NCBI RefSeq assembly: GCF_963676275.1
Contig: NZ_OY781091.1
Location: forward strand, 3,946,775-4,010,774
Source: an uncultured Cohaesibacter sp.
GTDB lineage: Bacteria; Pseudomonadota; Alphaproteobacteria; Rhizobiales; Cohaesibacteraceae
DNA: 64,000 nt
Reading direction: 5' to 3'
This document shows, in pieces, positions 1 through 64,000 of the stretch; the first letter of the stretch is position 1, and each line of letters opens with the position of its first letter. Made by a program: the position numbers and the translations under genes. The notes under the pieces are model-generated. The model ran no database searches and was not told where the DNA came from. It was given only the letters and a program-made list of their open reading frames with translations.

Positions 1-85
1 TTTTTGCGGTCAGTCCACCGCCCGAAATTGTTGCCCGTTCCACCGGAGTGCCGTCCGGCATCACACCAAATTGCTCAACAGTCAT
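1..85 (-). CDS. galM: Aldose 1-epimerase (galactose mutarotase), N-terminus only
   Basis: Only the first 28 codons lie in the window; the gene runs off the left edge. Translation from the ATG at 85 begins MTVEQFGVMPDGTPVER and goes on to an SGGGLTAK stretch, the usual opening of alphaproteobacterial aldose 1-epimerases, which interconvert alpha and beta anomers of free sugars in the cytoplasm. The catalytic part is outside the window, so the family call rests on this short segment. A sugar epimerase fits a neighbourhood with a xylose module and a sugar ABC importer. Confidence 0.6.
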   Translation of the reverse strand, partial: MTVEQFGVMPDGTPVERATISGGGLTAK

Positions 86-350
86 AAGTGCGTTCCCTTG
101 AATGAAGAAAGCGGCGCAACCGCGTCTGGCAAGCGTCAGATCAAGCGCCAACAGAAAATTCGGCGAAAGCTTATCAAATTTCGCCTTTCAAATATTGCTA
201 CAGGACAAAAGGACCCCATTGGCTTGCCTTTTCCCACTGATTTGAGCAAGGCCCCATCCTTCGCGCTGGCCCTTTATCCTCAACTCCGTAGGAAGCCTCT
301 GAAGATGGCCTTCCGGCCCTCACCCGAAAGCCTCGGCCCGCAGATGCACC

Positions 351-3300
351 CTAATGGCATGAGACACCCTTGATCTCTTCGACACGCTTCTGCACCGAGG
401 CCAGATCGACCTTGCCGGTTGCCAACACGGGCACCTCTTCGATGATCAGCTCGGCCGGCACCAGAATATCGGCAGCACCCTTGCTCTTGGCGTGACGGGC
501 AAATTCAAACAGATCGGCATCGGGATTGTTGGTCACCAGAATGATCTTCTCGCCCTTCTTGGGATCAGGAAGCCGCGCCGCTGCCGAAAGGAATTCCGGC
601 CACAGATCATAGGCAAGCACCTCGACTGAGGCCAGAGACACCTTCTCACCGGCAATATCGGCAAAGCGCTTGGCCCGCCCGATAATCTTGATGAAGCCTT
701 CCTCGTCGATGGTGACGATATCGCCCGTATCATGCCAGCCATCAGGCGGCGGGATGACCTCGCCGGGCTTTTCTGCACTGAGATATCCCACCATCACATT
801 GTCACCCTTGATATGCAGCCGCCCCCCTTCTTTGAGGCCCGGCACCGGGGTGAGCTTCGTCTGGATGCCTGGCAGAGCCTTGCCCACCGTGCCGACCTTG
901 TTAAAAATGGGCGTATTGACCGCAACCACAGGCGCCGTCTCGGTCACGCCATAGCCTTCCAGCAGACGCAGGCCGAAGCGCTGCATGAACAATTCCCGCG
1001 TCGAGGCCTTGACCGGCTCGGCACCGGAAATGCAATAGCGCACGCTGCGGAAGTCAAAAGGATGGGCGGTGCGCGCATAACCATTGAGGAAAGTATCCGT
1101 GCCGAAAAACAGCGTCGCATTGACCCCATAGACCAGTTCTGGAATGACCCGATAATGCAGCGGCGAGGGATACATATAAACCGGCATGCCCTGTATCAAC
1201 GGCAGCACAGTCCCCACCGTCAGGCCGAAGCAATGGAACATCGGCAAGACATTGAAGGCGACATCGCCCATGTTGAAATCAATGGCCGCAGCCGCCTGCG
1301 CGATATTGGCCAGCAGATTCCGGTGGGTCAGAATGACCCCCTTGGGCAGCCCTTCCGAGCCGGAGGTAAAGAGAATGAAGGCAGGATCATCCGCCCTGCG
1401 CCCGACCAGAGGCTTGGAACGCTGTAGCAGGCCGGAAATCTTGTCCCGCAATCCGGTCTTCTCTTTATAATCATCCACCCAGACGATATCGACATGCTCG
1501 GCGAGCTTCTCGATCATGCCTTCCAGCTTGCCTTGCTCGACAAAGCTGCGAGAGGTCAGAACGGTCTTGAGCTGCGCGGTCTTGCAGGAGGAAATCAGAT
1601 TGGCCACGCCGGTTGAGAAATTGAGCATGGCCGGCACCTTGCCCGCCGACATCAGGCCGAGGAAAACCGCAACCGTGCCATTGGCATTGGGCAGAAGCAC
1701 GCCGATGCACTCCTCATCGGGATAGTCGCGATAAAAATGCGCCCCCAGCACCCGCGCTCCGGTCAACAGGCGCCCATAATTCATCTTGCCCGCGAAAGGA
1801 TCTTCCAGAATGTTGCGCCGCATGCCCATTTCATGAGCGACCTTGATGACCTTCTCCAGCACCGTCATGTCCACATTGGTCGTGCGCAGAACCAGTTCGG
1901 ACATCACCCGCTGCAAAGAGGCCCCGGCCGCCATGCGGCGCTTGCGCCCCTTGAAGCTGGCAGGCACCTGAAGCTTGACCGGCTCAAGGATCGTCACCCG
2001 CACCTTGGGGAAGAATTTGCGGCGCACATTGCTTGGATCAATAGCGGTCGAATAGCTGCGCTCCAGACCGTCGATGCGAATGGGCACAACCTTGGAACCG
2101 GTCATCTCGGCCGCCATGGCAGCCACGTCATAGACCTTCATCAGACTGCCGGTTGCCGACACCCGGCCTTCGGGAAAGATCACCAGCGAATTGCCGCTCT
2201 GCAAGGCATCGATCACCGCCTGCGTGGCAACGGGCTGGGACGGCTCGAGCACCAGAAATTTGAAGAAGCGCATGAAGGGATGCATCCACCAGGATTCCGC
2301 CGTTTTCGCATCAATGGCGAAAATCGGCTCTTCCTCGGTGATGGCCATGGCCAGCGGCCCATCCAGAAAACTCACGTGATTGAAGGCCAGAATGGGCGAT
2401 TTGCCAGCCTTGTCGAGATTTTCGCGCCCCACCACTTCCAGCCTCGAAAAGGCACGAAACAGGATATTGACCAGATCCCAGAGCGGATTGGTCGGCATAT
2501 GGCGCACCATCAGCCATGCCACGACGATATTGGCAACAGCCAGAGTGGTGAAAATATGAGAGGCACTCAACCCCACCCACTGGAAGGCGGCAACGGCAAT
2601 GCCAGCAGCGAAAATGAAGCCCGCATTGATAATATTGGCTCCGGCAACGACCCGTGCGCGATGATCGCGCCGCGCCCAGCTCTGTAGCGCCGTAAAGCTC
2701 GGCACCACCAAAAGCGCCCCGGAAATCGCCAACCCGCCAAGATCGATCGCCACGCGAATGGCAGCCGTATGGGTGAAGAAATCGAACAGATTGTCCGCCA
2801 CGATCGGCTCATCAATCTGTGTAAGGGTCCAAGCCAGTTGCATGCAGAAGAAAGCCAGCAGGGCAGCACCGAAAGGAGCAGGCAGCAGCACCACACGCCC
2901 CGAGCAGAGCCAGGCTGCAATGGCCGAACCGATGGCCACGCAAATGGCAAAATCGACCGAATAGATCGTCACGACCAGAGGGCTACCGCCCATGATCTGA
3001 TCGACGAAACTGGGCACCAGCGCGGTCAGAACCGATCCCATCAGCCAGAACCATGAAATGAACAGGGCGCTGGTCCAGAGCCTTTTATCCGCCCGCAGTT
3101 CCACCACCAGCCGCACCGTCGAGGCGAAGATATTGGCCGAAACACGCAAATCGGCATTGCTGAAGCCCGTTTTGGGAATCCGTCGACTGATCAGCCAGCA
3201 GGCCAGAGCCAGAATCAGCATCACGGGTGCGAACACCGCCGGATCGATCCCGTCATCAGCGACGAAACCGGCGGCAATCGTGCCCCCCAGAATGGCAATG

Positions 3301-3746
3301 AAGGTTGCCCCTTCCACCCATGCGTTGGCACTCGGCAAGTCCCGCCGCCCCATCAGATCGGGCAAAATGCCATATTTGATCGGCCCGAACAGGGCCGATA
3401 TGACGCCGAACAGAAACAGCGCAAACATCGATAGCGGCACAGAAGCCAGAATGATACCGGCAACAGCGACCAAAGCCGCCCCGATCTCCCACAGCTTCAG
3501 CCGCTCGGCCAGCCAACCCTTGTCATATTTGTCGGCCAATTCCCCGCCTAACGCCGACAGGATGAGAAAGGGCAACATGAAAATGGCCCCGGCCAGTGTG
3601 ATCAGGGAAGCAGCCTCATCCCCCTGCACTTGCACAAGAATGAGAAAGACGAGCGAATAGCGCAGGAAGTTATCGTTGAAAGCAGACAGGAACTGCGTCC
3701 AGAACAGGGGAGCAAACCGTTTCGAGATCATCAAATGGCGACGCAT
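351..3746 (-). CDS. aas: LplT-Aas type fusion: MFS transporter, PlsC acyltransferase and acyl-ACP/CoA ligase
   Basis: About 1131 residues in three parts. Residues 1-410 are an MFS transporter of the LplT (lysophospholipid flippase) type with the opening FAPLFWTQFLSAFNDNFLRY. Residues about 430-630 are a PlsC-type 1-acylglycerophosphate acyltransferase with the HX4D motif (NHVSFLDGP) and an FPEGR motif. The rest is an AMP-binding adenylate-forming enzyme with ILFTSGSEGLPKG as its phosphate-binding loop and a YGVTE motif. Known members import lysophospholipid through the inner membrane and re-acylate it after activating a fatty acid. In Escherichia coli the transporter and the enzyme are separate proteins. 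I chose the ATG at 3746; a TTG at 3776 would add ten residues. The gene is monocistronic as far as seen. Confidence 0.88.
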   Translation of the reverse strand: MRRHLMISKRFAPLFWTQFLSAFNDNFLRYSLVFLILVQVQGDEAASLITLAGAIFMLPFLILSALGGELADKYDKGWLAERLKLWEIGAALVAVAGIILASVPLSMFALFLFGVISALFGPIKYGILPDLMGRRDLPSANAWVEGATFIAILGGTIAAGFVADDGIDPAVFAPVMLILALACWLISRRIPKTGFSNADLRVSANIFASTVRLVVELRADKRLWTSALFISWFWLMGSVLTALVPSFVDQIMGGSPLVVTIYSVDFAICVAIGSAIAAWLCSGRVVLLPAPFGAALLAFFCMQLAWTLTQIDEPIVADNLFDFFTHTAAIRVAIDLGGLAISGALLVVPSFTALQSWARRDHRARVVAGANIINAGFIFAAGIAVAAFQWVGLSASHIFTTLAVANIVVAWLMVRHMPTNPLWDLVNILFRAFSRLEVVGRENLDKAGKSPILAFNHVSFLDGPLAMAITEEEPIFAIDAKTAESWWMHPFMRFFKFLVLEPSQPVATQAVIDALQSGNSLVIFPEGRVSATGSLMKVYDVAAMAAEMTGSKVVPIRIDGLERSYSTAIDPSNVRRKFFPKVRVTILEPVKLQVPASFKGRKRRMAAGASLQRVMSELVLRTTNVDMTVLEKVIKVAHEMGMRRNILEDPFAGKMNYGRLLTGARVLGAHFYRDYPDEECIGVLLPNANGTVAVFLGLMSAGKVPAMLNFSTGVANLISSCKTAQLKTVLTSRSFVEQGKLEGMIEKLAEHVDIVWVDDYKEKTGLRDKISGLLQRSKPLVGRRADDPAFILFTSGSEGLPKGVILTHRNLLANIAQAAAAIDFNMGDVAFNVLPMFHCFGLTVGTVLPLIQGMPVYMYPSPLHYRVIPELVYGVNATLFFGTDTFLNGYARTAHPFDFRSVRYCISGAEPVKASTRELFMQRFGLRLLEGYGVTETAPVVAVNTPIFNKVGTVGKALPGIQTKLTPVPGLKEGGRLHIKGDNVMVGYLSAEKPGEVIPPPDGWHDTGDIVTIDEEGFIKIIGRAKRFADIAGEKVSLASVEVLAYDLWPEFLSAAARLPDPKKGEKIILVTNNPDADLFEFARHAKSKGAADILVPAELIIEEVPVLATGKVDLASVQKRVEEIKGVSCH

Positions 3747-4437
3747 TTCAGGCGAGCTTTCTTTTTTATATGCCAAGCGAGCTTATTGTCTTCGCCCCCG
3801 CTCCATACGGGCAAACAGGGACATGATGAGAAGCAAAAAGGTAGCCTAATCTTTGTGCTACGCAAACATGCTCATACCACTTCTTGAGCAGAGCCTGCAA
3901 AAATCCACATCACAATATGGCAAAATAGGGGATTCGCAATTGAAACCCGACTAAAAAACCACCACCGGCTTCTTCTTCAGGCATATTGCAAGACAATCAG
4001 GTCACCGACCCCAAAGCACTTTGCCCTGTTGAGTAGCCTGCTGGGCGCGGTTTTCCACCGGATGACTGGATATCCTGCTTAACTGTGCATAGAAAAAGAT
4101 CACCTTGGCGCCCATAAAGACTAAACTTTAGCGAACAGGCCGAAGAAGAGACTGCAATCAGACGCGATTACACAAACATAACCAGACGCAGACACAGAGA
4201 AAGACTGACAAAGAAAAGGCTGATACAGAACAGGTAGGCACACCAAATTCAACGCAATAAATTTGGCTTTGAAAATAAATTGGCCTTACAATTGACCTTC
4301 AAAAGCAACTTGGACCATGCTTTCCGTGGGGTCAGCTTAAGATCAAACCATTGAATGACAGCCCGACAGGATAAACGATCCTCAAACGCCTCGAAACGGC
4401 AACTGCCCCGGAACAGCAACCAGCAAAGCAAGAGACA
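3747..4437. other. Intergenic region between aas and the ROK regulator
   Basis: About 690 bases between two divergent genes, so it should hold both promoters. I see no convincing gene here; the only open frames are short and have no ribosome binding site. The notable element is a small palindrome at 4121-4131 (CTAAACTTTAG) described separately as a possible xylose-repressor site. Confidence 0.5.
4118..4131. promoter_or_regulatory. Possible XylR-type operator upstream of the ROK gene
   Basis: The sequence AGACTAAACTTTAG contains a perfect 11-base palindrome (CTAAA-C-TTTAG). The 8-mer AGACTAAA recurs at 5781-5788 just upstream of xylB. Operators of ROK-type XylR proteins in other bacteria carry ACTAA/TTAGT half sites, which these resemble. 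The assignment is inferred from position and similarity only. Confidence 0.35.
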
Positions 4438-5673
4438 ATGAGAAATTCGACCAAAAAGACGTCACAGATCACGGAGCAGAGGAGTCAGGGGCGCAATCTG
4501 GTTTTTTCTCACATTCGCAACAATTTTCAGGTCGCCCGCATCGATATTGCCAACGCGACGGGCATGAGCCCGGCTACGGTCACCTCCATCACTGCTGAAC
4601 TCATCGCCGCAGGGCTGATCGAGGAAGTGCAAAGGGATGCCGAAGCCGGGCAGTCCAAACGCGGCAGACCGCGCGTTGATCTCAAGCTGCGCGGAGAATC
4701 CCACATCGTGGCAGGCATGAAGTTGACCGGACGCAGCATCAGCGCCGTGGTGCTCGATCTGGAAGGCAGGCAGCTTGGCAAGGCAAAGCTCCCCATGCCC
4801 CGCCCCCCGATTGACCGCAACGCCCTGTGCAAGCTCATTCCGCAGGTGGTGGAAGCCGTTTCTAGCTCCGCAGGCGTAAATCCGGAGGATCTTTCCGCAG
4901 TCGGCATCGGCCTGCCCGGCACGATTCAGGCAACGGAAGGCTTCGTTGACTGGTGCCCGCTGTTTCAGGAGCAGGAATTCAACCTCAAGCAGATGCTTGA
5001 AGAGATCATGCCGATGCCGGTCTTCGTGGAGAATGATGCCAACTCGGTTGCCATCGCTGAATTGTGGTTCGGCTTCGGTCGTGACGTGCCGGATTTTCTG
5101 GTGGTCACCATCGAACAGGGCGTCGGCCTCGGCATTGTGCTTGATGGCGAAATTTTCCGCGGCACACAAGGCTTCGGCGCGGAATTCGGCCATACCAAGG
5201 TCCAGTCGGAAGGCGCCCTTTGCCGCTGCGGCCAGCGCGGTTGTCTGGAGGCCTATGTCGCCGATTATGCCCTGTTGCGCGAGGCCAATCTTTTCAAGCA
5301 TTGGGAAGAAGGAACCAGCGAGGAAGAAAAGCTGATACAGCTTTTCAGCGCCTCCAAGAATGGTGATCGCATGGCCAGATCCATCTTTGATCGTGCCAGC
5401 CGCATGTTTTCCATGGGGTTGGCCAATCTGGTCAATCTTTTCGATCCCGCCATGGTGATTCTCTCCGGCGAACAGATGCAATTCGACTATCTCTATGCCC
5501 AGCCGGTATTTGAAATGGTGCGATCATCAACGATCCAGAAGGGACATCATGAACCCGAAATCCGCATTCACAAATGGGGTGACATGATGTGGGCCAAGGG
5601 CGCCGCCGCCTTCGCTCTGGAAGAGATTGTCCGGCTTTCTCTGGACAAACTGGGCAACAGCGAACAAAGCTGA
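4438..5673 (+). CDS. xylR: ROK-family transcriptional regulator, likely xylose operon repressor
   Basis: A 411-residue protein with an N-terminal winged helix-turn-helix (about residues 20-65; ANATGMSPATVTSITAELI) followed by a ROK sugar-kinase-like domain. The ROK signature includes a glycine-rich segment (GIGLPGTIQ), the GAEFGH motif and a zinc-binding CRCGQRGCLE motif near residue 262. ROK regulators of this build repress catabolic operons and release DNA on binding sugar. It lies 193 bases upstream of xylB-xylA on the same strand, so xylose is the likely inducer. The substrate is inferred from context; the family is certain. Confidence 0.85.
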   Translation: MRNSTKKTSQITEQRSQGRNLVFSHIRNNFQVARIDIANATGMSPATVTSITAELIAAGLIEEVQRDAEAGQSKRGRPRVDLKLRGESHIVAGMKLTGRSISAVVLDLEGRQLGKAKLPMPRPPIDRNALCKLIPQVVEAVSSSAGVNPEDLSAVGIGLPGTIQATEGFVDWCPLFQEQEFNLKQMLEEIMPMPVFVENDANSVAIAELWFGFGRDVPDFLVVTIEQGVGLGIVLDGEIFRGTQGFGAEFGHTKVQSEGALCRCGQRGCLEAYVADYALLREANLFKHWEEGTSEEEKLIQLFSASKNGDRMARSIFDRASRMFSMGLANLVNLFDPAMVILSGEQMQFDYLYAQPVFEMVRSSTIQKGHHEPEIRIHKWGDMMWAKGAAAFALEEIVRLSLDKLGNSEQS

Positions 5674-5770
5674 AGCGATCCTGAAGCGCTCCTCCGGCTT
5701 TTTGAATCCCACCCCTTTGCAAAACCGGTCATTCATTCTTTACCGGTGGATTCGAACGCACCCGTCTTGA

Positions 5771-5788
5771 TTTAATTTACAGACTAAA
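5771..5788. promoter_or_regulatory. Possible operator upstream of xylB
   Basis: An imperfect palindrome, TTTAATTTACAGACTAAA, lies 78 bases ahead of the xylB start. It ends in AGACTAAA, the same 8-mer found upstream of the ROK gene at 4118-4125. This arrangement suits repression of both the regulator and xylBA by the ROK protein. The match is short and not tested. Confidence 0.33.
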
Positions 5789-5866
5789 ATAATATCTCTC
5801 GCAAAGAACAATCCTTTGAGATCCAGCCATGCAATCGCATGCGAGAATCTTGAGCGGGAGGAAAAA

Positions 5867-7315
5867 ATGTATTTGGGAATTGACTTGGGCACGTCCGGCA
5901 TCAAGGTCGTGATCATGTCCGAAGATCAGCAGATCATCGCCTCGACCAATCAAAGCCTGTCGGTGTCCCGGCCCTTCTCCGGCTGGAGCGAGCAGGATCC
6001 CCAGAGCTGGATATTGGCCACAGCGGCAGCCTTTGACGAACTGGCTATCAACCAGCCGGACGCCCTCAAGCAGGTCAAGGCAATCGGACTTTCCGGCCAG
6101 ATGCATGGGGCCACCATGCTGGACGAAACCGACAATCCTGTTGCCCCCTGCATCTTGTGGAATGACACCCGCAGCCATGCCGAAGCAGCAAGGCTGGATG
6201 CAACACCGGGTTTTCGCGAGCTGACCGGCAACATCGTCTTCCCCGGCTTCACGGCCCCCAAGCTGGCATGGATGCAGGCCAACAAGCCCGAGCTTTTTGA
6301 AAAGATCAGGAAAGTGCTGCTTCCCAAGGACTATCTGCGCCTTTGGCTGACCGGCGATTATGTTTCCGATTATTCGGACAGCGCCGGCACGTCTTGGCTT
6401 GATGTCGGCAAGCGGCAATGGTCCCCCGACCTGCTTGCGGCCACCGGCCTAGACCTTTCCCACATGCCTGCCTTGGCTGAAAGCACAGACAGCACGGGCA
6501 CGATCCGCAAGGAACTGGTTGAACGCTGGGGCTTTGCTGCCGACGTCATCGTGGCTGGCGGCGCGGGCGATAATGCAGCCTCGGCGATTGCCACCGGCAT
6601 CGTTGGCGAAGGCGATGCCTTCATCTCCCTTGGTACCAGCGGTGTGATTTATGCCGCCATCGACAGCTACCGGCCATTGCCCCAGAGCGCAGTGCATACA
6701 TTCTGCCATTCGACCGCCAATCACTGGTGCCACATGGCCGTCATTCTTGCCGCGACCGATGCGCTCAACTGGTATGCCAATCTCGTCGGCTCCAAGGCCG
6801 CAGACCTGACCAAGGCACTGGGCAACGAACTGACCGCCCCCGGTTCCACATTATTCTTCCCCTATCTTGGTGGCGAGCGCACGCCCCATAATGACGCCAG
6901 CATTCGCGGCGGCTTTATCGGTCTCTCCCACCCGGATGACCGGGTAGTCCTCACCCGTAGCGTCCTTGAAGGCATTTCCTATGCTTTCAAGGACGGCATA
7001 AAGGCCCTTGAAGCGGCAGGCACCAGCCTTGATCGCCTCATCGCCGTGGGTGGCGGCTCCTCGTCCGACTATTGGCTCTCGCTGCTGGCAACCATTCTGG
7101 ACAAGCAGATCGACAGACCAACAGCGGGAGATTTCGGCGGTGCTTTCGGTGCCGCCCGCATGGGCCTTGTGGCAGAGCAGAAGGGCGACCCTTCGCTTCT
7201 GTGCAAGATGCCATCCATCGAAAAAAGCTTCTATCCAAACAAGGCCCTGCAAGACAGCTTTGAAAAAGCCTATGCCCGCTATGCAGCCGCCTATTCATCC
7301 CTGAAGGAACTCTGA
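5867..7315 (+). CDS. xylB: Xylulokinase
   Basis: A 482-residue FGGY-family carbohydrate kinase that phosphorylates D-xylulose at O5 with ATP, the second step of the xylose isomerase pathway. The N-terminal phosphate-binding motif is [25 protein letters not shown] and a C-terminal nucleotide-binding glycine run ([16 protein letters not shown]) follow. The ATG at 5867 was chosen because a GGGAGG ribosome site lies six bases upstream; an in-frame start at 5816 would add 17 residues that do not match the family. The stop is two bases before xylA, so the genes are cotranscribed. Confidence 0.95.
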
Positions 7316-7317
7316 TC

Positions 7318-8622
7318 ATGACGGACTTTTTCGGTTCCCTGTCAAAAATCAAATATGAAGGCCCAGAAAGCGACAATCCGCTTGCCTTCCACCATTATAA
7401 CCCCGATGAAATCGTCATGGGCAAAAGCCTGAAGGACCATCTGCGCTTTGCCGTTGCCTACTGGCACAGCTTTGCATGGGAAGGCGGCGATCCGTTCGGC
7501 GGCCGTACCTTCGACCGTCCATGGTTCGGCGATGAAATGGCCAAGGCCAAACTGAAGGCCGACGTTGCCTTTGAACTGTTTGATCTGCTCGGCGCTCCCT
7601 TCTTCTGCTTCCATGATGCGGATGTGCGCCCTGAAGGCAAGAATTTCGCCGAGACCCTTTCCAACCTCAACGAAATTGTCGATTATTTCGAAGAGAAAAT
7701 GGCAAGCTCCGAGACCAAATTGCTCTGGGGCACGGCCAACATGTTCTCCAACCGCCGCTTCATGTCCGGCGCTTCCACCAACCCTGATCCGGACGTCTAT
7801 GCCTATGCAGCCGCTACGGTGAAGAGCTGTATGGATGCCACCATGCGTCTGGGTGGCCAGAATTATGTGCTCTGGGGTGGTCGCGAAGGATATGAAACCC
7901 TGCTGAACACGGATCTTGGACAGGAACTGGACCATATGGGCCGCTTCCTCAACATGGTCGTCGACTATAAGCACAAGATCGGCTTCAAGGGCACCATCCT
8001 TGTCGAACCGAAACCGCAGGAACCAAGCAAGCATCAGTATGACTTCGATGCCGCAACCTGCATCGGCTTCCTGCGCAAATATGGTCTGGAAGGCGAAGTC
8101 AAACTGAATCTCGAACAGGGCCACGCCATTCTTGCCGGCCACAGCTTCGAGCATGAAATTGCGGTTGCCGCTGCCGATGGCATGCTCGGCTCCATCGACA
8201 TGAACCGCAACGACTATCAGTCCGGCTGGGATACCGACCAGTTCCCGAACAACACCCCGGAAGTGGCTCTGGCCTACTACCATATCCTCAAGGCAGGCGG
8301 CTTCACCACCGGTGGCACCAACTTCGACGCCAAGCTGCGCCGTCAGTCCCTTGATGCAGACGATCTGGTTGCCGGTCATATCGGCGGCATGGACATCTGT
8401 GCCCGTGGCCTCAAGGCAGCGGCTGCCATGCTCGAAGACGGCGGTCTGGAAGACGCCCTCAAGGCCCGCTATGCCGACTGGGACAAGGACGTCAACAAGG
8501 ACATGCTGGCAAACGGCACGTTGGAAAGCATTTCCGAACGCGTTCTCAAGGACGACATCAATCCAGAGCCGCGTTCCGGCAAACAGGAAAAACTGGAAAA
8601 TCTGGTCAATCGCTTCGTTTGA
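7318..8622 (+). CDS. xylA: Xylose isomerase
   Basis: A 434-residue protein of the class II (longer) xylose isomerase group, the cytoplasmic metal-dependent enzyme that turns D-xylose into D-xylulose. Visible active-site segments are [12 protein letters not shown] (catalytic His near residue 99), the metal-binding stretch around [33 protein letters not shown] and MDICARGL. Length is normal for the family. It is the last gene of the xylB-xylA pair and is followed by a clear terminator. Confidence 0.97.
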
Positions 8623-8654
8623 TAAAGATTCGATACTCCTCCCAAAACCAAACT

Positions 8655-8680
8655 CGGGGCGGTTCTTCCGCCCCGTTTTT
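8655..8680 (+). terminator. Rho-independent terminator after xylA
   Basis: An eight-base-pair GC stem CGGGGCGG / CCGCCCCG with a TTCTT loop is followed at once by TTTTT. It lies 33 bases after the xylA stop and closes the xylose operon. Confidence 0.92.
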
Positions 8681-8695
8681 ATTTCGAGAAGAAGC

Positions 8696-10489
8696 CTAGA
8701 AGGGGAAGAAGAGCGGAATCACGATGATGGCCACCACCGCAAACAGCACATTGAGCGGCAAGCCCACCATCAGAAAGTCCCGGAATTTATACCCACCCGC
8801 GCTATAGATGAAAGTGTTGGTCTGATAGCCGATCGGCGTTGCAAAGCTGGCCGAGGCGGCGAACATCACCGCCATGATGAAGGGGCGCGGATCAAGCCCC
8901 AATTGCTGCGCAAGCCCGATCACGATCGGCCCGATAAGCACCGCCACGGCATTGTTGCTGATCATCTCGGTCAAGGCCGATGTCAGCACATAGACAATGG
9001 CCAGAATGACATAGGGACCGGCATCTCCAACCAACCCGACGGAGGTCTCAACGATAAGCTTTGCTGCGCCCGTCTGCTCCAGCCCCATGCTCACCCCCAG
9101 CATACCGAAAATCAGGAACAGAATGCGCCAGTCGATGGCATCGAACGCATCCTTGGGATCGATGCAGCGGGTCATCATGACAAACACCGCCCCGATGATC
9201 GAAAGTCCGGCGAAATCCATCACGTCAAAGGCCCCCAGCAGCATCACCGCCAGAATGGCCAATATCGCCAGCGGCGCCTTCTCGCGCCGCACCGCCTTTG
9301 TCGTCGGCGTGGTCAGATTGACGATACCCTCTTCCTCGACAAGGCGCTGAATGCTTTCCTGCGATCCCTCCAGCAAAAGCGTATCGGCAAATTGCAGCTG
9401 CATATTGTCACCGCTGGCGGTGATATTCTCATTCTGCCGATGCACCGCCATCAGATAGACGCCATATTTGCGGCGCAGATGCAGCGAACTGATGGTTCTG
9501 CCCAGAAGCGAGGAGGTCGGCCCGACACTGGCTTCCAACTGCAAGGTCTGCCCGGCGGTCACCGGCTCCAGATCCTGCCCGGAAAAATCCTGAAACTCCA
9601 CCTGACCGTCATCCCGTAGCCCCAGAATTTCACCGGTATCGGTTTTCACCACCACCCGGTCGCCCGCCATCAGCTCCACCTGTTGCAAGGCATCCCGCAA
9701 GGAAATCTCGCCGCGGATCACATCAACCACCGCAGTCTGGCGCTTGTTGAAGGGCAATGCGGTGACCGGCTTGCCGATATAGCGGGAGCGGGAGGGAATG
9801 AGCAGCCGCGCCATGAAGCGCCGTTTTGCCGTCTGCCCCAGCATACCGGCCAATGTCGGCCTGTCCGGAATGAGATGGCGCCCGACAAACAGCATATAGA
9901 TCATGCCAGCAAAGGCGAAGACCAGCCCCGGCATGGTCATTTCAAACATGGAAAGCGGTGGCTGCCCGGCGTCTTTGGCGATCCCGCTCATCAGGATGTT
10001 GGTCGAGGTACCAACCAGCGTCAATGTTCCGCCGAAAATGGCCGAGAATGACAGGGGAATGAGGAATTTCGAGGCCGAAACCCCGACGGAACGCGCAACC
10101 GAAATCATCACCGGCGTCAGCAGAATGACAACCGGCGTGTTGTTCATGAAGGCCGAAATGAGGATGGTGCAGACCATCATCAGAACCAGCGCCCGCAGCA
10201 TCGAGCCGCGCGCCTGTATCTTCAACCAGTCGCCCAGCATGGTCAAAACGCCGGTGCGTTCCAGCGACGCTGAAATGATGAACATCATGGCGATGGTGAT
10301 CGGAGCGCTGGAACTGAAGACGCCGAGAAATGTCTTCGTCTCGATGATTCCAAGCGCCAGAAGAAGGGCAGACGCCCCCAGCGCTGTCACTTCGGGCGGA
10401 TAGACTTCCTTGAAAAACCCGATGAAGACAACGAGAAGCAGCAGCAGAACTATGACTTGATCAAGCGTCATATCAAGGGTCCCGGACAT
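8696..10489 (-). CDS. SLC13-family (DASS) transporter with two RCK_C domains
   Basis: About 597 residues. The N-terminal and C-terminal thirds are hydrophobic membrane bundles typical of SLC13/ArsB-type anion permeases, with FSAIFGGTLTLVGTSTNIL and SNNAVAVLIGPIV as the two substrate/Na+ signature segments. Between them (about residues 210-410) sit two TrkA-C (RCK_C) regulatory domains, containing AVVDVIRGEISLRDALQQVELMAGD and LQFADTLLLEGSQESIQRL. Relatives carry sulfate, C4-dicarboxylates or citrate with Na+, and the substrate here cannot be told. The ATG at 10489 or 10471 is preferred over a TTG at 10540. The gene stands alone and converges on the xylA terminator. Confidence 0.85.
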   Translation of the reverse strand: MSGTLDMTLDQVIVLLLLLVVFIGFFKEVYPPEVTALGASALLLALGIIETKTFLGVFSSSAPITIAMMFIISASLERTGVLTMLGDWLKIQARGSMLRALVLMMVCTILISAFMNNTPVVILLTPVMISVARSVGVSASKFLIPLSFSAIFGGTLTLVGTSTNILMSGIAKDAGQPPLSMFEMTMPGLVFAFAGMIYMLFVGRHLIPDRPTLAGMLGQTAKRRFMARLLIPSRSRYIGKPVTALPFNKRQTAVVDVIRGEISLRDALQQVELMAGDRVVVKTDTGEILGLRDDGQVEFQDFSGQDLEPVTAGQTLQLEASVGPTSSLLGRTISSLHLRRKYGVYLMAVHRQNENITASGDNMQLQFADTLLLEGSQESIQRLVEEEGIVNLTTPTTKAVRREKAPLAILAILAVMLLGAFDVMDFAGLSIIGAVFVMMTRCIDPKDAFDAIDWRILFLIFGMLGVSMGLEQTGAAKLIVETSVGLVGDAGPYVILAIVYVLTSALTEMISNNAVAVLIGPIVIGLAQQLGLDPRPFIMAVMFAASASFATPIGYQTNTFIYSAGGYKFRDFLMVGLPLNVLFAVVAIIVIPLFFPF

Positions 10490-10544
10490 CGTTCCAGCCA
10501 CGCGTGCAGACAGGGCTGGCACAAAAGAAAACAGCGCCAAAAGC

Positions 10545-10585
10545 TGAGCACTTCCCGCGCGCGCTTTGCAAGCGGAAAGTGCTCA
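10545..10585 (-). terminator. Long hairpin downstream of the sugar ABC operon, possible terminator
   Basis: An inverted repeat of 14 bases with one mismatch (TGAGCACTTCCCGC and GCGGAAAGTGCTCA) is separated by 13 bases. Read leftward it is followed by CAGCTTTT, a weak T-run. It lies 51 bases after the ABC ATPase stop and just ahead of the SLC13 gene, so it probably separates the two transcripts. Confidence 0.5.
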
Positions 10586-10635
10586 TGATGGCTTGATGCC
10601 AGTGGACGATAAAATGGCTGCGGGGAAAAGAACAA

Positions 10636-11691
10636 TCAGCCCCGCGGCAGAGCCAGCCCTTCCCCGTCAAAGAAATGCAGCTTGTCGGGATTAAAGATCA
10701 GACCGACACCATCACCGGGTTTGACCGTGGCATCGCCATCAAGCCGCACCCCGATGGCACCGAGCCCCCCGCAATCGACCAGCAGATGCGTGTCAGAGCC
10801 GAGATATTCGACAATATCGACGACCCCGTCGCATTGCCCCTCGCCCTTGCTGGCGATGGTGATCGCCTCCGGCCGCACGCCAAGATGGGAGGCCTCGCCC
10901 GGCTGCGTCTGCACTCCGCCGCGCCCCCCTTCCAGCACATAATCCGACCCCTTTGTGCTGCAGGGCATGATATTCATCTTCGGCGAGCCGATAAACTGGG
11001 CCACAAACAGATTGCCGGGGCGCTCGTAGAGCTGGCGGGGCGAGCCGACCTGTTCGATGATGCCATCGCGCAACACCACGATACGGTCAGCCAGCGTCAT
11101 GGCTTCCACCTGATCATGGGTCACATAGATCATCGTTGCCTGCAGCTCCCGGTGCAGCTTGGCCAGTTCATAGCGCATTTCCACCCGCAGAGCGGCGTCA
11201 AGGTTGGACAAGGGCTCGTCAAACATGAAGGCGGTGGGATTGCGCACAATGCTGCGCCCGATGGCCACTCTCTGGCGCTGACCGCCGGAAAGCTCCTTGG
11301 GCTTACGGTCCAGATAGGGCTCAAGCTTGAGGGCGCGGGCCGCCTCATTGACCTTTTCCTCGATCTCCGCCTTCGGTTTGCCTGCTGTCTTGAGGCCAAA
11401 TCCCATATTGTCGCGCACATTCATATGCGGATAGAGCGCATAGGACTGGAACACCATGGCAAGGCCACGGGCCGCAGGCGGCTCGGCGGAGACATCCCGC
11501 CCCTCGATCAGGATTTCCCCGCGCGAGCATTCCTCCAGCCCGGCGATGGTCCTGAGCAAGGTGGATTTGCCACAGCCGGACGGTCCCACGAAGATGATGA
11601 ACTCACCCTCCTCAATGGCCAGATCAACGCCTTTGATGACTTGCAGATCACCAAACCATTTCTCCACGGCCTTGAGTTCAATCGACGCCAT
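10636..11691 (-). CDS. ABC transporter ATP-binding protein (UgpC/MalK type)
   Basis: 351 residues. The ATPase domain shows Walker A (GPSGCGKST), the Q-loop (FQSYALYPH), the signature LSGGQRQRVAIGRS, Walker B (AFMFDEPLSNLD) and the switch His (THDQVEA). The C-terminal third is a TOBE/MalK-type regulatory domain with FIGSPKMN. Such subunits energise CUT1-family sugar importers. The ATG at 11691 is preceded by GGGGAGG, seven bases away; longer frames overlap the upstream gene and are rejected. It is the last gene of the leftward operon and starts one base after the glycosidase stop. Confidence 0.93.
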   Translation of the reverse strand: MASIELKAVEKWFGDLQVIKGVDLAIEEGEFIIFVGPSGCGKSTLLRTIAGLEECSRGEILIEGRDVSAEPPAARGLAMVFQSYALYPHMNVRDNMGFGLKTAGKPKAEIEEKVNEAARALKLEPYLDRKPKELSGGQRQRVAIGRSIVRNPTAFMFDEPLSNLDAALRVEMRYELAKLHRELQATMIYVTHDQVEAMTLADRIVVLRDGIIEQVGSPRQLYERPGNLFVAQFIGSPKMNIMPCSTKGSDYVLEGGRGGVQTQPGEASHLGVRPEAITIASKGEGQCDGVVDIVEYLGSDTHLLVDCGGLGAIGVRLDGDATVKPGDGVGLIFNPDKLHFFDGEGLALPRG

Positions 11692-11692
11692 C

Positions 11693-12964
11693 TCAGAACC
11701 TCCCCTTTGCATGTGGACCCGCCCAGGTAAGCCAGATCGAGGCCGTCCATGTAAACTGATTGCCGCCCGCCGGAGTACCATCAACGGGGCTGAAATATTC
11801 ATAGAATCCATGCTCGGCAATCAGATTGCGCGTGTCCTTGCGCAGGCGATCGGCCAGATGGGTCAGCCCGCGCTCATTCAGCCCGATGGCAATCAGGGCA
11901 TTGACAATGCCCCAGACCGGCCCTCGCCAATAGCGCAGATGCTCGAACTTGTCGCTGCGCGGATCAAGGGAAGGCACACCGAAGGTCACCTTCTTGAGGA
12001 TCTCTTCCAGATGCGTCTTCATGGTTTCATTGTCGATGCCCGCATACCAGCACAGGAAGGAGGCAGAACTGAGCGAATTGGAGAAGTCTCCGGTTCTCAG
12101 ATCGATGCTGTCATAATAGCCAGCAGGGTTCCAGTGGTTCTTGACCCCTTCCTCCAGCTCGGCAATCCAGCCTTCGATCTCCGGAGTCAGATGATCCAGA
12201 TCCATCGCCAGCTGCAACAGATCGCGGCAGGCCCTGAGGAAAATGAAGGTCATGCCCACATCGGCCACCCGGAAGGGCGAGCCTTCGCGGATCACATCCT
12301 CGTCCCAGCCATTGTCGCGGCCGAAATAGACCATTTTCAGATAGCGGTCATAATCTTCCTTCTTGGGCCGCATCGCCGGATCCACATGGCTGGTGTCCCG
12401 CCGGGTATATTCCCCTACTCCTTCGGTGGAAACGGCAGCCATCGCACTATCCCAGTCGACAGCATTGTCGCGCCCGCTTTCCCACGGGTGGGTGATGGCA
12501 ACCATGCCCCGCTCGACGCGATTTTTCATGAACCAGCGATGCCAGCTGACAAGCCGCCCGTAGATGAGGTCCATATGAACGCGGCCATAGCGCTTGTCCT
12601 GCTCATAAATTGAGCGAATGAGCGTTGCGGCAACAGGTGGTTGCGTAATTCCTGACGTATGCGGAACCCTGTCCACCCCCCAGACATCGGGGCCGGGGAA
12701 ATAGCCGTCGGCCCTTTTATGGAAGATGATATGAGGCACCATGCCCGTGTCCCACTGACCGGTGAAGAGAGTATGGATTTCGAACCAGGCCCGCTTGACG
12801 TCGAAAGAGGAAAAGCCCCAGGCCGCGAAACAGGAATCCCAGTTCCATTGATAGGGATACAGGCCCGCAGTTGGCACCGTATATCCCCCGCGATCATTTT
12901 GCCGCAGGATCCGGCGCGCTTGCCGGTCCAGTTTATCGTCAGAGATAGCCATTATTCTTGTCAT
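11693..12964 (-). CDS. GH63-type (MGH1-like) glycosidase, candidate glucosylglycerate/mannosylglycerate hydrolase
   Basis: 423 residues with no signal peptide, so cytoplasmic. The N-terminal block GLYPYQWNWDSCFAAWGF followed by the GQWDTGMVPHI region, plus the C-terminal RYWRGPVWGIVNALI and GGNQFTWTASIWL segments, are typical of the (alpha/alpha)6-barrel MGH1-like GH63 group. Characterised members hydrolyse mannosylglycerate or glucosylglycerate to a hexose and glycerate. The gene sits between the permease and ATPase genes (ATGA overlap at 12961-12964), so it should act on the imported substrate. A glycerate kinase gene at 24829 is compatible with a glycerate product but is not in this operon. 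The exact substrate is inferred. Confidence 0.8.
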   Translation of the reverse strand: MTRIMAISDDKLDRQARRILRQNDRGGYTVPTAGLYPYQWNWDSCFAAWGFSSFDVKRAWFEIHTLFTGQWDTGMVPHIIFHKRADGYFPGPDVWGVDRVPHTSGITQPPVAATLIRSIYEQDKRYGRVHMDLIYGRLVSWHRWFMKNRVERGMVAITHPWESGRDNAVDWDSAMAAVSTEGVGEYTRRDTSHVDPAMRPKKEDYDRYLKMVYFGRDNGWDEDVIREGSPFRVADVGMTFIFLRACRDLLQLAMDLDHLTPEIEGWIAELEEGVKNHWNPAGYYDSIDLRTGDFSNSLSSASFLCWYAGIDNETMKTHLEEILKKVTFGVPSLDPRSDKFEHLRYWRGPVWGIVNALIAIGLNERGLTHLADRLRKDTRNLIAEHGFYEYFSPVDGTPAGGNQFTWTASIWLTWAGPHAKGRF

Positions 12965-14160
12965 CCTTTAACAGAGCCTGCGGTCAGGCCTTTGGTCATG
13001 AAGCGCTCAAGTCCGAGGAAAAGCACGAGGATCGGCAATGTTGCAATCACCGCCCCCGCCATCAGATGCTGTCGGGGCACCTCCGAGGAATTGAGCATTG
13101 TAACGCCACGGGTCAGCGTGAACTTTCCCGGATCATCCAGCAGCATGAAGGCAAGCAGAAATTCGTTCCACGCGATCATGAAGACATAAAGCGAAACCGA
13201 TGCCAGAGCCGGCAGCGATAACGGTAATGTGATCCTCCAGATCACACCGAGCCGCGAAAGGCCGTCCATCAACCCCGCCTCTTCGATCTCGCCGGGTAGC
13301 CCGCGGAAATATCCCTGCAACATATAGAGCGCCACCGGAATGGTGGTGACCGGATAGATCAGCAACAGCCCGAACAGCGAGTTGCGCAAGCCGAACATGG
13401 AAAAGCCGACATAGATTGGCAACGCCAGCACGATCATCGGCACCATATAGATCAGCAGGATCGAGCGAGACATCACCGCCTGCCCCTTGAAGCGCAGCCG
13501 CGCCACCGCATAGGCACCGGGCACGCTGAACAGCAGCGTGACAAACACCGTGGCAACAGACACAAGGAAGGAGATGGTCAGATAGCGCCCGAAATTATGA
13601 TCCATGAACAGTTCCTGATAGGAGCGGAGCAGCCCCCATCCCTTGTCCCATTCAATGGAGAAATCCAGCGGATTGAGCAGCAGCGCCTGCTGCCCCTTCA
13701 CCGAGGTCATCAGCATCACATAGAAAGGCACGATGACAATCGCGGTAAAGAAGACATAGCCAAAGCCGGTCAGAAACCGCACGATGCCCTCTTCAAACTG
13801 ATGTCGCGTCAATCGGCCAAAGGGCAGCCCGTGCACCATGATGCGCAGCGGGAAATAGAGCGCCAGAACCAGAATGGCGAGCCCTGTCAGCTGCGCAGGC
13901 ATGGCCGTGTCGAGACGGATGCCAAACGGCTCCATGAGGCTGATGCCGAGCACCAAGAGCAAGGAGACCAGAAGGCCCAGCCAGCGATTGGAGACAGAAA
14001 GCGCCACCAGCCCGATTGCGGCCCCCTGCAGGATGGCCACCGGCCAGACCGGCCGCACCGGCAAGCCGGTAGAGAAGGCCATGACAATGGTCAGACACAC
14101 AATGATGGTGAGGCTCCAAAGAAGGCCGACAATGGCGGCAAGCAGATAACCCTGTTTCAT
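12961..14160 (-). CDS. Sugar ABC transporter permease (MalG type)
   Basis: A 399-residue inner-membrane protein. The C-terminal 280 residues form a normal CUT1 permease with six membrane spans and the EAA loop (EIEEAGLMDGLSRLGVIWRITLPLSLP) that docks the ATPase. The N-terminus carries about 110 extra residues with three or four more hydrophobic spans (LLAAIVGLLWSLTIIVCLTI and following), longer than a standard MalG. It overlaps the MalF-type gene and the glycosidase gene by four bases each (ATGA). Confidence 0.9.
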   Translation of the reverse strand: MKQGYLLAAIVGLLWSLTIIVCLTIVMAFSTGLPVRPVWPVAILQGAAIGLVALSVSNRWLGLLVSLLLVLGISLMEPFGIRLDTAMPAQLTGLAILVLALYFPLRIMVHGLPFGRLTRHQFEEGIVRFLTGFGYVFFTAIVIVPFYVMLMTSVKGQQALLLNPLDFSIEWDKGWGLLRSYQELFMDHNFGRYLTISFLVSVATVFVTLLFSVPGAYAVARLRFKGQAVMSRSILLIYMVPMIVLALPIYVGFSMFGLRNSLFGLLLIYPVTTIPVALYMLQGYFRGLPGEIEEAGLMDGLSRLGVIWRITLPLSLPALASVSLYVFMIAWNEFLLAFMLLDDPGKFTLTRGVTMLNSSEVPRQHLMAGAVIATLPILVLFLGLERFMTKGLTAGSVKG

Positions 14161-15446
14161 AGCCCTTCCTCCCGTGAAAGGAACTTGAAGAAGAAGAAGG
14201 AAAAGGCCAGCAGACAGGCAAAGATCACCACGGCCACGGCAGCCCCGGCCCCGATGTTGGAAATGGCAAAGGCCTGCTCATAAACATTCACCGTCAGGGT
14301 GCGCGTCCCCGCATTGCCCCCCGTCATCAGGAAGATGTCGTCGAACTTGTTGAAGGTCCAGATGAAGCGCAACAGGAACAGCACCGACAGGATGCCCATC
14401 AGTTGCGGCAGCGAGAGATAATAGAATTTCTGGAAGGGCGACGCCCCGTCCATATCCGCCGCTTCATAGATATCACTGTCAATCGACTGCATCCGCGCCA
14501 GAATGAACAGGAAGGAAAGCGGAAAATAGCGCCAGATCTCGAACGCCGTCACCGTGAACAGGGCCAGCGGTCGCTGACCGAAGAAATTGATCGGCGTATC
14601 GACGAGGCCCATCTGCACCAGAAGCGCATTGAAAGACCCCGAGAAGGGATCCAGCAAGGTCACCCATGTGAAGGCCACCGCGATCACCGGCGCGACATAG
14701 GGGAACAGGAACAGCCCGCGCAGGATTCCCTGCCCGGAAAAGCTCTTGTTCAGCATCAGCGCCGCCAGCATGCCAACCACAAGCGCCCCGATCGTACCCA
14801 CGATGGTGTAGAAAAGGGTCACCCAGAGCACTTCCAGAAACTCACCGCTGTCGAAAACGGCCCGGAAATTGTCCCATGTGAAGGTAAGATTGAACAGATC
14901 GGAGGAAGCCTCCCCCTTCATCTCCGGCTCCGTGTCGCGGATATTCACATCAGCGCCAACGAAGCTTTCCTGCGCAATGACATCAATGCGCAGATTATCG
15001 CGATATCCGGCCTCCCAGTCGCCCAACTGGCAGAAAAGCCTGCCCGCAGCGATTTCGCAGCGTGGATCGAGCGCCACCGCCTCAAGGCCTTCGGGCCAGC
15101 TGTCCTGCATGGTGACATTGGCAATCGGCTTTTCCCGCGAAGAATTGGTCAGGCGATAGTCGATCACCACCTTGTCGCCTGCGGCATTGACCTTGCCGCG
15201 CATGCGTTCATAAACGGTCGGCGTGGTCGGGCGCAGATCGCTCAGACCAATCGGCTTGGCACTGATCCAGAAGATCGCCAGCAGCGGCAGAATGATAACG
15301 ATGGCCACACTGAGAAGTGTCGGCGTCAGCAGTCCCCATGCAAGGCGCGCCTCTCGTCTGGCCAGAGGCCCTGACGGCGGCGGCACAAGCGCAGCCTGCG
15401 ACTGCCCTTTGCCTGCGGGACTGGAAGTATAATCGGTTGTCGACAT
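14157..15446 (-). CDS. Sugar ABC transporter permease (MalF type) with an extra periplasmic domain
   Basis: About 429 residues. A first membrane span (near residues 40-62, LLSVAIVIILPLLAIFWIS) is followed by some 120 polar residues before the next span. This insert contains DYRLTNSSREKPIANVTM, EGLEAVALDPRCEIAAGRLF and DNLRIDVIAQE, which read like a DUF11-type beta-sandwich. The remaining spans carry the EAA loop (YEAADMDGASPFQKFYYLSLP). The ATG at 15446 was chosen because a GGAG site lies just upstream; a GTG at 15470 would add eight residues. It pairs with the MalG-type subunit by a four-base overlap. Confidence 0.9.
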   Translation of the reverse strand: MSTTDYTSSPAGKGQSQAALVPPPSGPLARREARLAWGLLTPTLLSVAIVIILPLLAIFWISAKPIGLSDLRPTTPTVYERMRGKVNAAGDKVVIDYRLTNSSREKPIANVTMQDSWPEGLEAVALDPRCEIAAGRLFCQLGDWEAGYRDNLRIDVIAQESFVGADVNIRDTEPEMKGEASSDLFNLTFTWDNFRAVFDSGEFLEVLWVTLFYTIVGTIGALVVGMLAALMLNKSFSGQGILRGLFLFPYVAPVIAVAFTWVTLLDPFSGSFNALLVQMGLVDTPINFFGQRPLALFTVTAFEIWRYFPLSFLFILARMQSIDSDIYEAADMDGASPFQKFYYLSLPQLMGILSVLFLLRFIWTFNKFDDIFLMTGGNAGTRTLTVNVYEQAFAISNIGAGAAVAVVIFACLLAFSFFFFKFLSREEGL

Positions 15447-15516
15447 GAGAAAAGGCTCCGCTTGCCGCACCGGGCAACCCGTGGTCGCCCGGTGTGAACC
15501 ATATCAAGTCTTTGAC

Positions 15517-16881
15517 TTATTGGATTTTTGCCAATTCTTCATTGAGAGCGGCAACGGCTTCTTCAGCACCGATGACATCATCGGTATATTTGCGCATGAT
15601 CTGGTTGAAGACCTGAGCATTGATCATTTTGGAAGCCAGAGCCAGCTGCCCTTCCTTGACGCCCCAGCGCTGGGCAACATCGAGACCGGACACGATTTCA
15701 CCGATCATTTCCGACGGATAAAGATCGGCAAGCGGTTTCTGGCGATCGACGCCAACCGGCAGCTTGGACCATGCATCGATGAATTTGGTCGGATTGTCCG
15801 CATCACCCCGACGCACCGGGAACTTGCCTTCCGGCGCAATCGCAAGGGTCTGGGTATAGCCCTCATTCATCGAATATTCGACGAATTGCTCAGCCGCTTC
15901 GATATCTGCATCAGAGGTGATGCCGAAATAGCGGATGTCACCCCATGCCGCGCCACCGGGATTGGATGGGCCGGCGAAATTGGTCACGATACCGGTTTTC
16001 GAAGCCAGTTCCGGGCTTGTCGGATCATCATTGATGGTCGGAGGAGCCGAATCCCTCAGGCCAGCCAGTTCGTCAAGAATGAAGGGCGACCAGATGATCA
16101 TGGCAGCCTTGCCAGCGAAATAGAGTTCGCGCGACTGTTTCCAGTAAAGCTCACCCGGAGGCGATGCCTTGACCATGGCCTTGTAGAAGTCGAGCACCTC
16201 GGTTGTCTTTTTGACATCGAGTTCTTTGAAGCCATCTTTATCGACGGGGGACACGCCGTTGGCCAGGAAGACATGCTCAAGAACCTGGCTCATGAAGTTT
16301 TCATCCACCTTGGTAGCGGCCACGAAGCCATACATTTCAGGGGGATTATGCAAGGCCTTGATGGCCTCTTCCACGTCAGCATAGGTGGATGGAGCCTTCA
16401 GGCCCTTGGCATCGAACAGATCCTTGCGATAGACGATCATCTGCGTCCAGCCATCGACAGGAACCGAAGCATAGCCATTTTCGGTCGCAGCCATGGAAAG
16501 AGCACCCGGAGCGTAGGTATCCTTACCCAGATTGTCGATCACTTCGGTTGCCGCATCGGCATCCAGAATGCCCGCTTCCACCCATGGCAGGGCATATTGC
16601 AGCGGATGATAGATGACGTCCGGCAGATCCCCTGCGGCGAAAGCGGCGGTTGCCCTTGTGCCGAGATCCTTTTCCGTTACCGGAATCACTTCAACCGAAA
16701 TACCGGTTTTGGCTTCGAAAGCCTTGGCCATCTCCTGCTGACGCGCCAGACGCGGTGTCTGTTCTTCGGTCGTCCAGAAGCGGATGCCATCAGCCGATGC
16801 CGTCACCATGCTACATCCAAGGGCAAGCGCCGTTCCAACCAGAAGTCCGGTCAGGCGTTTGCTGCTCGCAGATAATGTCAT
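15517..16881 (-). CDS. Periplasmic sugar-binding protein of the ABC importer
   Basis: 454 residues with a Sec signal peptide (KRLTGLLVGTALALGCSMVTASA, likely cut after the TASA) and a family 1 extracellular solute-binding fold: VIYHPLQYALPWVEAGILD near residue 95, then DGWTQMIVYRKDLFDAKGL and EGKFPVRRG. It captures the substrate for the two permeases encoded next to it. The ATG at 16881 is preceded by GGGAGG; a TTG at 16896 is rejected. It follows the LacI-type regulator by 36 bases, with no terminator between them, so regulator and transporter are likely one transcript. Confidence 0.92.
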   Translation of the reverse strand: MTLSASSKRLTGLLVGTALALGCSMVTASADGIRFWTTEEQTPRLARQQEMAKAFEAKTGISVEVIPVTEKDLGTRATAAFAAGDLPDVIYHPLQYALPWVEAGILDADAATEVIDNLGKDTYAPGALSMAATENGYASVPVDGWTQMIVYRKDLFDAKGLKAPSTYADVEEAIKALHNPPEMYGFVAATKVDENFMSQVLEHVFLANGVSPVDKDGFKELDVKKTTEVLDFYKAMVKASPPGELYWKQSRELYFAGKAAMIIWSPFILDELAGLRDSAPPTINDDPTSPELASKTGIVTNFAGPSNPGGAAWGDIRYFGITSDADIEAAEQFVEYSMNEGYTQTLAIAPEGKFPVRRGDADNPTKFIDAWSKLPVGVDRQKPLADLYPSEMIGEIVSGLDVAQRWGVKEGQLALASKMINAQVFNQIMRKYTDDVIGAEEAVAALNEELAKIQ

Positions 16882-16917
16882 TGTCAAACCTCCCAAATAG
16901 CAACAATGTGAATGAAT

Positions 16918-17994
16918 TCAAGCGGATCTGATGACCGGCGGGCCATCGGAAGCCCGCACGATCAATTGCGCCTCCCCCAATTGGCGAAGCGTCTCAGGCG
17001 CGTCTCCCTTGATGCGCCTGATAAGAAGGTCGGCGAGGCGTTCCCCCGCTTCCCTGTTGTCGACGAAAAAGCTGGTCAATGGCGGAGATGCAAATTCCCC
17101 CTCAGCGATGCCGTCGTAAGAAATGATCGAGATATCCTGACCGATGGTCAGCTGTCGGGCATTGGCGGCGCGATAGACCCCGAGCGCGGCCAGATCGACG
17201 GCGCAGACAATGGCCGTCGGCGGCTCGGGCAAATCCAGCAGAGCCGCGCCCTCCCGTTCGCCGTCATTGCGGGTCACCGCATCATGGCGCACCAGTTGCT
17301 CCTCATAGGCCAGCCCGGCCTTTTGCAATCCGGCCCGGTAGCCCTCATAACGGATCCGGGCATACATGTAGCGCTCCAACCCGTTGATGAAACCGATGCG
17401 TTGATGCCCCAGCCCGACCAGTCGCAACACCGCCTGCTCCATGGCGCTGGCAGCATCAATGTCATACCAGCCGCAATCCCTGTCATCGCCGGTGCGTCCG
17501 AACATGATGAAGGGCACATGCGCCTTGACCAGATAGCGCACACGCGGATCCTCGATGCGCGTGCGTGGCAGAATGAAACCGTCAACCGTATGCTCATCGC
17601 TTAGCCGCTTGATCGTCTTGAGCACGCCCAGCGCATGATTTGCGGTTGCCACCGTCAGGGTCCAGTTATCCTGACTGGCACGCCGCGAGATGCCATCGAT
17701 GAAATTGGCAAGAAATGGCCGGTGCCCATCATGGCTGTCCGCATTGAGCACCATGCCGAGCGAACGCACCAGACCGGTACGAATGGCCTGCGCGTGGATC
17801 ATCGGCTTATATCCAAGTTCCTGCGCCGTGCGCTGGACCTTCAATCGCGTATGTTCGGCGATATCCGAATAGCCATTCAGCGCTCTTGAAACAGTGCTCT
17901 TGGAAATGCCCAAGGCGTATGCCACTTCCTTGATGGTTACGCGCGTTTTTTTGCTTTGACGCCTCTTGCCGTCATGCTCTTCTGACTTGTTCAC
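16918..17994 (-). CDS. LacI-family transcriptional regulator of the sugar ABC operon
   Basis: 358 residues. The LacI helix-turn-helix and hinge are plain near residues 18-70 (TIKEVAYALGISKSTVSRALNG, then LGYKPMIHAQAIRTG), followed by a periplasmic-binding-protein-like effector domain (PFIMFGRTGDDRDCGWYDIDAASAMEQ). It should repress the operon it heads and respond to the imported sugar or its product. The GTG at 17994 was chosen because GGGAGG lies five bases upstream; a TTG at 18012 is also open. Two palindromic sites lie just upstream, which points to autoregulation. Confidence 0.9.
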   Translation of the reverse strand: MNKSEEHDGKRRQSKKTRVTIKEVAYALGISKSTVSRALNGYSDIAEHTRLKVQRTAQELGYKPMIHAQAIRTGLVRSLGMVLNADSHDGHRPFLANFIDGISRRASQDNWTLTVATANHALGVLKTIKRLSDEHTVDGFILPRTRIEDPRVRYLVKAHVPFIMFGRTGDDRDCGWYDIDAASAMEQAVLRLVGLGHQRIGFINGLERYMYARIRYEGYRAGLQKAGLAYEEQLVRHDAVTRNDGEREGAALLDLPEPPTAIVCAVDLAALGVYRAANARQLTIGQDISIISYDGIAEGEFASPPLTSFFVDNREAGERLADLLIRRIKGDAPETLRQLGEAQLIVRASDGPPVIRSA

Positions 17995-18021
17995 GGCATC
18001 CTCCCGCAGCAAGTCTGCGTT

Positions 18022-18037
18022 CCGAAACCGGTTTCGG
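18022..18037. promoter_or_regulatory. Perfect 16-base palindrome, likely LacI-type operator
   Basis: CCGAAACCGGTTTCGG is a perfect palindrome with the central CG pair seen in LacI-family operators. It lies 28 bases upstream of the regulator start codon, where a bound repressor would block the leftward promoter. Confidence 0.72.
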
Positions 18038-18102
18038 CAACAGACAGCACACTCGCCTTTCGGCTAATATTCAAAATAGCGCATCTCATTGAAAGAAAAG
18101 GA

Positions 18103-18118
18103 CCGAAATCGGTTTCAC
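18103..18118. promoter_or_regulatory. Second, imperfect LacI-type operator
   Basis: CCGAAATCGGTTTCAC matches the palindrome at 18022-18037 in 13 of 16 positions and keeps the GAAA-YCGG-TTTC core. The two sites are 81 bases apart, close to eight helical turns, so looping between bound dimers is possible. No other gene near it would need this operator. Confidence 0.6.
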
Positions 18119-18314
18119 GAAAAGGTTCAGGCACCGCACTTGCGCAGGCCTATTTTCTCAATTTGCTCAAAAAATTAGCAATTGCCTAGAAAGTTTCCAT
18201 CCTCATTTTCTCGCAGTCGCAAAAGCGATTTTCAGGATTTGGACCCCTTGGGGAAAAACCGGCACCCGACCATGGCCAAAAGCACATAAGAAACACTTTA
18301 TACGAAAAACATAT

Positions 18315-21300
18315 CTAATGAAAATCACGACTGGGAAACAGTTTCTTGGCCTGCTCGCGCGGGTGACGGGCCCGCGAGGGAACCCGCTCCAGCCCCTTGA
18401 CCGGACGCCCCCGCGGCGCTTCATCGGCCTGCGGATTGGTGATGCCGACCGCATCATCCAGCGGGTGCCCAAGCTCGGAAAGCCGGTGTGAGAGATCCTC
18501 CACCCGCTCGGCAATCAGATGCACCACGATGCCTTCCTTTTGCAGCGTGCCATGCACCCTGAGCAAGCGGCCCGAAATCACCGCCCGCCGGAAAGCCTTG
18601 TAGACCTTGGGCCAGACCACGACATTGGCAACGCCCGTTTCATCTTCCAATGTCACGAAGATGACCCCGGAGGCCGTACCGGGACGCTGCCGGGTAATCA
18701 CCAGCCCGCAGACGCTGACCTTCTTGAGCGGAACATCGATCAGATCGCCATGATTGGTCAGCTCCGGCATGGATGGGCGCAACAGCTCCATCGGATGGGC
18801 CCGTAGGGACAGGCGCGTGGAGACATAATCCTCCACCACCTCCTCGCCCAGATGCATCTGCGGCAAGGTCACGGCAGGCTCGTTGATGCATTCCCCGTCA
18901 ATCGGATCATTGAACAGCGGCAAGGGCTTGAGCGCGGCAAAGGCCTTGACCTGCCAGAGCGCTTCGCGCCGCCCCATCTCCATGCTGACAAAGGCGTCAG
19001 CCTCTGCCAGCTGTTCCATCGCCCCGCCCCTGAGGCCCGCCCGCTGCCAGACGCTCTGCGGATCGGGATAGCCATTGCCGCGCGCCGCCACGATCCACTC
19101 CGCATCCTCAGAGGAAAAGCCCTTGATCTGGCGAAAGCCCAGCCGGATGGCCAGCGCCCCGTCCAGCCGCCGCTCCAGCAGATTGTCCCAGCCGCTGTTA
19201 TTGACGCAGATAGGGCGGATCTCGATGCCATGCTCGCGCGCATCGCGCACGATCTGCGCCGGCGCATAAAAGCCCATCGGCTGGGAATTGAGCAGCGCAC
19301 AGGCGAACACCGCCGGATGATGACATTTCAGCCATGCCGACACATAGGCCAGCATGGCAAAGGCCGCCGCATGACTTTCGGGAAAGCCATATTCGCCGAA
19401 GCCCTCGATCTGGGAAAAGCAGCGCTCGGCAAAATCCCGCTCATAGCCCCGCTCCAGCATGCCGCCGACAAAGCGTTCCTTGAAGCTGTGAATGGTCCCC
19501 ATCCGGCGGAAGGTGGCCAGCGAGCGCCGCAGCCGGTCCGCCTCCTCGGGGCTGAAGCCCGCCGCCACCACGGCAATCTGCATCGCCTGTTCCTGAAACA
19601 GTGGCACCCCGAGCGTCTTGCCCAGCACCTCTTCCAGCGCCCGGGAAGGAAACCAGACCTTCTCCCGTCCCTGCCGCCGGTTGATATAGGGATGCACCAT
19701 CCCGCCCTGAATGGGACCGGGCCGGACAATCGCCACCTCGACCACCAGATCATAGAAGGTGCGCGGTCGCATCCGTGGCAGAAAATTCATCTGCGCCCGG
19801 CTCTCGACCTGAAACACCCCCACCGCATCGGCCACGCACAGCATGTCATAGGTCGCCCCGTCCTCCTGCGGCACCGAGCCGATGCTATGCTCAAGCCCCT
19901 CATGCTCCTTGAGCAGATCAAAGCTCTTGCGAATGCAGGTCAGCATGCCAAGGCTGAGGATATCCACCTTGAGAATACCCAGCGCATCGATGTCGTCCTT
20001 GTCCCACTCGATGATGGTGCGGTCTTCCATCGCCGCATTCTCGATCGGACACAGCTCGTCCAGCCGCCCGCGGGTGATGATAAAACCACCCACATGCTGG
20101 GAGAGATGACGCGGGAAACCGATGATCTCGGCAATCAGCGCGATGGTCTGCATCAGCCGCCGATCTCCCGGATCAAGTCCCAGCTCGCGCATCCGCTTGA
20201 GGTCGACCCCGTCACTCGACCAGCCCCAGATCTGCCCGGACAGCGCCGCCGTCACATCCTGTGACAGCCCCATCACCTTGCCCACCTCGCGGATCGCCGA
20301 GCGGGTGCGGAAATGAATGACCGTCGCACACAGTCCGGCGCGATGACGCCCATATTTCTCATAGATATGCTGGATCACCTCCTCGCGCCGCTCATGCTCG
20401 AAATCCACGTCGATATCGGGCGGCTCACCGCGATGCTCCGAGACAAAGCGCTCGAACACCATGGTAATCGTCTCGGGTGCGACATCGGTGATGCCAAGGG
20501 CAAAGCAGAGAATGGAATTGGCCGCAGACCCTCGCCCCTGACAGAGAATCCCCCGGCTGCGGGCAAAGGCGACAATGTCATGCACCGTAAGGAAATAGGC
20601 CGCAAAGCCGAGCTTGCCGACCAGCGCCAGCTCCTTGTCGGCCAGAGCGCGGGACTTCTCCGGCACCCCTTGCGGATAGCGCAGGGCCAGCCCTGCATTG
20701 GTCAGCCGCTCTAGCCGCGCCTGCGGGCTTTCCTCCCCCGCCACTTCATCGGGATATTCATAGCTCAGTTCATCAAGGGCAAAGCTGCAGCGCATGGCGA
20801 TTTCGCATGCCCGCCGGATCGCTGCCGGATGGCGACGATAAAGCCGCACCATGTCGCCCGCGCCCTTCAGCCGCCGCTCCGCATTGGGCAGCGCCCGCGA
20901 GCCGATGGCGTCGATGGTGATATGCTCCCTGAGGCAGGTCAGCACATCGGCCAGTTGCCGCCGCCGCCCGTGATGCATGAGCACATCGCCCACGGCCACC
21001 ATGGGCGCTGCCAACCGATAGGCCAGATGGGCGCAGGCATCGAACCATGCCTGATCCGAACCATTATAGGCCGGAGCGGCACCCAGAAACACGGCACCGG
21101 GAAACTGGCTCACCATCTGCCGGATCTGCCCCTCCACATCAGGATGTTCCAGCCCCGCCTGTGGCAGGGCAATCAACATCATGCCGGAACATGCCTCCAA
21201 AAGATCGGCAAAATGCAGCAGGCATTCCCCCTTTTCGGCCCGCCGCTTGCCAAGGGTCAACAGACGCGTCAGCCGCTGATAGGCAGCCCGGTCCGTCGGC

Positions 21301-21809
21301 AGGGCCAGCCAATGAAGCGCACTATCCTCAAGCACCAGCCGCGCCCCGACAATCAGGCGCGGCAATTTCACCACCTCGGATGGTGACAGCTCGCCGCTGC
21401 CTTCCGGCTCCAGCGCCTGACGGCTGGACGGATCGACCCGCTGGCTGGAACGCAGCCTGATGGCTGCCTGTTGCTTGTCGGCTTGCCTGTCGGCGGCCAG
21501 CTTGTCGGCCTGTTCCTTGATCTGTCGCCGCAATTCCTTGAGCGCCGAATAGGCCCGCACCACACCGGCCAGAGAATTCCGGTCGGTGATCGCAATCGCC
21601 TCCAGCCCCAGTTCGGCGGCGCGAATGACCAGTTCCTCCGGATGAGAAGCCCCGGCAAGGAAGGTGAAGTTGGAAGTCACGCACAATTCGGCATAGGACT
21701 TGGGCCGCATCGCCCCCAATTGTTCGGCAGAAACAGCCCCCGAATTCGGCACCGGCCCCTTGGCCGGAGGGGTCGCTGCCGCTTGTGGCCGGGATGGATC
21801 ATCTGTCAT
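18315..21809 (-). CDS. dnaE2: Error-prone DNA polymerase DnaE2 (ImuC)
   Basis: 1164 residues, a C-family polymerase alpha subunit of the DnaE2 type. A PHP domain lies at the N-terminus (AELCVTSNFTFLAGASHPEELV), the palm has the catalytic PDIDVDF motif near residue 460 and a later ILKVDILSLGML, and an OB fold lies near residues 1020-1100. With ImuA and ImuB it carries out damage-induced translesion synthesis and mutagenesis. Its start overlaps the imuB stop by four bases (ATGA). The PHP domain lacks some metal ligands of proofreading types, as is normal in this group. Confidence 0.96.
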   Translation of the reverse strand: MTDDPSRPQAAATPPAKGPVPNSGAVSAEQLGAMRPKSYAELCVTSNFTFLAGASHPEELVIRAAELGLEAIAITDRNSLAGVVRAYSALKELRRQIKEQADKLAADRQADKQQAAIRLRSSQRVDPSSRQALEPEGSGELSPSEVVKLPRLIVGARLVLEDSALHWLALPTDRAAYQRLTRLLTLGKRRAEKGECLLHFADLLEACSGMMLIALPQAGLEHPDVEGQIRQMVSQFPGAVFLGAAPAYNGSDQAWFDACAHLAYRLAAPMVAVGDVLMHHGRRRQLADVLTCLREHITIDAIGSRALPNAERRLKGAGDMVRLYRRHPAAIRRACEIAMRCSFALDELSYEYPDEVAGEESPQARLERLTNAGLALRYPQGVPEKSRALADKELALVGKLGFAAYFLTVHDIVAFARSRGILCQGRGSAANSILCFALGITDVAPETITMVFERFVSEHRGEPPDIDVDFEHERREEVIQHIYEKYGRHRAGLCATVIHFRTRSAIREVGKVMGLSQDVTAALSGQIWGWSSDGVDLKRMRELGLDPGDRRLMQTIALIAEIIGFPRHLSQHVGGFIITRGRLDELCPIENAAMEDRTIIEWDKDDIDALGILKVDILSLGMLTCIRKSFDLLKEHEGLEHSIGSVPQEDGATYDMLCVADAVGVFQVESRAQMNFLPRMRPRTFYDLVVEVAIVRPGPIQGGMVHPYINRRQGREKVWFPSRALEEVLGKTLGVPLFQEQAMQIAVVAAGFSPEEADRLRRSLATFRRMGTIHSFKERFVGGMLERGYERDFAERCFSQIEGFGEYGFPESHAAAFAMLAYVSAWLKCHHPAVFACALLNSQPMGFYAPAQIVRDAREHGIEIRPICVNNSGWDNLLERRLDGALAIRLGFRQIKGFSSEDAEWIVAARGNGYPDPQSVWQRAGLRGGAMEQLAEADAFVSMEMGRREALWQVKAFAALKPLPLFNDPIDGECINEPAVTLPQMHLGEEVVEDYVSTRLSLRAHPMELLRPSMPELTNHGDLIDVPLKKVSVCGLVITRQRPGTASGVIFVTLEDETGVANVVVWPKVYKAFRRAVISGRLLRVHGTLQKEGIVVHLIAERVEDLSHRLSELGHPLDDAVGITNPQADEAPRGRPVKGLERVPSRARHPREQAKKLFPSRDFH

Positions 21810-23470
21810 GCAAATTCACCATGCACAAACCAGCTGGACAGATGGGAAAGACGGTTCTGCGGTGTATGAAACAGCCACAGCCGCCAGCCCTGCCGCGTCT
21901 CCACCCACCAGTAATCGCGGATGCCCGACCGCCATGCGGGGTCTTCCCACCACCATTCAGGCGCAATCCGCTCCGGCCCACGCGCATAGGCCACCGACAG
22001 TTGCATCCGCCGCCAGCGAAAATGGGCCGGAGGCTCCCGCCGCACCGGATCAGGCTCGGAGGACAGCGGCAGGACAATCGCCTCGGGCGGAAACAGCCGC
22101 AGCGGGCGCGGCGTGGCCTGAGCCCGCCCCGCCTCCTGTGATTCTCCCCCCGGCTCCTGCCCCGGCCAACGCTCCACCGCCCGGGTCCAGGCCGCAGGCT
22201 GGAGGGAAAAACTGCGTTCCGGAATATGACTGTCGGCAGGCACAAAACGCAGGATATTTTCAAGCCCGATGCGACTGCCAAGCCGGGAAATCAGATCCTC
22301 CAGCCCATGATCCTCGGCCTTTTGCGCCTCGCGGTTGGCCTCGCTGCCGCCATGGCTCAACACCACGCTCGCCATCTGCTCATCGGCCATCGGCTCCACG
22401 AGGGTTGCCTCAAGCCGCATCATGTCAATGCCGAAACCGGCATCCACCTCGCCAACGCTGCGCTCGAACAGCGGCAGAATGCGCCTTGCATCCCGCATCG
22501 GTCGGGCCAGCCGCAATTCCACCTGACTGGCCTCCATATCCATGCGCCGCATGGTCAGTTGCAACACCCGCACCCCGGCCCCCTGCCGGTCCAGCTTGGC
22601 GCAGAGCCGCTCCAGCAACCTGCCAGCCACCGCCATGACATCATCGGCCAGCCCGATCGGCTCGGGCAGGCTCATCCGCACGCCGTAATGAGGCGCTTCC
22701 GACAGGGGCGAAATGGCCTCTTCCCGGTGCCCTAGCGCCTGATCGAGCCGCATCAGCGGTTCCAGACCGAAACGGCGTGTCACCGTGGCCCGCGGCAGGG
22801 CATGGAGATCCCCGATGCTCCGCACCCCAAGCCGCATCAATCCGGTGCAGATCTTTTCTTCCAGCCTGAGGGCGGCAACGGGAAAAGCCCCAATCGCCGC
22901 AAGCGCCTTGCCAGAAGGGGCAAGAGAGGCAGAAAGATCACCAGAAAGCGAACAGGAAAGCGAACCGGAAGCCTCATGGGCCGGCTCGCCCCGATCTGGC
23001 GACCAGCCGCCATAATGGGCCAGAGCCCAAGCCGCCCCGCGCGTATCGGCAAGCCCCTGACGCACAGAGATCCCGCCTCGGGCAAGGCGTTCCTCAATAT
23101 TTTCCAGCAAGGCCAGCTCGCCACCGAACAAATGGGTCGAGCCGGTCACATCCAGCAGCAACCCATCCTCGCCATCCAGCCCGACCCACGGACAGAAGCG
23201 TCCGGCCCAGCGCGCCAGCAATTCGAGAAAGCGGGCATCCGCCTCGCGATCGGCGACCATGGTTTGCAAATCGGGACAAAGAGCCCGCGCATCCGCCAGC
23301 CCCATGCCGCGCTGCAGCCCTTCCCGCTCGGCGCGTTCATTGAGACAATAGAGCCGCTCGGCATTACTCTGCCGCAAGGTGAGGGCAAACGGAGTCGTGA
23401 CCACCGCCCGCCTCAGAATGCGGTCGCTCGCCAGCCTCGGAAACCACAATGACACGACGCGTCTCTGCAT
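21806..23470 (-). CDS. imuB: ImuB, Y-family polymerase-like mutasome protein
   Basis: About 554 residues. It has the Y-family fold, but the first catalytic segment reads VVSLWFPRLASDRILRR, without the DxD acidic pair of active polymerases, as expected for ImuB, which is a non-catalytic hub that brings DnaE2 to the beta clamp. The thumb-like helix-hairpin-helix (MRLGVRSIGDLHALPRATVTRRFG) is present, followed by a long C-terminal tail used for partner binding in known ImuB. The ATG at 23470 is preferred; a TTG at 23479 is also possible. It overlaps imuA by about 107 bases and dnaE2 by four. Confidence 0.93.
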   Translation of the reverse strand: MQRRVVSLWFPRLASDRILRRAVVTTPFALTLRQSNAERLYCLNERAEREGLQRGMGLADARALCPDLQTMVADREADARFLELLARWAGRFCPWVGLDGEDGLLLDVTGSTHLFGGELALLENIEERLARGGISVRQGLADTRGAAWALAHYGGWSPDRGEPAHEASGSLSCSLSGDLSASLAPSGKALAAIGAFPVAALRLEEKICTGLMRLGVRSIGDLHALPRATVTRRFGLEPLMRLDQALGHREEAISPLSEAPHYGVRMSLPEPIGLADDVMAVAGRLLERLCAKLDRQGAGVRVLQLTMRRMDMEASQVELRLARPMRDARRILPLFERSVGEVDAGFGIDMMRLEATLVEPMADEQMASVVLSHGGSEANREAQKAEDHGLEDLISRLGSRIGLENILRFVPADSHIPERSFSLQPAAWTRAVERWPGQEPGGESQEAGRAQATPRPLRLFPPEAIVLPLSSEPDPVRREPPAHFRWRRMQLSVAYARGPERIAPEWWWEDPAWRSGIRDYWWVETRQGWRLWLFHTPQNRLSHLSSWFVHGEFA

Positions 23471-24032
23471 CCCAAACAAGATCCCAACTGCCCAATGTTC
23501 CTGATTTGTTCTTTATAAGCTGCCAGCGTTGAAGAGTCGAGTCAGGAGTCTGATAGCGCTTCATGACCGCCTGATTCTGCCTGAATTTCCGGGAGAAAAG
23601 CGGTGTACAATGCCAGCGGCTTTCCGCCGCATTGTTGCCCATCCCCTCGCCAATCATCAGAATTCCGGTTGCCTTGCCCTCCTCTGCGGCCAATTGCAAA
23701 CGACGCCCTGCGGTAAAGCTCAGATCACGCGGCACCTCGGCCACGACCACAGAGACGGCCCCAGAGCGCAAGGCCTCCTCTGCGGCGGCCAGCATCGCCT
23801 TCTGATCTGACACCCGCACCAGCAGCATGCGGCAGGGATCACACAGTGGCGCCAGCCCATCGGGATTGAGACCATCTGTCCGCCACTCCTCGACCAGCCA
23901 CATGACCGGGCGCCGATCTGCCCGCATGGCAACCCCGCAGGCAATGGCGGCAAAAACACCCGCCCCTTGCCCGACCACCTCATGCGCCCGCCCCCCTCTT
24001 AAAGGAAAGGCCTCATCGAAACGCTCATACAC
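23364..24032 (-). CDS. imuA: ImuA, RecA-like mutasome accessory protein
   Basis: About 222 residues. It resembles the ImuA/SulA-like group: GGRAHEVVGQGAGVFAAIACGVA in place of a Walker A region, VMWLVEE, then LLVRVSDQKAMLAAAEEALRSGAVSVVVAEV as in RecA-like cores, and the late WHCTPLF segment. It works with ImuB and DnaE2. I chose the GTG at 24032 because GGGAG lies seven bases upstream and it falls downstream of the LexA box; ATGs at 24053, 24080 and 24110 are alternatives, but the last two start within or upstream of the box. The 3' end overlaps imuB by about 107 bases, implying translational coupling. Confidence 0.82.
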   Translation of the reverse strand: MYERFDEAFPLRGGRAHEVVGQGAGVFAAIACGVAMRADRRPVMWLVEEWRTDGLNPDGLAPLCDPCRMLLVRVSDQKAMLAAAEEALRSGAVSVVVAEVPRDLSFTAGRRLQLAAEEGKATGILMIGEGMGNNAAESRWHCTPLFSRKFRQNQAVMKRYQTPDSTLQRWQLIKNKSGTLGSWDLVWDAETRRVIVVSEAGERPHSEAGGGHDSVCPHLAAE

Positions 24033-24063
24033 GGCACATCTCCCATGGCACATCTCAGAAAAA

Positions 24064-24078
24064 GAACATAAAGAGAAC
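24064..24078. promoter_or_regulatory. LexA (SOS) box upstream of imuA
   Basis: GAAC-ATAAAGA-GAAC is, on the coding strand of imuA, GTTC-N7-GTTC: the direct-repeat LexA box of alphaproteobacteria. It ends about 32 bases before the preferred imuA start and would cover the promoter of the imuA-imuB-dnaE2 operon. Confidence 0.88.
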
Positions 24079-24231
24079 ATACTATAGTGACGCGCATTTG
24101 TCAGCTCCATTCATTCAAGCAAATTTGCATCAAGAAATTCAAAGGTATGCATATAACACATAGAGGCATCGCAAACTTGTGCCTTTTAAACCCGCAGAAA
24201 ACCGCCCAAATAGAGCCTAGAACAGCAATTT

Positions 24232-24261
24232 CCCGAACCCGCCCGAACCCGCCCGAACCCG
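24232..24261. repeat. Three perfect tandem copies of a 10-base unit
   Basis: The unit CCCGAACCCG is repeated three times without change. It lies 24 bases ahead of a possible small gene. No gene or known repeat family accounts for it. Confidence 0.8.
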
Positions 24262-24284
24262 ATCGTGATGAGAAGCAGAAACCA

Positions 24285-24419
24285 ATGACCGAGAAAAGCA
24301 GCAATCCTTTTTCCTTCGCCCTGAGATTCTTTCTCAATCTTGGCAATTCAGAACCGCGCGTCCATCCCAATCCGCGCGAATGGGACGCCATGACCTTCCA
24401 TGACCGTCACGACAGCTAA
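24285..24419 (+). CDS. Possible small protein of 44 residues, unknown
   Basis: The frame from the ATG at 24285 reads MTEKSSNPFSFALRFFLNLG and ends in a polar segment with NPREWDAMTFHDRHD. An amphipathic FALRFFLNL stretch followed by a charged tail gives it a protein-like look, and it fills part of an otherwise empty 800-base gap. The ribosome site is poor. I do not recognise it. It may be chance. Confidence 0.3.
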   Translation: MTEKSSNPFSFALRFFLNLGNSEPRVHPNPREWDAMTFHDRHDS

Positions 24420-24510
24420 AAAATACGTACAAACATCTAATAATACACGCAGATTCAGGCCTAGCCATGCGACAGCATCAAGGCTGATAGGCGATAAAAC
24501 CTCTTTTCGG

Positions 24511-24702
24511 CATAAGACGAAAGTCTTAAACTTATTCTTGTAAGTGAGCCAACGAAGCCTCTGCAAAGAGGCGAGGTCATTTGCGACGGGGACCCCCTCT
24601 ATCCTCATGCTGCCTCCTCCCCGAATTTGCATGAGGTTTGACCCCCGCCCAAATGGCGATCATGCCCTGCCCCAGATCCGTCCGGGACAGGGCATCTTTT
24701 TT
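24511..24702 (+). ncRNA. Candidate structured small RNA with anti-Shine-Dalgarno loop and terminator
   Basis: Four hairpins follow one another on the plus strand. First, TAAGAC-GAAA-GTCTTA (24514-24529) and GCCTCT-GCAA-AGAGGC (24557-24572), both perfect six-base stems closed by GNRA tetraloops. Third, CCTCATGC / GCATGAGG (24603-24636) with an 18-base loop that begins TGCCTCCTCCCC, complementary to Shine-Dalgarno sequences. Fourth, a Rho-independent terminator at 24662-24702. CCTCC-type loops are known in several alphaproteobacterial trans-acting small RNAs. The 5' end is not known and may lie at the second hairpin. It could also be a leader of the glycerate kinase gene, 127 bases downstream, but no competing antiterminator is evident. 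Confidence 0.5.
24662..24702 (+). terminator. Strong Rho-independent terminator ending the candidate RNA
   Basis: The stem ATGCCCTG / CAGGGCAT, extended inside by three further C-G pairs, is followed by CTTTTTT. No protein gene on the plus strand ends nearby, so it must end either a small RNA or an attenuated leader transcript. Confidence 0.85.
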
Positions 24703-24828
24703 GCCAAAAGCGCCCTTCCCCTCAGTTCCAATCCCCGGCTTCTTCACAGGCAAGAATTCGCCAAGACATGACTGGCTCTTTGCCTGCCTCGCCACTATAG
24801 TCATGGCAGTTGAACGCAGGAGGCAACG

Positions 24829-26124
24829 GTGACTGAAACCGGAAATGAAATAGAACAATTGCGCGATCTGGCAGCAGCCCTGTTTGAAGCGGGGGTTGCG
24901 GCCGCTGATCCCAGGCTGGCGCTCGAAAAGACATTCGAGGAATCCCCACTGCTCCCCTTGCAGGAGGGCCGTTATCTCGTCATCGCCCTTGGCAAGGCCG
25001 CCGTTGCCATGGCCCAGACCTGCCTGAAGGAACTGCCCGAAGACACGCCCAGCGAATGCCTTGTTGTCACCAATTACGAGAATGCAATCCCCATCGAGGG
25101 TGCAACATGCTTTGCAGCGGGCCATCCGGTGCCCGATGAAAATGGTCTGGCAGCAGGCAAGGCCATCATGGACATGCTGGCAACCACGACAGAAGAAGAC
25201 CATGTGATCGTGTTGATCAGCGGTGGCGGTTCTGCTTTGGTGCCTGCCCCGCTGCCCGGCATCAGCCTTGAAGACAAGATCGCGGTCAGCAAGCTACTGC
25301 TGGCCCATGGTTACAGCATTCACGAAATCAATCTGGTCCGCCAGAGCCTTTCCCAGCTCAAGGGCGGCGGCCTCAGCCTGTTGGCGGCCCCGGCTTCCGT
25401 TCAGAGCTATATCCTGTCCGATGTGGTCGGTGATGACCTGAGCACCATAGCCTCCGGCCCGACCAATCCGCCACTGGGCAGCAGGAAGGACGCGCTGGCG
25501 CTCTTTGCTGCCAAGGGGTTGGTGGAGCAGTTGCCCGCTTCGGTCCGCACAATACTGGAAGCGGATGAAGAGGCCGAAGAGCTCGATTTTTCAAATACGG
25601 AAAACCTGCTGATCGGCTCCAACCGCCTCAGCCTCAATGTCATTCAGGATTCGCTCCCCATCGGCTGGCGCGGACGCATTGTCGACGACCTGCTCGAAGG
25701 CGATGTCCAGGAGGTTGCCCCCAGACTGCATGAAGAGGTCAGAAATGCCCCTCAGGAACAGAAGACGGTTCTGATCTGGGGTGGTGAGACCACGGTGACC
25801 CTGAAAGGCGATGGCAAGGGAGGTCGCAATCAGGAGCTGGCCCTGCTCTTCGCTGTGGCCGATGAGAAAGAACCGATCGAAGGCGACTGGGTCTTCCTGT
25901 CCGGCGGCACAGACGGGCGCGACGGCCCGACCGATAGCGCCGGCGGGCTCGTGGATGCCGGAACACTCAACCGGATCCGCCAGACCGGCGAAAAGCCGTC
26001 AGTCTTGCTGGCCAACAATGACAGCTACAAGGCGCTGGAACTCGCCGGAGACCATCTGATGATCGGCGCAACGGGCACGAATGTCGCGGACATCCAGATC
26101 TGTCTGGTGGACAAGGACAAATGA
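24829..26124 (+). CDS. gckA: Glycerate 2-kinase (GckA/TtuD, DUF4147 family)
   Basis: 431 residues. It shows the family landmarks: YLVIALGKAAVAMAQ near residue 47, the glycine-rich ISGGGSALVPAPLPGISLEDK near residue 128, NLVRQSLSQLKGGGL, DVVGDDLSTIASGPT and the C-terminal FLSGGTDGRDGPTDSAGG. These enzymes phosphorylate D-glycerate to 2-phosphoglycerate, feeding serine-cycle, glyoxylate or glycerate catabolism into glycolysis. Translation starts at GTG 24829 behind GGAGG. It overlaps the next gene by four bases. Confidence 0.92.
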   Translation: MTETGNEIEQLRDLAAALFEAGVAAADPRLALEKTFEESPLLPLQEGRYLVIALGKAAVAMAQTCLKELPEDTPSECLVVTNYENAIPIEGATCFAAGHPVPDENGLAAGKAIMDMLATTTEEDHVIVLISGGGSALVPAPLPGISLEDKIAVSKLLLAHGYSIHEINLVRQSLSQLKGGGLSLLAAPASVQSYILSDVVGDDLSTIASGPTNPPLGSRKDALALFAAKGLVEQLPASVRTILEADEEAEELDFSNTENLLIGSNRLSLNVIQDSLPIGWRGRIVDDLLEGDVQEVAPRLHEEVRNAPQEQKTVLIWGGETTVTLKGDGKGGRNQELALLFAVADEKEPIEGDWVFLSGGTDGRDGPTDSAGGLVDAGTLNRIRQTGEKPSVLLANNDSYKALELAGDHLMIGATGTNVADIQICLVDKDK

Positions 26125-26618
26125 GCCACAAGCAGGCACAGGATCAGCAGCCCCGCCCGCTCGAAGTGCTTGTCGATGCGGACGCCTGCCCGGTGAAGGA
26201 AGAAATCTACAAGGTAGCCGAACGCCATGGCGTTCCGGTCACTCTGGTAGCCAACCAGTTCATGCGGCTGCCACGCAGGGACGAGTGGGCAATCCCCATT
26301 TCTTTTGTCAAGGTGGAGGACGGGCCGGATGTGGCGGACGACCATATTGCAGACATCGCCCATCCCCTGTCCGTTGTCGTGACGGCAGATATCCTGCTTG
26401 CCCAGCGCTGCCTCGCCAAGGGCGCCAGCGTCGTCGGCACGACCGGCAAACCCTTCACCGACAATTCCATCGGATCGGCCGTTGCCATGCGCAACCTGAT
26501 GGCGGATCTGCGCGAGACAACTGACATCAGCGGCGGCCCGCCCCCTTTTTCCAAGGCCGACCGCTCCCGCTTTCTCTCCAGCCTGCATGAGGCGCTGGAA
26601 AAGCTCAGGCACAAATAA
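26121..26618 (+). CDS. YaiI/YqxD family protein (DUF188)
   Basis: 165 residues matching the YaiI/YqxD group: the opening VLVDADACPVKEEIYKVAERHGVPVTLVANQ is its hallmark (a PIN-like nuclease fold with conserved Asp residues), followed by DDHIADIAHPLSVVVTADILLAQRCLAKGA and the late SIGSAVAMRNLM segment. No biochemical role is established for the family. It is translationally coupled to the glycerate kinase gene (ATGA overlap), a coupling with no clear functional meaning. Confidence 0.9.
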   Translation: MSHKQAQDQQPRPLEVLVDADACPVKEEIYKVAERHGVPVTLVANQFMRLPRRDEWAIPISFVKVEDGPDVADDHIADIAHPLSVVVTADILLAQRCLAKGASVVGTTGKPFTDNSIGSAVAMRNLMADLRETTDISGGPPPFSKADRSRFLSSLHEALEKLRHK

Positions 26619-26635
26619 CAAAATGACAGACAGGG

Positions 26636-27319
26636 CTAACCGAAGGGACAGGGGCTGATGAATTCAACCCATTCTCCCCTGTCTGGATGAATGAAGCGCA
26701 GGCTTTCGGCATGGAGCATCAGCCGGTCGGCAGCGGCCAGCGCTTCCCCTTCGGCATAGAATCGATCCCCCATGATCACATGCCCCAGACTGAGCATATG
26801 CACCCGCAGCTGATGGGAGCGGCCTGTATGGGGGGTCAACCGCACCAGCGTGCTGACATCATCGCGCGCGACCACCTGCCAGTCGGTCACAGCCCGCTTG
26901 CCATGCTCATGTGAGACCATCTGCTTGGGACGATTGGGCCAATCGCAGATCAGGGGCAGATCCACCTGCCCCGCATCCGCCTCCATCGCCCCCCAGACAC
27001 GCGCCATATAGCTCTTCTCGACCTTGCGCTTTTCAAACTGCCGGCCAAGATTGCGATGACACTCATCGGTGCGGGCCAGCACCATGATGCCCGAGGTATC
27101 CATATCCAGCCGGTGAACGATTCGCGTATCGCCAAATCGCTCCCTTGCCCGATATTCAAGACAATCCCGATGCTCCTCGGCCTTGCCCGGAACGCTCAAC
27201 AAACCCGACGGCTTGTCGACAATGACAAAATGCGCATCAGCAAAGAGCACATCGAGATAGGGCTCCATGGGCGGGCGATAATTGACAAGAGGCGGGGTCA
27301 GACTTGGAGGATGAGACAT
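26636..27319 (-). CDS. rluA: RNA pseudouridine synthase, RluA family
   Basis: About 227 residues. The catalytic motif HRLDMDTSG (Asp in the second half) follows IVDKPSGLLSVPG; RPHTGR-type and late HAESL segments are present (TPHTGRSHQLRVHM, LMLHAESLRF). The sequence follows E. coli RluA closely, including LSVPG and YMARVWG, which modifies U746 of 23S rRNA and U32 of tRNA. No S4 domain precedes it, as in RluA. The start is uncertain: ATGs at 27358, 27328 and 27319 are all open, and conserved sequence begins only near residue 18. It converges on the DUF188 gene with a 17-base gap. Confidence 0.9.
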   Translation of the reverse strand: MSHPPSLTPPLVNYRPPMEPYLDVLFADAHFVIVDKPSGLLSVPGKAEEHRDCLEYRARERFGDTRIVHRLDMDTSGIMVLARTDECHRNLGRQFEKRKVEKSYMARVWGAMEADAGQVDLPLICDWPNRPKQMVSHEHGKRAVTDWQVVARDDVSTLVRLTPHTGRSHQLRVHMLSLGHVIMGDRFYAEGEALAAADRLMLHAESLRFIHPDRGEWVEFISPCPFG

Positions 27320-27358
27320 GGCCCTCATATGCATGAGCCAAGGCGCAAGGTCAATCAT

Positions 27359-27844
27359 CTTTCAAGCCGCATGCTGCATCGAAAAACCGGCATTCCTTGC
27401 GGCATGAAGCCTTGCAACGGCTGCAAACCCGGCGCGCATCGCAACGCAACATGACAATCAGCAATCATTTCGCAAACGCAGCATCAAGCTTCAACAATTA
27501 GACTTTCTTCCAAATAAAACTAAAGTAAAATTCCAACCCAAAACTAAGGTTACAATCTAACAATCCAGTATAAATCCATTATACACATCAAGCGACTAAA
27601 GGATAAAGGAATTATACGAAACATTAATTGAATTAACTCACGCTCTCATTTTAGATCGCACCAAGGATAGATGCCTTTATTCAGGCCATCTGTGTCTTGA
27701 AAACTCACATGGTCTTGTAAAAAGCCGGAATAAGAATGTCGCGGTGCAGCTGAGGAACAGCATCAAAAAAGACATAACCGTCCAAAACAGACCTATCAGA
27801 ATGGAACATGAGCCGCCGAGCGGTTCAGCACCATGGGGGGAAAT
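27359..27844. other. Intergenic region with AT-rich promoter DNA for the symporter operon
   Basis: About 486 bases between divergent rluA and the DUF4212 gene. The stretch 27480-27660 is markedly AT-rich compared with its surroundings, as expected for a regulated promoter. It contains a 13-base palindrome TTAATTGAATTAA at 27624-27636. I see no gene; a minus-strand frame at 27677-27871 has no family resemblance. Confidence 0.5.
27624..27636. promoter_or_regulatory. AT-rich palindrome upstream of the symporter operon
   Basis: TTAATT-G-AATTAA is a perfect palindrome about 210 bases ahead of the DUF4212 start. It may be a binding site for the operon's regulator, but AT-rich palindromes of this size also arise by chance. 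Confidence 0.25.
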
Positions 27845-28105
27845 ATGACCGAGAATAATGAATCCGGACATGCCTACTGGAAAGCCAACCTGAATCTGAT
27901 TGCGATCTGCCTCGTCGTGTGGTTCATCGCCTCCTTCGGATTTGGCCTGCTTCTTCGCCCTGCCCTCTCCGGAATTGCCGTCGGTGGATCCGACCTTGGC
28001 TTCTGGTTTGCCCAGCAGGGATCAATCTGGGTCTTCTTGGGACTCATCTTCTTCTATGCGGTTCGCATGAATGCGATCGACAAGAAATTCGGCGTCGAAG
28101 AATAA
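27845..28105 (+). CDS. DUF4212 small subunit of a Na+/solute symporter
   Basis: 86 residues with two membrane spans (LNLIAICLVVWFIASFGFGLLL and IWVFLGLIFFYAVRMNAIDKKF) and the family-typical start AYWKANLNL. The ATG at 27845 is directly preceded by GGGGGG; the ATG at 27833 lacks a site. DUF4212 proteins are always found just before an SSS-family symporter of the VC_2705 type, here 21 bases downstream, and are thought to be its small subunit. Related systems import acetate or other short carboxylates. Confidence 0.92.
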   Translation: MTENNESGHAYWKANLNLIAICLVVWFIASFGFGLLLRPALSGIAVGGSDLGFWFAQQGSIWVFLGLIFFYAVRMNAIDKKFGVEE

Positions 28106-28126
28106 GGAACGCGAGGAGCAGGAACT

Positions 28127-29899
28127 ATGGATCTTCAAACTCTTACCTACATCGTCGTAGGCGCGTCCTTTGCGCTCTACATCGGGATTGCCTTCTGGGC
28201 ACGTGCCGGTTCCACCGGTGAATTCTATGCCGCCGGTCGCGGCGTTCATCCGGTTGCCAACGGCATGGCAACGGCTGCGGACTGGATGTCTGCGGCTTCC
28301 TTCATTTCCATGGCAGGCCTGATTGCCTTCAACGGTTATGGCGCATCGGTATTCCTGATGGGCTGGACCGGCGGCTATGTGCTTCTCGCCATGCTTCTGG
28401 CGCCATATCTGCGTAAATTCGGCAAATTTACCGTGCCGGAATTCATTGGCGACCGCTTCTATTCCTCCACGGCCCGTATCGTCGCCGTGGCCTGCCTGAT
28501 CATCTGCTCGATCACCTATGTTATCGGCCAGATGAAAGGCGTCGGCGTTGCCTTCTCCCGCTTCCTGGAAGTGGATGCCTCCACCGGTCTGCTGATCGGT
28601 ACCGCGATTGTTTTCCTCTATGCGGTTCAGGGCGGCATGAAAGGCATCACCTACACCCAGATCGCCCAGTATATCGTGCTGATCCTGGCCTACACCATCC
28701 CGGCCGTCTTCATCTCGATGGAACTGACCGGCAACTTCCTGCCGCAAATCGGTCTGTTCGCCGACCATGTTTCCGGTACGCCACTTCTGACCAAGCTGGA
28801 TCAGGTGGTCACCGAACTCGGCTTTGGTGAATATACCGCCTTTACCAACAATCCGCTCAACATGTTCATGTATACCATGTCCCTGATGATCGGCACCGCA
28901 GGCCTGCCACATGTCATCATCCGCTTCTTCACCGTGCCGAAGGTTTCCGACGCACGCTGGACGGCGGGCTGGTCTCTGGTCTTTATCGCGATCCTCTACA
29001 CCACCGCTCCCGGCGTTGGCGCAATGGCTCGCCTCAACCTGATGGACACCATCCAGACCGGCACCATCGGCGCCGAAGATGGCAACCTTCAGTATGAAAG
29101 CCGTCCGGATTGGTTCAAAAACTGGGAAACCACCGGTCTGCTGAAATTCGAAGACAAGAATGGTGACGGCCGCATCCAGTATTACAATGATGCTTCCGAA
29201 AGCTTCAAGGCAAAGGCAGAAGAGTTTGGCTGGAAAGGCAACGAACTGGACGTCGACCGCGACATCATGGTTCTGGCCAACCCGGAAATCGCCAAACTGC
29301 CAAACTGGGTGATTGCTCTGGTTGCTGCCGGTGGTCTCGCCGCCGCGCTCTCCACCGCAGCAGGTCTCCTGATGGCCATTTCCTCAGCCGTCTCTCATGA
29401 CCTGATGAAAAGCACCTTCACCCCCAACATCTCCGAGAAGCAGGAATTGCTCTGGGCACGTATCTCCATGGCAGTGGCCATCGTGATTGCCGCCTATCTC
29501 GGTCTCAATCCTCCGGGCTTTGCCGCTCAGGTTGTTGCTCTGGCCTTCGGTCTGGCAGCCTCCTCGATCTTCCCGGCTCTGATGATGGGTATTTTCTCCA
29601 AACGCGTAAACTCCAAGGGCGCGATCCTTGGCATGCTTGCCGGTATCCTGTCGACCCTGCTCTACATCTTCATGTATAAGGGCTGGTTCTTCATCCCCGG
29701 CACCAACATGCTGGAAAATACCACGGCCAATCATTTCCTGGGCATCGCTCCAGAAGCCTTCGGCACGATTGGTGCGATCATCAACTTCGCAGTTGCCTAT
29801 ATCGTATCGTCCATGTCCGCCGAACCTCCGAAGGAGATTCAGGAACTGGTCGAAAGCATCCGTATCCCGAAAGGGGCCGGCGCTGCGGTTGATCACTAG
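28127..29899 (+). CDS. Na+/solute symporter, SSS family (VC_2705 type)
   Basis: 590 residues with about 13 membrane spans. The start DLQTLTYIVVGASFALYIGIAFWARAG, AAGRGVHPVANGMATAADWMSAASFIS and SISSAVSHDL-type late segment mark the ActP-like branch of the solute:sodium symporter family. A soluble loop near residues 315-400 carries an EF-hand-like stretch DKNGDGRIQYYN. The substrate is probably a short-chain organic acid, judged from relatives, but cannot be read from the sequence. A GGAGCAGGA ribosome site lies just upstream. A strong terminator follows 62 bases after the stop. Confidence 0.92.
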   Translation: MDLQTLTYIVVGASFALYIGIAFWARAGSTGEFYAAGRGVHPVANGMATAADWMSAASFISMAGLIAFNGYGASVFLMGWTGGYVLLAMLLAPYLRKFGKFTVPEFIGDRFYSSTARIVAVACLIICSITYVIGQMKGVGVAFSRFLEVDASTGLLIGTAIVFLYAVQGGMKGITYTQIAQYIVLILAYTIPAVFISMELTGNFLPQIGLFADHVSGTPLLTKLDQVVTELGFGEYTAFTNNPLNMFMYTMSLMIGTAGLPHVIIRFFTVPKVSDARWTAGWSLVFIAILYTTAPGVGAMARLNLMDTIQTGTIGAEDGNLQYESRPDWFKNWETTGLLKFEDKNGDGRIQYYNDASESFKAKAEEFGWKGNELDVDRDIMVLANPEIAKLPNWVIALVAAGGLAAALSTAAGLLMAISSAVSHDLMKSTFTPNISEKQELLWARISMAVAIVIAAYLGLNPPGFAAQVVALAFGLAASSIFPALMMGIFSKRVNSKGAILGMLAGILSTLLYIFMYKGWFFIPGTNMLENTTANHFLGIAPEAFGTIGAIINFAVAYIVSSMSAEPPKEIQELVESIRIPKGAGAAVDH

Positions 29900-29961
29900 C
29901 ATCTGAAGGTAGCGGGGATCTCATTCAGGTCCTCGCGGCCTGCTGCAAGATACTCTGAGAG

Positions 29962-29993
29962 ATCCCGCCGCACATCACGGCGGGATTTTTTTT
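29962..29993 (+). terminator. Rho-independent terminator between symporter and cNMP/CBS gene
   Basis: The nine-base-pair stem ATCCCGCCG / CGGCGGGAT with a CACATCA loop runs straight into eight T residues. It ends or attenuates the symporter transcript, so the following gene needs its own promoter or depends on read-through. Confidence 0.92.
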
Positions 29994-30058
29994 GGCCAGC
30001 CAGCCCGGTCTCTCCAGCCCGGCCTCCCCAGCCCGACCTCCAAAGCGGAGACAGAAAC

Positions 30059-31900
30059 ATGAGCATGTCCGATTTCGCAGATTTTGCCAGCCACAGACAT
30101 CCCTTTGATCTGCTGGAAATGAACAGCCTTCACGATCTTTCGGCAAAAACCCTCAAGATCGAGGTCACCAAGGGCGACAGGATCCTGTCCGTTGGTCAGG
30201 AGGTGGATGGATTATATCTCATCCAGTCCGGCGAAGTGGATCTCATCACCCCTGAAGATACGTTGCTGCTGCATCTCACGGTCGGAAACTGCTTTGGCGA
30301 ACGGGCAATCTTGGGCGACGGCCACGCCCCAAACATGGCGATAGCCAATCAGGACTGCACCCTCTTCCTCATCCCGAAAGAAGATTTTCTGCAACTGACT
30401 GCAAAAATCCCTTCCTTTCACGCCTTTTTCGACAGCTCCCTGACCAAGCGCAACGCCCAGACAGGCCCGACCGATTCGACCACCGATCTGATATCGATCA
30501 CCATCGGCGAGCTGATGACCCCCGATCCGATCACCATTGCCCCGGACACCACGGCCACCGAAGCGGCCAAGCTGATGCAGAAGAAGAATATCTCCTGCCT
30601 GCTGATCACCGAACAGGACCGCCTGATCGGCATTCTCACCTCCGGAGACATGGCCCACCGGATCGTCGCAGCCGGACGCAGCCTTGAAACGCCGGTTCGT
30701 TCGATCATGACACCGGACCCCTTTGCACTCAGCCCTGATGCGCTTGGCTTCGATGCCCTGCTGTCGATGATGGAACATATGCATACCCATCTGCCCGTGG
30801 TCGAGAATGACCGGCTGGTGGGCATTCTGACCAACACCAATCTGGTTCACAGGCAAGCGGTTTCGGCCCCCTTCCTGATTCGCGATCTGCAACGGCAGGA
30901 GGATTTCGAAAGCCTCGCCGCGATTGTTGCCAAGGTGCCGCAAATGCTGGCTCAGCTCGTCGGTTCCGGCGTCGATGCCCACAATATCGGCCGCATCGTG
31001 ACCAATGTCACCGACAGCCTGACCCGACGTCTGGTGCATCTGGCCGAGGAGAAATTCGGCCCCGCGCCCATTCCCTATCTCTGGCTGGCCTGCGGCTCGC
31101 AAGGCAGGCAGGAGCAGACCGGCATCTCCGATCAGGACAATTGCCTCATCCTCGACGAGCGCTACAGCGAAGCCGAGCATGGCGGTTATTTCGAGCAATT
31201 TGCGAAATTCGTCTCCGATGGCCTCGATGCTGCGGGCTTCTATTATTGCCCCGGCGACATGATGGCCACCAATCCGCGCTGGCGGCAGCCGGTTTCGGTC
31301 TGGCGGCGCTATTTCGACAGTTGGATCGACAGGCCCGACCCGATGGCCCAGATGCTGGCCAGCGTCATGTTTGATCTGCGACCGATCATCGGCGAGAAAA
31401 ATCTCTTTGCCGGCATGTATCTCGAGACCATGGAAAAGGCGAAGAAAAACAGCATTTTCCGCGCACACATGATCTCCAACTCGCTCAGTCACCCCCCCCC
31501 GCTCAGCTTCTTCCGCGGCTTCGCCCTGATCAAGAAGGGCGAACACAAGGATACGGTTGATCTCAAGCTCAATGGCGTTGTCCCCATTGTCGATCTTGCC
31601 CGCGCCTATGCCCTGCAAGGCGCCATTACCGCCGCCAACACCCGCGAACGCCTGATGCAGGCAAGAGACCGCGGCACCATCAGCCGGTCCGGAGCGCAGG
31701 ATCTTATTGACGCCTATGAGCTGATCACCACCATGCGGCTGGAACATCAGGCCCGGCAAATCCGCGAAGGTGGCAAGCCGGACAATTTCCTCGCGCCGGG
31801 AGGCTTGAGCGAGCTGGAGCGCAATCATCTCAAGGATGCCTTCATCATGATCAAGTCGCAGCAGTCCGCCCTTGGTCACGCGCAGGGGATCAATATCTAG
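30059..31900 (+). CDS. cNMP-binding, CBS-pair and GlnD-like nucleotidyltransferase (DUF294) protein
   Basis: 613 residues. Residues about 15-125 form a cyclic-nucleotide-binding domain (VDGLYLIQSGEVDLI, GNCFGERAILGDG). Residues about 150-275 hold a CBS pair (LMTPDPITIAPDTTATEAAKLM and IMTPDPFALSPDAL). Then come the DUF294 nucleotidyltransferase region with GSQGRQEQTGISDQDNCLI, whose GS and DxD residues match active nucleotidyltransferases, and a C-terminal helical DUF294_C domain. Its family is regularly encoded beside DUF4212/SSS symporters, so it may set symporter activity by nucleotide binding or by modifying a partner. The target is unknown. A GGAGA site precedes the ATG. Confidence 0.9.
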   Translation: MSMSDFADFASHRHPFDLLEMNSLHDLSAKTLKIEVTKGDRILSVGQEVDGLYLIQSGEVDLITPEDTLLLHLTVGNCFGERAILGDGHAPNMAIANQDCTLFLIPKEDFLQLTAKIPSFHAFFDSSLTKRNAQTGPTDSTTDLISITIGELMTPDPITIAPDTTATEAAKLMQKKNISCLLITEQDRLIGILTSGDMAHRIVAAGRSLETPVRSIMTPDPFALSPDALGFDALLSMMEHMHTHLPVVENDRLVGILTNTNLVHRQAVSAPFLIRDLQRQEDFESLAAIVAKVPQMLAQLVGSGVDAHNIGRIVTNVTDSLTRRLVHLAEEKFGPAPIPYLWLACGSQGRQEQTGISDQDNCLILDERYSEAEHGGYFEQFAKFVSDGLDAAGFYYCPGDMMATNPRWRQPVSVWRRYFDSWIDRPDPMAQMLASVMFDLRPIIGEKNLFAGMYLETMEKAKKNSIFRAHMISNSLSHPPPLSFFRGFALIKKGEHKDTVDLKLNGVVPIVDLARAYALQGAITAANTRERLMQARDRGTISRSGAQDLIDAYELITTMRLEHQARQIREGGKPDNFLAPGGLSELERNHLKDAFIMIKSQQSALGHAQGINI

Positions 31901-32053
31901 TGACCGGTTCTAAGCCATTGGACGGCCTACCAAATGCTGTCTTATCAGCCATGGGCCTTCCATGTCACAAGAGATGCAAAACCGTAAGGACAGTCCTGAT
32001 GGAAAACGGCCTGTGAGCCTGCCGGACCAGTCAACTCTGAGGAGCCTTTACGC

Positions 32054-32575
32054 ATGCTGTTTGTCTTGCTTGGAACCATTATCGCCGGTGTGGGCGCCGG
32101 TGGCGTCGCGGTCATCTTCTACAAATATATCCTGCGCCGCCCCCGCCCCAAGGGAGCCATCCCGATCGCGGCTGGCCTAGCCATGATCGCCATGCAGATC
32201 ATACTGGATTATGGCTGGTATCGGCGCGCAACGGCAGATTTCGGTGCCGATGTGGTGGTGCTGCAAACAGCCGAGGGCAAAAGCCCCCTGCAGCCGCTCT
32301 CCTATATCATCCCGCGCACCGATCGTTTTCTGGCTCTGAACAAGACAACCATGCGCAGCAATGACACTCTACCCGGCATCAAGCTGGCAGAAGTCTTTCA
32401 GGTCCAGAAAGACGGTCCAACCAGCACCATCCTGCAACTGATCGATTGCCCGGGCAAGCGCCGTGCCGACTGGAGCGGCTCCGCAGCGCCTTCCCCGGAC
32501 GATCTCAACGACAAGGCAAAATGGTTTGACCTCACGGCAGATGATCCCCTTCTTGCCGCCGCCTGCGAAAGCTAG
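32054..32575 (+). CDS. Unknown small membrane-anchored protein
   Basis: 173 residues that I do not recognise. Two N-terminal hydrophobic spans (LFVLLGTIIAGVGAGGVAVIFY and GAIPIAAGLAMIAMQIILD) are separated by a basic RRPRPK turn. They are followed by about 110 soluble residues with a YIIPRTDRFLALNKTT stretch and a single DCPGKRRADW segment. A GAGGAG site stands ahead of the ATG. It lies between the cNMP/CBS gene and the receiver gene on the same strand, so it is probably part of the same module, with its soluble domain likely outside the cytoplasm. Confidence 0.75.
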   Translation: MLFVLLGTIIAGVGAGGVAVIFYKYILRRPRPKGAIPIAAGLAMIAMQIILDYGWYRRATADFGADVVVLQTAEGKSPLQPLSYIIPRTDRFLALNKTTMRSNDTLPGIKLAEVFQVQKDGPTSTILQLIDCPGKRRADWSGSAAPSPDDLNDKAKWFDLTADDPLLAAACES

Positions 32576-32635
32576 CAAGCAGGGAGAAAAGCCACGCAAG
32601 AAGAAAACCGGAGGCATGAACAGGGAGGAGAAGTC

Positions 32636-33022
32636 ATGACAAAGTCCATTCTGGTCGTGGATGACGAAGCATCCATCACCTTTGCTCTGGAACAGCTCAT
32701 GAAGGCGGAAGGCTATAGCGTACAAACCGCAAGCAGCGGCCAGCAAGCACTTGCGCTCAACCTTGAAAAGCATCCGGACCTGATCCTGCTGGACACATCC
32801 CTGCCTGATCGCGATGGCTATGACATCTGCCAGACCATCCGCAAGGACGCCGCCTGCGAGCATGTAAAAATCATCATGATGAATGCCTCAAGCCGCCAGA
32901 TTGAGCTGGAAAAGGGACTGGCCTGCGGTGCCAACAGTGCGCTGACCAAACCCTTCTCGCTGGGATCCGTCATGCAGACCGTCAAGGCACTGCTCGCACA
33001 ACAAACGCATGACAAGACCTAG
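32636..33022 (+). CDS. Single-domain response regulator
   Basis: 128 residues, a receiver domain only. The acidic pair (VVDDE), the phospho-acceptor Asp (LILLDTSLPDRDG, near residue 53) and the Lys (ALTKPF) are present; the conserved Thr/Ser position reads MMNAS. There is no output domain. Its last 14 bases overlap the next gene, a sensor-like protein fused to an exonuclease, so the two are translationally coupled and likely partners. Confidence 0.92.
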   Translation: MTKSILVVDDEASITFALEQLMKAEGYSVQTASSGQQALALNLEKHPDLILLDTSLPDRDGYDICQTIRKDAACEHVKIIMMNASSRQIELEKGLACGANSALTKPFSLGSVMQTVKALLAQQTHDKT

Positions 33023-35204
33023 AGACAGGAAACAAGCGCGAGCCATGACACAACAGGCCAACAGACTCGAACATTTAAGCCTCAGGCTTCGCATCTTCCT
33101 GTTTTTCGCGCTGATCGGTGCCTGCACCGTCATCATCGTGATCGCCAGCCTCTTTTTTGCCGAACAACGCATCGGGCCGGAAGCCACTCCCCATCTGGTG
33201 CTGTTCGGCGGCATCGCCATTTTCGGCATTCTGTTTGTGACCGGTTGGGTCTGGCAGAAATTCGACATCAATGTCGCCCAGCCGATCGAACATTTTTCCA
33301 AGACCATCCGTTCCCTCGTTCATGCCGGCGCGTCGCGCGAACTGGACGAGGAAACAGGTAAATATCTCGGCCTTCTCAAACCCGCCATCGAAGAGATAAC
33401 CGCCGCCCTGCTTGAAGCCCGCAAGGAAACTGACAGGCGCATTGCCGAGGCCACCGCCGAGACCCACAAGCAGACAGCGCGTCTTGAAAGCGTCATCCGC
33501 AATCTCGATCAGGGCATTCTGATCTGCACCCGCGACAACAAGATCATGCTCTACAACAAGCGGGCGCTCAGGATCCTGCATGTTTCGGGCGAGCTTGGGC
33601 TGAGGCGTTCGCTTTTCTCGGTCGTCTCAGCCGCCCCCTTCCGCCACGCGCTGGAGCGGCTGGGCCACAGGCTGGAAGAAGGCCGACACAAGCGCCACAA
33701 GGAAGGCCTCAGCCAGCTTGTCATCTGCGCCACCGCCGATGGCAAACACACGTTGCAGGGCCGCGTCACCCTGCTGCTCGATGAGGCAGAAAAGGAACCT
33801 TCCGGCTTCATTGTGACCTTCGACGACATGACCCGCCAGTTGGCCGACAATGTGGAGCGCGATGCCCTGCTGCAAAATGCCCTGATCGATCTGCGCCATC
33901 CGGCAGCCAATCTTCTGGCCACGGCCCAGATGCTGGCCGGAGACTTTGCGCTCACCGCCGATGCCAAACGTTCCCTTGAGAGCATGATCGCCGAGGAGGC
34001 TGGAAAACTGGCCGAGCGTCTCGAACATTATGACGGGCAATCCCACCATATGCTGACCAGCGCATGGCCCATGAGCGATGTCTATTCCTCCTCCCTGTTC
34101 AATTCGATCCTGAGGCGGAACAGTTCCGAAAACCAGAAGGTCAGCTGTGAATTTGTCGGTGACCCGGTCTGGCTGCATTGCGATTCCATCACCATTGTCG
34201 AATTGATGGAATATGCCATGCGCAAGGTCGCAGAAGCGACCGGTGAGCGCGCCTTGCAGTTAAGGGCAACCCAGAGCGAGAAGAATATCTATATCGACCT
34301 TCACTGGCATGGATCGCCTCTGGCCGTTTCCACCATCCATGGCTGGCTGGATGATCCGCTTGATCCGGATCTGGGCAGCATCACCAGCCGCGATGTCCTG
34401 CAGCGCCACAAATCCGATTTCTGGAGCGCCGGGGCCGCCGATGGCACCGCCTATCTGCGCCTGCCGCTCTCGCTGCCCCATGACCATCACAGCAATCAGC
34501 GCCTCGATGAAGAAGCCCTTCTGCTGCCGGACCGTCTAGAATTTTACGATTTCGACCTGATGGAGCGCAACTATCTCGGCACATTGGAAGATCGCCCCTT
34601 GCGGGAGCTGGATTTTGTCGTCTTCGACACCGAGACCACCGGCCTTGATCCCTCCGGCGGCGATGAAATCATATCGATTGCAGGAGTGCGCATCGTCAAT
34701 GGCCGTATCATGCATGGCGAAATCTTCGACCAATATGTCAATCCGGGCCGCTCGATTCCTCCGGCCTCGACAAAAATCCACCATATCACCAACGAGATGG
34801 TCGCCGGAGCCCCGCCCATAACCACCATTCTGCCCCGCTTTCATGCCTTTGTAAGCGATGCCGTTCTGGTCGCCCACAATGCTGCATTCGACATGAAATT
34901 CCTCGCCCTGCAGCAGGAAAAAACCTCGATCCGCTTTACCAATCCGGTGCTCGATACCGTGCTTCTGGCCGCCCATTTGCAGGGCCAGACCAGCAGCCTG
35001 ACACTGGATGCACTGGCCGAACAGTTCGGCATAGAGATCCCCGCCGAGATGCGCCATACCGCGCTGGGCGATTCGCTGGCAACAGCGGAAGTCCTGCTCC
35101 GCCTGATCGATCTTCTGGAAGCATCCGGCATCAAGACCTTGCATGATGCCGTGGAAGCGGAGAAAAAGGCCGAAGCGATCCGTCGTCAGCAGGCCCGCTA
35201 TTAA
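33009..35204 (+). CDS. Membrane PAS/histidine-kinase-like protein fused to a DEDDh (DnaQ-type) exonuclease
   Basis: 731 residues. Two membrane spans (about 26-50 and 62-83) lead to a HAMP-like and coiled-coil linker (to about 155) and a PAS domain (LESVIRNLDQGILICTRDN). A DHp-like helix follows (LIDLRHPAANLLATAQML, near residue 297). The ATPase-like region to about 510 lacks the N box and the DxGxG box, so kinase activity is doubtful. Residues about 534-705 are a complete exonuclease: FDTETTGLDP (Asp and Glu), HNAAFDMKFL (Asp) and HTALGDSLATAEVLL (His and Asp). Exonuclease genes are known next to DUF4212/SSS clusters, but sensor and nuclease in one chain stands out. The start may instead be the ATG at 33045. 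Confidence 0.88.
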   Translation: MTRPRDRKQARAMTQQANRLEHLSLRLRIFLFFALIGACTVIIVIASLFFAEQRIGPEATPHLVLFGGIAIFGILFVTGWVWQKFDINVAQPIEHFSKTIRSLVHAGASRELDEETGKYLGLLKPAIEEITAALLEARKETDRRIAEATAETHKQTARLESVIRNLDQGILICTRDNKIMLYNKRALRILHVSGELGLRRSLFSVVSAAPFRHALERLGHRLEEGRHKRHKEGLSQLVICATADGKHTLQGRVTLLLDEAEKEPSGFIVTFDDMTRQLADNVERDALLQNALIDLRHPAANLLATAQMLAGDFALTADAKRSLESMIAEEAGKLAERLEHYDGQSHHMLTSAWPMSDVYSSSLFNSILRRNSSENQKVSCEFVGDPVWLHCDSITIVELMEYAMRKVAEATGERALQLRATQSEKNIYIDLHWHGSPLAVSTIHGWLDDPLDPDLGSITSRDVLQRHKSDFWSAGAADGTAYLRLPLSLPHDHHSNQRLDEEALLLPDRLEFYDFDLMERNYLGTLEDRPLRELDFVVFDTETTGLDPSGGDEIISIAGVRIVNGRIMHGEIFDQYVNPGRSIPPASTKIHHITNEMVAGAPPITTILPRFHAFVSDAVLVAHNAAFDMKFLALQQEKTSIRFTNPVLDTVLLAAHLQGQTSSLTLDALAEQFGIEIPAEMRHTALGDSLATAEVLLRLIDLLEASGIKTLHDAVEAEKKAEAIRRQQARY

Positions 35205-35317
35205 CCCTGTTTGCCCGACGTAGCGAAACTCTCTGTGAAACTCTATTGATCTGGAGCCACGAATCTGAAAAGTTCCCCGCCATTCGCTCTTTTTCCTCAC
35301 AGGATAATTAAACCACG

Positions 35318-36802
35318 ATGACCGTCAGCATTGATCTGGGGACCATGAAACTGGGCCAACCGGCCCAAATGGATCTGGAAGAGCTGCTGGCAACGCGTCT
35401 TCTGGTGCAGGGAAACTCCGGCTCGGGCAAATCCCATCTGTTGCGCCGCATCCTCGAGCAGAGCGCCAAATGGGTGCAGCAGATCATCATCGACCCAGAG
35501 GGAGACTTCGTCACGTTGGCCGAGAAATATGGCCATGCGGTGGTCGATGCGGTCGGCACCGAGGCTGACCTGACAATGATCGCCGCCCGTGTACGCCAGC
35601 ATCGCATCTCCGCCGTGCTCAATCTGGAAGGGCTGGACGCCGACCGCCAGATGCGCGCCGCCGCCGCCTTTCTCAATGGCCTGTTCGATATCGACCGGCA
35701 ATATTGGTATCCGGCGATTGTCATTGTCGATGAGGCCCAGCTCTTTGCCCCTGCTGCCGGTGGCGAGGTAAGCGAGGAGGCTCGCCGCTCCTCCCTTGGT
35801 GCCATGACAAATCTCATGTGCCGTGGCCGAAAGCGCGGTCTGGCTGGCATCATCGCCACCCAGCGTCTTGCCAAGCTGGCCAAGAACGTGGCCGCCGAAG
35901 CCTCCAACTTCCTGATGGGCCGGACCTTTCTTGATATCGACATGGCCCGCGCCGCCGACCTGCTCGGCCTTGAGCGCCGTCAGGCGGAAACCTTCCGCAA
36001 TCTCGATCGCGGCCAGTTTGTCGCCCTCGGCCCGGCCCTTTATCGCCGCTCGGAAACCGTCACCATTGGCGCAGTGGAAACCTCGGCCCGCTCATCAAGC
36101 CCCAAGCTGGTGCCGCTGCCGGATGTCCAGCGCGACAATATCGACGAATTGCTGTTCAAACCGGGCTCGGACGACGATCCCCGGCCCGCGATGGCCCCGC
36201 CGCCTCCCACCACGGCAGAAATCATGCAGCAGCTAGCCAATCTGAAGCTCGACAGGGACTTTGGCGGCGAGACGGAGCCACAGCTTGACCTCGACCCCGG
36301 CCTCAGCGCCGAGGAACGCGAAGAGATCCTGCACAAGATTCTCACCGATCTGCTGGATGATCCCGATGCCGCCTATCAGCCGGTGTCGGTGCTTTATCAG
36401 GATTTCCAGGTCCGCTGCCGTATCGAGAAAACCCTCAAGATCACACCTGACTTGCAGGAATTCCGCCAGCTTTTGGCCGTCGCCCGGGCGGGCGTTGATG
36501 CCAAGGAAGAAACGCTGGATGAGGATCAGTGGAAACAGGCAGGCATCATTGCCGACCAGTTGCCCGAAGACATGCGCGGCGTCTATCTGCTGCTCGCCAA
36601 GGCTGCCCTTGGCAACAAGCCCTGCCCGACCAATCTGGAACTGGCCACCGCCTACGGCACCCGCTCGCCCTCCCGCGCCCGCTTCCTGCTGACCTATATG
36701 GAAGAGCGCGGCTATCTGGTCTGCGCCAACGACCTGCGCGGCAATCGCATTGTCACGTTAAAGGATCTGGGCGTCCAGACCGAACCGGGCCATCCCGACT
36801 GA
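35318..36802 (+). CDS. HerA-like ATPase (DUF87)
   Basis: 494 residues. A HerA/FtsK-type P-loop (LVQGNSGSGKSHLLRR, Walker A near residue 35), IIIDPEGDFVTLAEKYG, Walker B with VIVDEAQLFAP and the sensor-like RKRGLAGIIATQRLAKL are plain. The C-terminal 200 residues are less conserved, with a helical region and a winged-helix-like end (LELATAYGTRSPSRARFLLTYMEERGYL). Such proteins are hexameric DNA translocases in archaea with NurA nuclease; the role of the stand-alone bacterial type is not settled. It follows the exonuclease fusion by 113 bases on the same strand. Confidence 0.87.
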   Translation: MTVSIDLGTMKLGQPAQMDLEELLATRLLVQGNSGSGKSHLLRRILEQSAKWVQQIIIDPEGDFVTLAEKYGHAVVDAVGTEADLTMIAARVRQHRISAVLNLEGLDADRQMRAAAAFLNGLFDIDRQYWYPAIVIVDEAQLFAPAAGGEVSEEARRSSLGAMTNLMCRGRKRGLAGIIATQRLAKLAKNVAAEASNFLMGRTFLDIDMARAADLLGLERRQAETFRNLDRGQFVALGPALYRRSETVTIGAVETSARSSSPKLVPLPDVQRDNIDELLFKPGSDDDPRPAMAPPPPTTAEIMQQLANLKLDRDFGGETEPQLDLDPGLSAEEREEILHKILTDLLDDPDAAYQPVSVLYQDFQVRCRIEKTLKITPDLQEFRQLLAVARAGVDAKEETLDEDQWKQAGIIADQLPEDMRGVYLLLAKAALGNKPCPTNLELATAYGTRSPSRARFLLTYMEERGYLVCANDLRGNRIVTLKDLGVQTEPGHPD

Positions 36803-36844
36803 ACAGACGATGCCAGCCCGGCAGGTTTCCCCGCCGCGCTGACC

Positions 36845-36864
36845 GGCACCCTTGCGTGCCTTTT
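36845..36864 (+). terminator. Weak terminator-like hairpin after the HerA-like gene
   Basis: A five-base-pair stem GGCAC / GTGCC with a six-base loop is followed by TTTT. It lies 42 bases after the stop. The stem is short, so function is uncertain. Confidence 0.4.
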
Positions 36865-36896
36865 ATCTGCATTCCCAACAGGCTCCTAACATAGCC

Positions 36897-37433
36897 TTAG
36901 CATGGCCTTTTGCCAAACAGGGCCGTATGAAGCTCCTCGCCATCATGGCCTGAAAGCAGCCTCACGCCGGCCTGTTCGACCAAAGCGCGATCTGCCAGGT
37001 CCATTGACTGAGACCGCTCGAAAAGATCGAGAATTTCACAGCATGAATCATCCGCCGCAATGCGGTTTATATTGACGCAGCCACAGGCCGCGCACAAATG
37101 CACCAGCATGATATCGCCACGCCGTTCATTGCCATATTTGTCACGACCATTATGCTTGCATGTCAATCCGACCGGAACCATGCGCGCCCTGCAATCAGAG
37201 GCACGATTACCCGGTTTGGTATCCACATGCAGGGAATGCAGGCAATGGGGACAGTGATTGCGATGCACGGTGCCCATTTCAGAGGTCGGAAAAACCATCT
37301 GCTTGCAATGGGCGCATCGAAATTCCTGCTCACCTACCTGCCATCTTTTGCTTTTATGCTGCTTTTTCTTGCGATTGATATATCTATCGGCGCGGAGCGA
37401 CTTCCGCCCGAAATTGCCTTCGTCGTAAAACAT
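36897..37433 (-). CDS. RNHCP-domain zinc-binding protein
   Basis: 178 residues. The family signature RNHCPHCLHSLHVD (here HRNHCPHCLHSLHVD near residue 58) is preceded by FRCAHCKQMV and followed by DCRARMVPVGLTCKH and a LCAACGCVNINRIAADD block, so several Cys pairs can bind zinc. The N-terminus is rich in Lys and Arg (INRKKKQHKSKRWQ), which suggests nucleic-acid contact. No function is established for RNHCP proteins. It stands alone, converging on the HerA-like gene. Confidence 0.85.
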   Translation of the reverse strand: MFYDEGNFGRKSLRADRYINRKKKQHKSKRWQVGEQEFRCAHCKQMVFPTSEMGTVHRNHCPHCLHSLHVDTKPGNRASDCRARMVPVGLTCKHNGRDKYGNERRGDIMLVHLCAACGCVNINRIAADDSCCEILDLFERSQSMDLADRALVEQAGVRLLSGHDGEELHTALFGKRPC

Positions 37434-37797
37434 GAGGTCTTGCCAAGCATCTTTGAGGAGATGATTGGGCAGAAGAAAATCTCGAAATAAAGGAAAGGGA
37501 GATTCTACCGCCAGCAGGATCGACCAAAGCTGACGCCTGCGCCTTTACAGGGCACAGTCAGCATACAGGACGACCGTTCCGCACAGGCCCTCTTCAGGAG
37601 GCCGATGCGGCGCTGGTTACATTCTCTTTGTTTTGACGATGGGACAAAAACAACCTGTCTATCTGTTCATTTGCCGCCGTGATAACGGCATCTTGCCGCT
37701 AATGCAAGTATTTTACATTCTTCTTTTAACACAACAACCAACTGTTGCAAAAAGAACGCAGCAATATCGCTCCAATCAGCCCCCTGCCTGCTCAGAC
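37434..37797. other. Intergenic region between RNHCP and VOC genes
   Basis: 364 bases upstream of the leftward RNHCP gene and downstream of the VOC gene. Open frames on the plus strand run into the flanking genes and have no family resemblance. It should hold the RNHCP promoter. I see no repeat or hairpin of note. Confidence 0.45.
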
Positions 37798-38193
37798 CTA
37801 TGCGCCTTCAGGGCGATGAAACACAGCTTCGATGTTATATCCGTCCGGATCCAGAATGAAGGCAGCATAATAATCGCGATGATAGTCTGGACGCAGTCCC
37901 GGCTGGCCATTGTCGCGGCCGCCAGCCTTGAGCGCTGCGGCGTGAAAGGCCTGTACTTCCTGTCGACTGGCTGCACTGAAGGCGAAATGCGGCAAGGGCC
38001 GGGATACCTCCCCCTGCACGAGCCAGAATTCACCACCCGGATCGGAGGATTTACGTGCCCCTTCGAGCACGCCGAAGCTGACCGAATGTTTCCTGTCCAG
38101 CACCACTTCATACCCAAGGGGTTTGAGCGCCGCCTGGTAAAAGGAGCGGCTCACCGCGAGATTGGAAACCTTGATATCCAGATGATCGAGCAT
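37798..38193 (-). CDS. VOC-family (glyoxalase/bleomycin resistance-like) protein
   Basis: 131 residues with the paired beta-alpha-beta-beta-beta arrangement of the VOC fold: MLDHLDIKVSNLAVSRSFYQAALKPLGYEV at the start and FILDPDGYNIEAVFH at the end, which carry the likely metal ligands His 4 and a late Glu. Members include glyoxalases, dioxygenases and resistance proteins, so the reaction cannot be named. The ATG at 38193 has an AAGGA site; an upstream in-frame start at 38244 runs into the preceding terminator and is rejected. Confidence 0.88.
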   Translation of the reverse strand: MLDHLDIKVSNLAVSRSFYQAALKPLGYEVVLDRKHSVSFGVLEGARKSSDPGGEFWLVQGEVSRPLPHFAFSAASRQEVQAFHAAALKAGGRDNGQPGLRPDYHRDYYAAFILDPDGYNIEAVFHRPEGA

Positions 38194-38222
38194 GGCAATT
38201 TTCCTTGATTGCAACTGGATAT

Positions 38223-38255
38223 AAAAAAGGGGCTGACCCTGCAAAGATCAACCCC
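38223..38255 (-). terminator. Rho-independent terminator after mnmA
   Basis: Read leftward, GGGGTTGATC and GGTCAGCCCC form an interrupted stem of about eight pairs followed by TTTTTT (38223-38228). It lies 55 bases after the mnmA stop and separates it from the VOC gene. Confidence 0.8.
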
Positions 38256-38309
38256 TCATTCAATCAAGCACGCAGCCATTATGCCGCACCCAAGGCGTCC
38301 AGTCCACGA

Positions 38310-39488
38310 CTATTCCGCAGCCGACACACTGATGGTCTCAGGGATCGCCAGTTCGGTGACAGTGCGGTCAATCCAGCCGCCGCCCCAAAGCTGGGCTTCC
38401 TTGGCAAGACCTTCATAAAAAACGCAGGCCTGCCCCGGCGCAACACCCTCTTCGCCATCGAGCAGTTCCACCTCGAACTCCCCATTGGGCAGCGCAAACA
38501 GCAAGGCTTCTTTTGGCGGTCTGGTCGAACGCACCTTGGCATAGATCTCCAGCCCGCCTTCAGGGAATTCCGCAAGGGTCTGTGGCCCGAGCCAGTTGAC
38601 ATCGCGCAGCTTCAGCCGGCGCGTTACCAGCGCCTCGCGAGGGCCAACCAGCACATGCTTGTGTTCCGGATCGAGTTTGACCACATAGAGCGGCCCGCCA
38701 CCATAGGAAACACCAAGGCCGCGGCGCTGTCCGACCGTGTAATGAATGATCCCCTTGTGATCACCCAGCACCGTGCCATCAATATGCACGATCTTGCCCG
38801 GCTCGGCAGCGCCCGGATGCAGCCGCTCGATAATGTCGGTATATTTGCCCGTTGGCACGAAGCAGATGTCCTGACTGTCCTTTTTGTCGGCAACCACCAG
38901 CCCCAATTCGTGCGCTAGCTGACGCGCTTCCGGCTTGGACATGCCACCCAGCGGAAAGCGCAGGAAATCAATCTGATCCTGCGTTGTGGCAAACAGAAAA
39001 TAGGTCTGGTCGCGATCCTCGTCAGAGGGGCGAAACAGCACCCGGCGATTGCCCACCATCTTGGACGAAATATAGTGGCCCGTAGCCATGCAGTCGGCCC
39101 CGAATTCCTTGGCCGCTTCCAGCAAATCCTCAAACTTGACCGTCTGGTTGCAGGTCACGCAAGGCACCGGCGTCTCCCCGGCCAGATAGCTTTCGGCGAA
39201 ACGGTCAATCACCGCTTCCTTGAAGCGGCTCTCATAATCGAGCACATAATGGGGAATCCCCAGATGCTCGGCCACCCGGCGCGCATCCTGAATATCGGTA
39301 CCCGCGCAGCATGCTCCGACCCGGTGCATCGCCTTGCCATGATCATATAGCTGCATGGTCACGCCGATGACATCATAGCCCTGATGTTTCAAGAGCGCTG
39401 CGGTGACTGACGAGTCTACGCCGCCAGACATGGCAACAACAACACGGGTGTCTTCGGGGCGACCAGGCAAATCGAGACTGTTCAGCAT
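38310..39488 (-). CDS. mnmA: tRNA-specific 2-thiouridylase MnmA
   Basis: 392 residues. The PP-loop ATP site [18 protein letters not shown] is near residue 17, the first catalytic Cys lies in [14 protein letters not shown] and the second in [14 protein letters not shown], and the C-terminal beta-barrel closes with [17 protein letters not shown]. The enzyme adds sulfur to U34 of tRNAs for Lys, Glu and Gln. The ATG at 39488 is preferred; a TTG at 39521 would add 11 residues. Confidence 0.96.
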
Positions 39489-39794
39489 CAATCGATCTTT
39501 CTCTTTTCCATTCGGCAGCAAGCTCTGGTCCTGCTTGTTGAGCCACCGACACTAGTTTTAGCCCTTATATAGCGTCTTTTGGTCTGTTGAAAAGCATAAT
39601 CTGGAAAAGACTGCATGCACCACCCGGCATTTTTTGCCATCGCGCGGCAAATATTGACCCCACACAATCTGCTTCACGGGTCTTTCGCCAACAAGAACAC
39701 GCAGAAATCAGCCACTTCCCTCAAGTTATAGATCAGAAACAATTTGGCACATTTCTTGAATACGTAATTCCGACAGTGTGTAATGAGGTTGGTA
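39489..39794. other. Divergent intergenic region between mnmA and fliK
   Basis: About 306 bases that must hold the mnmA promoter leftward and the fliK-flgD promoter rightward. The only signal I can name is a sigma-54-like element at 39744-39759, listed separately. No gene is apparent. Confidence 0.5.
39745..39759 (+). promoter_or_regulatory. Possible sigma-54 promoter for fliK-flgD
   Basis: TGGCACATTTCTTGA keeps the -24 GG and the TGGCAC block; the -12 element reads TTGA instead of TTGC, with the correct ten-base spacing. It lies about 35 bases before the fliK start. FlbD, the sigma-54 activator of class III flagellar genes, is encoded in this window at 47999. Confidence 0.42.
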
Positions 39795-42212
39795 ATGGCT
39801 GCCCAATATTCTTCAATTATGAACATGATTCCCGCTTCAAACGCCAAAGCTGCGTTCGGCGCGCAAAGCCAAGTTGAGGGCAAAACACGGAATGGGACAG
39901 CCTCCAATGAAGGCCGTTCCTCCTTTGAAAGCCAGCTGAAAGCCGAAACGGCCAGACAGCAAGCCACCTCGTCCCAGACCAACAGGCAGGAAAGAAGCAG
40001 CCAGCCCGCAAAAGCACAGTCAGAGAGTGATATTGCCAGCGCGGAGGAATTGCCCCGCGAAGCCGAAACCGCGCAAGCCTCCCTTTCTGATGCCGATAGC
40101 GTCTCCGACAATAGTGAACTGGAAGAACAGTCAGCCGCAAGCGAGCAGGAAGAGGCTGCAGACACCAATGGTGATGACAGCCTTCTTGCGGTGGCAGGCT
40201 TCGCAATGGAGCCCGCAGCGCCTCAAAGGCCATCCAACAGCAACACACCACCCCAGCCAGAGATTTCCATCACTGGCCCCGCAACAAATGGTTCCGGCCA
40301 ACAAGCCGCACAGCCGCTGACCGATCAGATCCCGGGGCAACAGACTGCAGAAGCCGTTGCAGGCGGTCAGGCGCAGCCAGCAGGTGACGCAGCAGCTCCG
40401 GCAAGCCCGTCTCAAGCCGCAGGAGTGGCGACTGCCGCAAATGTGCCTCCATCGACCGAGCCAACCGCACTTCCGGCTGGCGCAAATGGCGCAGGTTCGG
40501 CTGAGGCCAGCTTGTCAGCCAATATGGCGTCAAAGAGCGAAGGCATAGCTGCGTCCAGCCAGCCATCAGCCCCGGCAGCTTTGCCCCAGCCCCCGACAGG
40601 GACCGAGGCAGCGACAAACAGCGCCAGCAACGGGGCAATTGATGCCGCGCTCCGGGATCTTGCCGCCAATGGCAACACCCCACCGGCAACCAATAACAAT
40701 AGCGTTAACGCCCAGCAATCGCCAACGCCCCCTGTGACAGCATCCGCAACACAGATAGCCAGTGCGCTTGACGCCACTGTCAGCGTCACCGCAACGACAG
40801 TGACACAGAGCCCGACAGATCAGGCGAGCGTGCAAACTGTGGCCAATGGACAAGGCGGCAACGCGGCTCTCGATGCGCAAATCGCCACCGAGGGCGATGG
40901 AGCAAGTCAGGCAAGCAAATCAGCGGCTGCCGCACAGACGGCCAATAGTGCCAATGCAGGCGCCAACGCTACCGCGCCATCCCTTGACAAGCAACCGGAC
41001 CCAGCCTTGGGGCAAAAGGCCCCCGTGCCATCAGATGCCGTCCAGACCGCGCCCCTTGATACTGCAGCAGCCGCAAAGACCGCAGCACAGAATGTGACCA
41101 CCCCTGCCCAACCGGCAGCGGCTGCGCAACCGGCATCTGCGACCACAACTGATGTTGCCGCCGAGAATGCTGACAACCTGATGGCCAACAAGCTGACCGA
41201 ACAGCAGACAGCCGCGAGGGTTGAAAATAGCGACGCGAAAGCTCAGGCCGCAACCGATGCTGCGGTTGCCAGTGCTGCGGCCAAGGCCGCCAGCTCGGCT
41301 TCTGACGCCGACAAGACCGCCCGTACTGCCGACGCGACCAGCGCGCAGCAAACACAGATGGCCGCAACCTCCGAGGCTGGCATTCAGGTCAGCAAGATAC
41401 AGGGCCGCACCGACGCAAATGCACAGACCGGCAGCAATGCCAATGCGGCAGCCGCCACAAACCAGCAGTCTGCCAACGCCACCAATGCGGCCAACAGCGA
41501 CAATCAGTCGGGCAACCAGCAGAATAATGGTTCCGCAGCAGAGGCAGGCGCTGCCAAGGCCGAAGAAAACCGGAATGCTGCCCGCAATGCGCCAAAGGGT
41601 GATGCCTTCTCAAAGATGATGGCAGAGGTTGACACCAAGGCCATTCTGGGCTCCAGCAGCGCCACGACAGGCCTTGCCGCCTCTTCGCAAGCCACCACCA
41701 GTACCACGGTGACCCTGACCGGGGTCAATGGCATGGCCACAACGGGGCAGAACGCCCATCAGATCAGCCTTGCCAATTCCAATGCAATTGCAGCGGAAAT
41801 CTCCAAATTTGCAAAGAAAGGCGAAACCCGCCTCGAAATCCGTCTTGATCCGGCAGACCTGGGCAAAATCGATGTGCGCATGACAATCGGCTCGGATGGC
41901 CATACCCGCGCCCATCTCTATGTCGAACGGGCCGATACGCTGGACATGCTCACCCGTGACCAGCGCTTCCTTGAGCGCAGCCTGCAACAGAGCGGCGTCA
42001 ATCTTCAGGATCAGGGGCTGGAATATTCCCTGATGGATCAGGGCAATCAGGGCTGGCAAATGGCCGGGCAGGATCAATCCGCCCAAGAACAGAACTATTC
42101 ATCCAACGACACCTCAGCCGAGCAAGAGGCTGAAACCACTGCCCCAGCAGTTCAGGAAGCCCGATATGCCTCACGCTATGTGGCATCGAATGGCTTGAAT
42201 TTGGTAATCTGA
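39795..42212 (+). CDS. fliK: Flagellar hook-length control protein FliK
   Basis: About 805 residues, long for a FliK. Most of it (residues about 15-650) is low-complexity, rich in Ala, Gln, Thr, Asn and Ser, as expected for the secreted ruler part. The C-terminal Flg_hook domain is clear near 670-750: KKGETRLEIRLDPADLGKIDV, then DMLTRDQRFLERSLQQSGV. FliK measures hook length and switches the export gate from hook to filament substrates. The ATG at 39795 was chosen because GAGG lies seven bases upstream; the ATG at 39783 is also open. flgD follows after 22 bases. Confidence 0.9.
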   Translation: MAAQYSSIMNMIPASNAKAAFGAQSQVEGKTRNGTASNEGRSSFESQLKAETARQQATSSQTNRQERSSQPAKAQSESDIASAEELPREAETAQASLSDADSVSDNSELEEQSAASEQEEAADTNGDDSLLAVAGFAMEPAAPQRPSNSNTPPQPEISITGPATNGSGQQAAQPLTDQIPGQQTAEAVAGGQAQPAGDAAAPASPSQAAGVATAANVPPSTEPTALPAGANGAGSAEASLSANMASKSEGIAASSQPSAPAALPQPPTGTEAATNSASNGAIDAALRDLAANGNTPPATNNNSVNAQQSPTPPVTASATQIASALDATVSVTATTVTQSPTDQASVQTVANGQGGNAALDAQIATEGDGASQASKSAAAAQTANSANAGANATAPSLDKQPDPALGQKAPVPSDAVQTAPLDTAAAAKTAAQNVTTPAQPAAAAQPASATTTDVAAENADNLMANKLTEQQTAARVENSDAKAQAATDAAVASAAAKAASSASDADKTARTADATSAQQTQMAATSEAGIQVSKIQGRTDANAQTGSNANAAAATNQQSANATNAANSDNQSGNQQNNGSAAEAGAAKAEENRNAARNAPKGDAFSKMMAEVDTKAILGSSSATTGLAASSQATTSTTVTLTGVNGMATTGQNAHQISLANSNAIAAEISKFAKKGETRLEIRLDPADLGKIDVRMTIGSDGHTRAHLYVERADTLDMLTRDQRFLERSLQQSGVNLQDQGLEYSLMDQGNQGWQMAGQDQSAQEQNYSSNDTSAEQEAETTAPAVQEARYASRYVASNGLNLVI

Positions 42213-42234
42213 TCCCCTTTTTGGAGACACGACG

Positions 42235-42903
42235 ATGACCTCTATTGGATCCATCGCCTCACAAGCAGTGACAAGTTCGTCATCAGACAATAACAGTCTC
42301 ATGCAGAATTATGAGACCTTTCTGACTGTGCTGACCACACAGATTCAGCATCAGGATCCCATGGATCCCATGGATTCAAGCCAGTTCACCCAACAGCTTG
42401 TGCAATTCTCCAGCGTGGAACAGCAGATCAAGTCCAACGAGCAGCTGGAAAATCTGGCCAGCATGATGACATCATCCAACGCACTGGGTGTGCTCAATTT
42501 CGTTGGCACCACCGTCAAGGTGGATGGCGCCCAGAGCTATCTCAATGATTATGGCTCCACGTCCTACAGCTTCACCGCCGATGCAGACGGCACCGCCAAT
42601 ATCAGCATTCGCAATTCCGATGGTGAAGTGGTTTATAATGCGAGCAACGTCTCGATTTCCGATGGCGAACAGACCTTCACCTGGAGTGGCACTGACAATT
42701 CGGGCAATCGCATGCCCAAGGGCACCTACAGGATCACGTTTGATGCAGAAACGGCCAGCGGCAACGAAGTGAATATCGAAACCGACACGGTCGGCATCGT
42801 GACCGACGTTGATCTGTCCTCCAGCGTGCCAATGCTGACCGTCAATGGCCAGACCATTCAGACCTCGCAGATCAAATCTGTCGGAATTGATACCAGTTCC
42901 TGA
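42235..42903 (+). CDS. flgD: Flagellar hook-capping protein FlgD
   Basis: 222 residues. The N-terminal FlgD region (NYETFLTVLTTQIQHQDPMDPMDSSQFTQQLVQFSSVEQQ pattern, residues about 25-65) and the later beta-rich part with FTWSGTDNSGNRMPKGTYRI define the family. FlgD caps the growing hook and is exported through the flagellar type III system. It is cotranscribed with fliK. A GGAG site precedes the ATG by eight bases. Confidence 0.95.
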   Translation: MTSIGSIASQAVTSSSSDNNSLMQNYETFLTVLTTQIQHQDPMDPMDSSQFTQQLVQFSSVEQQIKSNEQLENLASMMTSSNALGVLNFVGTTVKVDGAQSYLNDYGSTSYSFTADADGTANISIRNSDGEVVYNASNVSISDGEQTFTWSGTDNSGNRMPKGTYRITFDAETASGNEVNIETDTVGIVTDVDLSSSVPMLTVNGQTIQTSQIKSVGIDTSS

Positions 42904-43172
42904 ATTTTTTGAAATATCGGATCAGCGCATTTGCAACCTTGACCGATTGCAAACTGCATCAAACACGCCCCGCTATCCCCCTCGTTAACCATATTGCAAT
43001 GCTCTCGGCTTTTCGGAGAAATCCCGAAAGGCCAGAGCAGGTCTGTCTTTTTGCGAAGATTGCTTCATATTGATAAAAACTATTACTAAAATCTATCCAG
43101 TGGTTTAGCTCTTTTTTAAAGGCATTGCCTTATTCTCAACTGTGATGAGGTCAGGTTGAGTGTGAGAGTACA

Positions 43173-43445
43173 ATGACCGATCAAATACGTGCTAGAGTAA
43201 AATATGTCATCGGCCCCGATGGGAGTCCCTTGACAGTGGCTGATCTTCCTCCTGCCAATACCAGGCGTTGGGTTATCAGGCGCAAAGCCGAAGTTGTTGC
43301 TGCCGTTCGCGGTGGCCTGCTAAGTCTCGAAGAGGCTTGCCAGAAATACACTTTGACGGTTGAGGAATTCCTCAGTTGGCAGAGTTCCATCGATCAGCAT
43401 GGACTGGCAGGTTTGAGAGCAACGCGGGTTCAACAATATCGCTAG
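43173..43445 (+). CDS. sciP: SciP, DUF1153 helix-turn-helix inhibitor of CtrA
   Basis: 90 residues, all of it the DUF1153 domain: KYVIGPDGSPLTVADLPPANTRRWVIRRKAEVVAAV pattern followed by a helix-turn-helix (LLSLEEACQKYTLTVEEFLSWQ). In Caulobacter SciP binds DNA with CtrA and stops CtrA from recruiting RNA polymerase at many promoters, including flagellar ones. It sits 355 bases upstream of fliF, whose promoter bears two CtrA boxes, and is followed by its own terminator. Confidence 0.95.
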   Translation: MTDQIRARVKYVIGPDGSPLTVADLPPANTRRWVIRRKAEVVAAVRGGLLSLEEACQKYTLTVEEFLSWQSSIDQHGLAGLRATRVQQYR

Positions 43446-43483
43446 ACATTTGCAGCGAGGATTTCCTCTCTGCAGAGATTGAG

Positions 43484-43515
43484 AAAAGGTCGAGGGCTGC
43501 CCTCGACCTTTTTTC
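43484..43515 (+). terminator. Rho-independent terminator after sciP
   Basis: A 13-base-pair perfect stem (AAAAGGTCGAGGG / CCCTCGACCTTTT) with a CTG loop runs into a T-rich tail. It isolates sciP from the fliF operon. The A/T ends could let it work on both strands. Confidence 0.92.
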
Positions 43516-43700
43516 TTGGCCTCGGCAAATCAGCTCCCGATCTTTGCAAATTGACAAAAATGCCAATAAGCACAATCACATAACCCAACCCCACTTTCAT
43601 TGCTCGACAGACATAAATTCGATCATCCCACAGGAAATTCGAACTTATTTGGACATTTTCTAGGGAAATTTCCATGAAATTACCCTTGCAAAGTGAGCCG

Positions 43701-43715
43701 TTAACCATTCGTTAA
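43701..43715. promoter_or_regulatory. CtrA binding box 1 of the fliF promoter
   Basis: TTAA-CCATTCG-TTAA is a perfect full CtrA site (TTAA-N7-TTAA, with the favoured TTAACCAT half). It lies 86 bases ahead of the fliF start. Confidence 0.85.
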
Positions 43716-43723
43716 CCGAACCC

Positions 43724-43738
43724 TTAACATCTTGTTAA
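43724..43738. promoter_or_regulatory. CtrA binding box 2 of the fliF promoter
   Basis: TTAA-CATCTTG-TTAA is a second full site, eight bases after the first. Two adjacent boxes allow cooperative binding of phosphorylated CtrA at the class II fliF operon. Confidence 0.83.
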
Positions 43739-43745
43739 CCATCTC

Positions 43746-43764
43746 CTAGGAAAATATTGCCTAG
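43746..43764. promoter_or_regulatory. CTAGG-N9-CCTAG palindrome upstream of fliF
   Basis: CTAGGAAAATATTGCCTAG is an inverted repeat of five bases spaced by nine AT-rich bases. The same arrangement occurs at 54856-54874 between fliI and ctrA, and a half site CTAGGGAAATTTCC lies at 43660-43673. It is eight bases after the second CtrA box. The binding protein is unknown. Confidence 0.6.
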
Positions 43765-43800
43765 TGATTTGCTCAAGGCTCGAAACGACAAGGTAATGGT

Positions 43801-45441
43801 GTGAACGGTCTACTGGAATTCTTCAAAACGCTTGGCCCTGCCCGTCTCGCAGCTATGGGTGTGGTTACGGCTGTCTTGATCGGATTTTTCGCATTCATCA
43901 TGATGCGCGTGACCGAGCCTACCCTCTCGCCACTTTATACCGAACTGTCTTTTGAAGATTCCATCCAGATCACCAAGCTGCTCGAAGCTCAGAATATAAA
44001 GCATGAAGTCCGCGACGAGGGCGCCGTCATTCTCGCTCCCAAGGAAGACATCCTCAAGCTGCGCATGCAGCTGGCCGAAAGCGGCCTGCCAACCGGCGGC
44101 AATGTCGGCTACGAAATCTTTGACAAGAGCGAAACGCTGGGCACCACCAACTTTGTGCAGAATGTGAATCATCTGCGCGCGCTGGAAGGCGAGCTGTCCC
44201 GCTCGATCCGCACCATTCGCAATGTCCGTCAGGCCCGTGTTCATCTGGTTCTGCCAAAGGATCAGCTCTTCAAGCGCGATCAGAAAGAACCGACCGCCTC
44301 GATCGCCGTAAAGCTGCAGGGCAATTTGAATCCGACGCAGATTCAGGCGATCCAGCATCTGGTCGGTTCCGCAGTGGAAGGCCTCAATCCGGAGAATGTA
44401 ACCATCGTCGACGAGCGCGGTCGCCTTCTGGCTTCCGGCCGGGGCAATGACGAGGGCTATCTTTCCGCCCATATGGAAGAGCGTCAGGTTCAGATGGAAA
44501 ATCGCCTGCGCACGCAGGTCGATGAAATCGTCTCCTCCATCGTCGGACAGGGCCGCACCCGCATTGAAGTCTCTGCCGAGATGAATTTCAACAAGGTAAC
44601 CGAAACCTCGGACATGTTTGATCCGGACGGTCAGGTTATTCGCTCCACCCAGACCCGCACCGAGAATGCCAACAGTCAGGATCGGGAAAGCAATGCAGGG
44701 GTTACCGTCGGCAACGAACTGCCCGACGCCAATGCCGATGGACAGGCCCCGGGATCGCAGGAAAATTCCGCCACCACGGAAGAACTGATCAACTATGAGA
44801 TTTCCCGCAAGACGACCACTGAAGTCGTTCAGGGTGGCCGCATCGAGCGCCTGTCCGTTGCCGTGCTGGTGGATGGCACCTATGAGCGCAATGAGAATGG
44901 CGAGCTGATCTATTCGCCAAGAAGCCCTGAAGAGCTGGAACAAATCGCAACGCTGGTGCGTTCCGCAGTGGGATACGACCAGACGCGCGGTGACAAGGTA
45001 GAGGTCATCAACCTGCAATTCGCCGAAGGCCCGCAAACCATCTTTGACGATACTGGCGATGAACTCTTTGCGTTTACCAAAGATGATTACATGCGCTTTA
45101 CGGAACTTGGCGTCATGTTCATTATGACTCTGCTCGTTCTGCTCATGGTCGTTCGTCCGCTGATGAAGCGCATGTTCGAGAAGGTCGACGAGCAGAAGGA
45201 AGAGCTGGATGTCATCATCGGTCCGGACGGAGTGGCGATGATCAGAAGCGAATCTGGCGAATTGGTACCAGCCCCAAGTGGTGCGGATGATCCGAAGCAT
45301 CCGACCATGGAAGCCATCGAGATGGCCCAGCTTCAGGGAGCCCTGCAGGCCGATACCCTGATCAAGGTTGGAGAACTCGTCAAGGAAAACCCAGAAGAAG
45401 CCGCCAAGATCATCCGTCTTTGGCTGCAAGACGCAGCGTGA
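43801..45441 (+). CDS. fliF: Flagellar MS-ring protein FliF
   Basis: 546 residues. One membrane span near residues 16-38 (ARLAAMGVVTAVLIGFFAFIMM) and a second near 440-460 (LGVMFIMTLLVLLMVV) flank the periplasmic ring-building domains (YTELSFEDSIQITKLLEAQ, GNVGYEIFDKSETLGTTNFVQ). A short cytoplasmic tail binds FliG. It starts at a GTG at 43801. It is the first gene of a long flagellar operon and stands behind two CtrA boxes. Confidence 0.96.
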   Translation: MNGLLEFFKTLGPARLAAMGVVTAVLIGFFAFIMMRVTEPTLSPLYTELSFEDSIQITKLLEAQNIKHEVRDEGAVILAPKEDILKLRMQLAESGLPTGGNVGYEIFDKSETLGTTNFVQNVNHLRALEGELSRSIRTIRNVRQARVHLVLPKDQLFKRDQKEPTASIAVKLQGNLNPTQIQAIQHLVGSAVEGLNPENVTIVDERGRLLASGRGNDEGYLSAHMEERQVQMENRLRTQVDEIVSSIVGQGRTRIEVSAEMNFNKVTETSDMFDPDGQVIRSTQTRTENANSQDRESNAGVTVGNELPDANADGQAPGSQENSATTEELINYEISRKTTTEVVQGGRIERLSVAVLVDGTYERNENGELIYSPRSPEELEQIATLVRSAVGYDQTRGDKVEVINLQFAEGPQTIFDDTGDELFAFTKDDYMRFTELGVMFIMTLLVLLMVVRPLMKRMFEKVDEQKEELDVIIGPDGVAMIRSESGELVPAPSGADDPKHPTMEAIEMAQLQGALQADTLIKVGELVKENPEEAAKIIRLWLQDAA

Positions 45442-45451
45442 GGTAAAATAA

Positions 45452-46513
45452 ATGGCAGCAACAGCCCTGACAAATATGGCGAATGCGAATGCATCCGTGT
45501 CTGAGCATCATGCAGAACGTGAACTGACTGGCGCGGAAAAAGCCTCGATCATTCTGCTCGCTCTGGGCGATGAGCATGGCGGTCCTATCTGGAAACGGAT
45601 GGACGACATAGAAATCAAGCAGGTTTCGATTTCCATGTCCAAGCTGGGTGGCATCACCCCCAACATGCTGGACAATCTGATCATAGAGTTCGTCTCGCGC
45701 CTCTCCTCCAAGGGTGCGGTTACCGGCAACTATGACTCGACCGAACGCCTGCTCAGCTCCTTCCTGCCATCGGAACGCGTGAACGCCATCATGGAAGAAA
45801 TCCGTGGCCCTGCTGGCCGCAACATGTGGGAAAAGCTGTCCAACGTTCAGGAGAACGTGCTGGCCAACTATCTCAAGAACGAATATCCGCAAACCGTTGC
45901 CGTGGTGCTCTCCAAGATCAAGTCGGACCATGCTGCAAAAGTGCTCTCCATCATGCCCGAAGATTTCGGCCTCGAAGTCATCAACCGCATGCTGTCGATG
46001 GAAGCGGTGCAGAAGGAAGTGCTCGAGAAGGTCGAGCAGACCCTGCGTGTGGAATTCATGTCGAACCTTTCCACGACCCAGCGCCGCGACGCCCACGAAG
46101 TCATGGCCGACATCTTCAACAATTTCGACCGCCAGACCGAAGCCCGACTGCTGGCCGCACTGGAAGAGGAAAACCGGGAATCGGCGGAAAAGATCAAGCA
46201 GCTCATGTTCACCTTCGAGGATCTCAGCAAGCTCGACTCCTCGGGCGTTCAGTCGCTGCTGCAAAATGTCGAGAAGGATATTCTCGCCCTCGCCCTCAAG
46301 GGAGCCAACGACACCATCAGAACGCTGTTCATGGACAACATGTCCCAGCGCGCTGGCGCCATGTTGCAGGAAGACATGGAGAGCATGGGTCCGGTTCGCC
46401 TGCGCGACGTCGACGAGGCACAGGGCACCATGGTCAATCTGGCCAAGGATCTGGCTGCCCGTGGCGAAATCATGATCGCCAAAGGCAATGGCGAAGACGA
46501 ACTGGTCTACTAG
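45452..46513 (+). CDS. fliG: Flagellar motor switch protein FliG
   Basis: 353 residues in the FliG N, middle and C domains. [23 protein letters not shown] pattern starts the N domain, [21 protein letters not shown] with the EHPQ-like surface is in the middle, and the C-terminal torque helix reads [22 protein letters not shown], with charged residues that meet the stator. It forms the rotor ring on the FliF MS ring. It begins 10 bases after fliF behind GAGG. Confidence 0.96.
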
Positions 46514-46539
46514 AAAGCAGACAAACAATAAAACCCGGA

Positions 46540-46573
46540 CAGACCGGAACCAAACAGGTCTTGTTCCGGTCTG
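46540..46573. repeat. Perfect inverted repeat between fliG and fliH
   Basis: CAGACCGGAAC and GTTCCGGTCTG form an 11-base-pair stem with a 12-base loop. No T-run follows, so it is not a normal terminator. It lies in the only sizeable gap (111 bases) within the fliF-to-flbD run and may be an RNA processing or stability element. Confidence 0.75.
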
Positions 46574-46624
46574 ACAAGCAATCAAAACCGCCGATGAGGA
46601 CATCGGCAAATTGGAAACCAGAGA

Positions 46625-47647
46625 ATGTCACAGGCTGCTCGTTATCTCTTTGATCTGGACTTTGCCGCTCCGCCAGAACCGGAAGTGGAAGAACTGATCG
46701 AGGAAATTCCGCCCGAACCGATGATCACGGTTGCCGAGCATGAGCGTCTGCTTGCCCAAGCCAAGGCTCAGGCTTTTGCTGAAGGCGAGAAAAAGGCAAA
46801 CGAAAACCGCGAGCAACTCGCCAGCGAGCAGAATGTCGCCCTGCAACAGCAGCTGATCGAGGAAATTTCCATGGTCTATGCCGAAGTTGGCCTGTTGATG
46901 CAGCGTCTGGAACGCGATGCTAGCCAGTTGGCCTTCGCCTTTGCCTCTCGTTTTGCCGAGAGACTCGTGGCGCAGGAGCCAAAGGGCGAAATCATGGCGC
47001 TGCTAAACCAGATCCTCGCACCCTTGCGGAAAACACCGCATATCTCGATCCGCCTCAATGATGCGGTTGCAGACGATATCAAGACCGCAGTCGATCAACA
47101 GATGAGCGAGTTGGGCTTTACCGGCAATCTGACCATTCTGCCAGATCCGGTCGTCATGCCCGGTGATTGTGAAGTGGAATGGGTGGACGGCGGCATCGGC
47201 AGGAACCTGCGCACGGCTATCCGTCAGGTGGAACAGTTGCTCGAGGATCATTTCGCCCATGTCCCTGATGCGCCTGAAGACGAACAGGATGAAGACGCCC
47301 AGAACGAAGCTGACCAAGACGAAGCTGCCGAAGACGAAGCTGCCGAAAATGAAGAGAATGTAGAACAGCAAGAGCAGACCGATCCGTCATCTCAAACCGG
47401 CGATGAAGCGGATATGACGTCACCCGCAGCGGAAACAGATGCAGATGCGAACGCAGAGCAGGCTGCCGAGGCTGAAATGCCAACAACTCGGCAAGACACC
47501 ACTCCGCCTGCAATGAATGAAGAAGCGACGCCCGTTCTCGATACCGAAAATGACGCAAGGGCCCATGCTGAAGAGACGCCTGAGCAGCCCGAAGACATGG
47601 TGCAAACACAAGCTGCCGCCCCCAACGCAAAGGGAGAAGGTGAATGA
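46625..47647 (+). CDS. fliH: FliH-type flagellar export regulator with a long acidic tail
   Basis: 340 residues. Residues 1-215 fit a FliH: proline/glutamate-rich start (PEPEVEELIEEIPPEP), coiled coil with AQAKAQAFAEGEKKANENRE, and the C-terminal domain with a DPVVMPGDCEVEWVDGGI segment. The order fliG-fliH-fliN supports this. From about residue 220 an extra 120-residue tail is very rich in Glu, Asp, Gln and Ala (EDEQDEDAQNEADQDEAAEDE pattern in shorter repeats), which normal FliH proteins lack. FliH holds the FliI ATPase at the export gate. The stop overlaps the fliN start (ATGA). Confidence 0.85.
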   Translation: MSQAARYLFDLDFAAPPEPEVEELIEEIPPEPMITVAEHERLLAQAKAQAFAEGEKKANENREQLASEQNVALQQQLIEEISMVYAEVGLLMQRLERDASQLAFAFASRFAERLVAQEPKGEIMALLNQILAPLRKTPHISIRLNDAVADDIKTAVDQQMSELGFTGNLTILPDPVVMPGDCEVEWVDGGIGRNLRTAIRQVEQLLEDHFAHVPDAPEDEQDEDAQNEADQDEAAEDEAAENEENVEQQEQTDPSSQTGDEADMTSPAAETDADANAEQAAEAEMPTTRQDTTPPAMNEEATPVLDTENDARAHAEETPEQPEDMVQTQAAAPNAKGEGE

Positions 47648-47985
47648 GTGAAAAAGAAGATAAAGAAGGCCTCGCTTTGCAGGAACAGAATGCCAAGGCG
47701 ATAGCTGAAGCTGCCTTTGAAGAAGAAGCGAACCAGAAGAACGCGGCCGATCTGGAAGCCGTTTTCGACGTGCCGGTCAAGGTCTCGGCCATTCTGGGGC
47801 GCGCCAAAATGCCCGTTAGCGAACTGCTCGAACTGGATGTCGGCAATGTGCTGGAACTGGACCGCAAGGTCGGTGAAGCAGTCGATATCTATGTCAATTC
47901 ACGCCTCGTTGCGCGTGGTGAAGTCGTACTCGTCGAGGAAAAGCTCGGCGTGACCATGACTGAAATCATTAAAACTGAAAAATAG
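47644..47985 (+). CDS. fliN: Flagellar motor switch protein FliN
   Basis: 113 residues. After a charged N-terminal stretch the SpoA (C-ring) domain runs from about residue 37: FDVPVKVSAILGRAKMPVSELLELDVGNVLELD, then EAVDIYVNSRLVARGEVVLVEEKLGVTMTEI. FliN forms the base of the C ring with FliM and FliG and helps dock export cargo. It is coupled to fliH by a four-base overlap. Confidence 0.95.
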   Translation: MSEKEDKEGLALQEQNAKAIAEAAFEEEANQKNAADLEAVFDVPVKVSAILGRAKMPVSELLELDVGNVLELDRKVGEAVDIYVNSRLVARGEVVLVEEKLGVTMTEIIKTEK

Positions 47986-47998
47986 GTTGGAATAGAAA

Positions 47999-49372
47999 AT
48001 GCGCCTGCTTATTACCGGTACCCTGAATGGACAGCTTTCCCTGGCAACCAAGATTGCCCTGGACCGTGGTGCACAGGTTTCCCACGCAGAAACCGCCCAA
48101 ATGGCGATCAGCCATCTGCGAGCGGGACGCGGCGCCGATCTGATGATGATCGACGTCAAGCTCGACATTGCCAGCCTGATCAAGTCTCTTGAGGAAGAGC
48201 ATATCACCATTCCGGTGATTGCATGCGGCGTGGAGAATGACGCCCGGGCTGCGGTCAATGCCATCCGCGCAGGCGCAAAGGAATATATTCCTCTTCCTCC
48301 CGATCCGGAAATCATCGCAGCCGTGCTGGAAGCCGTTTCCAAGGATCAGGGCGACCTGCTGCACCGCGACCCGGCCATGAGCAATGTCGTCCAGCTGGCC
48401 AACCAGATCGCCCCGAGCGATGCGTCTGTGCTGATCACGGGGGAAAGCGGCACCGGTAAGGAAGTCCTTGCCCGCCATCTGCACAAGCATTCCCGCCGGG
48501 CATCACACCCGTTCGTCTCGGTCAACTGTGCCGCCATTCCGGACAATCTGCTCGAATCCGAATTGTTCGGGCATGAAAAGGGCGCTTTCACCGGCGCGGT
48601 GGCCCGTCGTATCGGCAAATTCGAAGAGGCCAATGGCGGCACCCTGTTGCTCGACGAAATTTCAGAAATGGACATTCGCCTGCAGGCCAAATTGCTGCGC
48701 GCCATTCAGGAACGCGTCATTGATCGCGTCGGCGGCACCAAGCCAGTGCCTGTCGATATCCGCATTCTGGCCACCTCGAACCGCAATCTGGCCGATGAAG
48801 TGCGCTCGGGCAATTTCCGCGAAGACCTTCTGTTCCGCCTCAATGTGATCAATCTGCAGATCCCGCCACTGCGCGAACGGCCACAGGATGTCGACCTGCT
48901 GGCTGCCCATTTCGCCGACAAATACGCACAGGCCAATGGTCTGCCACAGCGCAAGCTGAGTGCGGAATGCTACCGCCATCTGCATGCCAACAACTGGCCG
49001 GGTAACGTTCGCGAGCTGGAAAACACCATCCACCGCGCCGTGCTTCTGGCAACCGGGGTAGAAATCGGTGCCGAGGCCCTGCGCATGCCAGACGGCAGCC
49101 GCATGGACGACACCATCATCGGCATGGCAACCGGTCCGGCAGCGCAGGCTGTCATTGCCGCCGAAGGCGTAACCCGCACCCTCGTCGGTCGCACCGTTGC
49201 GGAAGTGGAGCAGGATCTCATCCTCGACACCCTTGATCATTGCCTTGGCAACCGCACCCATGCGGCCAACATTCTGGGCATTTCCATCCGCACCCTGCGC
49301 AACAAGCTCAAGCAATATTCCGATGAGGGTGTTGACATCCCGCAGCCCGGAGAGGCCAGACAAGCCGGTTAA
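47999..49372 (+). CDS. flbD: FlbD, sigma-54-dependent flagellar transcription activator
   Basis: 457 residues. A degenerate receiver domain (about 1-115) lacks the usual acidic pair at its start (MRLLITGTLN) but keeps an Asp in MMIDVKLD. The AAA+ domain has Walker A GESGTGKE, the sigma-54-contacting GAFTGA loop, Walker B GGTLLLDEISEM and the arginine-finger region. A Fis-type helix-turn-helix ends the protein (NRTHAANILGISIRTLRNKL). In Caulobacter FlbD turns on class III/IV flagellar genes and represses fliF. It lies 13 bases after fliN. Confidence 0.93.
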   Translation: MRLLITGTLNGQLSLATKIALDRGAQVSHAETAQMAISHLRAGRGADLMMIDVKLDIASLIKSLEEEHITIPVIACGVENDARAAVNAIRAGAKEYIPLPPDPEIIAAVLEAVSKDQGDLLHRDPAMSNVVQLANQIAPSDASVLITGESGTGKEVLARHLHKHSRRASHPFVSVNCAAIPDNLLESELFGHEKGAFTGAVARRIGKFEEANGGTLLLDEISEMDIRLQAKLLRAIQERVIDRVGGTKPVPVDIRILATSNRNLADEVRSGNFREDLLFRLNVINLQIPPLRERPQDVDLLAAHFADKYAQANGLPQRKLSAECYRHLHANNWPGNVRELENTIHRAVLLATGVEIGAEALRMPDGSRMDDTIIGMATGPAAQAVIAAEGVTRTLVGRTVAEVEQDLILDTLDHCLGNRTHAANILGISIRTLRNKLKQYSDEGVDIPQPGEARQAG

Positions 49373-49450
49373 AAGCATAAAGTCCAGCTTTGGAAATTTC
49401 GAGAATCAAGAGATAAAGCTTTGACTATCCACGTTTGATGGACCCTCAGA

Positions 49451-51613
49451 ATGAGTGAAGCAGACGCGACCATAAAGGCGGAAACCAGCGCCACAGATGC
49501 TCAGGCAGCCGACGGCCCAAGAGGGCCATCGCCGTTTGACCAGCTGGGCAATGTCATTTCCTTTCTGAGACAGGGCGATCTTGGCCTTGCAGTTGGCGTC
49601 ATGACCATTCTGGTGGTGATGATCCTGCCGCTGCCGTCTGCCTTCATGGACATGTTTCTGGCGATCTCGATCATCTTTTCCGTGCTGATCCTGATGACGT
49701 CACTGTTCATCAGGGCGCCGCTGGAATTCTCGTCCTTCCCGACCATCCTGCTGGTTTCCACCATGTTGCGGCTGGCGCTCAACCTGGCCTCCACCCGCCT
49801 CATTCTGGCCAACGGCCATGAAGGGTCAGGCGCGGCAGGCAACGTCATCGAGGCCTTCGGCAATTTCGTCACCCGAGGCAATTTCGTCATCGGCGTCATT
49901 GTCTTTGCCATTCTGGTGACGGTGAACTTCGTTGTCATCACCAAGGGTTCTGGCCGTATCGCGGAAGTCGCAGCCCGCTTCACCCTTGACGCCATGCCCG
50001 GCAAGCAGATGGCCATTGACGCCGACCTGTCCGCCGGTCTGATCAATGAAGAAGAAGCCAAGAAACGCCGCAAGGATCTTTCCGACGAAAGCACCTTCTT
50101 TGGTGCCATGGACGGTGCCAGCAAATTCGTGCGCGGCGACGCCATCGCCGGTCTCATCATCACGTTCATCAACGTGCTCGGCGGCATCATCATCGGCGTT
50201 GTACAGAAGGACATGGCCTTCTCCGACGCCGCCCAGTCCTACACGCTTCTGACCATCGGTGACGGTCTGGTCTCCCAGATCCCGGCACTGATTGTCTCCA
50301 CTGCTGCCGGTATTCTGGTTTCCAAGGCCGGTGTGTCCGGGTCTGCCGACAAGGCGCTGGTCAGCCAGCTTTCGGGCTATCCCAAGGCGCTCGGTATGTC
50401 CTCTGCGGTCATGGTCATCATGGCTTTTCTGCCCGGTATGCCGCTCATTCCGTTCCTGACGCTGGGTGCTGGTGCCGGTTATCTGTCCTACAAGGCCAGC
50501 CAGAAGCACAAGCAGCAGGAACTCAAGGAAGTCATCGAGAAGAAACAGAAAGAACTGATGGAAGCCGAGCCGCCAAAAGAAGAGCCGATCAGTTCGGTTC
50601 TCAAGATGGACGAGCTGCGCCTCGAACTCGGCTACGGCCTGATCAGCATGGCCAACGGCAATGCATCACAGGCCCTCACGGACCAGATCAAGGCCCTGCG
50701 CCGCCAGCTGGCTTCCGAAATGGGTTTCATCATGCCTGCGGTTCGCATCATGGACAATGTCCAGCTGCAGGCCAATGATTATGTGCTCAAGGTCAAGGAG
50801 GTCGAGGTCGGCCGCGGTGTCGTCTATCCGAACCAGTTCATGACCATGGATCCGACCGGCTCGGACATTTCCCTGCCCGGCATCAAGACCACCGAACCCA
50901 CCTTCGGCCTGCCCGCAGTCTGGATTGATGGCTCCCTGCGCGAGGAAGCTGCTATTCTGGGCCTCACGGTCGTCGATCCGGCAACGGTCATTTCCACCCA
51001 TCTCACAGAGATCATCAAGGCCAATATGGGCGAGTTGCTCTCTTATGCCGTTGTTCAGGGCCTGCTGGATGAACTGCCCAAGGAACAGAAAAAGCTCATC
51101 GACGATATCGTTCCCGGCCAGATCACCATTTCCGGCATTCAGCGCGTGCTGCAAACGCTGCTTGCCGAGCGCATTTCCATTCGCGATCTGTCTGCGATTC
51201 TGGAAGGCATTGCCGATGCCGCCGGCTTCACCCGTTCGATCCAGACCATGACCGAACATGTCCGCCGCCGTCTGTCGCTTCAGATCTGCGCGGCCAATCA
51301 GGCCCCCGGCGGCTATCTGCCGATTCTGACCATGTCGCCCAAATGGGAACGGGAATTCAACAATGCCCTGATCGGTGAAGGCGACGAGAAACAGCTCGCC
51401 ATGGCCCCGAGCAAATTGCAGGAATTTGTCGGCCTTGTCCGCGATGGCTATGAGGATGCTGCTCAGGTGGGAGAAATTCCGGTGCTGCTCACCTCTCCGG
51501 CCATCCGCCCCTATGTCCGTTCCATCATTGAACGCTTCCGCGCCCATACCACTGTTCTGAGCCAGAATGAGGTCCACACAAGGGTCCGGCTTAAGACAGT
51601 TGGATCAATTTGA
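49451..51613 (+). CDS. flhA: Flagellar export gate protein FlhA
   Basis: 720 residues. Eight N-terminal membrane spans (GVMTILVVMILPLPSAFMDMFLAISI pattern, then ALNLASTRLIL and the FHIPEP-like loop with RFTLDAMPGKQMAIDADLSAGLI) are followed by a large cytoplasmic domain from about residue 345 that binds chaperone-substrate complexes. FlhA is the core of the flagellar type III export gate. A strong terminator lies 12 bases after the stop, so this is the end of the fliF run. Confidence 0.96.
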   Translation: MSEADATIKAETSATDAQAADGPRGPSPFDQLGNVISFLRQGDLGLAVGVMTILVVMILPLPSAFMDMFLAISIIFSVLILMTSLFIRAPLEFSSFPTILLVSTMLRLALNLASTRLILANGHEGSGAAGNVIEAFGNFVTRGNFVIGVIVFAILVTVNFVVITKGSGRIAEVAARFTLDAMPGKQMAIDADLSAGLINEEEAKKRRKDLSDESTFFGAMDGASKFVRGDAIAGLIITFINVLGGIIIGVVQKDMAFSDAAQSYTLLTIGDGLVSQIPALIVSTAAGILVSKAGVSGSADKALVSQLSGYPKALGMSSAVMVIMAFLPGMPLIPFLTLGAGAGYLSYKASQKHKQQELKEVIEKKQKELMEAEPPKEEPISSVLKMDELRLELGYGLISMANGNASQALTDQIKALRRQLASEMGFIMPAVRIMDNVQLQANDYVLKVKEVEVGRGVVYPNQFMTMDPTGSDISLPGIKTTEPTFGLPAVWIDGSLREEAAILGLTVVDPATVISTHLTEIIKANMGELLSYAVVQGLLDELPKEQKKLIDDIVPGQITISGIQRVLQTLLAERISIRDLSAILEGIADAAGFTRSIQTMTEHVRRRLSLQICAANQAPGGYLPILTMSPKWEREFNNALIGEGDEKQLAMAPSKLQEFVGLVRDGYEDAAQVGEIPVLLTSPAIRPYVRSIIERFRAHTTVLSQNEVHTRVRLKTVGSI

Positions 51614-51624
51614 CACAAGCCTCC

Positions 51625-51653
51625 AAAAAGCCTCTCTCCAGTTGAGGCTTTTT
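51625..51653 (+). terminator. Rho-independent terminator after flhA, probably bidirectional
   Basis: A ten-base-pair stem AAAAAGCCTC / GAGGCTTTTT with a nine-base loop. The A-run on one side and T-run on the other let it stop flhA transcripts rightward and the pqiA-like transcript leftward. Confidence 0.9.
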
Positions 51654-51731
51654 GCAAATACAGCCCTTAACAAATCCCTCAAAATGGTAACCAGTGTGGC
51701 TTTTTCAGGCCCTTCCTGGCCGCTTTTGCCC

Positions 51732-52166
51732 CTATCTGCGCACCATGGCCGAGGCAATAACCGAGGCCAGCGTCGCTGAACCATAGAACCAGATACCCGG
51801 CATGGCAGAAGCAGTGGCCAGCCCGCTCGTTTTGGCCGAGAAAATAACCAGCGCCACCAGCAGAACATCCATCATCGACCATTTGCTGACCACGGAGAGC
51901 ACAGCCAGCGAACGGGACTTCCTGCCCCGATAAACTGCAATATGCAGCAGCAGGATCTTGATGGCCGGAAACAAGACTGAAAATGCCAGTATCACCAGAG
52001 CCAGCACAATCTCCCCCTGCTCCCACAGGCCTTCAATGATGGTCTTGAGCGATGGCGTCTCGGTGAAGAAGAGCAGCTTGTCCAGAGAGACTAGCGGCAA
52101 GGTTATTCCCAACCCGAAAGAGAATGCGGCAACAGCCAGCAGCACCGGCAAAAGAAAGCTCGTCAC
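51732..52166 (-). CDS. Paraquat-inducible protein A (PqiA) family membrane protein
   Basis: 144 residues with four membrane spans. It has the PqiA-like pattern of a first span ending in GITLPLVSLDKL, an ALVILAFSVLFPAIKILLLH span, KWSMMDVLLVALVIFSAKTSGLA and a last span. Single-domain proteins of this kind are half the size of E. coli PqiA. The family is linked to membrane lipid transport or stress, but the role of short forms is not known. Translation starts at GTG 52166 behind GGGGG. Confidence 0.85.
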   Translation of the reverse strand: MTSFLLPVLLAVAAFSFGLGITLPLVSLDKLLFFTETPSLKTIIEGLWEQGEIVLALVILAFSVLFPAIKILLLHIAVYRGRKSRSLAVLSVVSKWSMMDVLLVALVIFSAKTSGLATASAMPGIWFYGSATLASVIASAMVRR

Positions 52167-52257
52167 AATATGCCCCCGATGAGGAAAGGAAGGAAGCCAC
52201 GCTCAGGACAACAGGCCTCAGCAAACCAAGACCCGCACCATTTGTTCATGAGCCCCC

Positions 52258-52794
52258 TTATACAAGCTCGACAAGCTCCCCGGCCAGCTCTTTCACCTGA
52301 TCCCAGTCGGTAAACTCGATCGTCAGGCTCGGATCCGTCGGCCCCTTGGTGATGCGCATGATCAGTTGAATCATGAAGCGGTCAAACCAACCATAGCTGG
52401 GATAGTCCAGCTTGCCCGCTATCGCGCGGACCAGAACGGGCGAGAAAGCGTGCCTCTTGACCCATTTCTGAAGATAGATGCTGTGTTCGATGGTCCGTTT
52501 ATGCAATTTGCGCGCGGTCAGATTGACCGAAAGCAGTGCCAGTTTTTTCTTGCACAGGATATCCCCATGCGCCTTGAGAAAAAGATCGGCTGGCTTGAGA
52601 TGATGCCCGTAGCGAATGGCAGCAAGGACGATAACCAGATCCGCCGCTTCTATATCCTGCGCCGATATCTCGCCTTGATGAAGATCTACGAGCCTGACCT
52701 GCTGGTCCGCATTCTCAAGATGATTGGAAAGTGTTCGGGCAATCTTTTCCGTCTGGCCATCCTGACTGACGAAGAAAAGTGAGATTTGGGCCAT
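52258..52794 (-). CDS. hemG: HemG-type flavodoxin-like protoporphyrinogen oxidase
   Basis: 178 residues with a flavodoxin fold: FFVSQDGQTEKIARTLSNHL is the FMN phosphate loop, IVLAAIRYGHHLKPA follows as in HemG, and KLALLSVNLTARKLHKRT, YPSYGWFDRFMIQLIM and TDWDQVKELAGEL complete the family pattern. HemG oxidises protoporphyrinogen IX to protoporphyrin IX using quinones in heme synthesis. It is a leftward single gene between flagellar blocks and does not look related to motility. Confidence 0.9.
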   Translation of the reverse strand: MAQISLFFVSQDGQTEKIARTLSNHLENADQQVRLVDLHQGEISAQDIEAADLVIVLAAIRYGHHLKPADLFLKAHGDILCKKKLALLSVNLTARKLHKRTIEHSIYLQKWVKRHAFSPVLVRAIAGKLDYPSYGWFDRFMIQLIMRITKGPTDPSLTIEFTDWDQVKELAGELVELV

Positions 52795-52900
52795 ATCAAT
52801 AACTGACGGTCTTGAGGATAATTCGCCATCAGCTTTACCCGATATCCTGACCAGTGGCCACCACCAGAAAGGCCCATGCGTGATAATATCACAGTAAGGG

Positions 52901-52934
52901 ATCGGATTTGCTTCAAGAAATCAGCAAATCCGAT
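52901..52934. repeat. Perfect 12-base inverted repeat downstream of fliJ
   Basis: ATCGGATTTGCT and AGCAAATCCGAT form a perfect stem with a ten-base loop, 76 bases after the fliJ stop. No T-run follows leftward, so it may be an RNA-stabilising 3' hairpin of the fliI-fliJ message or a protein-binding site ahead of hemG. Confidence 0.7.
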
Positions 52935-53009
52935 AAAGGAGTATGCAAGAGCCAGCGTGCCCGACCGATAAAGACGAGCAAGGGACTCCTGAAATCTGGG
53001 TTTGTCGGC

Positions 53010-53423
53010 CTAGCGACCGCGACGATGACCAATCATGGCAAAGTCGTCAAGCTCGTCCTGCTCTGCCAGATCTCTGGCAGCCTGTTCGCGATTGTGATCG
53101 CGCTCCTCGAGCATTTCGACTTTCTTCATCTCGGCAACGGCTTCGCGCAACTGATCCTGAGCCCGCTCCAGCTGAGCATTCAGATCATCGATTGAAACCT
53201 GCAGATTTTCCTTGCGTTGAATAGCAGCTTTCGCAAAAGTCGGATAGGCAAAATGGCCGATATCCGAAATCCCTGCCTTTTCCTCTTCAAACGCAATCTG
53301 CGCGTCAAGATCGCGGATCATGCCTTCGAACTCAGTGATCATCAATTCAATCTGCCCGACCTGACGACGCTTCTCGTCAACCTGAAAGCGTTTTAGGCGG
53401 ATAAGACTTTCACGCGACTTCAT
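53010..53423 (-). CDS. fliJ: Flagellar export chaperone FliJ
   Basis: 137 residues, almost all coiled coil: ESLIRLKRFQVDEKRRQVGQIELMITEFE at the start, then IQRKENLQVSIDDLNAQLERAQDQLREAVAEMKKVE. This heptad-rich layout, its size and its position 13 bases after fliI identify FliJ, the stalk-like partner of the FliI ATPase ring. It ends in a short basic tail (GHRRGR). Confidence 0.93.
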   Translation of the reverse strand: MKSRESLIRLKRFQVDEKRRQVGQIELMITEFEGMIRDLDAQIAFEEEKAGISDIGHFAYPTFAKAAIQRKENLQVSIDDLNAQLERAQDQLREAVAEMKKVEMLEERDHNREQAARDLAEQDELDDFAMIGHRRGR

Positions 53424-53436
53424 TACTCAATACTCC

Positions 53437-54777
53437 TTAAAGCCCCGAATTTCTCGAAACGGATTGCTTCCCAAGAATGGACTGTAACGTCTGGTATCCC
53501 TCTTCGATGCTGGTTGCCTCACCCTTGTTCTGGGTGAGAAAAGCCTCCAGCGGCTCATGAAGAGCGATAGCCAAATCCACATTTGGATCGCTTCCCTGTT
53601 TGTAGGCCCCCAGCCGGATCAACTCTTCCATATCCGAATAGGTCGCCATGAATTGCCGAGCCTTCAGTACATCAGGCCAAAAGGCCGGATCGGCAGCTCT
53701 GGGCAGGGTACGCGAAACAGATTTCAAAATGTTAATCGCCGGGTACCTTCCCCTCTCAGCAATGGCTCTTTCCATAACGATATGTCCATCCAGAATACCA
53801 CGAACGGCATCCGCTACGGGCTCATTGTGATTATCACCTTCCACCAAAACAGTAAAAAGTCCGGTAACAGCACCCTCATTTTTTTCTCCCGGCCCTGCTC
53901 TTTCAAGCAATTTGGGCAATTCTGCGAAAACTGTGGGGGTATATCCCTTGGAAGTTGGCGGCTCTCCGGCGGCCAGTCCGATCTCTCGCTGGGCCTGTGC
54001 AAAGCGTGTGACGGAATCCATCATGCACAGCACCTGCCTGCCTTCCTTGCGGAAAAATTCGGCCAGTGCCAGCGTTAGATAGGCTGCCTGACGCCGCATC
54101 AGCGCCATCTCGTCGGAGGTGGCGACCACGACAATAGACCGCTTGAGCCCCTCTTCGCCCAGATCATCCTCGACAAATTCCTGTACTTCGCGCCCACGTT
54201 CGCCGATCAGCCCGATGATATTGACCTCGGAACTGGCATTGCGCGCCAGCATCGAGAGCAGCACCGACTTGCCGACGCCCGATCCGGCAAAGATACCCAT
54301 GCGCTGGCCCTCACAGAGGGTTATGAAGGTATTGAGCGCCCGGACGCCAAGATCCATCGGCCCACCCACGCGGGTGCGCTTGTGGGCCGCAGGAGGCTTG
54401 CCACGCAGGGCAACGCTCTCATGCCCCCGCGAAAGCGGACCCTTGCCATCGATCGGCTCGCCAAAGGCATTGATCATCCGCCCCAGCCACTCGTTGGTTG
54501 GGCGCACCATCGCCGGTCCATGCAGCTCAGCCCGACATCCGAGTCGAATCCCGTCCAGCTCCGAATAGGGAAGACACAGGGCACGATCCGAGGAAAAACC
54601 GACCACCTCGCATTTGATCGGTTCCCGTCCATCCACATGGATATGCAGAATGGACCCCACACTCATTTCAAAAAGTGGCCCCACAATTTCGACAAGATGC
54701 CCCTGTATCGAAGCCACTCGACCGAAGGAATGCCTCGGGCTTATATCGTCAATTTTACTGATCAGATCCTGTACCAT
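53437..54777 (-). CDS. fliI: Flagellum-specific ATPase FliI
   Basis: 446 residues, related to F1 beta subunits. Walker A is [15 protein letters not shown] near residue 165, followed by [13 protein letters not shown], the Walker B region [26 protein letters not shown] and [18 protein letters not shown]. It powers or primes flagellar protein export with FliH and FliJ. The ATG at 54777 was chosen over a TTG at 54783 because AAAGG lies seven bases upstream. It is transcribed away from ctrA. Confidence 0.96.
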
Positions 54778-55145
54778 TGCCAAGCCTTTAATATTTCTTT
54801 TCCATGGTAATGATTCGTTTACCCGATTGGTTAATTATTATCTCTAGTGGGTTTGCTAGGGAAAATCTTCCTAGTAGGTCAAAACCGACTTAGTCAGATA
54901 TGCAGTGTCACTTAATAATTTTTCTTAATGTGAAACTTTGTGTCTGATACTGGGAACAATTTTCCTAGGATTCAATGGGATATCACTTTTCTTTGTGAAG
55001 TTCCAACGTGAGGCTTGCGTAGTGGAATCAGTATTTGTTAACCATTATGTATTAGCCTTTAAACCTGGGGTTAAAATTTGGTTCTTGTCGGCTGCGACCC
55101 TGCAGATTGCTCCGAGCCCAGAATAGGCAAACAAAGAGGATTGGC
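54778..55145. promoter_or_regulatory. Divergent fliI/ctrA regulatory region
   Basis: 368 AT-rich bases between divergent fliI and ctrA. Three GANTC sites, the target of the cell-cycle methylase CcrM, lie at 54812-54816, 54969-54973 and 55025-55029. TTAA half sites occur near 54831, 54912, 54924, 55038, 55060 and 55072; none has the exact N7 spacing, though TTAAACCTGGGGTTAA at 55060-55075 has N8. The CTAGG-N9-CCTAG palindrome is at 54856-54874 and a CCTAGG at 54964-54969. ctrA promoters in relatives use GANTC methylation and CtrA autoregulation. Confidence 0.65.
54856..54874. promoter_or_regulatory. CTAGG-N9-CCTAG palindrome between fliI and ctrA
   Basis: CTAGGGAAAATCTTCCTAG has nine-base spacing and near-symmetry inside the spacer. 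It is the same design as the site upstream of fliF. It lies 79 bases from the fliI start and 272 bases from the ctrA start, so it may serve fliI rather than ctrA. Confidence 0.6.
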
Positions 55146-55847
55146 ATGCGCGTTTTGCTAATTGAGGACGACGGCGCCACAGCACAGAGCATCGAGTTGA
55201 TGCTCAAGTCTGAAAGCTTCAATGTCTACACCACCGATCTCGGTGAGGAAGGCATTGACCTTGGCAAGCTGTACGACTACGACATAATTCTACTGGACCT
55301 TAACCTTCCGGATATGAGCGGGTATGAGGTGCTTCGCACCCTGCGCGTTTCCAAGGTGAAGACTCCGATTCTTATCCTTTCCGGCCTCGCCGGCATTGAG
55401 GACAAGGTACGCGGGCTCGGGTTCGGTGCGGATGACTATATGACCAAGCCATTCCACAAGGATGAGCTGGTTGCCCGAATTCACGCGATCGTTCGTCGCT
55501 CGAAGGGCCACGCACAGTCAGTCATCACGACTGGCGAACTGACCGTCAACCTCGACACCAAGACTGTCGAAGTGGAAGGCCAGCGCGTACACCTGACAGG
55601 CAAAGAATACCAGATGCTTGAGCTTCTGAGCCTGCGCAAGGGAACAACGCTGACCAAGGAGATGTTCCTAAACCATCTCTATGGCGGCATGGATGAACCG
55701 GAACTGAAAATCATTGACGTGTTCATCTGCAAATTGCGCAAGAAGCTCGCAACTGCAACCGGCGGCCAGAACTATATCGAAACCGTTTGGGGCCGCGGTT
55801 ACGTGCTGCGCGAACCTGACGAAGAGGGTATGCGAGAGAGCGCCTGA
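55146..55847 (+). CDS. ctrA: Cell-cycle master response regulator CtrA
   Basis: 233 residues. The receiver domain has EDD near residue 7, phospho-acceptor Asp 51 ([21 protein letters not shown]) and the TKPF Lys; the OmpR-type winged helix has [32 protein letters not shown] and a late [11 protein letters not shown]. CtrA controls cell-cycle, division, motility and replication genes by binding TTAA-N7-TTAA, and is phosphorylated by the CckA-ChpT relay. The ATG at 55146 matches the family start. A terminator follows. Confidence 0.97.
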
Positions 55848-55927
55848 AACGATCATGACAACTGACCGGGTTTGGCCACCAAATGCCAAACCATGGATCA
55901 ATGTTGAATAGCTATCCTCTTTGAAAC

Positions 55928-55953
55928 AAGCCGCCTCTCGGGGCGGCTTTTTT
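55928..55953 (+). terminator. Rho-independent terminator after ctrA
   Basis: An eight-base-pair stem AAGCCGCC / GGCGGCTT with a six-base loop leads into TTTTTT, 81 bases after the ctrA stop. Confidence 0.9.
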
Positions 55954-56164
55954 CATGCCTTTATCTCCCATGCCCCAATATCCACATGTCGCCTTGGCAC
56001 AATGGCAGGTCTGAGGGCTTTAAAAATCTTGCCGCCGCTATGGCCGAGAGATCCAATAGGCATATTATCGCACCAACCGCCCCCTCTCTTTTTGCCAAGG
56101 GTGACCACCGCGTCAGCCAGCGCCCGGCTATTGGCGCAACTGGAATCCGGCCCAGCAATCCGCG
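55954..56164. other. Spacer between the ctrA and chemotaxis terminators
   Basis: The 408-base gap between ctrA and cheR holds two facing terminators with about 210 bases between them. Short frames exist on both strands here, but none has a ribosome site or a recognisable family. It looks like remnant or neutral DNA. Confidence 0.4.
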
Positions 56165-56197
56165 CATAAAAAAGCCGCCCTGACAAACAGAGCGGCT
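56165..56197 (-). terminator. Rho-independent terminator after cheR
   Basis: Read leftward, AAAGCCGC and GCGGCTTT form an eight-base-pair stem followed by TTTTTTT. It ends the leftward chemotaxis transcript 58 bases after the cheR stop. The stem core GCCGC resembles the ctrA terminator. Confidence 0.88.
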
Positions 56198-56255
56198 TTC
56201 ATCATCATTTGCCCGAAATCTTAGGACCAAACACTCGAGGCCCCGAGGCGAAAGG

Positions 56256-57221
56256 CTATTTACGCCCGCCGGGAATGCTCGACAAGCGAGAAGCAGAGAA
56301 TGTCGTCGGCTTGCTGGCAACCGGGCTGGCGCCCATTGCACGAGAGCCGAAACTGCCCTCCCCGCCCACGGCGAGTTTTGGCGCCATGGAGCCGGTCGCC
56401 TTGCCGGCAACTCCTTTGGAATTGCAATAGAGACCACGCTTGCCCTGAACCGCCTGGAAGGCGTCGGTCAGGCCGACCACGGTCTCGGCAGCGCCGAGCA
56501 GCAGATAGCCGTCATCAGGCATCTGTTTTGCCAGTCGCTGCATGATATCCGTCTTGGTGGCCTGATCGAAATAGATCAGAACGTTGCGACAGAAGATCAC
56601 GTCAAATTGCCCCATGGATGCGAAACTGTCCAACAAGTTGAACGGCTTATAGGAAACCATGGACCGGATTTCCGGCGCGATCTGCCACATTTCCCCATGC
56701 TGGGAGAAATATTTCAGCAACAGCTGCACAGGCAATCCGCGCTGTACCTCGAACTGGCTGTAAAAACCGGCCTTGGCTTTTTCCAGTACTTCGTGAGAAA
56801 TATCGGTCGCAATAATCTCGAAGCTCAAGCCACCCAGTTTGGCTGCATTTTCCTTCAGGCACATGGCCAGAGAATAAGGCTCCTGCCCAGTGGAGGCCGC
56901 AGCGCACCAGATGCGTACCCGACCACGTTTTCTGGTTTCCACCAGATGCGGCAGGATGGTCTCTGTAAAATGCTCAAAAGGCGTCTTGTCGCGGAAGAAG
57001 AATGACTCATTGGTGGTCATCGCTTCGACGACAGCAGTCTGAAGGTTACGGTCACCAAACCCCTTCAGCTTCCCGATAAGCTCGCTGATCGACTGCAAAC
57101 CGGCCTTGCGTGCGATAGGCATCAGGCGGCTTTCAATGAGATACTGCTTATCATTGGAGAGCACTAGGCCCGATTTTTCTTTCAGAAATCCCTGCAAGAA
57201 AGCATATTCCTGTGGCGTCAT
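56256..57221 (-). CDS. cheR: Chemotaxis protein methyltransferase CheR
   Basis: 321 residues. An N-terminal four-helix part (EYAFLQGFLKEKSGLVLSND) is followed by the S-adenosylmethionine domain with RIWCAAASTGQEPYSLAM, IIATDISHEVLEKA and FDVIFCRNVLIYFD. It methylates glutamates on chemoreceptors. About 50 residues at the C-terminus, rich in Gly, Ser, Ala and Lys, go beyond the usual end of the fold. It overlaps cheB by four bases (ATGA). Confidence 0.95.
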   Translation of the reverse strand: MTPQEYAFLQGFLKEKSGLVLSNDKQYLIESRLMPIARKAGLQSISELIGKLKGFGDRNLQTAVVEAMTTNESFFFRDKTPFEHFTETILPHLVETRKRGRVRIWCAAASTGQEPYSLAMCLKENAAKLGGLSFEIIATDISHEVLEKAKAGFYSQFEVQRGLPVQLLLKYFSQHGEMWQIAPEIRSMVSYKPFNLLDSFASMGQFDVIFCRNVLIYFDQATKTDIMQRLAKQMPDDGYLLLGAAETVVGLTDAFQAVQGKRGLYCNSKGVAGKATGSMAPKLAVGGEGSFGSRAMGASPVASKPTTFSASRLSSIPGGRK

Positions 57222-58459
57222 GTCCGCTCCCCTCTAAAAACACGCATTACTTTGGAGCCAATTTGATTGAGCGGGATGACTGCGGCACAAACGCCAGCCT
57301 GAGCTGCCGCACCGGGCATACCCCAAACTACACTGCTTGCTTCATCCTGAGCAATTATGCTCCCACCAGCATCAACGATATGGCGGGCACCTGCCGCGCC
57401 GTCATGTCCCATGCCGGTCAGAATTACACCGAGAGCTGCTGCGCCATAGACCTGGGCAGCACTTTCGAAAAATGGATCGACCGCCGGTTTGCAAAAATTC
57501 ACGGGTGGTCCATCAGTCAATTTCACCACGGCCTGTCCGGCCTGCTTGATAAGTTCCATATGCTTGCCGCCCGGAGCCACATAGATATGGCCATTCTGGA
57601 CGACTTCGCCATCCTGAGCCTCTGCGGCAGGCATGCCTGAAGCGCGCGCCAGATGGTCAGCCAGAATGGCTGTAAAGGTGGCAGGCATATGCTGAGTGAT
57701 CAGAATGGGCGCAGAGCGCATCTGCGGTCCGATTTCCTGCAACAATTTTTCCAGAGCCTGCGGCCCGCCGGTTGAACTGCCGATGAGCAAGGCCCGCGGA
57801 CGAGCCGACCCCATCTTGCGCAGCATGATCCCGTTCGGCCCGGCGATCGAGCCCGCTGGCGGCGTTGCAGGGGCTGCGGGTGTCCGTTTATCGGCGCCTG
57901 TAGCAAGGGTCTGGCGGCTCTGATTGATCCGGCTGGTCGTTGTCGCGCCGGGGCGTGGAGCAAAGGCACTTGGACCACGAGACGCACGAAACTGGGAAGG
58001 TCCCTCTTCGTCTGCACCACCCAATGCCTTGATCTTGACCAGCAGCTCATCACGAAAGTCACGCGACGTCGTGATCTGGCTGTTGGACTCAGGCTTGGGC
58101 ACATAGTCTGTCGCACCCAGCGACAGGGCCCTGAGGCTTATTTCTGCGTTGCGCCGCGTCAGGGTTGACGCCATCAAGATTCTTGCCTTGGGGTAATTCC
58201 GCAGCAGCAATGGCAGTGCGGTCAGGCCATCCATGTCGGGCATTTCGATATCCAGAACCACGATATCGGGTTTGGATTTCGCAATATCTTCCACCGCCAG
58301 ACGACCATTACGGTGCGATCCGACCAGCTCCAGCGCCGGATCCTCATTAATCCAACGCCCTATCAAACCTCGAATAACGACGGAGTCGTCGACTACCATT
58401 ACCTTCACTTGACGCGAAGATGCTTTTGCAACAGTAGCCTCAGCGGACATCAGACCCAT
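57218..58459 (-). CDS. cheB: Chemoreceptor methylesterase/deamidase CheB
   Basis: 413 residues. The receiver domain (VMVVDDSVVIRGLIGRW, phospho-Asp in IVVLDIEMPDMDGLTAL) is joined by a Pro/Ala/Gly-rich linker (about 155-215) to the methylesterase domain with the catalytic Ser (IGSSTGGPQALEKLL), His (ITQHMPATF) and Asp (GMGHDGAAG). Phosphorylation by CheA activates it to remove methyl groups from receptors. ATGs at 58459 and 58450 are both possible. Confidence 0.95.
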   Translation of the reverse strand: MGLMSAEATVAKASSRQVKVMVVDDSVVIRGLIGRWINEDPALELVGSHRNGRLAVEDIAKSKPDIVVLDIEMPDMDGLTALPLLLRNYPKARILMASTLTRRNAEISLRALSLGATDYVPKPESNSQITTSRDFRDELLVKIKALGGADEEGPSQFRASRGPSAFAPRPGATTTSRINQSRQTLATGADKRTPAAPATPPAGSIAGPNGIMLRKMGSARPRALLIGSSTGGPQALEKLLQEIGPQMRSAPILITQHMPATFTAILADHLARASGMPAAEAQDGEVVQNGHIYVAPGGKHMELIKQAGQAVVKLTDGPPVNFCKPAVDPFFESAAQVYGAAALGVILTGMGHDGAAGARHIVDAGGSIIAQDEASSVVWGMPGAAAQAGVCAAVIPLNQIGSKVMRVFRGERT

Positions 58460-58492
58460 GTTTTGAACTCACACAAGAGAGATAGAAACTGC

Positions 58493-58858
58493 TTATATCA
58501 GACCGACTTCCTGAAGCTTTGCTTCCACGATATCGCGATCGAAAGGCTTCATGATATATTCGTTTGCGCCTGCACGAATTGCCTTTGCAATATGTGCAAC
58601 GTCATTTTCGGTTGTGCAGAAAATGACCTTCGGATTAGCCCCACCTTCCAGTTTGCGAAGCTCCATGAGGAAATCCAGTCCGTCCATGACCGGCATATTC
58701 CAATCGAGCAATACCGCATCAGGCATCTGAGCCGCGCAGCTATCCAAGGCTTCCTTGCCGTCCTCTGCCTCGAAGATCTCGAAATCGAGATCCTCAAGAA
58801 TGCGACGAGCGACCTTTCTGATTACACTGGAGTCATCAACAACCAGACACGTTTTCAT
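58493..58858 (-). CDS. cheY: CheY-like chemotaxis response regulator
   Basis: 121 residues, receiver domain only. CLVVDDSSVIRKVARRIL provides the acidic pair, AVLLDWNMPVMDGLDF the phospho-acceptor Asp near residue 53, FCTTEND the Thr and IMKPFD the Lys. It lies between cheW and cheB in the operon, so it probably carries the signal from CheA to the flagellar motor. The ATG at 58858 has GGAGA nine bases upstream; a TTG at 58873 is rejected. Confidence 0.93.
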   Translation of the reverse strand: MKTCLVVDDSSVIRKVARRILEDLDFEIFEAEDGKEALDSCAAQMPDAVLLDWNMPVMDGLDFLMELRKLEGGANPKVIFCTTENDVAHIAKAIRAGANEYIMKPFDRDIVEAKLQEVGLI

Positions 58859-58894
58859 ATTCTTCGTCTCCAAAGGTAACGCTGTGCGTCTTAA

Positions 58895-59383
58895 CTAGGC
58901 TGCCACGCCTGTTGTCACCATGTCGCCCAGCACTCGATCCACATCGAGAATAACCATAAGTTCCTTTTCCAGGCGATGAACACCGGCAGCAATATCGGCC
59001 CACCGGGAATCCAGGTTGCTTGGAACAGCCTCACGACTTTTTTCGCTCAAGTCGAGCACTTCACCGACGCTATCGATGATCAGCCCATAGGATTCTTCCT
59101 TGAACTCGATCCCTATAGCCATCATGTTTCCCTCATGCTTAAGGGGCTCAAGCCCCAAGCGCTTGCGCATGTCAATCGCCGTCACAATGCGACCGCGCAG
59201 GTTCAGAACCCCTGCAATTTCAGTCTGTGACAAGGGCACTCGTGTGACGGATTCCGGCACGAAAACATCGTGTACGCGGCTGATCGGCAGACCGAAAAGC
59301 TGACCGGAAATGAAAATCGTCACATATTGAATGGTTTCATTGACGCCGTCGTCATCCTTCTCGGGTGTCATGTGGTTTCTCAT
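58895..59383 (-). CDS. cheW: Chemotaxis coupling protein CheW
   Basis: 162 residues in the CheW beta-barrel fold: QYVTIFISGQLFGLPISRVHDVFVPESVTRVPLS, then VLNLRGRIVTAIDMRKRLGLEP and the GLIIDSVGEVLDLS block. It couples receptors to CheA. The start overlaps the cheA stop by four bases (ATGA). Confidence 0.95.
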   Translation of the reverse strand: MRNHMTPEKDDDGVNETIQYVTIFISGQLFGLPISRVHDVFVPESVTRVPLSQTEIAGVLNLRGRIVTAIDMRKRLGLEPLKHEGNMMAIGIEFKEESYGLIIDSVGEVLDLSEKSREAVPSNLDSRWADIAAGVHRLEKELMVILDVDRVLGDMVTTGVAA

Positions 59384-62214
59384 GCTGCTGCTCCCAATTC
59401 AATGCGTTGTTCCTTCAGAGAGGCAATGAGGCCGGGGCGATCAAACTTGGCAACATAATCGTTGAAACCTGCCTGACGTCCACGCTCGATAGCGGCTGGC
59501 GTGCACAGTGACGACAATGCGATGATTGGAATATCGCGGGTCGCTGGCTGTCTGCGAATTGCTTCGCAAAGCTCGAAACCGTTCATTTCCGGCATTTCGA
59601 TATCGGATACGACGATTTCATAGCTCGGATCCCGCTCAAGCGCAGCAAGCGCCTCAACACCATCCTTGCAGATCGTCACTTCGTAACCGGCTGCCTTGAG
59701 AACCGGGCCGAGCATGTTGCGGAAGAAGCTGGAGTCATCCACGAACAGAAGCTTCTTGTTGAGAATGTCTTCCTCTTCCATTTCCTTGCGATGGAACCAG
59801 TCCTCGAAGGCCTGCGGCAGGAAGTGGCCAACATCGATGATCTCGGTAGCCCTGCCCTTGATAACGGCAGTACCAAGAATGCCTGGAACTTCCGAAGACA
59901 CTTCGATATTGAGTTGCTCGTCGACAATATCGACGATCTCGTCCACGACCAGACCCATGGAACGACCAGCATCGGAGAAGACCAGCATTGGCTGGCTGCC
60001 CTCGGTGCGGCGCTGCACGAAATCGTTGACCTGTACCAGTGGCATCAGGCTGCCACGATATTGGACCATGTCGCGCCCGTTTGAGAATTCGATCTTTTCG
60101 ATTTCGAATTCTTCCAGACGCGTGACCAGCGACAGCGGAACTGCTTTTGGCTCCGGCGAACCGGCACGGAAGATAAGCAGAGACACGGTATTTTGCTCCT
60201 CTGGCAAGGCTTCCTTGGCTGCGCCCTCGGTGCTGGCTTCAACATCGGTGCCAACATGGCTGCCAAAGGCCTGTGCCACACCATTCGGATCAAGGATCAT
60301 GATCACGGAACCGTCACCAAGAATGGTGTTGCCCGAGAACATGGTCAGATGACGCAACATGGTAGCCATCGGCTTGACCACGATTTCCTCGGTATGGAAA
60401 ACCGCATCAACCACGACACCGAAGGTCTGGGCACCAACCTGCATCACAACGATGAAGCCATTGTCATCCAGCTCGATATCAGTGTTGGTTTCGCGCTCAA
60501 TACCAAGCAGGTTACTCAGATGAATGAGCGGCAGCAGCTTGTTGCGCAAGCGAAGAACCGGCGTATCCTTGATGCGCTCGATCTTGTGCTCGGAATTATT
60601 CTGTACGCGAACCAGCTCGACAACGGAAAGCTGCGGAATGGCGAAGCGATCACCGGATGCTTCGACCAGCAGGGTCGACACGATCGCCAGCGTCAACGGA
60701 ATCTTGATCGAGAAGGTGGAACCCTTGCCCGGAATGGACTTGAGGTCAACCGAACCACCGATCAGTTCGATATTGTTGCGGACAACGTCCATGCCAACGC
60801 CACGACCGGAAACGTTCGTGATTTTCTCGGCAGTCGAGAAGCCCGCAGCAAAAATGAACTTGTTGATCTGCTGCTCGGACATCTTCTCGAGCTCGGCTTC
60901 GGTTGCCAGCTCATTCTTGAGGATTTTTTCCTTGACCTTCTCGGTGTTGATGCCACGTCCGTCATCGACAATATCGATGATGATGTGACCGCCTTCATGA
61001 TAGGCCGACAGGGTGATGGTACCCTTCGCCGGCTTGCCCATGGCGACGCGCTCTTCACCATTTTCCAGTCCATGGTCGGCAGAGTTGCGCACCATGTGGG
61101 TCAGCGGATCCTTGATCAGTTCCAGAACCTGACGGTCAAGTTCGGTATCCTGACCGATCATTATCAGATCGATTTCCTTATGCAGGTCGTTGGCCAGATC
61201 GCGAACGATACGCGGCAGCTTCTGCCAGGCGTTGCCAATTGGCTGCATGCGGGTCTTCATGACCCCTTCCTGCAACTCGACCGTTACATTGGAGAGACGC
61301 TGCAGAGGAACCTTGAATTCGGAATCTTCATGACGGCGCACGATTTCAAGCAGCTGGTTGCGGGTCAGCACCAGCTCCGAGACCATGGTCATGAGATGCT
61401 CGAGCGTTTCGACATTCACACGAATGGACTGGTGAGCACCACCGGATTTCTGCTCTTTCTCGGCCTTTGGCTCTTCTTTCTTCTTGGCAACCGGCGCCTT
61501 TGCTGCAGGTGTAGGCGTTTTCGTCACTGCCGATTTGCCATGACGCTTCAGGGCAGCAGCATCGGCAATCGCAGCTTCTGCAGCTTCCTTTGCGCTCTGG
61601 GCGACATCGAACCCTTCCGGACCGTCAGCCTCGCGGAAGGCGCGTTCCAGATCATCAAGGGAGACTTCGCCCTCTTTCAGCTCGCGTTCCAGAACCTGAT
61701 ATACTTCGTGAGTTGCCGGTTCTTGCGGTGCCTTCTCGGCAGCTGCGGGAGCCGCTTCCGCCACAGCTTCAGGAGCCGCTGCGGGGGCATCGCCATTTTC
61801 AGCCTGATCGACGACAGATGTTCCCTGTCCGGCATATTTCCCGATCCCCGACAGCCGGTCGAGCTGATCGATCAGATCCTCATCAGAGCCTTCAGGTTCC
61901 GCCTCATTCGCTTCCAGCTCGGCAACGATCTCCTTGATCCGGTCAAGGGATAGCAGGATGACAGAAACGGATTCACCGGTAACCGGTGCCCCATCCCTGA
62001 ACTTGCCCATGAGTGTTTCTGCAGCATGCGCCAAACTCTCAAGTCTGGGCAGCCCCAGAAAGCCGCAAGTGCCCTTGATAGTATGTACAAGTCGGAAAAT
62101 GTTATCGAGGATCTGAGCATTGTTTGGCTCTTGCTCAAACTTTACAAGCTCGACGTCTACGACATCAAGACTTTCATTTGTTTCCTCGATAAATTCACGT
62201 AAAAGATCATCCAT
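59380..62214 (-). CDS. cheA: Hybrid chemotaxis histidine kinase CheA with C-terminal receiver
   Basis: 944 residues. The Hpt (P1) domain has the phosphorylated His 44 (FRLVHTIKGTCGFLGLP). A linker of about 170 residues with acidic Ala/Glu stretches precedes the P3 dimerisation helices (ETLEHLMTMVSELVLTRNQLLE). The P4 ATPase has HMVRNSADHGLE, IDIVDDGRGI and GRGVGMDVV. Two CheW-like (P5) parts follow (about 540-680 and 690-800), then a receiver domain near 820-935 (LLFVDDSSFFRNML, IVVSDIEMPEMNGFEL). It heads the leftward cheA-cheW-cheY-cheB-cheR operon. Confidence 0.94.
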   Translation of the reverse strand: MDDLLREFIEETNESLDVVDVELVKFEQEPNNAQILDNIFRLVHTIKGTCGFLGLPRLESLAHAAETLMGKFRDGAPVTGESVSVILLSLDRIKEIVAELEANEAEPEGSDEDLIDQLDRLSGIGKYAGQGTSVVDQAENGDAPAAAPEAVAEAAPAAAEKAPQEPATHEVYQVLERELKEGEVSLDDLERAFREADGPEGFDVAQSAKEAAEAAIADAAALKRHGKSAVTKTPTPAAKAPVAKKKEEPKAEKEQKSGGAHQSIRVNVETLEHLMTMVSELVLTRNQLLEIVRRHEDSEFKVPLQRLSNVTVELQEGVMKTRMQPIGNAWQKLPRIVRDLANDLHKEIDLIMIGQDTELDRQVLELIKDPLTHMVRNSADHGLENGEERVAMGKPAKGTITLSAYHEGGHIIIDIVDDGRGINTEKVKEKILKNELATEAELEKMSEQQINKFIFAAGFSTAEKITNVSGRGVGMDVVRNNIELIGGSVDLKSIPGKGSTFSIKIPLTLAIVSTLLVEASGDRFAIPQLSVVELVRVQNNSEHKIERIKDTPVLRLRNKLLPLIHLSNLLGIERETNTDIELDDNGFIVVMQVGAQTFGVVVDAVFHTEEIVVKPMATMLRHLTMFSGNTILGDGSVIMILDPNGVAQAFGSHVGTDVEASTEGAAKEALPEEQNTVSLLIFRAGSPEPKAVPLSLVTRLEEFEIEKIEFSNGRDMVQYRGSLMPLVQVNDFVQRRTEGSQPMLVFSDAGRSMGLVVDEIVDIVDEQLNIEVSSEVPGILGTAVIKGRATEIIDVGHFLPQAFEDWFHRKEMEEEDILNKKLLFVDDSSFFRNMLGPVLKAAGYEVTICKDGVEALAALERDPSYEIVVSDIEMPEMNGFELCEAIRRQPATRDIPIIALSSLCTPAAIERGRQAGFNDYVAKFDRPGLIASLKEQRIELGAAA

Positions 62215-62476
62215 GGCCTAAAACCCTGATTCTTGGCGGAAACCGGTCCGAACAGACAGTTATTCCGCTTCAGTCTCGGGCCAAAGCGTTAATTTAAGCT
62301 GAAGCAAAGGACACAAACATTCAAACTCGATGCATTTACCGTGGCATCTGTTTATAAATAGTTCGCGACTTTAGTATGAATGACTGGGATTGGTATATGT
62401 AGAATAAATTCAATATTATAGATACAGTTCTGTCTAAAATATTGACCATTTACCATAAGTAGTTTTACCGAAGCTT
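62215..62476. other. AT-rich gap between chpT and cheA
   Basis: 262 bases between two leftward genes. It is AT-rich from about 62320 to 62470, as expected for the cheA promoter. One near-match to a CtrA site (TTAA-TTTAAGC-TGAA at 62290) is not convincing. No gene or hairpin is seen. Confidence 0.4.
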
Positions 62477-63187
62477 TTAAACCGAAGTTGTTTCTCCGTT
62501 CGGGATCGCCTGACCGATCATCTCGTCCGCGCTCGGAATGTGTACCGGCTTGGCCTGAATGGTGATGACATCATCCACCCAATCGAAGGCGAGGTCCATT
62601 TTTGCTTCGCGCGCCAGCAGTCCGGTATAGTAGGGCTGGATGGAATTTGCCGTAAATCCCTGCTCATCGGCAGGACGACCGCGCAGCAGGCGATCAAGGC
62701 TTGCCGGAATGCGCGCATTCTTGCCTTCGGACACCAGCTTGAAGGTCGGATATTTCGGATCGCCCTCATGGGATACCTTGATGGTGCCGCCGCGCGGAAT
62801 GGTCGAAATACTGATCATGATCAGGTTGAGCAACAGCTTGACCAGATTTTTCGGCATCAGGACGCGGACGCCATCCCATTCGATTTCCGCCTTTTCGGAT
62901 TTCATATAGCCGCGCGCCACACTTTCCGCGTCGCCCGTATCGATTTCCGCGCCAGCGGATCCGGCCGCACCAAAGGCAAGGCGGGCAAACTGCAATTTGG
63001 CCGATGCCGTACCGGCACTCTTGGTAATGAGCTCCATGGCGAAGGTCTGCATTTCCTCGCCATTATCTTCTTCCAGCACTTCCAGTCCATTGATAACGGC
63101 CCCGACAGGGCTGATGATATCGTGACAAACACGGCTACAAAGCAGCGCCGCCAGATCCATAGAAGACAGTGTTTCAATACCAGACAT
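62477..63187 (-). CDS. chpT: Histidine phosphotransferase ChpT
   Basis: 236 residues. The DHp-like helices begin DLAALLCSRVCHDIISPVGAVINGLEVL pattern, with the phosphorylated His at residue 22. The rest is a degenerate kinase-like ATPase domain (LVKLLLNLIMISISTIPRGGTI) that does not bind ATP in Caulobacter. ChpT moves phosphate from CckA to CtrA and CpdR. The ATG at 63187 has a GAGGG site; longer starts are rejected. The ctrA gene lies about 6.6 kb away in this window, with the chemotaxis operon between. Confidence 0.93.
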   Translation of the reverse strand: MSGIETLSSMDLAALLCSRVCHDIISPVGAVINGLEVLEEDNGEEMQTFAMELITKSAGTASAKLQFARLAFGAAGSAGAEIDTGDAESVARGYMKSEKAEIEWDGVRVLMPKNLVKLLLNLIMISISTIPRGGTIKVSHEGDPKYPTFKLVSEGKNARIPASLDRLLRGRPADEQGFTANSIQPYYTGLLAREAKMDLAFDWVDDVITIQAKPVHIPSADEMIGQAIPNGETTSV

Positions 63188-63529
63188 TGCACCCTCTAAA
63201 AGCAGTGGCATCACTTTGGGCTCGGTTCAATATCAGATCCGGTTTCTGATACTCAACGGACCCCAAAGGTTAGCGGATTTGATAAAATACGAATCAACCT
63301 TTTCGCTCTATCAGAAGCATTACCTATTCGCTCCCCGCCTGCCAAGGCCAGAAGCATCACAATCGGATTGTTTCACAGGTGCCGGCAACCTTTCTCCCAC
63401 CTCGGAAACAGTCTGAAATCAATTCGGCAACTTTGTGAGCCCGTAATCGCCACAATGGCCCGCCATAGACTGGCCCAGAAACCAATCCAGAAACTGACAC
63501 AGAAATTTGGCTGGAAATTGGGCTGGAAG
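63188..63529. other. Intergenic region between the YHS protein gene and chpT
   Basis: 342 bases upstream of chpT. The part next to 63530 contains short imperfect direct repeats around CCAGAAACtGACACAGAAA and GGCTGGAA. I see no gene; the chpT promoter should be here. Confidence 0.4.
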
Positions 63530-64000
63530 CTATCGCGAAAGGGTCGCCTCAATTTTCGGCCATTCCTCATCAGCCCGCTGAACATGCAGATCGACCGCTT
63601 CGGCCCATGCGGCGCGCGCTGTATAGGAATAGAAAAGAAACAGGCGATTTCTGTAGATTGCCCAGACATTGGGATTGCTGTCCGATGCATATCCCCTTGC
63701 CATCGCCAGAGCCCCATGGCCACCATATTGCGGCGCATAGACATCGGGATTCTGCATGAAGACAGCTTTGTTGGCTCTGGACTTGAACAGCCACGACACA
63801 CCATTCCAGACATATTCATGCTCGCGCAAGCCCGGAATGGCCGCATGTTCCGTATAATAAGCCACAGGGTCATAGCCATAGATGGCATAGCCGGAACGGG
63901 AATCCGTCACCACCCGCCGCGATTGCGCCGTGGCATCAGCCTGAGAATTCATCCCCATGACCGAGAAAGCCAGAACAAGCAGCATGATAAGAATGCGCAT
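63530..64000 (-). CDS. Secreted YHS-domain-like protein
   Basis: 156 residues starting at the ATG that ends exactly at the window edge, so a longer start upstream cannot be excluded. A signal peptide is clear (RILIMLLVLAFSVMGMNSQADA, cut near residue 23). The mature part has YAIYGYDPVAYYTEHAAIPG, WNGVSWLFKSRANKAVFMQNPDVYAPQYGGHGALAMARGYAS, the pattern of periplasmic YHS-like proteins that resemble metal-binding YHS domains but lack most Cys residues. The function is unknown. Confidence 0.82.
   Translation of the reverse strand: MRILIMLLVLAFSVMGMNSQADATAQSRRVVTDSRSGYAIYGYDPVAYYTEHAAIPGLREHEYVWNGVSWLFKSRANKAVFMQNPDVYAPQYGGHGALAMARGYASDSNPNVWAIYRNRLFLFYSYTARAAWAEAVDLHVQRADEEWPKIEATLSR

Follow-up and report, generated by a model that had tools for sequence, protein, structure and literature searches.

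Two-component systems are mostly known to act on transcription or second messengers, and a sensor-like membrane protein that ends in a nuclease raises the question of what such a chain responds to and what it does with nucleic acid. Here we analyse a stretch of 64,000 nucleotides from an uncultured Cohaesibacter sp. (the window), part of one contig of 5.03 Mb, in which a single open reading frame carries a membrane anchor, a PAS domain, a degenerate histidine kinase core and a DEDDh exonuclease. We propose, with a probability of roughly one half, that this fusion is the output end of a three-part chain running from a kinase through a receiver to a DivL-like pseudokinase-exonuclease, and that the chain is tied to carboxylate uptake. 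The genes concerned, and the domains of the fusion, lie in the window as follows.

27833..28105, + strand: small symporter subunit (DUF4212 / TIGR03647)
28127..29899, + strand: VC_2705-family sodium/solute symporter (TIGR03648, 846 bits)
30059..31900, + strand: one protein with cNMP-binding, two CBS and DUF294 nucleotidyltransferase domains
32054..32575, + strand: 173-aa protein with no Pfam match, which some family members have in the same position
32636..33022, + strand: single-domain receiver, 128 aa, with D9, D10, D53 and K105 present and Asn83 at the usual Thr/Ser position
33009..35204, + strand: membrane-anchored PAS-pseudokinase-DEDDh exonuclease, 731 aa
33081..33248, + strand: two predicted membrane helices of the fusion (about residues 25-47 and 60-80), connected by a short loop, from hydropathy and model helices
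33480..33830, + strand: PAS domain, residues 158-274
33831..34061, + strand: pseudo-DHp, residues 275-351
34065..34478, + strand: pseudo-CA domain, residues 353-490
34614..35120, + strand: DEDDh 3'-5' exonuclease domain, residues 536-704

The original prediction placed a sensor and an exonuclease on one chain beginning at 33009, and the open frame there does hold the fusion, but the start codon is probably at 33045, which gives 719 aa. A search for homologues bore out the single chain: 105 loci yielded 102 distinct full-length sequences with the same fusion (long forms, the window's included), in all of which the one chain is kept and the catalytic residues do not vary. Three long-form sequences occur twice, with identical BLAST rows (L006/L092, L047/L060 and L048/L061); the duplicates are removed from the 102 and kept in the counts of 103 and 84 given below. 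The HAMP-like stretch after the second membrane helix has no Pfam match, and the family profile matches VicK and Tsr there. In the PAS domain, C173 is conserved in 98 of the 102 long forms, and the dead kinase core that follows has the DHp and CA fold.

Long forms come mostly from Alpha-, Beta- and Gammaproteobacteria, with others in Magnetococcales, Nitrospirota and one Desulfobulbaceae, and many are from metagenome-assembled genomes. The main locus set consists of the best 80 of at least 586 loci and therefore favours full-length forms, and kinship among the loci means that the family counts cannot be treated as independent. Into the model alignment went 74 of the 79 full-length loci of that set plus the window (L061, L077, L088, L127 and L137 were left out), the Pfam scan 60 loci plus the window, and the DHp-CA alignment 67 loci plus the window. 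An exonuclease match below 1e-50 is present in 32 of 249 sampled Pseudomonadota genomes, the window's included, with an open frame of at least 646 residues in 28 and of 467-482 residues in 4. Near-full-length matches occur in 7 of 289 sampled genomes of the host's class, again including the window's, and the gene is a single frame in 16 of 17 further genomes of the genus. Plasmid records match in 1282 cases, mostly to the exonuclease domain; at least 80% of the query is covered in one place in eight of them.

Several genomes carry additional or altered copies. One (G294, locus L057) has a second, N-terminal half-length copy, a 357-aa frame 68% identical to residues 17-294, with the full-length copy elsewhere. 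In Comamonas denitrificans a second exonuclease protein of 451 aa without a PAS match lies immediately upstream of the full-length fusion (L138 9212-10567). The genomes of L109 and L090 (G365 and G370) each have two strong pseudokinase-profile matches, so two fusion copies are probable there. In the one same-genus genome where the fusion is in pieces (G304; L162 5402-8015), the receiver and DUF294 genes are broken as well and the downstream HerA-like gene is whole, the result of either decay or sequencing errors.

The exonuclease domain is the best-defined part of the chain. The RNase_T profile (PF00929) scores 127 bits on the window protein, at a cut-off of 24, and matches all 61 scanned members. 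All five DEDDh catalytic residues had been pointed out in the window protein, and they are conserved in every long form that reaches them: D540, E542 and D628 in 102 of 102, and H683 and D688 in 101, the exception (L067) being cut by its contig end. The domain is similar to the proofreading exonuclease of PolC and DnaQ, to ExoX and to RNase T, which are replication or RNA-processing enzymes without a membrane sensor. This likeness allows RNA, DNA or short oligonucleotides as the putative substrate.

The kinase core presents the opposite picture. Aligned to an intact kinase core, the phosphoacceptor position falls on Ile293 in the window protein, and across the 102 long forms it is never His and in 58 cases Glu. 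The His originally read as phosphoacceptor in the DHp-like helix is the wrong residue: His297 lies four residues off, is His in 17 of 102 sequences and aligns with the Thr of HELRTPL. At the two N-box Asn positions stand Y402 (Asn in none of 102) and K406 (Asn in 2), and at the G1 Asp position W433 (Trp in 100, Asp in none), while the third of the G2 glycines alone is kept, as G456, in 69. The H-box His, the N-box Asn pair and the G1 Asp of an active HisKA/HATPase_c sensor kinase are thus all absent, and the HisKA profile still scores in 7 of 61 scanned members. The suggestion of a degenerate ATPase, and hence a pseudokinase, is upheld by this family-wide loss of the N-box Asn and G1 Asp residues; judged by its residues, the core is dead throughout the family. 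Other positions are held closely: H467 is invariant (102/102), and R296, W388, W433, G435 and W446 are each conserved in 98-101 of 102 sequences (R296, at H+3, in 98; G435 in 100). The sampled pseudokinases form one clade in a kinase tree (support 100/100); a single loss of kinase function, after which the dead form persisted, is therefore probable.

What would a dead kinase core read? The gene before the fusion had been described as a single receiver domain, and such a receiver, in the window of 128 aa, does end just upstream of the fusion in 84 of 103 testable long-form loci, with a four-base overlap in 16. Among these 84 adjacent receivers D53 is present in 83 and K105 in all, and the Thr/Ser position is Thr in 59, Ser in 15 and Asn in 9, the window's being one with Asn. 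Pfam finds no second domain in the window receiver, which is not a LuxR response regulator of the CrbS/R type, and no second closely similar receiver was found in the host genome, where the next best is 33% identical.

The comparison with proteins that have no pseudokinase is informative. We found 24 such short forms (L018 is classed as short by both BLAST and Pfam) and examined the regions of 18; one of these, L154, was left out because it has about 110 bases upstream before the contig ends. None of the 17 testable loci has an adjacent receiver, as against 84 of 103 for long forms, and pseudokinase and receiver therefore tend to co-occur. In seven genomes (L143-L149) a short form, in which the exonuclease directly follows the sensor part, sits in the same operon slot in the order DUF4212, symporter, DUF294, small protein and exonuclease gene, with no receiver between. 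Two further short forms (L152 and L153) have a kinase and a receiver nearby and no pseudokinase, so the receiver could be acting on something else. Long and short forms are interleaved in the best exonuclease tree, with four changes of long/other label, of which the well-supported branches force one; repeated loss of the pseudokinase is therefore not established. That tree holds 45 of 101 long forms, has long branches among single-domain exonucleases, and was built after the rows L002, L048, L051, L057-L059, L061, L067 and L092 were dropped.

A candidate source of phosphate is encoded close by in many relatives. Among the 48 well-flanked loci (at least 4 kb on both sides), 31 encode an intact histidine kinase of the SLC5 type, about 900 residues long, on the same strand within 1.5 kb of the fusion. 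It stands either ahead of the receiver (the Rhodoferax type) or behind the fusion; at L082 a kinase 1.9 kb upstream fell outside the 1.5 kb limit. Receiver and kinase are both present in 29 of the 48 loci and both missing in 12 (Fisher p 6e-6, kinship ignored). The neighbour kinases that we scanned (L140, L116 and L064) have HisKA and HATPase_c domains and no receiver domain. Their front end is SLC5-like: the SSF match is below cut-off in L140 and above it in the homologous front end of a host-genome protein, 42% identical to that of L140. On a Paracoccus plasmid the genes stand in a row with four-base overlaps: DUF294, hypothetical, SLC5-type kinase, response regulator and exonuclease.

The pseudokinase itself resembles this neighbour. 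Its profile aligns with the neighbour kinase core with an hhalign probability of 99.2 over 203 columns. For ten genomes selected because they contain the neighbour kinase, we compared the pseudokinase with 28-79 candidates per genome, and in all ten the neighbour was the best match outside the fusion itself. In the kinase tree, 16 pseudokinases (of 68) and 14 SLC5 kinases (of 31) stand together opposite 28 other kinases on a branch with support 94/92, below the tree tool's star threshold. Since the pseudokinase is most like the neighbour kinase, one receiver could be recognised by both cores. The pseudokinase had been proposed to sense a ligand and gate the nuclease; the data rather suggest that the receiver is the input it reads, because of the difference in adjacency between long and short forms and because the closest sequence relative of the pseudokinase is an intact kinase next door that could phosphorylate that receiver.

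The 12 well-flanked long forms with neither receiver nor kinase alongside retain the pseudokinase; of their genomes, five have an SLC5 kinase elsewhere (the L129 match ends at 733 of 899), another has a match to the front end alone, and six have no SLC5-kinase match at 1e-60. No SLC5-histidine kinase was found at the window locus, where the SLC5 protein is a plain symporter. Searching the host genome with three queries (the SLC5 kinase, a profile of its core and that of the pseudokinase) gave no convincing partner kinase: a single SLC5-kinase match is good, to a 1190-residue open frame, and it is weak over the kinase part, and the best other match to the pseudokinase is a 447-residue frame at 33.9 bits. 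With no linked kinase in Cohaesibacter and that 1190-residue frame as its best match, the pathway is better supported in relatives than at the window locus.

The separate parts of this arrangement have precedents. DivL feeds back on another kinase; the window protein differs in having an exonuclease attached, and docking of a receiver there is suggested by analogy. With DivL, the Caulobacter pseudokinase that binds DivK~P, it shares a kinase fold without a phosphoacceptor His, a PAS domain in front, an Arg at H+3 and a receiver without an output domain of its own (PMC4211667). R553 of DivL, at the phosphoacceptor position +3, is required for binding DivK~P (PMC4211667), and R296 is its counterpart here, so that the phosphoacceptor is lost and the docking Arg kept in both proteins. 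The CrbS/CrbR (MxtR/ErdR) system likewise combines an SLC5-type kinase with carboxylate-transport neighbours, as do many relatives of the fusion, and its P. putida targets include a CBS-protein gene and an RNase_T-family gene (PMC9927547); Pflu5625 is a similar CBS-nucleotidyltransferase (PMC5715377). CrbR is a LuxR-family transcription factor (PMC9100948), whereas the window system has a single-domain receiver beside a pseudokinase-nuclease and no linked kinase at the locus. P. putida PP_0353, of the RNase_T family, is alike in its Pfam domain, CBS-protein partner and carboxylate phenotype; it differs in that the passages describing it mention no sensor part (PMC9927547). Among the papers listed from the open-licence literature we recognised no description of this pseudokinase-exonuclease fusion, judged by title and abstract opening and with subscription journals outside the scope, and found no biochemical data on the fusion. 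The design is nonetheless assembled from known parts.

The original prediction mentioned neither the kinase nor the transport setting, that is, DUF4212, the VC_2705 symporter and the CBS-DUF294 protein. Yet in 47 of the 48 well-flanked loci at least one of three features lies nearby: an SLC5 kinase, a VC_2705-like symporter, or a BLAST match to the DUF294 protein. The DUF294-protein match is present in 33 of the 48, and the CBS part by itself may account for some of these matches, the query having been the whole 613-aa protein. A Marivivens plasmid has the order acs, DUF4212, symporter, DUF294, hypothetical, response regulator and exonuclease. Several Alphaproteobacteria have the small protein of the window (32054-32575) in the same position, with the DUF294 gene on one side and the receiver or exonuclease gene on the other. 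The targets of MxtR/ErdR (CrbS/R) in P. putida include an RNase_T-family gene that shares an operon with a CBS-protein gene, and loss of the RNase_T-family gene slows the onset of growth on pyruvate; a role in mRNA decay is the speculation of that study's authors (PMC9927547). Together, the setting of the 47 loci, acs in the Marivivens cluster and the P. putida pyruvate phenotype argue for control of small-carboxylate use.

Based on these observations, we infer a chain of phosphotransfer, docking and gating. A sensor kinase, in many relatives the adjacent CrbS-like SLC5-type transporter-kinase, would phosphorylate the single-domain receiver. The receiver would dock on the dead DHp-CA core, which may read its phosphorylation state as DivL reads DivK~P. 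Docking, together with a second input from the fusion's own membrane/HAMP/PAS part, would change the dimer and with it the activity or the access of the DEDDh exonuclease, which would then trim a 3' end, most likely of RNA, in the control of acetate- or pyruvate-like small-carboxylate uptake. More tentatively, we suggest that this is a widespread phosphorelay with a nuclease output, in which an SLC5-type kinase, a free receiver and a related pseudokinase fused to a DEDDh exonuclease switch the trimming of 3' ends at the membrane; carboxylate sensing would then act directly on nucleic acid and not via transcription.

The pseudokinase could instead be a mere structural spacer or dimeriser, with the PAS/membrane part alone controlling the exonuclease and the receiver acting elsewhere. 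The short forms in the same operon slot (L143-L149), the 12 of 48 long forms with neither receiver nor kinase nearby, and the two short forms that retain receiver and kinase without the pseudokinase are all consistent with such a spacer. The invariant H467 and the five nearly invariant residues exceed what a spacer needs, however, and receiver adjacency tracks the pseudokinase; we consider the spacer unlikely. A different division of labour would have the DUF294 nucleotidyltransferase attach nucleotides, at a 3' end or on a protein, that the DEDDh enzyme takes off again, the balance setting transport. The frequency of DUF294-protein matches (33/48) is in keeping with this, as is one natural single-chain fusion of DEDDh exonuclease, CBS-CBS and DUF294/DUF294_C (L030 13-2127, - strand, G178), which joins genes adjacent elsewhere. 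But 15 of 48 loci have no such match nearby, some matches may be to CBS domains alone, and neighbourhood cannot demonstrate a common substrate for the two enzymes, and we hold this pairing of writer and eraser to be rather improbable.

A HerA/DUF87-like ATPase is encoded directly downstream on the same strand (window 35318-36802), and the PADLOC models DEDDh and PDC-S48 match the exonuclease domain, as might be expected if the exonuclease worked with the ATPase in nucleic-acid defence or repair. These matches fall on the widespread DEDDh domain, however, and within the best 80 loci of the main set a HerA match occurs, in the flanks covered, at the two Cohaesibacter loci alone, joined beyond that set by the same-genus L162. 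HerA was thus seen as a neighbour in loci of this genus alone, and a HerA partnership was rejected as a general feature, which makes a defence or repair module very improbable. Nor does the fusion appear to be two unrelated genes joined by a frameshift, an assembly error or gene decay: the broken copy in G304 would suit that explanation, but 102 distinct single-chain sequences with unvarying catalytic residues, and intact genes in 16 of 17 other genomes of the genus, reduce its likelihood to almost nothing.

If the proposed chain of kinase, receiver and pseudokinase-exonuclease is correct, nucleic-acid degradation would join the direct outputs of two-component systems. The fusion would be another example, after DivL, of a kinase core turned into a reader, in this case with an enzyme attached, and it would suggest a possible origin for the unexplained pyruvate phenotype of the P. 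putida nuclease gene. With matches in 32 of the 249 Pseudomonadota genomes sampled, the subfamily occurs often enough to be studied in cultured strains.
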